DNA from: Gemmatimonadota bacterium
GTDB lineage: Bacteria; Gemmatimonadota; Gemmatimonadetes; Longimicrobiales; Gaopeijiaceae
Reading direction: 5' to 3'
Length of the DNA: 36,247 nt
NCBI GenBank assembly: GCA_022563405.1
Contig: JADFNK010000019.1
Coordinates: forward strand, 1 to 36,247
Shown: one piece after another, positions 1 to 36,247 of the stretch
Layout of the letters: every line of letters starts with the position of its first letter
Position numbering within the stretch: position 1 is the first letter of the stretch
Translations under genes and position numbers: made by a program
Notes under the pieces: generated by a model
Told to the model about the DNA's origin: nothing
The model's database searches: none
Seen by the model: only the letters and a program-made list of their open reading frames with translations

Positions 1-2
1 TC

Positions 3-79
3 ACCGGAAAGGCCTCTTCGTTGGAGTATTGATTCTGCGCAGAATCTCGCTAACTCCAATAAAGATAAGCCTTTCCGGT
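3..79. repeat. Nested inverted repeats (cruciform-like) upstream of the recombinase
   Basis: Three palindromes sit almost concentrically. The outer arms are ACCGGAAAGGC (3-13) and GCCTTTCCGGT (69-79). The middle arms are TTGGAGT (21-27) and ACTCCAA (53-59). The core is the perfect 16-bp palindrome GATTCTGCGCAGAATC (31-46). The outer arm is followed by a T-rich run (79-86). Possible roles are a recombinase core site, a 77-bp MITE-like insertion with 11-bp terminal repeats, or a terminator of a gene to the left. The sequence alone does not decide. The rest of 80-182 shows only the recombinase ribosome binding site. Confidence 0.7.
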
Positions 80-182
80 TTCTTATTCAGGTCGGCTGCA
101 CAACATCACGCTTGCTTTGGGCCTAGTAAGGACACCCGAACAGGCCCCAAACACGCGCACAACGCGCTACAGGAGGCGAGAG

Positions 183-1364
183 ATGGCACACAAGCCGAAA
201 ACGTGGAGCAAACAGATAGCCGAGGCCGGTCTCAGGGCTCGTCTGTTCCGATATGGCGACCGCCCGACGCTTTACTATGATGTCTTCCGGCTCGACGGTG
301 TAAGGGTCCGCAAATCAACGAAGCGGGAAGACAGGAAAGAGGCGGAGAAGTTCGTCCGCTCCGTGCTCCGTGCGATGGCGAAACAGGGTACGCAAGCGAT
401 CGGCCAGGACGCGGACCTCGGCACGGTGTTCCGGCTCTTCTTCGAGTTGAAGGTTCCGACCTATCGGCTCGCGTTGCAGCGGGCATCACAGACCCGCCGC
501 GACATGTTCGAGAAGGCATGGGGCGCGAAGAAGCGCGTCGAGGACATCGCACAGCACGACGTGGACACGTTCGCGCACCGTCGGCGTTCCGGTGGTGTCC
601 GTAACGGCACCATTGAGGCCGACCTGCGATGGCTGTCCACGGTGTTCGCTTGGGCGCATGGCTACAAGGTGAACGGCGTTCGGCTCGTGCCGTCGAACCC
701 GCTCACGGGCCTGAAGCGCCCCAAGGAGAAGAACACCCGCCGCCCGATCGCTTCGCATCAACGATTCGTCGCCACGATGGAGCACGTCGACGCAGTGGAC
801 CCCGAGGGACGGCTCGGCTGCATGTTGGTGATCGCTCGCTACACCGGCCACCGCGAGAACGCGATCTGCCAACTGCGGGCCAATGACTTCCTGCGGACGA
901 AAGAGGAAGTACGCGCTGCGCTCGGTGCGCTCGGACTCGATGAGCGACAGGCGGACTACTACCCGCACGGCGGTCTGCATTGGCGAAAGGAATCAGACAA
1001 GATGGGCAACGACAGCGTCACGCCTCTGGCACCTGACGCGAGGACTGCGCTCGACGCATACTTGGCTCACAATCCACGGCTCGGGGAAGTGCCCCTGTTC
1101 CCGGCCTCCAAAGATCCATCCAGGCCAATCCGGGCAGACCTCGCCAGCCGGTGGCTCATGAGGGCCGAGGAGCTTGCGGGCCTTCCCTCATTGAGTGGAG
1201 GGCGCTGGCACCCGTACAGAAGGCTGTGGGCGACAGAGCGGCGACACCTACCCGCGCAGGACGTCGCCGAGGCGGGTGGATGGTCCGGCATTCAGGCACT
1301 CACGACCATCTATCAGCACGCGACGCCGGACAAAATTCTCGAGGTCGTAGAGGTCGGAGCCTAG
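183..1364 (+). CDS. Tyrosine recombinase / phage-type integrase
   Basis: This 393-residue protein is a site-specific tyrosine recombinase. The start at ATG 183 is chosen because AGGAGG (171-176) lies 6 nt upstream; an in-frame ATG at 117 has no such site. The N-terminal ~190 residues are basic and resemble an arm-type and core-binding region. The catalytic half follows: box I TGHRENAICQL (Arg224), HPYR (His343 and Arg346), Trp367 where many family members have the second His, and Tyr377 in TTIYQHA as nucleophile. All key residues are present, so it is probably active. It is the only mobility gene visible and faces an ABC transporter gene tail to tail, 69 bp away. It is probably the right-end gene of an integrated element lying mostly left of the window. 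Element type is unknown. Confidence 0.9.
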   Translation: MAHKPKTWSKQIAEAGLRARLFRYGDRPTLYYDVFRLDGVRVRKSTKREDRKEAEKFVRSVLRAMAKQGTQAIGQDADLGTVFRLFFELKVPTYRLALQRASQTRRDMFEKAWGAKKRVEDIAQHDVDTFAHRRRSGGVRNGTIEADLRWLSTVFAWAHGYKVNGVRLVPSNPLTGLKRPKEKNTRRPIASHQRFVATMEHVDAVDPEGRLGCMLVIARYTGHRENAICQLRANDFLRTKEEVRAALGALGLDERQADYYPHGGLHWRKESDKMGNDSVTPLAPDARTALDAYLAHNPRLGEVPLFPASKDPSRPIRADLASRWLMRAEELAGLPSLSGGRWHPYRRLWATERRHLPAQDVAEAGGWSGIQALTTIYQHATPDKILEVVEVGA

Positions 1365-1433
1365 TTTTTTTTGGACTGAAAAAGATACAAAAAGGATACA
1401 AAGCGATTTTCCCGGCTTGGGGAAAGAGCCCAC
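1365..1433. other. Junction between recombinase and ABC transporter: T-run, short repeats, hairpins
   Basis: The recombinase stop is followed directly by eight T residues. Then comes a near-duplicate pair of short A-rich words (GATACAAA at 1384 and GGATACAAA at 1394). A hairpin follows, TTTCCC (1408-1413) with GGGAAA (1420-1425) and a 6-nt loop. This is the place where a right attachment site of the element would be expected, but without the left end no core can be named. The region may also end transcription from both sides. Confidence 0.4.
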
Positions 1434-1453
1434 TCAGTCCCGTAAAGGACTGG
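1434..1453 (-). terminator. Hairpin at the 3' end of the ABC exporter gene
   Basis: CAGTCC (1435-1440) and GGACTG (1447-1452) form a 6-bp stem with a 6-nt loop that includes the TGA stop of the minus-strand ABC gene. Read on the minus strand, it is followed by the second hairpin at 1408-1425 and then T-rich sequence. There is no clean uridine run directly after the stem, so the terminator assignment is weak. Confidence 0.35.
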
Positions 1454-3299
1454 GGGGCTTCGCCTTACCGTCCATCTGGGTCGCTTCGATGTCTTGCTCG
1501 AGCATCTGCCGGTGTAGCAGCCGGGCGTACGTCCCGCCCACCGCCATCAAGTCTGCGTGCCGGCCCCGCTCGACGATTCGGCCGCCATCCAGCACGAGAA
1601 TCAGATCCGCGTTCATCACGGCGGACACGCGGTGGCTGATGATGAAGGAAGTGCGCCCCTCCATCACACGGGCGAGGTCGTCGAGAATGCGCGCCTCGGT
1701 GTGTGTGTCCACAGCGCTCAGAGCGTCATCGAGGATGAGAATCCGCGGGTCGCGCGCCACGGCGCGCGCCAGCGTAGTACGTTGTTTCTCCCCCCCCGAA
1801 AGGTTCACTCCGCGCTCGCCGAGAAGTGTCCCCCAGCCCTTCGGGAACCCCTGGATCGCTGCATGGAGCTGGGCGACGCGGGCCGCTTCGACGACCACTT
1901 CGTCCGGGTCCTCGAGCGGGCCCTCCGGTGCGCTGTGGGCTCGCCGTTCCTCCTGGGCCGCTGCGGCCGACGCCTCGGCACCGGGGTCGAGGTCGAGACC
2001 GAGTCCGATATTCTCCTCGATGGTCGCCGAAAAGAGGAAGGGGTCCTGGGGCACCATCCCGATGAGCGAGCGTAACTCACCCGGGTCCAGATCGCGCACG
2101 TCGACGCCGTCGACCAGCACACGCCCGCTCGTGACGTCGTAGATCCGGGGGATCAACGTCACAAGCGTGGATTTGCCCGATCCGGTCGGACCGACGACGG
2201 CCACGATCTGGCCGGGATCGGCCGTGAAAGAGACGTCTTCGAGGACCAGCCGCTCCGTACCCGGATACCGAAAAGACACGTTCCGGAACTCGATGGCGCC
2301 GCTGGGCTCGGCCAGACGTACGGGGCTCTCGGGGGGGCGCACGGCCGGTTCGGTCTCGAAGATCTTGTTGAGGCGGCCCATGCTGGCCGAGCCCCTCTGA
2401 AACAGGTTGACGACCCAGCCCAGAGCGATGAGCGGCCAGATGAGGTAACCGACGTAGATCCCGAATGCGACGAAGTCTCCGATTGTGATCCGTCCGGCGA
2501 TGGCTTCGACACCGCCGAGCCACAGCACGATGACCATCGCCGCTCCCGAGAAGAGCGCGAGGATCGGATGGAACAGGCCCGCCACCTTCACGAGGTCCAT
2601 GTTCCTCTCCATGTACTCCCGGTTGAGGCGGTCGAAGTGGTGCGCCTGACTGTCCTCCTGCACGTACGCCCGCACGATACGCATGCCCGTCAGGTTTTCC
2701 TGAACCATGGTCGAGAGCGTCGAGAACTGCTCCTGGATCTTCTCGAAGCGCTGGTGAATCACACGCGCGAACATGAAAACGATCGGTGGGAGGACCACCA
2801 TGGGGAGCAGGGCGTAGACCGTGAGCCTCGGGCTGATCCAAACCATGAATCCGATAGTGAGCAGGAAGCTCACGAACGTATTCACCGCGTACATGATGGC
2901 GGGCCCCGTCGCCATACGGACCGCTTGTGTGTCGTTGGTGGCACGGGCCATGAGATCACCGGTCCGCGTTCGGCCGTAGAAGCTCGCGTCCAGCCGAAGG
3001 AGGTGCGCAAAGTAGTCGTTCCGCAGGTCGCACTCGATGCGGCGACTGAGACCGTTGAGAAGCTCCCGCATACCGTACTTGGCGGCGCCTCCGAGAATGG
3101 CGGCCGCTACGATGAGGAGGGCATAGGTGGAAACGCGGCCCATCGTCACATCCGGGTCACCCAAGCCGTCGATGGACAGCTTGATCAGATACGGTCCGGT
3201 CACCGTGAAGAGGTTGGTGACAACAACCAACACCAGACCCGCCACGGCCCCTCTCCGGTAGGGCCGGAAGTAGGGGAGGATGGTGCGGAGCTCGTTCAT
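1434..3299 (-). CDS. ABC exporter half-transporter (MdlA/YheI-like), permease fused to ATPase
   Basis: The 621 residues comprise an exporter-type membrane domain (about 1-315) and one nucleotide-binding domain (about 335-600). Visible motifs are Walker A GPTGSGKST (370-378), Q-loop VPQ (Gln418), signature LSGGE (500-504), Walker B LILDD (521-525) and the H-loop SHR (His556). The residue after the Walker B Asp is Asp525, not the usual catalytic Glu, and is followed by ALSAVD. This DDALSAVD form is known from the MdlA/YheI half of heterodimeric exporters. A partner half-transporter is usually adjacent, but none is seen here. An Ala/Glu/Pro-rich insert of about 28 residues (437-465) lies between Q-loop and signature. 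It is likely a drug or lipid exporter; the substrate cannot be read. The start is ATG 3299. Confidence 0.93.
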   Translation of the reverse strand: MNELRTILPYFRPYRRGAVAGLVLVVVTNLFTVTGPYLIKLSIDGLGDPDVTMGRVSTYALLIVAAAILGGAAKYGMRELLNGLSRRIECDLRNDYFAHLLRLDASFYGRTRTGDLMARATNDTQAVRMATGPAIMYAVNTFVSFLLTIGFMVWISPRLTVYALLPMVVLPPIVFMFARVIHQRFEKIQEQFSTLSTMVQENLTGMRIVRAYVQEDSQAHHFDRLNREYMERNMDLVKVAGLFHPILALFSGAAMVIVLWLGGVEAIAGRITIGDFVAFGIYVGYLIWPLIALGWVVNLFQRGSASMGRLNKIFETEPAVRPPESPVRLAEPSGAIEFRNVSFRYPGTERLVLEDVSFTADPGQIVAVVGPTGSGKSTLVTLIPRIYDVTSGRVLVDGVDVRDLDPGELRSLIGMVPQDPFLFSATIEENIGLGLDLDPGAEASAAAAQEERRAHSAPEGPLEDPDEVVVEAARVAQLHAAIQGFPKGWGTLLGERGVNLSGGEKQRTTLARAVARDPRILILDDALSAVDTHTEARILDDLARVMEGRTSFIISHRVSAVMNADLILVLDGGRIVERGRHADLMAVGGTYARLLHRQMLEQDIEATQMDGKAKPPSPLRD

Positions 3300-3318
3300 C
3301 GCGGCGATGGGTCTCGGG

Positions 3319-5121
3319 TCACCAGCCTATAGCCGCACCACGCCCGCGAGGATCGGACGCCGCTTGGAGCGTTCCGTCCGGCATGACCATGATGGCCTGA
3401 ACATTTCCGGATAGTCCTCCGTCTTCAACCCGTTCAACCATCACATGCCCACGGGCTTCCAGTTCCGCCAGGACCGTTGGCGTGAGGGCACCCCGCTCGT
3501 ACATGATCTGGTCGGGCAGGTGCTGGTGGTGGACCCGGGGCGCGTTCACGGCCTGAGCGACGTTCATCCCATAATCCACCACGTTGACGATGGTCTGAAA
3601 GACCGTCGTGATGATCCTCCCTCCCCCCGGGGAGCCGGTGACGAAAAAGAGCGTGCCGTCGGGACGGCTCACGATCGTGGGGGTCATGGCGGAGAGCATC
3701 CTCTTGCCGGGCTCCACCCCGTTGTCCTCTCCCTGGACCAGACCGAAGAAATTGGGTGTGCCCGGCTTCGCAGTGAAGTCGTCCATCTCGTTGTTGAGCA
3801 GGAACCCAGCGCCCGCCACGGTCACCTTGCTGCCGAACGACAAGTTGAGCGTCGTGGTTACGGCCACGGCGTTCCCAGAGGCATCCACGATGGAAAGATG
3901 AGTGGTGTGATCCCCTTCCCGGGGAGGTTCCAGGCCGGGCCCGACGTCGGCCGAGGGTGTGGCCCGGTCGGTGATGTCGGCGGCCCGTGCCACAGCGTAC
4001 GCCTTCGCCGTCAAACGTTCCAGCGGGACGTCGATGAAATCCGAGTCCGCCAGATACGCGTTCCGGTCCGCATAGGATCGCCGCCAGGACTCCGCAAGAA
4101 GATGAATCATCTGGGTCGAGTGCCACGGCATCTCCGCGAGGTCGTACGTCTCCACCATGTTGGCCATTTCGGCCATCGTGGTGCCCCCTGAGGAGGAGGG
4201 CGGCATCGACAGAACCGTGAAACCCCGATACGTGAACTCGATCGGGTCCCGCCAGGCCGCTGTGTAAGCCTCCAGGTCCCGGTGAGAGATGAGTCCCTGG
4301 CCGCGCTCCATCTCAGCGACGATCAGATCGGCGGTCTCTCCCCGGTAGAATCCGTCGGCGCCTCGGTCTCGGATGCGGCGCAGCGTGGCGGCGAGCTCGG
4401 GCTGAGCAAATGTCTCGCCGATGTCCACGATCCGGCCTCCCGGGAGGAAGGTGGCGGCCGTCGTTTCGTAAAGCCTGAGGTCGCTCTCTTTGTTGGCGAT
4501 GTCGCGGCGGAAGCCCTCGTGGACCTCGAAGCCGTCGGCCAACTCGGCCGCCGGCTCCACCAGATCGGCCCAGGGCAGCGTGCCGAACCGTCGATGGGCC
4601 TCCCACAGGCCCATCACGGAGCCCGGTACGCCCACGGCCAGGTGGCCCAACATCGACTTGCCGGTCAACTCCCCACGGTCATCGAGGAACATGTCGCGCG
4701 TGGCCTCGAGCGGTGCTTTTTCTCGGTAGTCGAGGGCCGCGGTGGTCCCATCCGCCATTCTCACGACCATGAAGCCACCGCCCCCGATATTCCCCGCGTT
4801 CGGCTTGACCACGGCCAAGGCGAAGGATACGGCGATCGCCGCGTCTACCGCGTTCCCACCCTCCTGCATGATCCGAGCGCCTAGTTCGCTGGCGTAAATA
4901 TCCGTGCTCACGACCATGGCGCGCTCCGCGGTTACCGGCGCGTCGTCGGCCGAGAATCGCCAAGTGTCCGGAAAGACGATCGGGGGTCGGGATTGGGCTG
5001 TCTCATCGAGCCCGGCCTGAGGTGGTTCGGCCGGTGTGCAAGCAGCCAGCAGAAGCGCCAGACCGAGCATCGCTCGTTTCGCGCTTTTCTGGCAGATGGG
5101 CCCGGTTACGATTCGTTCCAC
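3319..5121 (-). CDS. ggt: Gamma-glutamyltransferase, predicted lipoprotein
   Basis: This 600-residue Ntn-hydrolase precursor is predicted to cleave glutathione and other gamma-glutamyl compounds outside the inner membrane and to transfer the glutamyl group. The family hallmark is DHTTHLSIVD, with Thr406 as the expected autoprocessing site and nucleophile. Arg133 in LDYREKAP and the glycine-rich GSPGGGRI also match the family. The N-terminus has basic residues, a hydrophobic core and lipobox LLAAC (Cys28), so it should be lipid-anchored. The start is GTG 5121, 5 nt after the stop of the upstream M20 gene. This retains the basic n-region; ATG 5070 would leave a signal without positive charge. 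It forms a two-gene unit with the amidohydrolase, suggesting peptide or amino-acid conjugate scavenging. Confidence 0.93.
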   Translation of the reverse strand: MERIVTGPICQKSAKRAMLGLALLLAACTPAEPPQAGLDETAQSRPPIVFPDTWRFSADDAPVTAERAMVVSTDIYASELGARIMQEGGNAVDAAIAVSFALAVVKPNAGNIGGGGFMVVRMADGTTAALDYREKAPLEATRDMFLDDRGELTGKSMLGHLAVGVPGSVMGLWEAHRRFGTLPWADLVEPAAELADGFEVHEGFRRDIANKESDLRLYETTAATFLPGGRIVDIGETFAQPELAATLRRIRDRGADGFYRGETADLIVAEMERGQGLISHRDLEAYTAAWRDPIEFTYRGFTVLSMPPSSSGGTTMAEMANMVETYDLAEMPWHSTQMIHLLAESWRRSYADRNAYLADSDFIDVPLERLTAKAYAVARAADITDRATPSADVGPGLEPPREGDHTTHLSIVDASGNAVAVTTTLNLSFGSKVTVAGAGFLLNNEMDDFTAKPGTPNFFGLVQGEDNGVEPGKRMLSAMTPTIVSRPDGTLFFVTGSPGGGRIITTVFQTIVNVVDYGMNVAQAVNAPRVHHQHLPDQIMYERGALTPTVLAELEARGHVMVERVEDGGLSGNVQAIMVMPDGTLQAASDPRGRGAAIGW

Positions 5122-5126
5122 GAGAC

Positions 5127-6308
5127 TTACCCCATCTCTTGGAGGAGTCGGATGGCGCCGGCCGCCAGCGTGGCGGCCCCTAACGGAAGCGCTGCTTCGT
5201 CGATGTCGAAGTCGGCCTCATGGTGCATACGTGGCCTGGGCAGGGCGGCCCCCACCCAAAAGAACGTGCCCGGCGCCTCGTTCGCGAGGAAGGAGAAATC
5301 CTCGGCGAGTGTCATGGGCTCGATGGGAAGCACGTCGTCCTCGCCCACCATATCGATCGCTGCGGCGCGCACGCACTCCGTCACCCGTTCGTCGTTGATG
5401 ACAGGGAGAATACCGGTCTCGACGTCGATCGTGACCTCGGCACCGGATTCCTCCAGAACGCCGAACGCCTCGTCCAACCGGCGGTTGAGGCGCTCTCGAG
5501 TCTCCTCCGAGAAGAAACGCATGGTCCCGTCGATCGTCACACGGTCCGCCAGGACGTTGGTGGCGGTGCCCCCCGAAATCTTCCCGAACGAGATGAGTCC
5601 GTCCTCGACGGGCGAACGGTTTTTTGGCGCCGCGTCCTTGGCCGCGACCACGCCTCGAGCCGCCAACACGAGCGCATCGATGCCTGCTTCGGGCATTCCC
5701 GCGTGGCTGCTCTTGCCGCGCACCTCGATGTGTATCTCCGCGGCGCCGGACATGATGGGTCCCGTGGCGAAGAAGAGTTTTCCGGTGGGGAGAGGTCCTC
5801 CCAGATGCAGCCCGACGACGGCGTCGACCCCCTCCATCACACCTTCGTCCACCATCCGCATCGCGCCGCTTTTGCCCTCGTCGTCGGTCGACTCTTCCGA
5901 GGGTTGAAAGATGAAACGAACGGTGCCGGAGGGCAGGCGCCCCGAATCTCTCTTCTCCGCCAGGATGCGGGCCGCTCCGATCAATCCGGCCACATGTCCA
6001 TCGTGCCCGCACGCGTGCATGACACCCGGGTTCTCGGAGATGTAATCGTGCGTATTCGCCTCCTGTATGGGGAGGGCGTCCATATCCGCACGAAGCGCGA
6101 TGAGGGGACCCTCGCCGTTGTGCAGCTCGGCGATCACCCCGGTGCGACCGATCCCGGTACGGACCGAAAAGCCGAGCGCCTCCATTTCCGTTGCCGCGAT
6201 TCCCGCCGTTCGCACCTCCTGGAACGAGAGTTCCGGGTGCCGGTGAAGGTCTCTACGAATCGCGGTGAGCTCTGCGGCGAGAGATTGGGCCTCTTCGAGA
6301 AGATTCAC
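5127..6308 (-). CDS. M20-family metal-dependent amidohydrolase (N-acyl amino acid / peptide hydrolase)
   Basis: The 393-residue enzyme resembles aminoacylase/hippurate hydrolase-type M20D peptidases that remove acyl groups from amino acids. It starts with the family N-terminus (RRDLHRHPELSFQE). The metal-binding motif HACGHDGH, the PSEES motif and a late HHEADF motif are all present. A dimerisation lid domain is expected in the middle third. GTG 6308 is preferred: it gives the usual family length and has GAGG just upstream. The open frame reaches further 5', but that extension would run through the divergent murQ start and has no family resemblance. It is followed 5 nt later by ggt, so the pair is probably co-transcribed. 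The substrate is not determined. Confidence 0.9.
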   Translation of the reverse strand: MNLLEEAQSLAAELTAIRRDLHRHPELSFQEVRTAGIAATEMEALGFSVRTGIGRTGVIAELHNGEGPLIALRADMDALPIQEANTHDYISENPGVMHACGHDGHVAGLIGAARILAEKRDSGRLPSGTVRFIFQPSEESTDDEGKSGAMRMVDEGVMEGVDAVVGLHLGGPLPTGKLFFATGPIMSGAAEIHIEVRGKSSHAGMPEAGIDALVLAARGVVAAKDAAPKNRSPVEDGLISFGKISGGTATNVLADRVTIDGTMRFFSEETRERLNRRLDEAFGVLEESGAEVTIDVETGILPVINDERVTECVRAAAIDMVGEDDVLPIEPMTLAEDFSFLANEAPGTFFWVGAALPRPRMHHEADFDIDEAALPLGAATLAAGAIRLLQEMG

Positions 6309-6498
6309 GGAGCCTCGGGCGCGTGGATCGAGCTTGCACGGTCCGTCGGGCGTGTAGATCGAGCTTGCACGGTCCGTCGGGCGGGCGAAGTCCTTGGTTG
6401 CTGGCGAAAAGAAGCCAAGATTAGCTTGTCCAAGCGAAGTATCGCCGCAACCGCGGGGGAGTTCCAGGTCTCGAACCACCGAGGGACGAACAGTCCGC
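6309..6498. promoter_or_regulatory. Divergent promoter region, M20 amidohydrolase / murQ
   Basis: This 190-bp gap must hold the promoters of both divergent units. It contains the 27-bp direct repeat and, nearer murQ, short dyads: GCTTG (6424-6428) with CAAGC (6431-6435), and CTTGG (6393-6397) with CCAAG (6414-6418). No -10 element could be assigned with confidence. Confidence 0.4.
6326..6383. repeat. 27-bp direct repeat, two perfect copies, between the M20 gene and murQ
   Basis: A 27-bp sequence beginning GATCGAGCTTGCAC and ending GTCGGGCG occurs at 6326-6352 and again at 6357-6383, so the period is 31 bp. The copies are identical. They lie 18 bp upstream of the M20 start and 116 bp upstream of murQ. 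Each contains a TTGCAC word that could serve as a -35 element on the plus strand. A duplicated operator or a recent tandem duplication would both fit. Confidence 0.85.
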
Positions 6499-7413
6499 AT
6501 GCTCGACGACCGACTGACGGAGCAGAGAAACCCGCGTTCTTCCGCGATGGACGTGTTGTCGGCGCTCGAGTTGGTCGATCTCATCAATTCCGAGGACCGA
6601 ACCGTGGCAGAGGCCGTTGAATCCCAGCGGCTCGCCATCGCTGATGCGATCGAGTTGGTGGTGGAGGCCTTCCGGAGCGGGGGCAGGTTGATCTATGTGG
6701 GTGCGGGAACGTCGGGGCGGTTGGGTGTTCTGGATGCGGCGGAGATGCCGCCGACGTTCGGAACCGACCCCGAGATGGTGCAGGGTATCATCGCGGGTGG
6801 ACGCGAGGCGCTGGTCCGGTCTCAGGAGGGCGCGGAGGACCATCCGGAGGATGGGGCCTCCGAGATCGACCGGCTGGAAATCGGTCCGAAAGACTTCGTG
6901 ATGGGGATCGCCACTTCGGGGACGACACCGTTCGTACACGGCGCCCTGGCCCGTGCCCGCGAACGTGGAGCGCACACGGGTTTTCTCCTATGTACGTCTC
7001 CGGCGCCCGAGCTCCTGGAGACCCACGACGTGGTCATCGCCCCGCTCGTTGGTCCGGAGGTCGTGACGGGTTCCACCCGCATGAAGGCCGGGACCGCCAC
7101 CAAGATGGTTCTCAACACGGTCACCACCGCTGCGATGGTCATGACCGGAAAGGTGTTCGGCAACCTCATGGTGGATCTCCAGGCGACCTGTGAGAAACTC
7201 GAGGATCGGGGCGAGCGGATTCTGATGACGATCCTCGACGTGGATCGGTCCCGTGCCGCTGCGCTCCTCGAGGCGGCGGGGGGCAACGTGAAGACCGCGC
7301 TGGTCATGGAACGTCGTGGGGCCGGGGTTGTGGAGGCGGAGCGGTTGCTCGAAGAGGCGGCGGGTGCGCTCGCCCGCGTGATCGGGAGTCTGGCCGAGGA
7401 CCCGCAGACGTGA
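6499..7413 (+). CDS. murQ: N-acetylmuramic acid 6-phosphate etherase
   Basis: MurQ removes the lactyl ether from MurNAc-6-phosphate, giving GlcNAc-6-phosphate in cytoplasmic peptidoglycan recycling. The 304-residue length matches the family. It opens with LTEQRNPRS, a MurQ hallmark. The SIS fold shows YVGAGTSGRLG (66-76), Glu82 in AAEMPPTFG and Glu113, which correspond to the two catalytic Glu residues of the E. coli enzyme. GPEVVTGSTRMKAG (185-198) follows. ATG 6499 is chosen because the family N-terminus begins there, with GAGGGA 12 nt upstream; longer in-frame extensions look non-coding. Its stop overlaps the anmK GTG start (GTGA), so both recycling steps are translationally coupled. Confidence 0.95.
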   Translation: MLDDRLTEQRNPRSSAMDVLSALELVDLINSEDRTVAEAVESQRLAIADAIELVVEAFRSGGRLIYVGAGTSGRLGVLDAAEMPPTFGTDPEMVQGIIAGGREALVRSQEGAEDHPEDGASEIDRLEIGPKDFVMGIATSGTTPFVHGALARARERGAHTGFLLCTSPAPELLETHDVVIAPLVGPEVVTGSTRMKAGTATKMVLNTVTTAAMVMTGKVFGNLMVDLQATCEKLEDRGERILMTILDVDRSRAAALLEAAGGNVKTALVMERRGAGVVEAERLLEEAAGALARVIGSLAEDPQT

Positions 7414-8576
7414 CGGGCGGGGATCTCTTCGTGGGCCTCATGTCGGGGACGTCCATCGACGGGATCGACGCCGTGCTCGTACGGATCGACGGTGATTCCA
7501 GCACGACCTTGGCCTGGAGCCTGCTCGCCTTCAGCACAACCGCGTACGATGAGGACCGCAGGAAAACGATCCTCGAGGCTCTCGAGGAGGGCACGCCGGA
7601 CACGTTATGCCGATTACACGCTTCGCTCGGCGAATGGTTCGCGTCAGCCGTTCACGACGTGTGTGAGGCCGCGGGTGTCGAGAGCCGGGAGCTCGCGGCC
7701 ATCGGTTCACACGGGCAGACCGTGTGGCACATTCCGCCGAGCGATGTTCTGGGGGGAGCCACGCTCCAGTTGGGAGACGCGGCTACGCTCGCCGAGCGTA
7801 CCGGGGCTCCGGTCATAAGCGATTTCCGGAGTCGCGACGTGGCGGCCGGCGGGCATGGGGCTCCGCTCGTTCCCTGGCTCGATCAACTCTTGTTCTCCGC
7901 CGTGGACCGCCGGCGCGCGATCCAGAACCTGGGCGGGATGGCCAACGTGACTTGGTTGCCGCCAACGGGTTCTCCTGAGCCGGTGATCGCGTTCGACACG
8001 GGGCCGGGTGTGGTGTTGATCGACGGGGCCGTGCGGCGTGCCAGCGACGGTGCTCTGCCGTACGATCGGGATGGGGTGATGGCGCTCCGGGGGCAAGTGG
8101 ACGAATCGCTCCTCACCGAGCTCCTCGACGACGCGTACTTTCGAGCTCCACCGCCCAAGTCGACGGGCCGGGAACACTTCGGAAGGGTACTCCTGGATCG
8201 GGTGGCGGAGGGCTTGAACCCCGGCACGGACGAAGAGGCCTGGTGTGATCTGGTGGCGACGCTCACGGCGTTCACGGCGCGCTCGATCGCGGAGGCTTAC
8301 CGGTCCTGGGTGCTTCCCAGAGGTCTCGATGAAATCTTCCTGGTGGGGGGTGGCACGAACAACCCGGCGTTGGTCCAGGCCATCACACGGGAGCTGGCTC
8401 CCGTGCCGGTGAGGGACGGTGGGGACCTCGGGGTCGATCCCGACGCTCGTGAGGCGCTCGCGTTCGCGTTCCTGGCGTGGGCGCACCTTCACCAGATCAC
8501 CGGTAACATTCCGTCGGTTACGGGCGCCGAGGCCCCCCGAGTTCTGGGGTCCCTGACACCCGGGGCGCAAGCATGA
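7410..8576 (+). CDS. anmK: Anhydro-N-acetylmuramic acid kinase
   Basis: AnmK opens the 1,6-anhydro ring and phosphorylates anhMurNAc to MurNAc-6-phosphate, the substrate of MurQ encoded just upstream. The 388 residues show the nucleotide-binding GLMSGTSIDGID (9-20), GSHGQTVWH (99-107), GGHGAPLVPW (148-156), NLGGMANVT (173-181) and FDTGPG with Asp196 as the expected catalytic base. A glycine-rich VGGGTNNP lies near the C-terminus. The GTG start at 7410 overlaps the murQ stop by 4 nt. The two genes make a compact recycling module. No muropeptide permease or GlcNAc-6-P deacetylase is in the window. Confidence 0.95.
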   Translation: MTGGDLFVGLMSGTSIDGIDAVLVRIDGDSSTTLAWSLLAFSTTAYDEDRRKTILEALEEGTPDTLCRLHASLGEWFASAVHDVCEAAGVESRELAAIGSHGQTVWHIPPSDVLGGATLQLGDAATLAERTGAPVISDFRSRDVAAGGHGAPLVPWLDQLLFSAVDRRRAIQNLGGMANVTWLPPTGSPEPVIAFDTGPGVVLIDGAVRRASDGALPYDRDGVMALRGQVDESLLTELLDDAYFRAPPPKSTGREHFGRVLLDRVAEGLNPGTDEEAWCDLVATLTAFTARSIAEAYRSWVLPRGLDEIFLVGGGTNNPALVQAITRELAPVPVRDGGDLGVDPDAREALAFAFLAWAHLHQITGNIPSVTGAEAPRVLGSLTPGAQA

Positions 8577-10300
8577 CACGCCGTGGCCGAAGCATGATCC
8601 CGACAGCCGAAGAGGAAGAGACCAAGAGCCTGATTCACCGGGCGGCGATTCACCCGGCGGCGATTCTCGCGGTGGTAGCTCTGGTCCACCTGGCTATCGC
8701 GCTTCCGGCTCTGAATCCCGCCCCCCACAACGGCGGCGACAATGCCGGTTACCTGTCTCTCGCCTATTCGTTGACCACCGGTGAGGGGTACGTCGAGGCT
8801 TGGGATCCGGCCTTGGCGCCGCACACGAAGTACCCGCCGCTCTACCCGGCGCTGCTCGCCGGGGCTATGGGGCTCGGCGCCGAGGCTTGGATCACTTTCA
8901 AGCTCCTGTCCCTGTTGCTGGTGACGGTCAGCGTGACGATCTGTTTCGCTTGGGTGCGCGACCGACACGGCGTGGGTTTGGCGACGGCTGTATCGCTGGT
9001 CCTCGCTTTCTCACCGGCGCTGCTTTGGTCCACCAATTGGATTCTGTCGGATCCGCTCTTCTTGGCGCTGACGCTCGCGTGTCTCTGGAGTTTCCACAAA
9101 TCGGAGCACGGGACGGTGCCCTCGCGGTGGATCTTGGCCGGCTGCGCGTTGGCGATCCTCTCCACCTTCACCCGGACGGCTGGGTTGCCCCTGGTCCTGG
9201 CGGTCGGGGCGGCACTCGGTCTCGCGCGGCATTGGCGGGCGCTGGCTGGGTTCGTGGTCGCGTTTGTGGCCCCCAACCTGCTTTGGTGGCTCCGGTCGCG
9301 GGCGGGGGGTGAGGCCCAGTACGTCTCGGAGTTCTGGATGATCGATCCCTACCAACCCGATCTCGGCCGAGCCGGAATCGGAGACCTTGCGGCTCGTGTG
9401 CTCGAAAACCTCCAGGGTTACGTCCTCGTACACATCCCGGCTGGATTGTCCCCGTGGTCGGGCGGCGCGCTCACGGCCTTGGGTGTGGTGCTGATGGCCG
9501 CTGCTTTGGCCGGGTGGGTCGCTCGGATCGGGGTCCGGTGGACCGTCGTTGAACTGTTCACTCCTTTGTACTTCGGGCTGATCTTGCTCTGGCCTGCCGT
9601 TTGGTCGGGGGACCGATTCGCACTGCCTCTTTATCCGCTGATGCTCTTCTACGCTGGTGAAGCGTTGGTCCGGGGAGCGAAGCGTATAGATGCGCGCTTG
9701 CCGCTGGTCGCGGGGGTGATCGCGGTCGCCGCGTTGCTGGTGCCCTCCATGCAGAGTTGGAGGCAGGCTGTGAGCGGGGCCAGCACCTGCCGGGAGTTGG
9801 TCCGCCAAGGAGGCCCTTTCGCGTGTTACAGCGAAGGGTTTCAGCAGTTCGTCTCAGCGGCGCGTTGGGTCGGTGAAAACGTGCCGGACGGGTCGGCGGT
9901 ATTCAGCCGAAAGCCCCGCATCTTCTATACACTTTCGGGCGTGCGGAGCCGGACGTACCCGCTGAGTGCCGATCCGGAGCGCTTCTTCCGTGAGGCCCGT
10001 GAGCTCGGGATCTCCTACGTCGTGCTCGATCAGGTGGATCGTTTGGGCGGGGCGTACGTGGGAGCGGTGGTCCGGGATCGTCCATGGGCGTTCTGCGGGC
10101 TCATCGGGGTGGGCGAAGGAGCTGTCCGGACCCAGATCCTTGGGATCGTCGACGGTGCGGTGGATCCGGGGGATGGGGTCAGCACAGGGTCGACCATAAG
10201 GCTGGTGCCCTGCGCCGAAGGGATGGTACGTCCGGATCCCAGGTCTCTCCCCCCCTATTCGGCGACGCGGCTTCCTCTGCTGGCCCTTCCCCCTCCGTAG
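8573..10300 (+). CDS. GT-C fold integral-membrane glycosyltransferase
   Basis: A 575-residue polytopic membrane protein with many hydrophobic segments, the first near residues 28-48. The first periplasmic loop carries GGDNAGY (Asp56) and KYPPLYP (86-92), the pattern seen in PMT/ArnT-like GT-C enzymes, which use polyprenyl-phosphate sugars and a loop Asp. A soluble C-terminal part of roughly 170 residues (from about 395) follows the last membrane segments. ATG 8573 overlaps the anmK stop (ATGA), so it belongs to the murQ-anmK unit; an ATG at 8594 is possible. Acceptor and sugar cannot be read. A second protein of the same general type lies at 19028-20710. Its last 46 nt overlap the convergent gene at 10255. 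Confidence 0.8.
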   Translation: MTRRGRSMIPTAEEEETKSLIHRAAIHPAAILAVVALVHLAIALPALNPAPHNGGDNAGYLSLAYSLTTGEGYVEAWDPALAPHTKYPPLYPALLAGAMGLGAEAWITFKLLSLLLVTVSVTICFAWVRDRHGVGLATAVSLVLAFSPALLWSTNWILSDPLFLALTLACLWSFHKSEHGTVPSRWILAGCALAILSTFTRTAGLPLVLAVGAALGLARHWRALAGFVVAFVAPNLLWWLRSRAGGEAQYVSEFWMIDPYQPDLGRAGIGDLAARVLENLQGYVLVHIPAGLSPWSGGALTALGVVLMAAALAGWVARIGVRWTVVELFTPLYFGLILLWPAVWSGDRFALPLYPLMLFYAGEALVRGAKRIDARLPLVAGVIAVAALLVPSMQSWRQAVSGASTCRELVRQGGPFACYSEGFQQFVSAARWVGENVPDGSAVFSRKPRIFYTLSGVRSRTYPLSADPERFFREARELGISYVVLDQVDRLGGAYVGAVVRDRPWAFCGLIGVGEGAVRTQILGIVDGAVDPGDGVSTGSTIRLVPCAEGMVRPDPRSLPPYSATRLPLLALPPP

Positions 10301-10986
10301 AGAAGGCCGAGCGCGACCCCGAAAAGGACGTGGTGGGTTATGGACTCGGTCCCGGACCTGGCCCCAGCAGCACTCGGACCCAGGAGCGCCGCCACGATCG
10401 GCATGGTCCGGTTGGGGCTGGAGGCACCGAGGATGCCGTCCAGCCCGCCGAATGGGGATGTCACGTACTCCATGACGCCGAACGTCGCCCCCCGAAGGAG
10501 TGGCGATCCCGGGAGCCGGGGTTCGAGAACCGCACCATAGAGCATGCCCCGCGCCGCTCCCGTGAGAAGTTCTGCGGTCGGGTCGGGCGGGCTCCCTTCA
10601 CCTTCCCGCGTCCCATTTTTTCCATTCCGAAACAGGCTGAGCGCCAGCGCGGCACCGGCCCCCGCCAAGGCGGCGCGCGTCAGGCGTAACGTTCCGGGCC
10701 GCTGTCCGACCACCATGGAGAACAGCCGGTCACCGAGAATACCCGTGCCGGTCGCGATGAGTTGATCCACGGTCGACGAGACTGGCCTGCGTCCAGGGTC
10801 CGCTGCTTCGCCCCGTCCGTTCCTGGCGGACCGTGCCTCGCTGGTGGACCGGCCTTTTCTTGCGCGTGGGGTTTTCTTGGCGGATCGGGCTTCCCGGGCT
10901 GACGAGGCTCCATGGCGTGCCGATTCGAGCGCGTAACCCAGCTGATACCAGATGCTTTTGGACGGTTCGGGCATGCCCTCGATCAC
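10255..10986 (-). CDS. Hypothetical membrane protein with Gly/Ala-rich segments
   Basis: I do not recognise this family. The 243-residue product has a short amphipathic start (SIWYQLGYALESAR), then about 50 residues very rich in Arg, Ser and Ala (about 18-68). Several Gly/Ala-rich hydrophobic stretches follow, such as LTRAALAGAGAALALSLF and a C-terminal HHVLFGVALGLLYGG. The repeated hxxGhxxGhhYG pattern resembles small inner-membrane proteins with paired helices, but that is only a pattern match. The start is GTG 10986 or ATG 10974; neither has a clear ribosome binding site. It overlaps the 3' end of the GT-C gene by 46 nt in convergent orientation. The coding call rests on length, codon pattern and the membrane profile. 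Confidence 0.6.
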   Translation of the reverse strand: MIEGMPEPSKSIWYQLGYALESARHGASSAREARSAKKTPRARKGRSTSEARSARNGRGEAADPGRRPVSSTVDQLIATGTGILGDRLFSMVVGQRPGTLRLTRAALAGAGAALALSLFRNGKNGTREGEGSPPDPTAELLTGAARGMLYGAVLEPRLPGSPLLRGATFGVMEYVTSPFGGLDGILGASSPNRTMPIVAALLGPSAAGARSGTESITHHVLFGVALGLLYGGGRASRGSRVAE

Positions 10987-11084
10987 TCGGAACTCTGATG
11001 GGAAGGTCCAACGCTTCCAAGGGTGAGCACGATGCGCCCGTTTGACAAGGTCGTGAGGGAAGGCGCCTTCGGGGAAGGTGTCTT
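10987..11084. other. Short intergenic gap with a 12-bp palindrome
   Basis: Between the two minus-strand membrane genes lies GAAGGCGCCTTC (11059-11070), a perfect palindrome that could end transcription of the upstream gene or bind a protein. No uridine run follows. Nothing else is recognisable. Confidence 0.35.
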
Positions 11085-11537
11085 CTAAGGAAGCTGTTTC
11101 GCGGTATCGAGCCCGACGTCGGCCTCCCCGCCACGTGCATCCGTGTCCGATGCTTTCGCTTCGTCGTTCTTGTCGCTGGCGGCGACTTCGCCCATGCGTC
11201 TCACGGAAGCGTGCATCTGTTCCAGAGCGTCTCGAAAACGCCTCTCGTATTCGGCGTTTCCGTCACCTTCCTTCTTCGCGACGGCGGCTGCGTTGAGCTC
11301 ACGGATCAGGGTAACAAAATGCTCCCCTTCTTCACGTAGGCGAAGGAAGCGGCGCTCGTCGGGTAGGATTCGGCTCGCGAGCCCCCAGACCCCTGCCTCG
11401 AGAATCAGGATGCCCAGCAGCACGAGGAGCACTTGTAGCTGCAGGCTATCCGACCCGAAGAGGACGGCCAAGAAAATGATCCCCATCCCGGCGACGGGGA
11501 GCGCGATCTCGAGGATGCGGCGGATTGTTCTTTTCAA
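11085..11537 (-). CDS. Small two-helix membrane protein with cytoplasmic coiled-coil tail
   Basis: The family is not recognised. The 150 residues begin with a basic stretch (KRTIRR). Two hydrophobic helices follow, about 10-27 and 33-54. A charged region (about 60-120) rich in Arg, Glu and Leu has coiled-coil character and leads to an acidic, low-complexity C-terminus. By the positive-inside rule both ends are probably cytoplasmic. The start is TTG 11537, supported by GGAAGG 6 nt upstream on the minus strand. It is divergent from nrdJ and 98 bp upstream of the other hypothetical membrane gene, with which it may be co-transcribed. No function is claimed. Confidence 0.65.
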   Translation of the reverse strand: MKRTIRRILEIALPVAGMGIIFLAVLFGSDSLQLQVLLVLLGILILEAGVWGLASRILPDERRFLRLREEGEHFVTLIRELNAAAVAKKEGDGNAEYERRFRDALEQMHASVRRMGEVAASDKNDEAKASDTDARGGEADVGLDTAKQLP

Positions 11538-11741
11538 GGGTCGCCTTCCGATGAGGGCTGCCAGGCCTGGAATCCTGAACGTCGGGCTCTACCCGAATCG
11601 TACCCGTGGGGATGTCGGTTGTACAGCAGATTTTTCTCGAAAGGGCACTGTTCTGGCGCATGATGTTCGCGTGATCTCTGGTCCTGGCGCGGGCAATCCT
11701 GGCGTTCTGATCAGACCCGTTGTACTCCTTGAACAGGCCTA

Positions 11742-11770
11742 TTGACCACAAGATGTAGTGGGCGTAGGTT
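11742..11770 (+). promoter_or_regulatory. Candidate sigma-70-type promoter of nrdJ
   Basis: TTGACC (11742-11747) and TAGGTT (11765-11770) are separated by 17 bp. The first matches 5 of 6 bases of the -35 consensus; the -10 match is moderate. The first NrdR-like box fills the spacer, which is the expected position for a repressor site. Confidence 0.45.
11746..11761 (+). promoter_or_regulatory. NrdR-box-like site 1
   Basis: CCACAAGATGTAGTGG agrees with the published NrdR consensus (acaCwAtATaTwGtgt) at 12 of 16 positions by my hand count. It overlaps the candidate promoter. NrdR is the ATP/dATP-sensing repressor of ribonucleotide reductase genes, which fits the gene downstream. Confidence 0.65.
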
Positions 11771-11776
11771 GCACGG

Positions 11777-11792
11777 CCGCAATATTTTGTAT
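11777..11792 (+). promoter_or_regulatory. NrdR-box-like site 2
   Basis: CCGCAATATTTTGTAT also agrees with the NrdR consensus at 12 of 16 positions by hand count. It begins exactly 31 bp after site 1, about three helical turns, which is the usual spacing of paired NrdR boxes. The spacing makes both calls stronger than either alone. Confidence 0.65.
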
Positions 11793-11858
11793 GCCTCAGG
11801 CCATTTTCCACAAAGGAAGTGCACTGGCGAGGCGGGTTTCGTCGGTTTTCAACATTCC

Positions 11859-11881
11859 GAGGCGGAGATTTCCACCGCCTC
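11859..11881 (+). promoter_or_regulatory. Leader hairpin upstream of nrdJ
   Basis: GAGGCGG (11859-11865) and CCGCCTC (11875-11881) form a perfect 7-bp stem with a 9-nt loop, ending 15 nt before the ribosome binding site. An identical GAGGCGG at 11829-11835 could pair with the same 3' arm instead, so two mutually exclusive folds exist. Confidence 0.4.
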
Positions 11882-11907
11882 TCCACAGTTTCGTCCGGAG
11901 CGCACGT

Positions 11908-14457
11908 ATGAAGCGGGAGGCCCGACGCGCTGAGCGTCCAAATTTCGAGGAGCCCCTACCAGAAGATCTTCCGAAGGCGAATTTCTCTGAAAATGCCCGG
12001 ATCGTTCTGGGCAAGCGATATCTGAAGAAGGGAGCTGACGGAACGCCTATCGAGGAGCCGGAGGCCATGTTCTGGCGTGTGGCCAAGGTCATCGCAAGTA
12101 CCGACCTGGACTACGGGGCCTCGGAGGCAGCCGTGGAAGAGTTGGCCCGCCAGTTCTACGATCTCATGACTACCGGGAAATTCGAGCCGAACTCTCCGAC
12201 GTTGATGAACGCCGGCCGTCCTCTGGGACAGCTTTCAGCCTGCTTCGTTCTGCCGGTGGACGACACTCTCTCCAACGGAAAGAGCGGCATTTACGATACG
12301 CTCATGGCCATGGCGCTCGTTCATCAATCGGGCGGTGGAACAGGCTTCTCCTTTTCTCGACTGCGGTCGAGCGGTGCACGGGTCAAATCGACCACGGGTG
12401 TGGCGTCCGGGCCCGTCTCGTTCATGACGCTGTACGACGCGAGCACGGAAGTCGTGAAACAGGGCGGGACGCGGCGGGGGGCGAATATGGGGATCCTCAG
12501 GGTGGATCATCCCGACATCCGTTCGTTCATCCTCTGCAAGGACGACACCTCCCAGATCACGAATTTCAACATTTCCGTGGCCTTGACCGATGTGTTCATG
12601 GAGGCGGTCGAGGCGGGCGAGAGCTACGACCTGGTGGACCCCACGACCGACGACGTAGTCGGCCAAGACGACGCCCGTGAGATCTTCGACATGATTATTC
12701 ACGGCGCGTGGAAGACCGGCGAGCCGGGGACGTTTTTCATCGACCGGGCCAACAGATTCAACCCGGTGCCCAAGCTCGGTTCCTACGAGGCCACGAATCC
12801 GTGCGGTGAGCAACCGCTGCTACCCTACGACGTGTGCAACTTGGGCAGCGTGAATCTCGCGAAATTCGTCAAAGAGGGTCATGTGCCGGGTGATGATCCG
12901 GCCGATGGCGTGGACTGGGACGCGCTCAGCCAGACGGTTCATCTGTCCACGCACTTCCTCGACAACGTCATCGACGCCAACCGGTATCCTCTGCAAGCGA
13001 TTACCGATTTGGCTCAGACCATTCGCCGGATCGGCCTGGGAGTCATGGGTTGGGCGGACATGCTCATCGGGCTCGGGATCCCCTACGACAGCCCCGAAGG
13101 GGTCGAGATGGGCCGGAAGGTGATGGGATTCCTGAACCAAGAGTCCCGTAATGCGTCGGAGAAGCTCGCCGAGAGCCGTGAGCCCTTCCCGGCCTGGGAG
13201 GAGTCCATTTGGGGGCCGGACGATCGTTGTGCCCGGGACTCTGACGGACAACGTATTCGCCCGATGCTCAAGCTCCGGAATTGCAACCTCACAACGGTGG
13301 CGCCGACCGGCACGATTTCGATCTTCGCTGGGTGTTCTGGAGGTATCGAGCCGATCTTCGCCGTCGCGTTCATGCGCAATCAGGCCGGTTCGATGATGCC
13401 GGATGTGAACCCTGCCTTCGTGGCTCGTGCTCAGGAGGAGGGTTGGTACTCGGAAGACCTCATAGCCCGCATCGCAGAGCAGGGTCACATCCACTTTCCG
13501 GAGGTTCCGGAGGAGGTACAGGCCGTCTTCAAGACCGCTCACGACATTTCCCCTGAGTGGCACGTGCGCATGCAGGCGGGGTTCCAGGAACACACCGATT
13601 CCGCCATCTCTAAGACCACCAACTTTCCGACGCAGGCCACCGAGGACGACGTCCGGAAGATCTATCAACTCGCGTACGAGCTCGACTGCAAGGGTGTCAC
13701 GGTGTACCGCGACGGGTCGAGGTCCGGACAAGTGTTCTCGACTGGAAAGACCGGTAAGGATCCACAGGAGTCCGCCGAAGACCAGCAGGAGTCGAGCGGT
13801 GACGTGGCGGCTCTCGAACAGATGCTCGCGGATGCGCGGGAATCTCTACATGAGCTCCGGATGGAACTCGACCAGGTCTACCGCGAACGGGACGATCGGG
13901 ATCAGACCGCTGCCGCGGCTCGCCACAAGCGTCAACGCCCCTCCATGCTCCGGGGCCGCACGCTCAAGATGAACTCACCTCTGGGCGATCTTTATGTCAC
14001 CATCAACGAGGATGAGAGCGGCCACCCGTTTGAGGTGTTCTGTACGCTCGGGAAGGCGGGTGGAGCAGCGACGGCGGATGCCGAGGCGGTCGGGCGGCTC
14101 ATCTCTCTCGCCCTCCGTTCCGGAATCCCGGTTTCAGCCGTCAAAGACCAACTTCGGGGGGTCTCGTCGGATCGCGCCGTAGGAGTGGGCCCGAGCAAAG
14201 TGCTCTCTTTACCTGATGCAATCGGCCAGGCGATCGAGCGGTACATGGCGGAGAAGGAAGGTGTGCAGGAGACACTTCCGCTGGGTGTTGCCGTCGACGC
14301 GGGTGGAGCTCAAGGTGGGACCCAGTCACAGGTCTCTGTGGATTCTGGGTATCAGGCGAATTTCTTGGGCAGCTGCCCGGAATGCAGCGCCGGCCAACTC
14401 TCGTTCGAGGAGGGTTGCGTGAAATGCCACATCTGTGGATACAGCCAGTGCGGATGA
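11908..14457 (+). CDS. nrdJ: Adenosylcobalamin-dependent (class II) ribonucleoside-diphosphate reductase
   Basis: The 849-residue enzyme makes deoxyribonucleotides with a B12-generated thiyl radical and needs no oxygen. Visible residues are Cys112 (SACF) and Cys459 (RNCNL) as the redox pair, and NPCGE (297-301) with thiyl Cys299 and Glu301. APTGTISIFAGCSGG follows. Next come a charged coiled-coil linker (about 635-680) and a TSCPD-type domain (about 690-775) with YVTINEDESGHPFEVF. The tail carries a CPEC...CVKCHICGYSQCG cluster, typical of the C-terminal Cys-rich end that re-reduces the active site. ATG 11908 is chosen for GGAG 7 nt upstream and the family N-terminus; the in-frame GTG at 11758 overlaps the promoter region. 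It is monocistronic, with its own promoter and terminator. Confidence 0.95.
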   Translation: MKREARRAERPNFEEPLPEDLPKANFSENARIVLGKRYLKKGADGTPIEEPEAMFWRVAKVIASTDLDYGASEAAVEELARQFYDLMTTGKFEPNSPTLMNAGRPLGQLSACFVLPVDDTLSNGKSGIYDTLMAMALVHQSGGGTGFSFSRLRSSGARVKSTTGVASGPVSFMTLYDASTEVVKQGGTRRGANMGILRVDHPDIRSFILCKDDTSQITNFNISVALTDVFMEAVEAGESYDLVDPTTDDVVGQDDAREIFDMIIHGAWKTGEPGTFFIDRANRFNPVPKLGSYEATNPCGEQPLLPYDVCNLGSVNLAKFVKEGHVPGDDPADGVDWDALSQTVHLSTHFLDNVIDANRYPLQAITDLAQTIRRIGLGVMGWADMLIGLGIPYDSPEGVEMGRKVMGFLNQESRNASEKLAESREPFPAWEESIWGPDDRCARDSDGQRIRPMLKLRNCNLTTVAPTGTISIFAGCSGGIEPIFAVAFMRNQAGSMMPDVNPAFVARAQEEGWYSEDLIARIAEQGHIHFPEVPEEVQAVFKTAHDISPEWHVRMQAGFQEHTDSAISKTTNFPTQATEDDVRKIYQLAYELDCKGVTVYRDGSRSGQVFSTGKTGKDPQESAEDQQESSGDVAALEQMLADARESLHELRMELDQVYRERDDRDQTAAAARHKRQRPSMLRGRTLKMNSPLGDLYVTINEDESGHPFEVFCTLGKAGGAATADAEAVGRLISLALRSGIPVSAVKDQLRGVSSDRAVGVGPSKVLSLPDAIGQAIERYMAEKEGVQETLPLGVAVDAGGAQGGTQSQVSVDSGYQANFLGSCPECSAGQLSFEEGCVKCHICGYSQCG

Positions 14458-14484
14458 GGGCGGTCGCCAGGATCTGCTGAACCG

Positions 14485-14506
14485 GAGTTTGGGAAGCCCC
14501 GGACTC
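14485..14506 (+). other. Hairpin preceding the nrdJ terminator
   Basis: GAGTTTGGG (14485-14493) can pair with CCCGGACTC (14498-14506) around a 4-nt loop, using two G-U pairs. It precedes the stronger hairpin at 14509 and may help stabilise the mRNA 3' end. Confidence 0.4.
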
Positions 14507-14508
14507 TC

Positions 14509-14553
14509 AACCGGGTTCGCGTCGCCTGAAGCGGCGCGGGCCCGGTTCTTTAT
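14509..14553 (+). terminator. Strong rho-independent-type terminator after nrdJ
   Basis: AACCGGG (14509-14515) pairs with CCCGGTT (14541-14547), and CGCGTCGC (14518-14525) with GCGGCGCG (14531-14538). The intervening TT/GG can form wobble pairs, giving a nearly continuous 17-bp stem with a CTGAA loop. It is followed by CTTTAT, a short uridine tract. This is the best terminator in the window. Confidence 0.7.
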
Positions 14554-14560
14554 CTCCCGC

Positions 14561-14670
14561 GGTAGATCCACGCGGGAGAACCGCTGCTAGAACCCGGCGG
14601 GAGAACCCCTGCTAGAGCCCGGCGGTAGAACCCCTGCTAGAGCCCAGCGGTAGAACTGGCGGGAAACCCG
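14561..14670 (+). repeat. Degenerate tandem repeat, locus A1 (three 25-bp units plus flanking 12-mers)
   Basis: Three 25-bp units lie end to end at 14574-14598, 14599-14623 and 14624-14648, differing at a few positions. They start GG(G/T)AGAACC and contain CTGCTAGA. They are flanked by shorter units GGTAGATCCACGC (14561-14573), GGTAGAACTGGC (14649-14660) and a degraded one to 14670. The underlying word is GG(G/T)AGAACCCGC, also found at 14736-14793 and 25162-25235. Confidence 0.85.
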
Positions 14671-14674
14671 TGGT

Positions 14675-14703
14675 TTGTGTTCGGTCAGAAGCTTGCCGAT
14701 ATT
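14675..14703 (+). promoter_or_regulatory. Candidate promoter for the AAA+/receiver-sufE unit
   Basis: TTGTGT (14675-14680) and GATATT (14698-14703) are 17 bp apart, followed by AT-rich sequence that stands out from its GC-rich surroundings. It lies between the two repeat blocks A1 and A2. Both hexamers are imperfect. Confidence 0.35.
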
Positions 14704-14735
14704 TTAAATCAGTGATGGTGGGTCAAAAAGGGTCT

Positions 14736-14793
14736 GGTAGAAACCCGCGGGAGAACCTGCGGTAAAAGCCAGCGGTAGAACCCGCGGTTGGAG
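14736..14793 (+). repeat. Degenerate 12-13-bp tandem repeat, locus A2, ending in the ribosome binding site
   Basis: Units read GGTAGAAACCCGC, GGGAGAACCTGC, GGTAAAAGCCAGC, GGTAGAACCCGC and a final GGTTGGAG. The last partial unit contains GGAG (14790-14793), which sits 7 nt before the GTG start at 14801. A unit junction such as GCGGG-AGAA-CCCGC can fold into a 5-bp hairpin. Confidence 0.85.
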
Positions 14794-14800
14794 ATTTGAC

Positions 14801-16246
14801 GTGAGCGAGCCTGAAGGAGCGGCAACGGATCGGAAGCCCATGCAGAACTTCCGCACCGACGAACTGATCGGGCTCCTCTCGAGCCGGGTGGTGGGGCAGG
14901 CTCACGCCCTGGAGCATATCGTACCGAGCATCCAGCTACACCGGTCGGGGCTGGCTCCGGAAGGTCGCCCGGTCGGTGTGTTCCTCCTGCTCGGACCGAC
15001 CGGTACGGGCAAGACCCGGACGGTCGAAGCGCTTGCCGAAGTCCTCCACGGCGATGCGCGCAACGTGGTCAAGATCGATTGTGGTGAGTTCCAGAGCGAG
15101 CATGAAGTGGCGAAACTCATCGGGGCTCCCCCTGGGTACGTGGGACATGCTCAGACCGAGCCGCGCCTGAACCAGCTCGTGCTCGACGAAATGACGAGCG
15201 ACGAGTGCGACCTCACGCTGGTTCTTTTCGACGAAATCGAAAAGGCGGCGCCGTCCTTGGCTCAGCTACTGCTCGGTGTGCTCGACAAAGCGACGTTACG
15301 GTTGGGAGATGGTGCTGAGGTAAACTTCGAGAAGTCGCTGATCTTCCTTACCAGCAATCTCGGAGCAAGAGACATGCTGTCCGAGCTGCAGCCGACTTTG
15401 GGTTTCGACACGGAGCCGAGGCGCCCCGGGGCCGACCTCTCCGCGCACCTGGAGCGCGTGGGCCTCAGGGCGGTCCAGCGTCACTTCTCTCCGGAATTCG
15501 TGAACCGGATCGACGCCGTCATCACGTATCGTCCGTTGGGGAACGAGTCTCTGGTGGCGATTCTCGAACAACACGTGGTCGAACTTCAGCGCCATGTCCA
15601 GAATCGACTCGGCAGCCGATCGTTCGACATCGAGGTGGCTCCCGCAGCCCGATTTTTCATGCTCGAAAAAGGGACGAGTATGGAGTACGGAGCCAGGGAG
15701 CTGAAGAGGATCATCCACGTTCATTTGACGCAGCCGCTGGCTGCCATGGTCGCGAACGGTGAGGTCACGCCTGGGGCGCAGGTCACGGTCGACCTCCACG
15801 AAGACGGAGACCATCTGACTCTACTCGCTGCCGGTGGGACGCCCCTGCCTACCACCCCTCCATCGACCGTGCTCGCGATCGACGACAACGAGGCGGTGCT
15901 GGGTTGGCTCAACCGGGTTCTCGGCGATGAAGGCCACCGGGTTCTACTCGGTTCCACGGTCGAGGACGCGCGGCGGCACCTCGAAAAGGAGGTGCCCGAT
16001 ATACTGGTGTTCGACCAGATCTTGCCGGACGGTGATGGTGTCGAGCTCGCGGTGAACATTCTCAAGGAACACCCCGACACACGAGCCGTGGTCATGAGTG
16101 GGACCGGGCTGGACGAGGAGGACGTACTTCTCTGTCAACGGTATGATATTCCTTTCCTCAAGAAGCCGTTCGTGGCGGAAGAGCTGCTCAGCGCCCTCGA
16201 GGCGATTTCCTTGAGCGGTGGATCCAGCCGCTCGGCGGCCGGCTGA
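14801..16246 (+). CDS. ClpB/ClpC-type AAA+ unfoldase domain fused to a C-terminal response-regulator receiver
   Basis: The 481 residues hold one AAA+ module of the Clp/Hsp100 D2 class (about 18-340). It shows Walker A GPTGTGKT (65-72), a ClpB-like LIGAPPGYVGH (107-117) with the aromatic pore-loop Tyr, Walker B VLFDE (141-145), sensor-1 Asn186, Arg237 in FVNRID as likely arginine finger, and sensor-2 GARELKR (297-303). A Pro/Thr linker (347-355) leads to a receiver domain (357-470) with acidic pair Asp361/Asp362, phosphoacceptor Asp405, Ser433 and Lys455. There is no Clp N-domain, D1 ring or middle domain, and no obvious ClpP-binding loop. All catalytic residues for both domains are present. 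It probably acts as a phosphorylation-controlled unfoldase in the cytoplasm; the client is unknown. The start is GTG 14801 with GGAG 7 nt upstream. sufE follows after 26 nt. Confidence 0.88.
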   Translation: MSEPEGAATDRKPMQNFRTDELIGLLSSRVVGQAHALEHIVPSIQLHRSGLAPEGRPVGVFLLLGPTGTGKTRTVEALAEVLHGDARNVVKIDCGEFQSEHEVAKLIGAPPGYVGHAQTEPRLNQLVLDEMTSDECDLTLVLFDEIEKAAPSLAQLLLGVLDKATLRLGDGAEVNFEKSLIFLTSNLGARDMLSELQPTLGFDTEPRRPGADLSAHLERVGLRAVQRHFSPEFVNRIDAVITYRPLGNESLVAILEQHVVELQRHVQNRLGSRSFDIEVAPAARFFMLEKGTSMEYGARELKRIIHVHLTQPLAAMVANGEVTPGAQVTVDLHEDGDHLTLLAAGGTPLPTTPPSTVLAIDDNEAVLGWLNRVLGDEGHRVLLGSTVEDARRHLEKEVPDILVFDQILPDGDGVELAVNILKEHPDTRAVVMSGTGLDEEDVLLCQRYDIPFLKKPFVAEELLSALEAISLSGGSSRSAAG

Positions 16247-16272
16247 CCGGCATACCCCTTCGAAGGCCTTCT

Positions 16273-16689
16273 ATGACTCCCGACGAATTTGCAGAGCGCT
16301 TCAACCGGTTACGCTCTTGGGAGGACCGCTATCGATACCTCATCCAGCTCGGACGGAAGCTGGAGCCTTACCCGGAAGAATTCAGGGATCAGGAGCACTT
16401 GGTCCCAGGATGTCTGAGTCAAGTCTGGCTCGTCACCACCGAGGGCTCCGACCCGTCCGAAATGGTGTTTCGGGGGGACAGCGATGCCCATATCGTCAAA
16501 GGGCTCGTCGCGATACTCCTCATGTTGTACTCGGGCAAGACGGCGGAGGAGATTATTTCGACCGACCTGCAAGGGTTCTTCGAGGGGCTGGACCTGGGGC
16601 AACATCTCTCGGTCAATCGAAGGAACGGCTTCTATTCGATGACCCTGAAGATCAGAGAACATGCGGCCCAAGCGATGACCGCGTCGTGA
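16273..16689 (+). CDS. sufE: SufE-type cysteine desulfuration protein
   Basis: SufE takes sulfur from the desulfurase SufS as a persulfide and passes it to Fe-S cluster assembly. The 138-residue length matches. It begins MTPDEFAERF and carries VPGCLSQVW, with Cys47 as the persulfide-accepting residue. A typical C-terminal region follows (GKTAEEIISTDLQGFFEGLDL). It lies 26 nt after the AAA+/receiver gene, so the two may share a transcript. No sufS, sufBCD or iscU is nearby. Its stop codon sits inside the first unit of a 23-bp tandem repeat (16676-16744), so the repeat encodes the last residues (MTAS). Confidence 0.93.
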   Translation: MTPDEFAERFNRLRSWEDRYRYLIQLGRKLEPYPEEFRDQEHLVPGCLSQVWLVTTEGSDPSEMVFRGDSDAHIVKGLVAILLMLYSGKTAEEIISTDLQGFFEGLDLGQHLSVNRRNGFYSMTLKIREHAAQAMTAS

Positions 16690-16744
16690 CTGGGGGAGTG
16701 ACCGCGTCGCGACTGGGGAGATGACCGCGTCGTGACTGGGGAAG
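16676..16744 (+). repeat. Three tandem copies of a 23-bp repeat overlapping the sufE stop
   Basis: Units at 16676-16698, 16699-16721 and 16722-16744 all begin TGACCGCGTCG and contain GACTGGGG, with single-base differences. The first spans the end of sufE including its TGA. The third ends 13 nt before the ATG of the next gene. It carries no hairpin of note. Confidence 0.9.
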
Positions 16745-16757
16745 TGTGGGAGACGTG

Positions 16758-17699
16758 ATGAAGCGATGGATGATGTTGGTGACCGCGATTCCGCTTGTCG
16801 CAGCCGCGTGTGGTGGTGGGGATGCCGGAGGGAGCACCGTGACCTTCCGGGCCGAGCGTCCGGCATTCGACGGGGTCCGCGCCTTTCAAGATCTCGAGAC
16901 ACAGGTGGCCTTCGGGCCCCGCATACCCGGGTCCCCAGGCCATACCGAGCAATTGGAGTGGTTGGAGACCCAGCTGCGAGCCCTCGCCGATACCGTATTT
17001 CTCGACCCGTTCGAACATGTGACCGCTGAGGGCGACGAGCTTGCTCTGACCAACGTGATCGCCCGGTTCGGTCCCGCCGACGGCTCACGGCTGCTCCTCC
17101 TCACACACTGGGACACACGGCCGAAGGCAGACCAGGCCTCAGGGGAAGCAGACCGGGAGCTTCCGGTCCCCGGCGCCAACGACGGCGCTTCGGGCACGGC
17201 GATTCTCCTGGAGCTGGCCCGAATGTTCAACGAGCAACGTCCGCCCGGAGGTGTGGAGCTTCTCTTCACCGACGGCGAGGACTATGGGCCGTCCACGGCA
17301 GACATGTTCTTGGGCGCCCGGCACTACGTGGGGGGAATCGGGAGTGAGAACCCGCCCGCCTATGGAATCCTCCTCGATATGGTCGGGGATGCCGACCCCA
17401 GCTTTCCCATCGAGGCTTACTCCATGGAGGGTGCGGGCCAGGTGGTTCAGCGTATTTGGGGCATTGCGGCCGACCTTGGATACCGGCGCTTCTTTCCCAT
17501 GGACCAGACCTCGAGGGTGGTGGACGAACACATCCAATTCATCGACGCGGGTATTCCCGTGGCCGACATCATCGATTTCGAATACGGTCCGGCCCACGCC
17601 TTCTGGCACACCCCCAGGGACGTACCGGCGAACACGAGTGCCCAGACGCTGTTTATGGTCGGAGACGTCGTGGCGGAGGTGGTGTACCGGAACCGCTGA
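16758..17699 (+). CDS. M28-family glutaminyl-peptide cyclotransferase-like lipoprotein
   Basis: The 313-residue product resembles animal-type glutaminyl cyclases, zinc enzymes that convert N-terminal Gln to pyroglutamate, within the M28 aminopeptidase fold. Likely metal and catalytic residues are His117/Asp119 (THWDTR), Asp142 (GANDGASG), Glu174/Asp175 (TDGEDYG), Asp211, the DEHIQF segment (256-261) and His284 (FWHTPRD). DEHIQF and FWHT match the glutaminyl cyclase pattern better than plain aminopeptidases. A signal with lipobox VAAAC (Cys18) predicts lipid anchoring. ATG 16758 is preferred over GTG 16746 because GGGAG lies 5 nt upstream. Which reaction it performs (cyclase or peptidase) is open. 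Confidence 0.82.
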   Translation: MKRWMMLVTAIPLVAAACGGGDAGGSTVTFRAERPAFDGVRAFQDLETQVAFGPRIPGSPGHTEQLEWLETQLRALADTVFLDPFEHVTAEGDELALTNVIARFGPADGSRLLLLTHWDTRPKADQASGEADRELPVPGANDGASGTAILLELARMFNEQRPPGGVELLFTDGEDYGPSTADMFLGARHYVGGIGSENPPAYGILLDMVGDADPSFPIEAYSMEGAGQVVQRIWGIAADLGYRRFFPMDQTSRVVDEHIQFIDAGIPVADIIDFEYGPAHAFWHTPRDVPANTSAQTLFMVGDVVAEVVYRNR

Positions 17700-17735
17700 G
17701 TAGCCACTATAGTAGCCCACGTCTGTCGTAGCAGC

Positions 17736-17786
17736 GTTATCACACGTACCACGTTTTCACCAACGTTTTCACCCACGTTATCACAC
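17736..17786 (+). repeat. Short tandem repeat upstream of the aminotransferase gene
   Basis: Units beginning GTTATCAC or GTTTTCAC occur at 17736, 17753, 17765 and 17777. The middle two are 12-bp tandem units (GTTTTCACCAAC, GTTTTCACCCAC). They fill the 97-bp gap before the start at 17797 and could be operator copies or a simple duplication. No promoter was assigned. Confidence 0.75.
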
Positions 17787-17796
17787 GAGCAGTGCC

Positions 17797-19014
17797 ATGA
17801 CCCAGGCCAGCGCATCGAAGACCGATCTATTTCTCACCGAAGCCGACCAGTTCAGCGCTCGCAACTACAAACCCCTCCCGGTCGTGCTGGAGCGCGGGGA
17901 AGGCGCTTGGGTTTGGGACGTGGACGGGAACCGCTATCTCGACATGCTTTCCGCCTACTCGGCTCTGAATCAGGGACACCGTCACCCGGCCATCGTGGCG
18001 GCGGCCGAAGAGCAAATGTCGAAGCTGACGTTGACGTCGCGGGCGTTTCACAACGATCAGATGGGACCCTTTGTGCGTGACCTCTGCGAGGCGACCGGAT
18101 ACGAAAAAGCCCTTCCGATGAACACGGGCGCCGAAGCCGTGGAGACGGCGATCAAGATGGTCCGGAAGTGGGGTTACCAAGTGAAGGGCGTGCCGGAGGG
18201 TAAAGCCGAGATCATCGTCTGTGAAAACAACTTCCACGGGCGAACGACCACCATCGTCGGCTTCAGTTCCGAGGACCAGTATCGTGAGGGATTTGGCCCG
18301 TTTACACCTGGTTTCGTGTTGGTTCCTTACGGCGACGCCGATGCGTTCGAGGCGGCGGTCAGCGAGCACACGGTCGGGTTCCTGGTCGAGCCTCTCCAGG
18401 GCGAAGGTGGTGTGATCGTGCCGCCTGAGGGATACCTGAGCCGCACCGCCGAGATCTGCCGGGAGCGGCGCATCGCGTTCATGGGTGACGAGATCCAGAC
18501 GGGGCTCGGAAGGACGGGACGCCTCTTCTGCTGCGAGTGGGAGGACGTCCGGCCGGACGTCCTCATCGTGGGTAAGGCCTTGGGCGGCGGAATCTACCCG
18601 GTCTCGGCCGCGATCGCCGACGCCGAGTTCATGGACGTTTTCCAGCCGGGCGACCACGGCTCCACGTTCGGCGGAAATCCGCTGGGAGCGGCGATCGGAC
18701 GAGCCTCACTCCGTGTCATCCTGGATGAGAAACTTTCGGAGCGTTCCGATGAGCTCGGCACGTGGTTCATGGGTCGGCTGCGTGATATCGGCTCTCCTCA
18801 CGTCGAGGAAGTTCGTGGTCGTGGCCTCATGATCGGCGTCGTGATCAAGGAGGCGTCGGGCACCGCGAGGCCGTTCTGCGAGGCTCTTCAGGCCAGGGGA
18901 ATTCTCGCCAAGGAGACACACCACCAGGTGATCCGCTTCGCGCCTCCTCTCACCATCGATCAGGCGACGCTGGAGGATGCGCTGGTGGACATCGAGGCGG
19001 TGTTACGGGGCTGA
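17797..19014 (+). CDS. rocD: Ornithine aminotransferase (class III PLP enzyme)
   Basis: The 405-residue enzyme belongs to the class III aminotransferases. It probably moves the delta-amino group of ornithine to 2-oxoglutarate, giving glutamate semialdehyde. Family features are SAYSALNQGHRHP (52-64), MNTGAEAVETAIK (108-120) and the NNFHGRT motif. EPLQGEGGV and GDEIQTG (Asp231, contacts the PLP ring) follow. Lys260 in VGKALGGG forms the PLP Schiff base, and TFGGNPL follows. The N-terminal SARNYKPLPVV and SAYSA distinguish ornithine transaminases from acetylornithine enzymes. It starts at ATG 17797 after a repeat-filled gap, and the next gene begins 13 nt after its stop. No arginine-catabolic neighbours are present. 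Confidence 0.92.
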   Translation: MTQASASKTDLFLTEADQFSARNYKPLPVVLERGEGAWVWDVDGNRYLDMLSAYSALNQGHRHPAIVAAAEEQMSKLTLTSRAFHNDQMGPFVRDLCEATGYEKALPMNTGAEAVETAIKMVRKWGYQVKGVPEGKAEIIVCENNFHGRTTTIVGFSSEDQYREGFGPFTPGFVLVPYGDADAFEAAVSEHTVGFLVEPLQGEGGVIVPPEGYLSRTAEICRERRIAFMGDEIQTGLGRTGRLFCCEWEDVRPDVLIVGKALGGGIYPVSAAIADAEFMDVFQPGDHGSTFGGNPLGAAIGRASLRVILDEKLSERSDELGTWFMGRLRDIGSPHVEEVRGRGLMIGVVIKEASGTARPFCEALQARGILAKETHHQVIRFAPPLTIDQATLEDALVDIEAVLRG

Positions 19015-19027
19015 TCCAGGAAGGCCG

Positions 19028-20710
19028 ATGAGCGACACGACCGTCCTGGAGGAGCCTGGCGAAGGACCAAATACAGGGCGGGCGCCAGTGCGGGTACGAG
19101 CGCGGGCACGAGCGCTGGTACCGGGCCTTCTCGTCCCCCTGATCGTGGCGGCGGGCCTCGGCATAGTCGGGTTCCTCGTCTGGGCCGCCGTATCACCCGG
19201 AGTGTGGCACGACGACGGCGCTTATCTACTTCTCGGTAAGTCCCTCGCGGACGGTGAGGGACTCCGATATTCGCAAGTTCCGGGGTCCCTGCCCGGCGCG
19301 AAGTTTCCCCCCCTGTATCCCCTTTTCCTTGCCCTGTTGTGGAAGATCACACCCGGGGCGGTGGGTCAGGGGTCGCTCGCGGCCACGTTCAACGTGGTGT
19401 TCGTCGCAGCGAGTGGGGGGATGTTCGTGGCCTATCTGCGCACGCTGAACTTTTCGTGGCGGATCTCGATCGTCACGGCCGTCCTGTTCTGGCTTCTCCC
19501 CGATCTGTGGCGACTGGCTCTCGTGCCTCTCTCCGAGCCGCTCTTCCTGGTCACACTGGTTGCGGCGCTCTGGACGGGATCTCGCCTGGAGGCGCAACCC
19601 ACTTGGCGTCGACTCGCCGAATTCCTGGCCGTGTTCGCGCTCGCTTACCACACCCGAACCATGGGACTCGCCATGGGGATCGCGGTACCGTTGGCGTTGC
19701 TGATGCGTGGCCGGATGGCCTGGGCCCTCCGTAGTGCCGCCTGTTCCGTGCTGATCATCGCGCCGTGGATGTTCTGGTCGAGCCGGGCGGCATCAGCGAT
19801 TCCAGCCCCTCTTCGGGACACTCTGGGCCCCTATGCCGGCTGGCTCACGGGCCAGGCCGGTGGGGAAGGCGGATATTTCGGGGTCATGGGTGCGCGAGCC
19901 CTCACGCTCGCGGGCCAAATCGTCGGGCTCTTTTTCCCGGGCACCGAGGGGTGGAACGCCGTGCTGGCGGGGGTCATCATGGGCGGGGCGCTCATCCTCG
20001 GGGTGCGCCGGCTCTCCGCCCAGACGTGGACGCCGATTCTTACGGCTGCTCTGCTCATGGGAATGCTGTGGTTATGGCCCTATCAGGAAATCCGGTTGAC
20101 GATGCCGCTCATCCCAGTTCTGGGGATGGTCATGGTGGCCGGGTTCAGGCCCGAGGCGGAGAGGCTGACTCGTGGGATCGTGGTCGATGGAGCTCGACCG
20201 GATCCCGTCACTTTCTTGGTCGGTATCATGGGTCTCGCCTGGATACTCGCGTTGGGCTCAGCGAGCGTGATCGCTCTTGCGGGCGGGCGCCACGTGGAAC
20301 CCCTCCGCGTAAGGGAGCTCATGCTTGCCCGGGCCGTGCAGGCCGTGGAAGAGCGCGTCCCACCGACCGGCGTAGTAGGAGCCCCCGAGTTGTGGGCGGG
20401 ACTGGCCCTTCACACCGGCCGCCGGGTTGCCCCCAGTGCCCGGTTCCGGCTGGATGGGGAGGGCCCCATCTGGGGTACCCCGTCGGAGCAATTCGCGGTC
20501 TGGTCCGCCGCTGAGATCGAATATGTCGTGTTGGAGAACGCCGGGGTGGTGCATCAAGAGGCACTGGACGAGCTGGTTTCGCGTTGCCCCGGTGCGGTTC
20601 AGGTTCTGGCGTCGTGGGCCGGAGGCTGGCTGGTGCGTCTGGACTGGGACGATACATGCCGGGCCAGTGTCGTGCCCGGGGCCGTGCCGGGCGCCGTGCC
20701 CGGGGCCTGA
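19028..20710 (+). CDS. GT-C fold integral-membrane glycosyltransferase (second copy type)
   Basis: A 560-residue polytopic membrane protein like that at 8573-10300. A basic N-terminus (VRVRARARA, encoded by a short repetitive tract) precedes the first helix (about 31-55). The first outer loop has HDDGAY (61-66) and KFPPLYP (92-98), matching the Asp-containing loop and PPLYP pattern of GT-C enzymes. A soluble tail from about residue 430 ends in PGAVPGAVPGA, an in-frame micro-repeat. ATG 19028 has AGGA 6 nt upstream. The two GT-C proteins share layout but are clearly diverged, so they are not a recent duplication. The acceptor is unknown; polyprenyl-linked sugar donors are the family norm. Confidence 0.8.
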   Translation: MSDTTVLEEPGEGPNTGRAPVRVRARARALVPGLLVPLIVAAGLGIVGFLVWAAVSPGVWHDDGAYLLLGKSLADGEGLRYSQVPGSLPGAKFPPLYPLFLALLWKITPGAVGQGSLAATFNVVFVAASGGMFVAYLRTLNFSWRISIVTAVLFWLLPDLWRLALVPLSEPLFLVTLVAALWTGSRLEAQPTWRRLAEFLAVFALAYHTRTMGLAMGIAVPLALLMRGRMAWALRSAACSVLIIAPWMFWSSRAASAIPAPLRDTLGPYAGWLTGQAGGEGGYFGVMGARALTLAGQIVGLFFPGTEGWNAVLAGVIMGGALILGVRRLSAQTWTPILTAALLMGMLWLWPYQEIRLTMPLIPVLGMVMVAGFRPEAERLTRGIVVDGARPDPVTFLVGIMGLAWILALGSASVIALAGGRHVEPLRVRELMLARAVQAVEERVPPTGVVGAPELWAGLALHTGRRVAPSARFRLDGEGPIWGTPSEQFAVWSAAEIEYVVLENAGVVHQEALDELVSRCPGAVQVLASWAGGWLVRLDWDDTCRASVVPGAVPGAVPGA

Positions 20711-20750
20711 CCCGGCGGCACCCCAGGAAGGCTGAGCGGCATTCGAGCAG

Positions 20751-21029
20751 TCACCACTCGATCTCGCCTTTCTGCGAAGTGTCGACTTCTTTTCCTTTGC
20801 CGCCACCCAACAGCACGGTCTCGATCTGACCGTACAGAAACTCCCGGGCCTTTTTGTCACGAGGGTCGAGCCCATAGTGATTGATCAGAAGCGTTTGATG
20901 CTGCAGCCACTCTGTCCAGCATCCGGAGCAGATCTTCTCCTGAATACGTTTCCCCAATTCGGTTCGAAAAGGAGGTTTGGCCAGCGTCGGTTTTTCAGGC
21001 CCACAGCGGCTGCACTCGATCGTTTCCAT
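20751..21029 (-). CDS. YggX-like Fe(II)-trafficking / oxidative damage protection protein with two CxxC pairs
   Basis: The 92 residues align by eye with YggX: ELGKRIQEKI and WTEWLQHQTLLINHYGL match the core helix-loop region of the E. coli protein. YggX helps protect labile Fe-S clusters and iron pools. Unlike the E. coli form, which has a single N-terminal Cys, this protein has CSRC (Cys6, Cys9) and CSGC (Cys34, Cys37), a likely zinc-ribbon-type site. The start is ATG 21029 with GAGAGGG about 6 nt upstream. It is divergent from the DksA-like gene and convergent with the GT-C gene. Function is inferred from the core similarity only. Confidence 0.75.
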   Translation of the reverse strand: METIECSRCGPEKPTLAKPPFRTELGKRIQEKICSGCWTEWLQHQTLLINHYGLDPRDKKAREFLYGQIETVLLGGGKGKEVDTSQKGEIEW

Positions 21030-21057
21030 TTTGGCCCTCTCAACGCTTCAAGATCGA

Positions 21058-21073
21058 CGCCCGAACTCGGGCG
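21058..21073. promoter_or_regulatory. 16-bp dyad between yggX-like and dksA-like genes
   Basis: CGCCCGA (21058-21064) and TCGGGCG (21067-21073) form a perfect 7-bp inverted repeat with a 2-bp centre, 29 bp upstream of the yggX-like start. A weaker dyad CCCGA/TCGGG follows at about 21079-21096. These could be operator sites in the shared divergent region (21030-21204). Confidence 0.4.
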
Positions 21074-21152
21074 AATGTCCCGATTCTCGATTCGGGGATC
21101 ACGGGATTACCCTGACAGGGGGCCGGGGATCCCGCCCGGCGTAGACGAGGTT

Positions 21153-21183
21153 TTGTGATTCAATTAATTTTTCGCCGTACAAT
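21153..21183 (+). promoter_or_regulatory. Candidate promoter of the dksA-like gene
   Basis: TACAAT (21178-21183) is a good -10 element 21 bp before the ATG at 21205. The best -35 candidate is TTGTGA (21153-21158) with a long 19-bp spacer. The spacer is AT-rich, unlike the surrounding sequence. Confidence 0.4.
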
Positions 21184-21204
21184 CTAACCCCATACGAATT
21201 CGGA

Positions 21205-21585
21205 ATGTTGACCAAGAAGCAGCTCAAGCACATCGAGGGCCGGCTCATGGATGAGCGGGCAAGGGCGCTCAAGGCGTTGGGGCTCTTCGACAGGATTTCC
21301 AAACTCGACCGGGAGTCGATGGACTCCGATCTTTCCGCCTACACGGACCACATGGCGGATCAGGGGACCGAGGCGATGGAGCGTGAGAAGGCCGCTCTCT
21401 TTGCGACCAAGGAGGGCCGCTACATCTACCGGCTCGAGGGGGCGTTGCGCCGGCTGTACAACGACCCAAAGACGTTCGGGGACTGCCACACTTGTGGCTC
21501 CGCCGTCGCGTTCGAGCGTCTCGACGCGCTCCCGCATGCCCGGTACTGCATCGACTGCAAACGGAAAGAAGAGGACGAAGCCTAG
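21205..21585 (+). CDS. DksA/TraR-family zinc-finger protein
   Basis: The 126-residue protein has a coiled-coil N-terminal half with an acidic tip region (MDSDLSAYTDHMADQGTEAM, about 39-58). The C4 zinc finger, CHTC (Cys94, Cys97) and CIDC (Cys115, Cys118), follows. DksA-type proteins enter the RNA polymerase secondary channel and act with ppGpp at stress and rRNA promoters. The protein is shorter than E. coli DksA (151 residues), so it may be a regulator of the wider family. ATG 21205 has no clear ribosome binding site but follows a plausible promoter with a very short leader. Its TAG stop shares the palindrome CTAG with the stop of rnd on the other strand. Confidence 0.85.
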   Translation: MLTKKQLKHIEGRLMDERARALKALGLFDRISKLDRESMDSDLSAYTDHMADQGTEAMEREKAALFATKEGRYIYRLEGALRRLYNDPKTFGDCHTCGSAVAFERLDALPHARYCIDCKRKEEDEA

Positions 21586-22706
21586 AGAACCGCCAAGAAC
21601 CGGTCCGCCAACGTCTCCGACTGCCAGCGCCTCACCCCCGCGATCCGCGTGAGTTCTTCCACAGAACGCGGATGAATATGGGCGATCTCCAAGATCACGG
21701 TGTTCGACATCAGGACTCCTCGGGCGATCCCGAGTGCCTCCGCCGCCTCGTTTCGAATGACTTTGAGGCGGTTGGCGATCTCCTCCACCGCGGGTGGGGG
21801 GCGGCGCGGGCCCGACGGACCACGGGGATAACCCACAAGCTCGGAATCGTCGAGCCGGTCGGTCTGTTCGAGTCGGTCGAGTAACTCGGCACCCGACCGC
21901 TCCGCGAGCTGGGGCGAAAAACCATGTACACGCGCGAGGGCTGAAACGTCTCGCGGCCGCTCGCGCACGACCTCCAGAAGGGCCGGATCTCCAGCCACTC
22001 GGAAAGGGGCTCGATCCCGCGCGCGGGCGACCTCGTCTCTCCAGAGCCAAGCTTCGCGGAGAAGGGCCACGTCCCGCAGCTCGAAATTTCGCACGCCTTT
22101 GATCTTGGTGACAGGATCGACGTCTCCGTCGGAGTTCCACCGTAACGCCTCCATGAGCACCGATTCCTCTTCCGCCCAGGATGTTCTCCCTGATGCGTCC
22201 AACCGCTCGGCAAGGAGGTCGGCCAACCGGTGCAGGTGGCGCGTGTCCGAAGCGGCGTAGTCCAGCATCTCGTCCGGGAGAGGACGTTTCGCCCAGTCCG
22301 CGCGCTGGTATTTTTTGGACACGTGGACATCGAGGTGCTTCTCCAGGAGCGCGGCGAGCCCGAGAGACGGCTCTCCCAGAAGTGCTGCCGCGGTCTGCGT
22401 GTCGAACAGCTTCACGGGGTGCAGATCCAAGTCCCGGTCGAGAAGCCGCAGATCGTAGTCGCCGCCGTGAAGGAGGACCGTTACCGTCGGGCTCTCCAGA
22501 GGGCCCCGGAGCACATCCGACGGATCGACGGCGAGCGTGTCGACGATGAAATTCTGTTCGCCGCAGGTCACTTGAAGAAGACAGACGCGATCCGAATACC
22601 GGTGAAAGCCGGCCGCTTCGAGGTCCACGGCCAGACGGGATTCTCCCGTCAGGGCCTCGCCCAATTCACGGAGATCGCCCGAATCTGAGATGAGTCGAAT
22701 CGTCAT
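21582..22706 (-). CDS. rnd: Ribonuclease D
   Basis: This 374-residue 3'-5' exoribonuclease of the DEDDy class is expected to trim tRNA and other stable RNA 3' ends. Exonuclease residues are Asp28 and Glu30 (AVDLEA), Asp85 (GGDYDLRLL), and Tyr150/Asp154 (YAASDTRHL). Two HRDC-like helical regions follow (about 215-290 and 305-374), matching full-length RNase D. The start is ATG 22706, which overlaps the stop of a small upstream gene as ATGA, suggesting coupling. The 3' end overlaps the dksA-like stop by 4 nt. No strong ribosome binding site is visible, consistent with coupled translation. Confidence 0.92.
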   Translation of the reverse strand: MTIRLISDSGDLRELGEALTGESRLAVDLEAAGFHRYSDRVCLLQVTCGEQNFIVDTLAVDPSDVLRGPLESPTVTVLLHGGDYDLRLLDRDLDLHPVKLFDTQTAAALLGEPSLGLAALLEKHLDVHVSKKYQRADWAKRPLPDEMLDYAASDTRHLHRLADLLAERLDASGRTSWAEEESVLMEALRWNSDGDVDPVTKIKGVRNFELRDVALLREAWLWRDEVARARDRAPFRVAGDPALLEVVRERPRDVSALARVHGFSPQLAERSGAELLDRLEQTDRLDDSELVGYPRGPSGPRRPPPAVEEIANRLKVIRNEAAEALGIARGVLMSNTVILEIAHIHPRSVEELTRIAGVRRWQSETLADRFLAVL

Positions 22707-22933
22707 GATGCCGAGAGCTTCGGCCCGGAGGACTCTGGGCGCAAGCGGACCTGGGTTCGGTCCGCGTGTAATCCGGGTTCGTCCCGGGCCAAAGACTTGC
22801 CCTTCAGATCACCCAACGGCAGCTTCACAGGCGCAGCTTCAACGGACCCCTCCGTACCCAGTGTGGTGCTTCGGAAGTTCGCTCGAACGCCCCAGACACT
22901 ATCGGAAAACCGCACGAGCTCCACGGGATTCAT
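22703..22933 (-). CDS. Possible small protein (76 aa) translationally coupled to rnd
   Basis: I do not recognise this product. It starts MNPVELVRFSDSVWGVRANF and ends in a polar, Arg/Ser-rich tail; there is no signal or membrane segment. Two features support it. Its TGA overlaps the rnd ATG as ATGA, the coupling used repeatedly in this window. Its ATG shares the palindrome CATG with the ATG of the divergent metallo-hydrolase gene, leaving no gap on either side. GAGGAA lies rather far upstream (about 10-12 nt). If it is not a gene, 22707-22931 is an empty 225-bp divergent promoter region. Conservation of the frame in relatives would decide. Confidence 0.4.
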   Translation of the reverse strand: MNPVELVRFSDSVWGVRANFRSTTLGTEGSVEAAPVKLPLGDLKGKSLARDEPGLHADRTQVRLRPESSGPKLSAS

Positions 22934-23711
22934 GAGACTCACATTCCTCGGAACAGGAACCTCTTTCGGTGTGCCGGTCGTCGGGTGCGACTGCGACGTC
23001 TGCACCTCGGATGACGTCAGGGACAAGCGAACCCGGCACGGAGCCTTGCTCGAGATGGACCAGGGGACGGTTCTGGTCGATACGCCGCCCGAACTCCGAC
23101 TCCAGTTGCTTGCTGCGGGTGCCAGCAACGTCGATGCGGTGTGGTACACACACGCCCATGCGGACCATCTCCATGGCATTGACGATCTCCGTGCCTTCAC
23201 GGCACGCCAGCGGCGCGATATTCCTGCGTTCGTTCCCAAGGAGTACGCCGATCTTTTTCGCACCCGGTTCTCGTACATCTTCGACGAAAATTTTCAACCT
23301 CCCGAGGGGACGACCAAACCTCGCATTCGTCTCGAACCGTTCGGGCCCGGCGAGGCCCCGACGATTCTTGGTCACCGCTTCGAACCCGTGGTGGTCCCTC
23401 ACGGGCCGATCAATGTGTACGGCTTTCGCGTCGGGTCGCTGGGTTACGTCACCGACGCGAAGGAGCTGCCTCCGGCCGCTTTGAAAACCCTGAAGGGTGT
23501 GAGCGTTCTGGTACTCAATGCGTTGTGGTTCGGCCGACCGCATCCGACTCACTTCAACGTCGAAGAGGCCGTCGAGGCCGCAAAGACGGTGGGTGCGGAG
23601 CGCACGTATCTCGTCCATCTGACGCATCGGGTTGGGCACCAGGAGTTGTTGGATCGGCTCCCCGAGAGTGTGGCCCCTGCGTACGACGGGCTGAGCATCG
23701 AGATCACATGA
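22932..23711 (+). CDS. MBL-fold metallo-hydrolase, PhnP-like
   Basis: The 259 residues open with LTFLGTGTSFGVPVVGCDCDVC. The GCxCxxC motif (18-24) is the structural zinc knuckle known from PhnP-type phosphodiesterases. The metallo-beta-lactamase signature THAHADH (73-79) follows, with further ligands probably in VVPHGP, YVTDAKEL and HLTH. PhnP hydrolyses a cyclic phosphate in phosphonate breakdown, but no phn genes are nearby, so the role here is more likely a generic cyclic phosphate or nucleotide phosphodiesterase. ATG 22932 is chosen because the family begins there; a longer in-frame extension to 22797 looks non-coding. Its stop overlaps the pgi start as ATGA. Confidence 0.88.
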   Translation: MRLTFLGTGTSFGVPVVGCDCDVCTSDDVRDKRTRHGALLEMDQGTVLVDTPPELRLQLLAAGASNVDAVWYTHAHADHLHGIDDLRAFTARQRRDIPAFVPKEYADLFRTRFSYIFDENFQPPEGTTKPRIRLEPFGPGEAPTILGHRFEPVVVPHGPINVYGFRVGSLGYVTDAKELPPAALKTLKGVSVLVLNALWFGRPHPTHFNVEEAVEAAKTVGAERTYLVHLTHRVGHQELLDRLPESVAPAYDGLSIEIT

Positions 23712-25111
23712 CTCCCATCACGCTCGATTTCTCGAACATGGTGGCGGAACGCCTCGGCGGCGGCGGCGTCGAGGCGGAGCGCCTCGGAGGGGACTTGGCG
23801 GATCGTTTCCGTTCGGCTCATGAAAGTGTGGAATCCGCTCGGCATTCCGGTGAGATGGGATTCTTCGAGCTGCCCTACGACTCGGTTGCGTTGCGCCGCG
23901 CACTGGATCTCGCGGATCGGGTCGAGGGGCGTTTCGAGAATCTGGTCATCATCGGGATCGGGGGGTCCGCGCTGGGCGCCCGCACCTTGAGGGACGCGTT
24001 GCTCGGACCCTTGTGGAACGAACGCTCGAATGAGGAGCGGGCGGGCCGGCCTCGTATGTACATCCTCGACAACGTGGACCCTGGCGCCGTATTGGACACG
24101 TTGGAGCATCTGGATCTACGCCGTACGCTGTTCAACGTCGTGAGCAAGTCGGGATCCACCGCAGAGACCATGGCACTCTACCTGGTGATCGAGGGGCTGC
24201 TGATCGAGGAGCTCGGAGCGGACGAGGTGGGGAAGCACTTCGTGTTCACGACGGATGCGGAGAGCGGAACCCTGCGCTCGATCGCCGAGGCCGAAGGAAT
24301 CAGCAGCCTGCCTATTCCGGACAACGTGGGGGGGCGCTTTTCCGTGCTTTCTCCGGTGGGTCTCTTTCCGGCCGCCCTTGTCGGCGTGGATGCGGCGGCG
24401 CTTCTCGCTGGCGCCGCGCGGGCGGACGAGTACTGCCGTACGCCGGTGCTGAGAGAGAACCCCGCCGGACTCATGGCTACACTGCTTCACACAGCTCACA
24501 GCGAGGCGGGGGCCTCGATCCATGTGATGATGCCCTATTCCGAGCGCCTTCGGTCCTTCTCGTTCTGGTTTCAGCAACTCTGGGCCGAGTCTCTCGGAAA
24601 GGCCCACGATCGCTCCGGCAATGTCGTCCACACCGGACCGACCCCGCTTCCCGCGGTCGGGGTCACCGATCAGCATGCCCAGGTACAGTTGTTCATGGAG
24701 GGGCCGCTGGACAAAGTCGTCGTCTTCCTAGCGGTCACCGGGCTGGGGCAGCGGGACGTGTCAATCGGAACGCACCGCGCCTCGGTGCCCTCCCTCGCCT
24801 ATCTCGGGGATTACTCTTTGGGTCGGCTGATGGACGCCGAGAGGCAGGCGACGGCCGAGGCATTGCGCCAGGGCGGCCGGGCGAACATGACCTTCGAGAT
24901 CCCGCACCTCGACGCGTCGACGCTCGGAGAGCTCTTCATGCTCATGTTCGTCGCTACGGTCTACGCCGGCGCGTTGTACGACGTGAACCCACTCGATCAA
25001 CCGGGTGTCGAGCTGGGTAAAGAACTCGCGTACGGACTCATGGGACGGGAGGGGTACGATCCGCCGGAACAATCGGATCCGGACGTCCGCTGGCGGCTCG
25101 AACGGGGATAG
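23708..25111 (+). CDS. pgi: Glucose-6-phosphate isomerase
   Basis: The enzyme interconverts glucose-6-phosphate and fructose-6-phosphate. At 467 residues it belongs to the shorter bacterial form. SIS-fold phosphate-binding motifs are IGIGGSALGAR (about 82-92) and SKSGSTAET (about 142-150). The later family blocks are FQQLWAESLGK with the catalytic Glu, VTDQHAQVQLFMEG with the ring-opening His, and NPLDQPGVELGK with the C-terminal Lys. ATG 23708 overlaps the upstream stop (ATGA). After it, GCGGG (25131-25135) and CCCGC (25144-25148) could form a weak terminator followed by TTCT, and then repeat locus B precedes ytxH. Confidence 0.94.
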   Translation: MTPITLDFSNMVAERLGGGGVEAERLGGDLADRFRSAHESVESARHSGEMGFFELPYDSVALRRALDLADRVEGRFENLVIIGIGGSALGARTLRDALLGPLWNERSNEERAGRPRMYILDNVDPGAVLDTLEHLDLRRTLFNVVSKSGSTAETMALYLVIEGLLIEELGADEVGKHFVFTTDAESGTLRSIAEAEGISSLPIPDNVGGRFSVLSPVGLFPAALVGVDAAALLAGAARADEYCRTPVLRENPAGLMATLLHTAHSEAGASIHVMMPYSERLRSFSFWFQQLWAESLGKAHDRSGNVVHTGPTPLPAVGVTDQHAQVQLFMEGPLDKVVVFLAVTGLGQRDVSIGTHRASVPSLAYLGDYSLGRLMDAERQATAEALRQGGRANMTFEIPHLDASTLGELFMLMFVATVYAGALYDVNPLDQPGVELGKELAYGLMGREGYDPPEQSDPDVRWRLERG

Positions 25112-25130
25112 CGGTATCTTGCAAATGGCG

Positions 25131-25152
25131 GCGGGTGCCTTGTCCCGCTTCT
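25131..25152 (+). terminator. Weak terminator-like hairpin after pgi
   Basis: GCGGG and CCCGC form a 5-bp stem with an 8-nt loop, followed by TTCT. The stem is short and the uridine tract poor, so read-through into ytxH is likely. Confidence 0.3.
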
Positions 25153-25161
25153 GAGAGTTGC

Positions 25162-25243
25162 GGAAGAGACCCGCGGGAGGACCCGCGGTCGAGACCCGCG
25201 GAGAACCGGCGGCAGAAGCCCGCGGGAGAACCCGCAGAAGGAG
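25162..25243 (+). repeat. Degenerate 12-bp tandem repeat, locus B, ending in the ribosome binding site
   Basis: Six units of 11-13 bp run from 25162 to 25235. Among them are GGAAGAGACCCGC, GGGAGGACCCGC, GGTCGAGACCCGC and GGGAGAACCCGC. They belong to the same family as 14736-14793, in the same orientation to the downstream gene. The array is followed at once by AGAAGGAG (25236-25243), the ribosome binding site of ytxH. GCGGG-AGAA-CCCGC inside it can form a 5-bp hairpin. Confidence 0.85.
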
Positions 25244-25251
25244 TGGATATC

Positions 25252-25680
25252 ATGCGTAATCAAGAGGACCTCCCCTACATCATCGTCGAGCGGGACAGCG
25301 GTGGGAGTTTTGGGTCGTTCTTCCTCGGCGCCCTGGTCGGGGCTGGCCTGGCGCTGCTTTTTGCTCCTCAATCCGGCCAAGAGACGCAGGAGGAGATACG
25401 GGCCCGTGCAAAGAAGCTCCGCATTGCCGCCGAGGAGCGGATGCGTGAGGCTCAACTGACGCTCGAAGATAAGTTGGAGCACGTTCGCGAGGGTGTCGAA
25501 TCCCGTGTCGAGTTGGTGCGTGATGCGGTGGAGTCGGGACGTGCAGCGGCCCAGGAGGCCCGTACCGATCTCGAAGCCAAGCTCGAGCGCACCAAGACCG
25601 CGGCGAAGGTGGGGATCGCCGCAGCGAAAGAGGCGGCTGTGGGCGAGAAGGCGACTTCGGAGGAAGACGCCGGCGAATAG
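25252..25680 (+). CDS. YtxH-like membrane-anchored coiled-coil protein
   Basis: The 142-residue protein has a short polar start, one Gly-rich hydrophobic segment (SFGSFFLGALVGAGLALLFAP, about 19-39) and then a long, strongly helical charged region (about 45-130) with regular Glu/Arg/Ala spacing. This is the layout of YtxH-type general stress proteins: an N-terminal anchor with GxxxG pattern and an apolipoprotein-like tail. Function is poorly known in the family. ATG 25252 has AAGGAG 8 nt upstream. The stop is 18 nt before the next gene, a YihY-type membrane protein. Confidence 0.75.
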   Translation: MRNQEDLPYIIVERDSGGSFGSFFLGALVGAGLALLFAPQSGQETQEEIRARAKKLRIAAEERMREAQLTLEDKLEHVREGVESRVELVRDAVESGRAAAQEARTDLEAKLERTKTAAKVGIAAAKEAAVGEKATSEEDAGE

Positions 25681-25698
25681 CCCTGAGTCGGACTTCCT

Positions 25699-26619
25699 GT
25701 GAGCGCCGGCCGCGTAGCTTCCACCCTCGGTTCACGTTTCGCCCGCCTCAGGGATTTCTGGTCCCGAGTGTACCAGAAGTCCGCCGAGGACAAGATCTTC
25801 TTCCTGGCAGGGGCGATCAGTTACAACTTTCTGATTGCCGTCGTACCCCTTTTTCTCCTGGCGGTTGGTGTGTGGGGGTATGTGCTTCCCCAGATCGGCG
25901 AGCCCTCCGAAGTCATCATCGGTTTGGTCGAGAGCTACATTCCGGAGATGGGAGATGGAATCGACCTCATCGCCGAGATCGAATCTGGAATCAACGACGT
26001 GGTGGCGAGCCGCGCCGGGTACTCGATCGTGGGGTTCCTTCTGTTTATTTGGCTCTCCACCAGACTCGTAACGACGCTCCGAATTGCCTTGCTCGACGTG
26101 TTCGATCTCGCGTCGGATCGTGGTGTGGTCCGAGGCAAGATCTTCGACATGGAGGTGGTGGTGGTCGTGGGTGCGTTGGCGCTCTTCAACGTGGCCCTGG
26201 CGATCTTCCTCCAGCTGCTGCGTGGATGGGGCACCGACCTGTTGGGTATTCCCGAGGACCTTCTCGGATCGACCCAACGGGTGCTTGCCACGTTGGTCGG
26301 GCTCGCGTCGACTTGGGCCATGTTCGGGGTCGTCTATTGGTACATTCCCGTGCGGCGGATCAGTTGGCACACTGCGTGGGTGGCCGCGACGGTCATGGCC
26401 GTATCGTACGAGGCGATGAAATGGGGATTCGGCTTGTACGTCACGTCCGTGGCGGACTACCGCTCCACTTATGGGAATTTCGCGAACGTCGTAGTGCTCT
26501 TGTTCTGGATCTATTACGTGTCGGTAGGGTTTGTCCTCAGCGGGGAAGTCGCCCAGGTTTACACCATGGAAAAAGGGCGAAACGTGCAGATTGGAAACGC
26601 CGCCGAAGGCTCGGCATGA
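25699..26619 (+). CDS. YihY/BrkB-family inner-membrane protein
   Basis: The 306 residues include the family signature near the N-terminus (AEDKIFFLAGAISYNFLIAVVPLFLL-type helix, written here only in part: AISYNFLIAVVPLF, about 40-53). Roughly six hydrophobic segments follow, ending with ANVVVLLFWIYYVSVGFVLSG (about 264-284). YihY proteins were once called RNase BN, but that activity belongs to another gene; they are now treated as membrane proteins of unknown function. GTG 25699 is the only good start at the family N-terminus. smpB begins 14 nt after the stop. Confidence 0.85.
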   Translation: MSAGRVASTLGSRFARLRDFWSRVYQKSAEDKIFFLAGAISYNFLIAVVPLFLLAVGVWGYVLPQIGEPSEVIIGLVESYIPEMGDGIDLIAEIESGINDVVASRAGYSIVGFLLFIWLSTRLVTTLRIALLDVFDLASDRGVVRGKIFDMEVVVVVGALALFNVALAIFLQLLRGWGTDLLGIPEDLLGSTQRVLATLVGLASTWAMFGVVYWYIPVRRISWHTAWVAATVMAVSYEAMKWGFGLYVTSVADYRSTYGNFANVVVLLFWIYYVSVGFVLSGEVAQVYTMEKGRNVQIGNAAEGSA

Positions 26620-26632
26620 ACTTGGACCCCCG

Positions 26633-27112
26633 TTGAGCGACAAGAATGGTCCCGGAGAAGACGGCCGCAAGGTCGTGGGGCGGAATCGGAAAGCCCGGCA
26701 TGAATATCAGATCCTGGATACCTACGAAGCCGGCATCGTGCTCAAGGGACCCGAGGTGAAGTCGCTTCGGGCCGGCCAGTTGGCTTTCCGGGACGCCTTC
26801 GCCCGGGTGGAGAGTGGGGAAGTCTGGCTCTACAACTTCCACATTTCACCCTACGAAGAAGCGAACCGGGCCAACCAGGAACCTGATCGTGTACGCAAGT
26901 TACTCCTGCACCGCGAGGAGATCCGCCGTTTGGAGATCAAGACCGGCGAAAAGGGACTCACCTTGATTCCGCTCGAGATCTACTTCCGGAAAGGGAACGC
27001 GAAGGTGCTTCTCGGGGTGGGGAGGGGGCGCCGACTTTACGACAAGCGCGAAAAGCTGAAGAAGCAAACTCAGGATATGGAGGCCAAACGCGCCATGAGC
27101 AAGCTCCGATGA
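26633..27112 (+). CDS. smpB: SsrA-binding protein SmpB
   Basis: SmpB binds tmRNA and brings it to stalled ribosomes for trans-translation. The core matches well: NRKARHEYQILDTYEAGIVL, GPEVKSLRAGQLAFRDAF and FHISPYEEAN. The basic C-terminal tail (LYDKREKLKKQTQDMEAKRA) probes the mRNA channel. The chosen TTG start at 26633 gives 159 residues, the usual length. An internal GTG about 14 codons later would cut the N-terminal lead. No tmRNA gene (ssrA) is recognisable in the window. The stop overlaps the amidase ATG (ATGA). Confidence 0.92.
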   Translation: MSDKNGPGEDGRKVVGRNRKARHEYQILDTYEAGIVLKGPEVKSLRAGQLAFRDAFARVESGEVWLYNFHISPYEEANRANQEPDRVRKLLLHREEIRRLEIKTGEKGLTLIPLEIYFRKGNAKVLLGVGRGRRLYDKREKLKKQTQDMEAKRAMSKLR

Positions 27113-28467
27113 TCAGTCGCGGATCCAGGCTGTCGAGCCTTCTCGGCATCTCGACCTTGTTGTTGATGACCCTCGGCGGGCCGGCTCCCGGTTCTGCCCA
27201 AACGGGCGATGCTCAAACGGGAGCTGCCCAAACGGGCGATGCTCTCGTCGTACACGGCCCGGATGGCTCCTCCCTCTCGTTGCCTGTCGAGCGCTCGCGC
27301 GGGTACGCGACCGTGTCTCATGAGGCACTACTTCAGCTGGGGTGGGCCGTCGAGGTGGATCCACTTGGGCTGCGGGCCCAACTCGGGCCAGGTGGGCCTT
27401 TGGTCGAGTTTTCGTTGGGCAGCCCGCTCTTCCGCTGGGACGACGATGTGCTCCAAATGGTGAGCGCGCCTTTTTCACGTGGCGCCTTCATTCAGATTCC
27501 GCTCCAGTTCGTGGTGGATTTCCTTCCGTCCCGAGCGAGCGAGGTCTATGCGTTCTCCCCAGACGAGGAGGTTCTCGAAATCCTCGACGCGTCTCTGTGG
27601 CGAGGACGTGGTACCGAGATCCGCCAGGTGGTGAGCCCACGCGGAGGGATCACGACTCGGAGCGGTCTCGCGGACCCGAATGACGCCGGCAGAGACGAGC
27701 CCTTTGGGCAGGAAGTGAACGAGGCACAGGACCTCCAAAAACGAGTGGTCGTGATCGATCCCGGCCACGGGGGTTCAGACCCGGGTGCCACGGGTAGTGG
27801 TGGGCGCCGTGAGAAGGATATCGCACTGGCCATCGGGCGTTATGTGGAGAGGGAACTGAGCGGCGACGAAGACATCGAGGTATACATGATCCGCGACCGG
27901 GATCTGCTGGTCCCCCTCTGGGAGCGTGGTCCGCAGGCCACCCAGTGGAAGGGGGCTCGCCCTGGCGTCTTCATATCCATTCACGTGAATTCTTCCCCGG
28001 ACAGCCCCGCGGTACGCGGGTTCGAGACGTACTTTCTGTCCGAGGCCCGTACCGAGCACGAGCTAAGGGTGGAGGCGATCGAGAATGCTCCTCTCCAACG
28101 GGAGCCGGAGTCGAACAGTAACGACGTGGAAACTCTCGATCTGACTTTCATCGAGCGGGACCTGGAAAAGTTCAACCACGGACATTGGTCGTCCATGCTC
28201 GCGGAGGGTATTCAGCGGGAACTGGAGGACGGACATCCCGGACCTAACCGAGGTGTGAAGCAGGCAAATCTTGCGGTGCTCACCAATGTTCTCATGCCGG
28301 CGGTGCTGGTCGAGGTGGGGTTCATATCCAACCGTGCGGAAGAGCGCATTCTGTCCCAAGGGGAGTTCCAGAGGGAGATCGCCGTGGCTCTCGCACAGGG
28401 AGTCAGGGGATTCTTCGACCGGTATGCGCCGGAGCAGGGAGTCGCGGTTCAGGATCTCACTCGGTGA
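27109..28467 (+). CDS. N-acetylmuramoyl-L-alanine amidase (Amidase_3, AmiC-like), secreted
   Basis: A 452-residue periplasmic zinc amidase that cuts the bond between MurNAc and the stem peptide. The signal peptide ends near GSA-QT (about residue 30). A threefold AQTGD/AQTGA repeat (30-45) follows directly. An N-terminal region (about 46-165) resembles a beta-rich stalk domain of the copper-amine-oxidase-N type. The catalytic domain (about 210-445) shows zinc ligands His220 (DPGHGG), Glu235 (RREKD) and His292 (SIHVNS), and catalytic Glu402 (LVEVGF). ATG 27109 overlaps the smpB stop, and the stop overlaps the next GTG (GTGA). It fits with murQ and anmK as part of cell-wall turnover. Confidence 0.92.
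   Translation: MISRGSRLSSLLGISTLLLMTLGGPAPGSAQTGDAQTGAAQTGDALVVHGPDGSSLSLPVERSRGYATVSHEALLQLGWAVEVDPLGLRAQLGPGGPLVEFSLGSPLFRWDDDVLQMVSAPFSRGAFIQIPLQFVVDFLPSRASEVYAFSPDEEVLEILDASLWRGRGTEIRQVVSPRGGITTRSGLADPNDAGRDEPFGQEVNEAQDLQKRVVVIDPGHGGSDPGATGSGGRREKDIALAIGRYVERELSGDEDIEVYMIRDRDLLVPLWERGPQATQWKGARPGVFISIHVNSSPDSPAVRGFETYFLSEARTEHELRVEAIENAPLQREPESNSNDVETLDLTFIERDLEKFNHGHWSSMLAEGIQRELEDGHPGPNRGVKQANLAVLTNVLMPAVLVEVGFISNRAEERILSQGEFQREIAVALAQGVRGFFDRYAPEQGVAVQDLTR
27196..27240 (+). repeat. In-frame 15-bp tandem repeat, three copies, in the amidase gene
   Basis: Units at 27196-27210, 27211-27225 and 27226-27240 encode AQTGD, AQTGA, AQTGD. Units one and three are identical; unit two differs at three bases. 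It lies just after the predicted signal peptidase site and probably forms a flexible linker. Confidence 0.9.
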
Positions 28468-29879
28468 GAATCCCCGGCCCGAGACGCGTCCACGCCGTCG
28501 CGACGGTGGGGTTGGGGTTTCTGGCCGGCTGCGCCTCTTATAACACACTCTATAACGCGGAGGCCTTGTACCGGGAGGCCGAAAACTTACGCTTGGCGGG
28601 CCAGGAACAAGCGGGTCGGGAGCGGTATCGCGAGGTCGTCGCCAAGGCCACCAAGGGGTACGAGTCCAACGAGGACGGTCGCCGGGCCGATGATGCCCTC
28701 CTCCTCATGGCCAAGGCCCACTTTCGCCTGAGGGAGCTTCCGGAAGCCAACCGAGCGCTCGAGCGCGCCCTGGAAGTAAGCGACGACCCCGATGTGAGAG
28801 GGCAGGTCGGCCTGTACCGAGGGGTGGTCGCGGTGGCGGCTGGAAGGATGGCTCGCGGGATCGCCCTTCTCGACGAAGCGCTGGTCGGCGTCGATGAGCC
28901 GATCCATCAGGCGGAGGGTCATTTCTGGCGCGCCCGTGCCCACCTCGAACAGGGGATGGTGGAGGAGGGGTGGCAAGATCTGGATCGGGCGCGTGAGGCT
29001 CATAGTAGCCTGGTAGTGCCGGCCGACCTCGAGCGCGTCGCTTGGGGATTTTCACTGCCGGATTTGACCCGTATCCACCAGGGAATTCAGGGACTGCTCT
29101 TCACGAGGCGCGCGCAAGTACACGGGGACTCCGTCCGTTCGCTGGTTCGACGATTTGCGGACCGATGGGGCGCAACGAGCGCCATGGTCCTTCTGGACGA
29201 CGTGGAAGACACAGATTGGTCCCGAGAAGAACGAGACCGCTTGTTGATGACCCGTGCCCGGCTCGCCTATGAGGCGGGTGATGACGACCGGGCGAAGGAA
29301 GACGCGCGTCGGGTCGGGTCGGGTGTGGGGGAGCAGGCCTCAGACGCGAGAGTGACATTGGCGAGATGGATGCTCGCCGAGGTCCAGAAGGTGGGCCAAC
29401 TCGCGGCGCTTCGGGCCGTTCTTCTCCCGGCGGTGGCGTCGGAGGACGCCCAGCTGTTGCTGAACACGATCCGGCGGGTGGAGCTTCTCACTGAGTATGG
29501 GCTCGAGGGTGAGCCCATCGCGCTGATCTGCGCTGCCGAGCTTGCCCGAGATGGGCTGGTCGCTCGAGGGCTCGCCGCGACACTTTTTCAGGCCTATGCG
29601 GATGCGGCGCCGGACGCGCCGTGGTACACGAAGGCGCTCCTCGCGGCCATGGAGCTGACGACCGATCCTGCGGGGCGGAAGCGGCTCGACGAGCGGCTCG
29701 ATGCACTCCCGGGAGATCCATATGTTCGTTATGCTCGTAAGGGTCAGGTTGTGCCTGAGCTCGGGGATTTGGAGTACCTGCTCCAGGAGGCGCTCGACTC
29801 ACTCGCCGAGCGGGTCGACGAGGAACTGACCGCCCGGCGGCAACTCGCGGGGGCGCCGGCGGGTGCGCCGGAAGAGTGA
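28464..29879 (+). CDS. TPR-type outer-membrane-like lipoprotein
   Basis: The 471-residue product has a signal with lipobox FLAGC (Cys23), so the mature protein starts CASYNTLYNAEALYREAE. Helical repeats of about 34 residues follow, with Ala/Leu/Arg patterns typical of TPRs (for example ADDALLLMAKAHFRLRELPEANRALERAL, cited here only as a region near 76-104). The YNTLYNA start and early repeats recall BamD/YfiO-like assembly lipoproteins, but the protein is about twice as long as BamD, so no function is assigned. The tail ends in AGAPAGAPEE, another micro-repeat. GTG 28464 overlaps the amidase stop, suggesting a linked envelope role. Confidence 0.75.
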   Translation: MRIPGPRRVHAVATVGLGFLAGCASYNTLYNAEALYREAENLRLAGQEQAGRERYREVVAKATKGYESNEDGRRADDALLLMAKAHFRLRELPEANRALERALEVSDDPDVRGQVGLYRGVVAVAAGRMARGIALLDEALVGVDEPIHQAEGHFWRARAHLEQGMVEEGWQDLDRAREAHSSLVVPADLERVAWGFSLPDLTRIHQGIQGLLFTRRAQVHGDSVRSLVRRFADRWGATSAMVLLDDVEDTDWSREERDRLLMTRARLAYEAGDDDRAKEDARRVGSGVGEQASDARVTLARWMLAEVQKVGQLAALRAVLLPAVASEDAQLLLNTIRRVELLTEYGLEGEPIALICAAELARDGLVARGLAATLFQAYADAAPDAPWYTKALLAAMELTTDPAGRKRLDERLDALPGDPYVRYARKGQVVPELGDLEYLLQEALDSLAERVDEELTARRQLAGAPAGAPEE

Positions 29880-29896
29880 GACCGATCGACACGAAC

Positions 29897-30850
29897 ATGC
29901 GACTGAGCCAAACCCTGTTCGGAGCGACATTTCACAACCCCGTGCTCCTCGCCGCCGGCACGTGTGGCTTCGGCGAGGAACTCGAGGATGCCCTCGACCT
30001 CGAGGCCCTGGGCGGCATCGTGACGAAATCGGTGACGCTGGAGCCTCGGGCGGGTAACCCTCCACCGCGCGTGGTGGAGGCTGGAAACGCCATGCTGAAT
30101 TCGGTCGGTTTGGCGAACCCCGGCTTGGAACGTGTGTGCTCCGAAAAGCTTCCCTGGATGAGGGAGCACCTCTCGAGTATCCAGGTGTTCGTGAGCGTAG
30201 CGGGCCACGTGCCGGACGAGTACTGGCGTATCATCGAGGGACTCGAGTCGGTCGGCGGCTTTCTGGGGTACGAGCTGAACCTTTCCTGCCCGAACGACAC
30301 TCGCCTGGGTGGGCTTCCCTTCGCCCTGGATCCTGACGCTCTCCGCGTCGTCGTCGAAGGTGCCCGGAAGCTGACCGATCGGCCACTCCTGGTGAAGCTC
30401 GCTCCCAACGTGCCCGACATCGGGCCCGTCGCGGAAGCAGCGGAGGACGCCGGTGCGGACGGAGTCACCCTGGTGAACACGATGCCGGGTTTGCTCATCG
30501 ATATCGCGTCGCGGAGAGCCGCTCTCGGCGCAGGCTCGGGCGGTCTGTCCGGACCCGCGTTGCGGGCTGTGGGTGTGCACGCCGTGCATCGGGCCCGGGC
30601 GTGTACGTCCATTACGCTCCTCGGTGTCGGTGGAATCACGGCCGCCGAGGACGCGATCCAGTATCTGTTGGCTGGCGCGTCCCTGGTGCAGGTCGGCACC
30701 GCCACCTTCGCTGATCCGAGGGCCGCGCAGAGGGTGGTAATGGGGATTGCCCGGTATACGGAGAAGATGGGAATCGAGAACGTTCAGGACTTGATCGGAG
30801 TGGTTCAGGGGACGGATCGCCCGGTGCCCGTCTCGGGAGGGCCACGCTGA
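29897..30850 (+). CDS. pyrD: Dihydroorotate dehydrogenase, class 1 catalytic subunit
   Basis: The FMN enzyme oxidises dihydroorotate to orotate in pyrimidine synthesis. The sequence shows NPVLLAAGTCGFG (14-26), Lys44 in VTKSVTLEPR, GNAMLNSVGLANPG (63-76) and NLSCPN with catalytic Cys131, the class 1 base. LVKLAPNV and GVGGITAAEDAIQYLLAGA complete the barrel. Class 1B enzymes normally pair with an Fe-S/FAD subunit (PyrK), which is not adjacent here. ATG 29897 gives the family N-terminus in 317 residues; GTG 29876 overlapping the previous stop (GTGA) would add seven residues and is also plausible. pyrF follows after 1 nt. Confidence 0.93.
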   Translation: MRLSQTLFGATFHNPVLLAAGTCGFGEELEDALDLEALGGIVTKSVTLEPRAGNPPPRVVEAGNAMLNSVGLANPGLERVCSEKLPWMREHLSSIQVFVSVAGHVPDEYWRIIEGLESVGGFLGYELNLSCPNDTRLGGLPFALDPDALRVVVEGARKLTDRPLLVKLAPNVPDIGPVAEAAEDAGADGVTLVNTMPGLLIDIASRRAALGAGSGGLSGPALRAVGVHAVHRARACTSITLLGVGGITAAEDAIQYLLAGASLVQVGTATFADPRAAQRVVMGIARYTEKMGIENVQDLIGVVQGTDRPVPVSGGPR

Positions 30851-30851
30851 C

Positions 30852-31559
30852 ATGGCCCAGGTCATCATCCCACTCGACGTCCCGAGCCTGGACGAGGCCA
30901 TGGGCCTGGTGGATTCCCTCGGTGAAGCGACCGACTGTTACAAGGTGGGGCTCGAGCTCTTCACCTCCGCGGGTCCTGCGGCGGTCCAAGCGCTCAAGGA
31001 GAGGGACAAGCGCGTCTTTCTCGACCTGAAGTTGCACGATATTCCGAACACCGTAGCGCGGGCGGTCGGCCGAGCCCGAGATCTCGAGGTCGATCTCTTG
31101 ACCCTCCATGCGACGGGGGGACGTCGCATGATGGAAGCCGCCGCCGAAGCAGCAGGAGACGATCTCACACTTCTGGGAGTCACCGTGCTGACGTCGATGA
31201 CGTCGTCCGACGTGGAGGACTCATGGGGCCGAGTGGTGGACTCGCTCGAGGAGGAGGTCGTACGCTTGGCAAGGCTCGCGCGGGAGTCAGGGGTCGGGGG
31301 TGTGGTGGCGTCCGTGCGGGAGGCGGCTCCGATCAGGAGCGCCCTGGGAGGTGATCTGGTGGTGGTCACGCCGGGGATCCGCCTTGCCGGGGACGACGCG
31401 CACGATCAGGCCCGTGTCTCTACGCCGGCCGAGGCGGTGGCGGCCGGGGCCGACTACCTGGTGATCGGGCGCTCCATAACCCAGGCCCCCGACCCGGCGG
31501 AGGCGCTCCGGCGGGTCTACGAAGAGATGGCCGGCGCCAGCCCGGTGGGAACGGCATGA
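30852..31559 (+). CDS. pyrF: Orotidine 5'-phosphate decarboxylase
   Basis: This 235-residue enzyme converts OMP to UMP, two steps after the product of the adjacent pyrD. The catalytic array FLDLKLHDIPNTV is complete (Asp58, Lys60, Asp63). LDVPSLDEA (8-16), VTPGIR and IGRSIT mark the substrate-binding ends of the barrel. It lies 1 nt after pyrD, and its stop overlaps the start of the next gene (ATGA), so the three are surely co-translated. pyrE and other pathway genes are not in the window. Confidence 0.95.
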   Translation: MAQVIIPLDVPSLDEAMGLVDSLGEATDCYKVGLELFTSAGPAAVQALKERDKRVFLDLKLHDIPNTVARAVGRARDLEVDLLTLHATGGRRMMEAAAEAAGDDLTLLGVTVLTSMTSSDVEDSWGRVVDSLEEEVVRLARLARESGVGGVVASVREAAPIRSALGGDLVVVTPGIRLAGDDAHDQARVSTPAEAVAAGADYLVIGRSITQAPDPAEALRRVYEEMAGASPVGTA

Positions 31560-32035
31560 AGATCGGGACCCGGACGAGGACGCAGCGAACGCTGGTCCTG
31601 GTGGGGATATTGGGCGTCGCGGTCGGTGCCGGCGCGCCCGCCGTATGCCTCGGACAGGGCCTCGGCCTCGAGCAGGCCGCCGCCGAATTCGCCACGCAGT
31701 GGGCCGCCGGTGATGTGTCCGGGCTCCAAAGTCGATTTTCTCAGAGCGGAGTGCGCGTTCAATGGGAGGCGCGACCTCTCGGTACTCTCTCTCCCCAGCG
31801 CGCCGGAGCCTCCATTCGAGAGTACTTGGGAAATCGTGAGGCCGCGACGACGCGAGTGTCTCGAATTGGGGAGGTGGGTGGTGAGCCCGCAAGGGGATTT
31901 GCCGAAATCCGGTGGGAGTCGAGGATCCGGGGCATGTCGGAGAGGGTCACGCGAACCGTATTCGTGGCTTTCGTATACGAGGATGGTGATTGGCGGGTGG
32001 CTGAACTTCGGGTCCTTCCGCAAACGCGGCTTTGA
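31556..32035 (+). CDS. Small secreted protein, NTF2-like fold suspected
   Basis: The 159-residue product has a basic start and a hydrophobic signal segment (about 12-29). The mature part (LEQAAAEFATQWAAGDVSGLQSRFSQSGVRV region, about 38-68) has the spacing of NTF2-like or DUF4783-like proteins: a helix with AxxFxxxWxxGD followed by strands. The end (FVAFVYEDGDWRVAELRVL region) is also typical. No catalytic residues can be named. ATG 31556 overlaps the pyrF stop. An 83-bp gap follows, with GGGGC (32060-32064) and GCCCC (32070-32074) as a small hairpin before cysS. Function unknown. Confidence 0.7.
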   Translation: MKIGTRTRTQRTLVLVGILGVAVGAGAPAVCLGQGLGLEQAAAEFATQWAAGDVSGLQSRFSQSGVRVQWEARPLGTLSPQRAGASIREYLGNREAATTRVSRIGEVGGEPARGFAEIRWESRIRGMSERVTRTVFVAFVYEDGDWRVAELRVLPQTRL

Positions 32036-32118
32036 CGTCATCCTATCCTCCGTGCTGACGGGGCGATCAGCCCCCTCGACACGAATCCTCTCTGACCAAC
32101 CCTGACCGTCGCGACAAC

Positions 32119-33603
32119 ATGGCCCTGAAACTCTACGACACGTTGACCCGCTCGGTGAGGGATTTCCAGCCGGCCGATCCGCCCGTCGTCCGGCTCTACG
32201 CATGTGGTCCCACCGTGTACGACCACGCACACATCGGTAACTACCGGGCCTTTCTGGTCTACGATCTACTCCACCGTTATCTGACGTGGTCCGGCTACGA
32301 CGTCGACTTCGTCATGAACCTCACCGACGTGGACGACAAGACCATCGATAGTGCGTCCCAGGCAGAGAAGGACGTACGCGAGTACACCGCTCCGTTCACC
32401 AAGGACATCCTGGCCGACGCGCGAACCCTCGGGATTCTTCCGGCTCGGGTCTATCCACTGGCCACCGGGTACGTCCCCCAGATGGTGTCGTGGATCGAGC
32501 GGCTCGAAGAGAAGGGGCTCGCCTATGCCGTGGAGGACGGATCGGTCTATTTTTCGATCGGCGCGTTCCCCTCCTACGGTCGCCTCAAGGGGCTGGACCC
32601 CGAATGCGCGCGCCCGGGTGCCCGTGTGGCGGACGACGAGTACGAGAAGGAAGATGTCCGTGACTTCGCCCTCTGGAAGGCGGCCAAACCCGTGGACGAG
32701 GCGGTGGGTGCGGCCTGGGATTCGCCGTGGGGGAGAGGGCGGCCCGGCTGGCACCTCGAGTGCTCGGTCATGAGCATCGCTGAGCTCGGAGAGACGTTGG
32801 ACATCCACATGGGTGGCGAAGACCTGGTTTTTCCGCATCATGAGAACGAGATCGCCCAGTCCGAGGGGGTGACCGGCAAACCTTTCGTGCTCCACTGGGT
32901 CCACGTAAAACACCTGGTCGTCGAAGGCGAAAAGATGTCGAAGTCCCTCGGCAACACCATTACGGTTCATCAACTGCTCGAAGAGGGACTGAGGCCGGCC
33001 GCCATCCGTCACCAGTTGCTCGGCGCCCAGTACCGGAAGGAATTGAACTTCACACGGGACGGTCTCGCGGCCTCCGCCGCGGCTGTCCAGCGCCTCCTGG
33101 ACTTCGAGGCGCGGTTGGCGGAAACCGTCGGCGTGGATGGCGTGGGAAGCGCGAGCGGTGTCGACGGTAGGGACAATGCGGACCGTGCGAACGGTGCGGG
33201 CGGGCCGCTGGCCCGTCTTGCCGGCGAAGCCGTCGAGGCCTTTCGTGCGGCGCTCGATGACGACCTCAACTCCGCCGAGGCCTTCGCCGCTCTGTTCGTC
33301 TTCGTAAACCGCGTGAACGGCGAGTTGGATGCCGCTTCGGATGTCACCGAATCCGACCTGGAATCCGCCCGAAGCGCACTCGCCTCGATCGATGAGGTGT
33401 TGGGGCTCCTCAGCGTGGCACGCCAGGGTCTCGAGGTGGATGATGATTTCGAGTCCTGGATCGTGTCACTCATCGCCGAGCGAAAAAAAGCTCGGGCGGA
33501 CCGGGACTTTGCGCGTGCAGATGCCATCCGGGACGAGCTGGCAGAACGCGGCATCGTGCTGGAGGATTCTTCTGGTGGCACACGCTGGAAGCGGATTCAG
33601 TGA
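32119..33603 (+). CDS. cysS: Cysteinyl-tRNA synthetase
   Basis: The 494-residue class I synthetase charges tRNA-Cys. Zinc and active-site residues are Cys29 in CGPTVYD, HIGN (38-41) as the HIGH-type motif, FVMNLTDVDDK, and WHLECSVMS and HHENEIAQ for the remaining zinc ligands. KMSKS (272-276) is followed by LGN. The C-terminal half has the anticodon-binding helices (RADRDFARADAIRDELAERG region). A low-complexity Gly/Ala/Asp-rich insert of about 25 residues (339-363) lies after the catalytic domain and is not a family feature. ATG 32119 is the family start; no strong ribosome binding site precedes it. Confidence 0.95.
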   Translation: MALKLYDTLTRSVRDFQPADPPVVRLYACGPTVYDHAHIGNYRAFLVYDLLHRYLTWSGYDVDFVMNLTDVDDKTIDSASQAEKDVREYTAPFTKDILADARTLGILPARVYPLATGYVPQMVSWIERLEEKGLAYAVEDGSVYFSIGAFPSYGRLKGLDPECARPGARVADDEYEKEDVRDFALWKAAKPVDEAVGAAWDSPWGRGRPGWHLECSVMSIAELGETLDIHMGGEDLVFPHHENEIAQSEGVTGKPFVLHWVHVKHLVVEGEKMSKSLGNTITVHQLLEEGLRPAAIRHQLLGAQYRKELNFTRDGLAASAAAVQRLLDFEARLAETVGVDGVGSASGVDGRDNADRANGAGGPLARLAGEAVEAFRAALDDDLNSAEAFAALFVFVNRVNGELDAASDVTESDLESARSALASIDEVLGLLSVARQGLEVDDDFESWIVSLIAERKKARADRDFARADAIRDELAERGIVLEDSSGGTRWKRIQ

Positions 33604-33619
33604 CCTCCAGGAGGCGAGC

Positions 33620-35053
33620 ATGACCACTGCCGAGCCGGTCGGTCCGCCGAGTCTGACTCCCATCCAAAAGTTCGGGGAGGCGATGGCCGACTGGGTAGAG
33701 CGATGGATGCCGAGCCCGTTCCTCTTCGCGATCCTCCTGACCTACGTCGCCGCGGGCGCCGCGTTCATCTCGGAAGGGTCCGGAGTGACCGAGATCGCCC
33801 GCTCATGGTACGACGGCTTCTGGGATCTGCTGCAGTTCGCGATGCAGATGGTGATCATCCTCGTGACCGCCAACGTGGTGGCGTACCACCCTTTGGTGAA
33901 GCGTGCGATCCTCAGACTCGTGCAGATTCCGAGGAACGGCCGGCAGGCCGTCGTTTTGGTGGGTGTCGGATCGATGCTGACCGCATGGATATCCTGGGGC
34001 CTCGGCCTGATTTTCGGAGCGATTCTCGCCCGTGAAATGGGGAAGTACGCTGCCAGGAACGGAATGCCCGTCCACTATCCACTGTTGGCTGTGGCCGGTT
34101 ACATGGGGATCAGCCTCACTTTTGGATGGGGGATGTCCAGCTCCCCGGGCCTCCTGCAGGCGCAGGAGGGAAACGCGCTGATGGAGCTGGGGTTCGTTGA
34201 TCGTGTGATCCCCGCGACGGAGTGGGTCTTCCACTCCTACCCGCTGTCTCTCACCGCACTGTCGATCGTCTACGTCTCGATCATGCTGTACCTGCTGAGC
34301 CCGCCGAAGGAGAACTGCAGGGCGATTGGGCGCTACGTGGATCTCGACGTCGAGGACGGTGCTCAGGCGCAGGCGGCCCCGGTCGAAAAGGCCGCTCGCC
34401 CGAGCGACACGAAGCCGGCGCCGGCCGACAGGATCGACAACAGCAGGATCCTCGGGGGTGTGCTCGCGTTGACCGGCGTCGTAGTGGTTCTGAGCGTGTT
34501 TTTCGAGGGAGGCTTCGACCTCGGCAAGCTCAATCTGAATAATTTCAACTTCGCTTTCCTCATGATCGGCCTGCTGCTCTACGCGAGCCCGACCAAGTAC
34601 CTGCAGGAGTTCTACGAGGCAGTGAAGGGCAGCGCGGGTGTCGTCCTGCTCTTCCCGTTCTACGCCGGGATCATCGGCATCATGACGGGGACCGGTTTGG
34701 TGGATACCATGACCACTGCGCTGCTCTCGGTGGCCAACTCGGATACGTTCCCTGTGATAGCCTGGATCACCGGGGGCGTTCTCAACATCTTCGTACCCTC
34801 CGCCGGCGGTGAGTGGGCGATCATCGGTGGGCCGATGATGATGGCCGGCGCCGAGTTGGGAATCCCTCACGGCCAGACGATCGCGGCGTATGCGGTCGGG
34901 GACGCACACACGAACCTGCTCAACCCGTTCTGGGCCATCCCGCTGCTGGCCATCACCGGCCTCCGTGCTCGCGACATGTTCGGCTACGCGATCACGATGA
35001 TGCTCCTGCTCATCCCGTTTCTGGCGATCGTGCTCTACCTTCTTCCGTATTAA
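33620..35053 (+). CDS. atoE: AtoE-type short-chain fatty acid transporter
   Basis: The 477-residue membrane protein matches the AtoE family, which takes up short-chain fatty acids such as butyrate. Features are FGEAMADWVERWMPSPFLFA (12-31), a long run of hydrophobic helices, GWGMSSSPGLLQA in the middle, and FVPSAGGEWAIIGGP plus YAVGDAHTNLLNPFWAIPLL near the end. A charged cytoplasmic loop (about 235-275, rich in Ala, Pro, Lys and Asp) splits the protein. ATG 33620 has AGGAGG 5 nt upstream, one of the best sites in the window. No beta-oxidation genes lie nearby. The gene ends exactly where a truncated histidine kinase begins. Confidence 0.9.
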   Translation: MTTAEPVGPPSLTPIQKFGEAMADWVERWMPSPFLFAILLTYVAAGAAFISEGSGVTEIARSWYDGFWDLLQFAMQMVIILVTANVVAYHPLVKRAILRLVQIPRNGRQAVVLVGVGSMLTAWISWGLGLIFGAILAREMGKYAARNGMPVHYPLLAVAGYMGISLTFGWGMSSSPGLLQAQEGNALMELGFVDRVIPATEWVFHSYPLSLTALSIVYVSIMLYLLSPPKENCRAIGRYVDLDVEDGAQAQAAPVEKAARPSDTKPAPADRIDNSRILGGVLALTGVVVVLSVFFEGGFDLGKLNLNNFNFAFLMIGLLLYASPTKYLQEFYEAVKGSAGVVLLFPFYAGIIGIMTGTGLVDTMTTALLSVANSDTFPVIAWITGGVLNIFVPSAGGEWAIIGGPMMMAGAELGIPHGQTIAAYAVGDAHTNLLNPFWAIPLLAITGLRARDMFGYAITMMLLLIPFLAIVLYLLPY

Positions 35054-35123
35054 GAACTCGCCAAGTCGGGGCCGTCGGCACTTCGAGGCGCGTTACGACC
35101 CTTTCTTCGAAGCCGATGGCTCG

Positions 35124-35891
35124 GTGTCGGGGGTCCTGGTGGATGTGCGCGATACGACCGACCAGAAGCATATCGAGACTCAGCTCGAGCGCTCGGTCGC
35201 TGAACTCGAAGCGGCGAATCGGGAGCTGGATTTGTTCAGTGCCTCCTTGGCACACGATTTGAGGAGCCCGCTGCTGATCGTGACCAACTTCAGCCACCAC
35301 CTCCAGCAAGCCTTCGGCGACTCGCTCGATGAGCAGGGGGAAGACGACCTACAGCGCATTCAGGCCGCTGGCCGGCACATGACACACATCATCGACGACC
35401 TCCGCGGTCTCGCTGACGTGAACCGAGTCGAGATCAATCGAGAGGAAGTCGACTTTTCGTCGTTGGGGCGAGAGATCATCGACGACTTGAGTGCGCTGGC
35501 CCCGGACCGGGCCGTGAGTTTCGAGGCGGAGCCTGGAATCAGGGCTCTTGGGGACGAGACGCTTTTGAGGATTCTCCTGGCCAACCTGCTTCAGAATGCA
35601 TGGAAGTACACGGGACCTCGCGATGACGCTCGGATCGAGTTGGGCGTCACCGAGAACGGGAGTGGTGTCCCGACCTACCACGTCCGAGACAATGGGATCG
35701 GCTTCGACGACGCCGACCGTGAGGAAATCTTCCAAGCCTTCAAGCGGCTCCATACCAGGGCGGAGTTCGCAGGGACCGGACTCGGGCTGGCCACCGTGGA
35801 GCGAATCGTGGCTCGCCACGGCGGACGAGTCTGGGCCGAGGGTGTTCCAGGAGAGGGCGCGGTCTTCCGCTTCACCCTCGGATCTTCGTAG
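35124..35891 (+). CDS. Histidine kinase lacking most of its PAS domain (probably 5'-truncated)
   Basis: The 255-residue frame from GTG 35124 encodes a phytochrome-type kinase core. It has a short coiled linker, an H-box (SLAHDLRSP, His44), an N-box (NLLQNAWKYT), G1 (VRDNGIGFD) and G2 (GTGLGLATVERIVARHGG), ending in a normal ATPase fold. Upstream, the same frame stays open to the atoE stop. There it encodes RHFEARYDPFFEADGS leading into VSGVLVDVRDTTDQKH, the last third of a PAS domain. The front of that PAS domain is missing, and no start with a ribosome binding site is seen. The gene therefore looks decapitated by a deletion or rearrangement next to atoE. It may be a pseudogene, or a kinase core expressed from GTG 35124. 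It faces a receiver gene 13 nt away. Confidence 0.7.
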   Translation: MSGVLVDVRDTTDQKHIETQLERSVAELEAANRELDLFSASLAHDLRSPLLIVTNFSHHLQQAFGDSLDEQGEDDLQRIQAAGRHMTHIIDDLRGLADVNRVEINREEVDFSSLGREIIDDLSALAPDRAVSFEAEPGIRALGDETLLRILLANLLQNAWKYTGPRDDARIELGVTENGSGVPTYHVRDNGIGFDDADREEIFQAFKRLHTRAEFAGTGLGLATVERIVARHGGRVWAEGVPGEGAVFRFTLGSS

Positions 35892-35904
35892 AGACCTCTA
35901 CCGC

Positions 35905-36247
35905 TCATATCCTGTGATCGGCGGAGCCGCCGGTGCCGAAGACCTGCTCGATGACTTCCCTCAGGCGCGTACCGTCTAGCGGCTTGGTGAGGTAGGTGTT
36001 CGCGCCCGCCGCGAGGCCTTTCGCGACGTCTCCCTCGCCGGTCTCACAGCTGATGAAGATGACCGGGATCTCGGCCAGCTTGGGGTCAACTCTGAGCCTC
36101 TCGAGGAACTCGAATCCAGTCATCTCCGGCATGTTCACGTCTAGGCTGATTAGGTCGGTTTGCGGATCCTCGCTCAGCGCCTCGAGCGCCTCGAGCCCGT
36201 TGGACGCGAAACGCAGCTCTATGTCGTACGCCTTGAACTCCTTGAGG
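35905..36247 (-). CDS. Response-regulator receiver protein, partial (continues past window end)
   Basis: The minus-strand frame is open to the right edge, so the N-terminus is outside the window. The visible 113 residues include LISLDVNMPEMTGFEFL with the phosphoacceptor Asp. VIFISCETGEGD holds the conserved Ser/Thr position, and ANTYLTKPL the conserved Lys. A short tail (GTGGSADHRI) follows the domain, so it is probably a single-domain CheY-like regulator or the end of a larger one. It lies tail to tail with the histidine kinase, a common pairing, though partnership is only inferred. Confidence 0.88.
   Translation of the reverse strand, partial: LKEFKAYDIELRFASNGLEALEALSEDPQTDLISLDVNMPEMTGFEFLERLRVDPKLAEIPVIFISCETGEGDVAKGLAAGANTYLTKPLDGTRLREVIEQVFGTGGSADHRI

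Follow-up and report, generated by a model that had tools for sequence, protein, structure and literature searches.

The window, that is, the whole 36,247-nucleotide stretch analysed here, carries on its forward strand an uninterrupted frame that runs from a GTG start at 14801 to a stop at 16246, with the sequence GGAG located 7 nt 5′ of the start. In the encoded protein of 481 aa a D2-type AAA+ module is followed by a Pro/Thr linker and a C-terminal receiver. The features of the locus are as follows.

14801–16246, forward strand: AAA+/receiver fusion gene, 481 aa, GTG start, GGAG at 14790–14793
14966–15517, forward strand: AAA+ large domain, residues 56–239, Pfam AAA_2
14993–15016, forward strand: Walker A GPTGTGKT, residues 65–72, invariant in 13/13 fused proteins
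15131–15148, forward strand: pore loop PGYVGH, residues 111–116, PGY and GH invariant
15215–15235, forward strand: Walker B TLVLFDE, residues 139–145, DE invariant
15350–15358, forward strand: sensor 1 TSN, residues 184–186, invariant in the fused proteins
15398–15406, forward strand: LGF tripeptide, residues 200–202 (L200-G201-F202), aligned with the ClpP-docking loop of ClpA/ClpC
15506–15508, forward strand: arginine finger R236 within PEFVNRID, invariant in the fused proteins
15536–15790, forward strand: AAA+ small domain, residues 246–330, ClpB_D2-small, sensor-2 GAR at 297–299
15806–15865, forward strand: linker, residues 336–355, Pro/Thr-rich toward its end
15866–16201, forward strand: receiver domain, residues 356–467, Response_reg match at 357–466
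16013–16015, forward strand: phosphoacceptor Asp405, Glu in 1/13 fused proteins (L025)
16163–16165, forward strand: receiver Lys455, invariant in 13/13
16273–16689, forward strand: sufE, 26 nt downstream of the fusion gene

A preliminary description had read the gene as an open frame for a D2-type ATPase, a linker and a complete receiver, and the frame, the motifs, the profile searches and the structural model bore this out. In the domain search proposed there, AAA_2 (E = 4.7e-35), ClpB_D2-small (7.7e-15) and Response_reg (1.3e-13) were all recovered above their gathering cut-offs. The AlphaFold model of the fusion protein had a mean pLDDT of 88.4 and a pTM of 0.70, with lower confidence at about residues 111–120 (pore loop) and 191–210 (tripeptide region), and its top PDB matches in Foldseek were ClpB NBD2 and ClpC.

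The protein was assigned to the Hsp100/Clp D2-type AAA+ class on the combined AAA_2 and ClpB_D2-small matches. It was not classed as ClpB, since the two rings and the M-domain are absent and the NCBIfam ClpB model TIGR03346 was matched over its D2 part only (562–848 of 853; 224.8 bits, cut-off 1232.1), nor as ClpA/ClpC, which are defined as double-ring proteins by an N-domain and a D1 ring. Pfam and NCBIfam profile searches gave no N-domain, D1 ring or M-domain anywhere in the 481 aa. The preliminary description had noted this absence and had held that all known Clp unfoldases carry such control domains; the absence stands, but the generalization does not, given the single-ring D2 protein CLPB/Skd3 of humans (matched at about 6e-30) and the receiver-less relatives described below. 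Its distinction from NtrC-type proteins was upheld on both counts, as the AAA+ domain precedes the receiver and belongs to a different clade (Sigma54_activat 27.7 bits vs AAA_2 121.5 bits).

Distribution and phylogeny of the fusion

The AAA+-then-receiver order was found in 13 distinct proteins (6 Gemmatimonadota, 7 Acidobacteriota), all with intact Walker A and B, sensor 1 and 2, arginine finger and aromatic pore loop. Among 395 sampled Gemmatimonadota genomes six contain the fusion; the relatives (G001, with 88% identity, G008, G389, G224 and G380) are all of the same family as the window. A scan of GTDB contigs returned fused proteins from Gemmatimonadota (L021–L025, which are the same contigs as the five relatives just named and were counted once) and from Acidobacteriota (L026–L028); it used two short peptide patterns, so fusions in other phyla may have been missed. 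Further acidobacterial fusions were G410, G600, G466 and G609, and a full-length fusion was present in 4/347 sampled acidobacterial genomes (E ≤ 1e-80). Samples of phyla taken around other lineages yielded nothing at E ≤ 1e-64; two of these samples seem to draw largely on the same genomes, and an empty result of this search is a weak negative. The architecture survey suggested in the preliminary description found 12 other distinct proteins with this order in independent genomes, so the fusion is neither chance nor chimera. Searches of Pfam, NCBIfam and PHROGs matched no named family with this order and no paper describing the architecture was found in the literature searched, so that the possibility raised earlier of an already named family gained no support.

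Outside the genus, the fused proteins share 59–79% identity with the window in the AAA+ part and 31–54% in the receiver. Both domains are under purifying selection between the window and L021 (dN/dS 0.06 for AAA+, 0.19 for the receiver), and in the closer pair L022 and L023 the values were 0.10 and 0.35, respectively; of the two parts, the receiver is the faster to evolve.

In a tree of 58 AAA+ domains, 42 single-ring proteins were split from the D2 domains of ClpA/B/C at a branch supported at 100/100. The single-ring side holds the fused proteins, two groups of receiver-less acidobacterial proteins (mostly about 340–360 aa in the first group and about 400 aa in the second) and the viral-contig proteins L011–L016. 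A single-ring match was obtained in 47/347 sampled acidobacterial genomes (E ≤ 1e-80), and the receiver-less paralog of about 400 aa (L107–L130) is present in many Acidobacteriota. Twelve of the 13 fused AAA+ parts formed a group (91/84), with L027 loosely placed; strict monophyly was therefore not recovered, and a single clade was not rejected (AU p = 0.29). The Gemmatimonadota sequences formed a 100/98 group with acidobacterial G466 as sister, nested among acidobacterial proteins, which suggests an origin in, or exchange with, Acidobacteriota. When compared with nine other receivers, a small set, the receivers of the fused proteins formed one group and the grouping of Gemmatimonadota with G466 was repeated. 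This agreement with the AAA+ tree fits a single fusion event followed by joint inheritance of ring and receiver. An origin of the fusion from phages or plasmids was rejected, as tblastn against both gave no match covering 80% of the query; no fused protein came from a scan of viral sequences with the AAA+/receiver segment.

ClpP-loop tripeptide, receiver and neighbouring genes

A tripeptide of the type [LIVMF]-G-[FL] between sensor 1 and the arginine finger, in alignment with the ClpP-docking tripeptide of ClpA/ClpC, was present in 51/51 distinct single-ring proteins. This number was obtained from 56 alignment rows labelled as single after removal of five double-ring fragments, judged by placement; L065, the one row that departs from the pattern, is among these fragments. 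Of six double-ring proteins scored as ClpB by NCBIfam, five are without the tripeptide and one (L068) has LGY in a short loop, and the tripeptide is present in the four other proteins scored with them. LGF-loops stabilize ClpC on ClpP1P2, ClpB is without them and their presence discriminates ClpC from ClpB (PMC10149685); IGF loops are flexible docking elements on ClpP (PMC9035409). By this discriminator the fusion protein, with LGF at 200–202, falls with the ClpP partners. The same genome encodes ClpP and a separate ClpX, and no clpP gene adjoins the fused gene. The protein is best read as a putative ClpP-feeding unfoldase rather than a ClpB-like disaggregase, because the tripeptide occurs in all single-ring members, ClpB is without it and ClpP is encoded in the genome; the tripeptide is a short motif, which counts against this reading. 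The earlier wording, ‘unfoldase or disaggregase’, can accordingly be narrowed, its first half being favoured and its second disfavoured by the tripeptide.

The receiver of the window has the full set of response-regulator residues (D361/D362, D405, S433 and K455). Across the fused proteins the acidic pair (DD; ED in L027), Ser/Thr and Lys are found in 13/13 and the phospho-Asp in 12/13, and a family-specific cysteine, C445, is invariant. With the active site kept nearly throughout, control by phosphorylation would be the simplest reading. Eleven HisKA matches above cut-off were counted in the genome and could supply the kinase for D405. One of them lies in the window (35124–35891), next to an opposite-strand response regulator at the contig end, which is the likelier partner of this kinase; the two genes, at 35124–36246, probably make up a two-component pair of their own. 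Across the neighbourhoods examined, the fused genes have no conserved kinase neighbour. A histidine kinase was found near the fusion only in acidobacterial L137, nearby downstream; there, by sequence reading, the fusion is part of a two-component cluster (4886–13650) with a NarL-type regulator upstream and PAS and hybrid kinases downstream.

The 26-nt spacing to sufE given in the preliminary description is correct, and the adjacency recurs in a same-genus relative. It is absent at the other fused loci, which carry a sulfurtransferase, wecB or unrelated genes instead (at L022/L023, the upstream neighbour is a sulfurtransferase gene and the downstream one is CoxS-like, both named by sequence reading). 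Being limited to one genus, the adjacency does not support the suggested partnership, and sufE was rejected as a functional partner. In Acidobacteriota wecB (Epimerase_2) lies directly upstream of fused L027 and L028 and of receiver-less L029, L031, L034, L143 and L144, so that at apparently the same locus the receiver varies by lineage. Guilt-by-association from neighbours was rejected on these grounds, wecB preceding members of both kinds and no kinase being conserved.

Upstream, a terminator-like hairpin (14509–14547) follows nrdJ, so that the fusion gene probably begins its own transcription unit. In two genera an nrdJ-like ribonucleotide reductase gene (TSCPD domain) stands upstream of the fusion, either immediately or separated from it by two genes (window 11758–14457; L023 839–3373; L145 8452–10986). 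In the window, the interval separating nrdJ from the fusion gene is filled, at 14559–14787, by CTGCTAGARCCCGGCGGTAGAACC-like degenerate direct repeats with a period of about 25 nt.

Proposed mechanism and alternatives

The fusion protein shares with the D2 domains of ClpC and ClpA the D2-type core, the GYVG pore loop and the [LIVM]-G-[FL] ClpP-loop tripeptide, and differs from these double-ring proteins in its separate clade, in the absence of N-domain, D1 and M-domain and in the added C-terminal receiver. Its closest D2 fold matches are ClpB/Hsp104 D2 and human CLPB (Skd3), the latter likewise built as one D2 ring plus an additional regulatory domain; in contrast to these, the fusion protein has the ClpP-loop tripeptide, which classified ClpB is without, and a receiver in place of N-domain, D1 and M-domain or of ankyrin repeats. 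Like ClpX it has one ring and a ClpP loop of the IGF type, but it belongs to another AAA+ subfamily and is without the zinc-binding N-domain. NtrC/DctD-type proteins likewise combine receiver and AAA+ in one chain, although in the opposite order, with an AAA+ domain of the sigma-54 activator clade and a DNA-binding output. Receivers are coupled to Clp proteolysis in RssB and CpdR, response regulators that control ClpXP in trans (PMC7226468, PMC11519897); these are separate proteins, whereas here the receiver lies within the unfoldase chain. The receiver-less single-ring relatives from Acidobacteriota and phages (L029–L037, L105–L130, L011–L017) share AAA+ clade and tripeptide with the fusion and differ by the missing receiver, some of them sharing the wecB locus with fused members.

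We propose that six copies of the protein assemble into one Hsp100/Clp D2-type ring in which GYVG pore loops would thread substrates and LGF loops would dock the ring on ClpP, to which the substrates would be fed. A kinase in trans would phosphorylate D405, and the C-terminal receiver in this state would change how active the ring is, how it docks on ClpP or which substrates it selects. That the protein is a ClpP-feeding D2 ring with a built-in two-component receiver switch we regard as evenly balanced between right and wrong. What was observed is a complete set of ATPase and pore motifs, an intact receiver, a fusion kept in two phyla, a tripeptide that is conserved and a ClpP encoded in the genome; hexamerization, docking on ClpP, phosphorylation and the sense in which control acts are what we infer. 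Against the proposal counts the comparison of wecB loci, by which some lineages can do without the receiver. The Glu of L025, the scarcity of kinase neighbours, the lower identity of the receivers and the weaker receiver dN/dS of the L022/L023 pair weigh in the same direction. Somewhat short of an even chance is given to the formulation as a response regulator with a ClpP-loading unfoldase output, that is, phospho-switched proteolysis, on an unnamed single-ring clade of Acidobacteriota, Gemmatimonadota and phages.

A serious but unlikely contender is a single-ring ATPase that disaggregates or remodels proteins without ClpP, phospho-gated and similar to Skd3, with the receiver in the place of the ankyrin repeats. 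Skd3, a single-ring D2 protein of solved structure, matches the fusion protein, the best sequence matches and the top Foldseek match are to ClpB D2, and clpP is not beside the fused gene; on the other hand, the loop that classified ClpB is without occurs in every single-ring member, and the protein has no M-domain for cooperation with Hsp70. The Glu at the phospho-Asp position of L025 and the more rapid divergence of the receiver leave room for a phosphorylation-independent role of this domain in docking, dimerization or substrate recruitment, in which it would replace an N-domain or adaptor and D405 would be unused for control. The invariant C445 and the lack of a linked kinase agree with such a role, which we nevertheless judge distinctly improbable, as Asp is kept in all but one of the proteins and the remaining catalytic residues in all of them, a set beyond the needs of a mere docking domain. 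In some receivers, moreover, Glu can stand in for phosphorylated Asp. That the fusion stems from faulty assembly or gene calling, or that the gene is decaying, is barely credible: the named fused members do come from metagenome-assembled or uncultured genomes, but separate studies yielded 13 different uninterrupted frames with this domain order in two phyla, and dN/dS between the window and L021 is well below 1 in both domains. A chimera was rejected on the strength of the 13 distinct homologs.

If the proposed ClpP-feeding switch is correct, signal and protease motor would be joined in one chain, unlike the separate adaptors RssB and CpdR, and with the receiver fused, control of ATP-dependent degradation by phosphorylation could be tested directly. 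The single-ring clade, with its receiver-less and phage members, would offer minimal D2 rings in which to study the feeding of ClpP by one ring. Receiver-less single-ring Clp-like proteins that carry this ClpP-loop tripeptide are also encoded on the viral contigs L011, L012, L014, L015 and L016; these proteins are possible recruiters of host ClpP.
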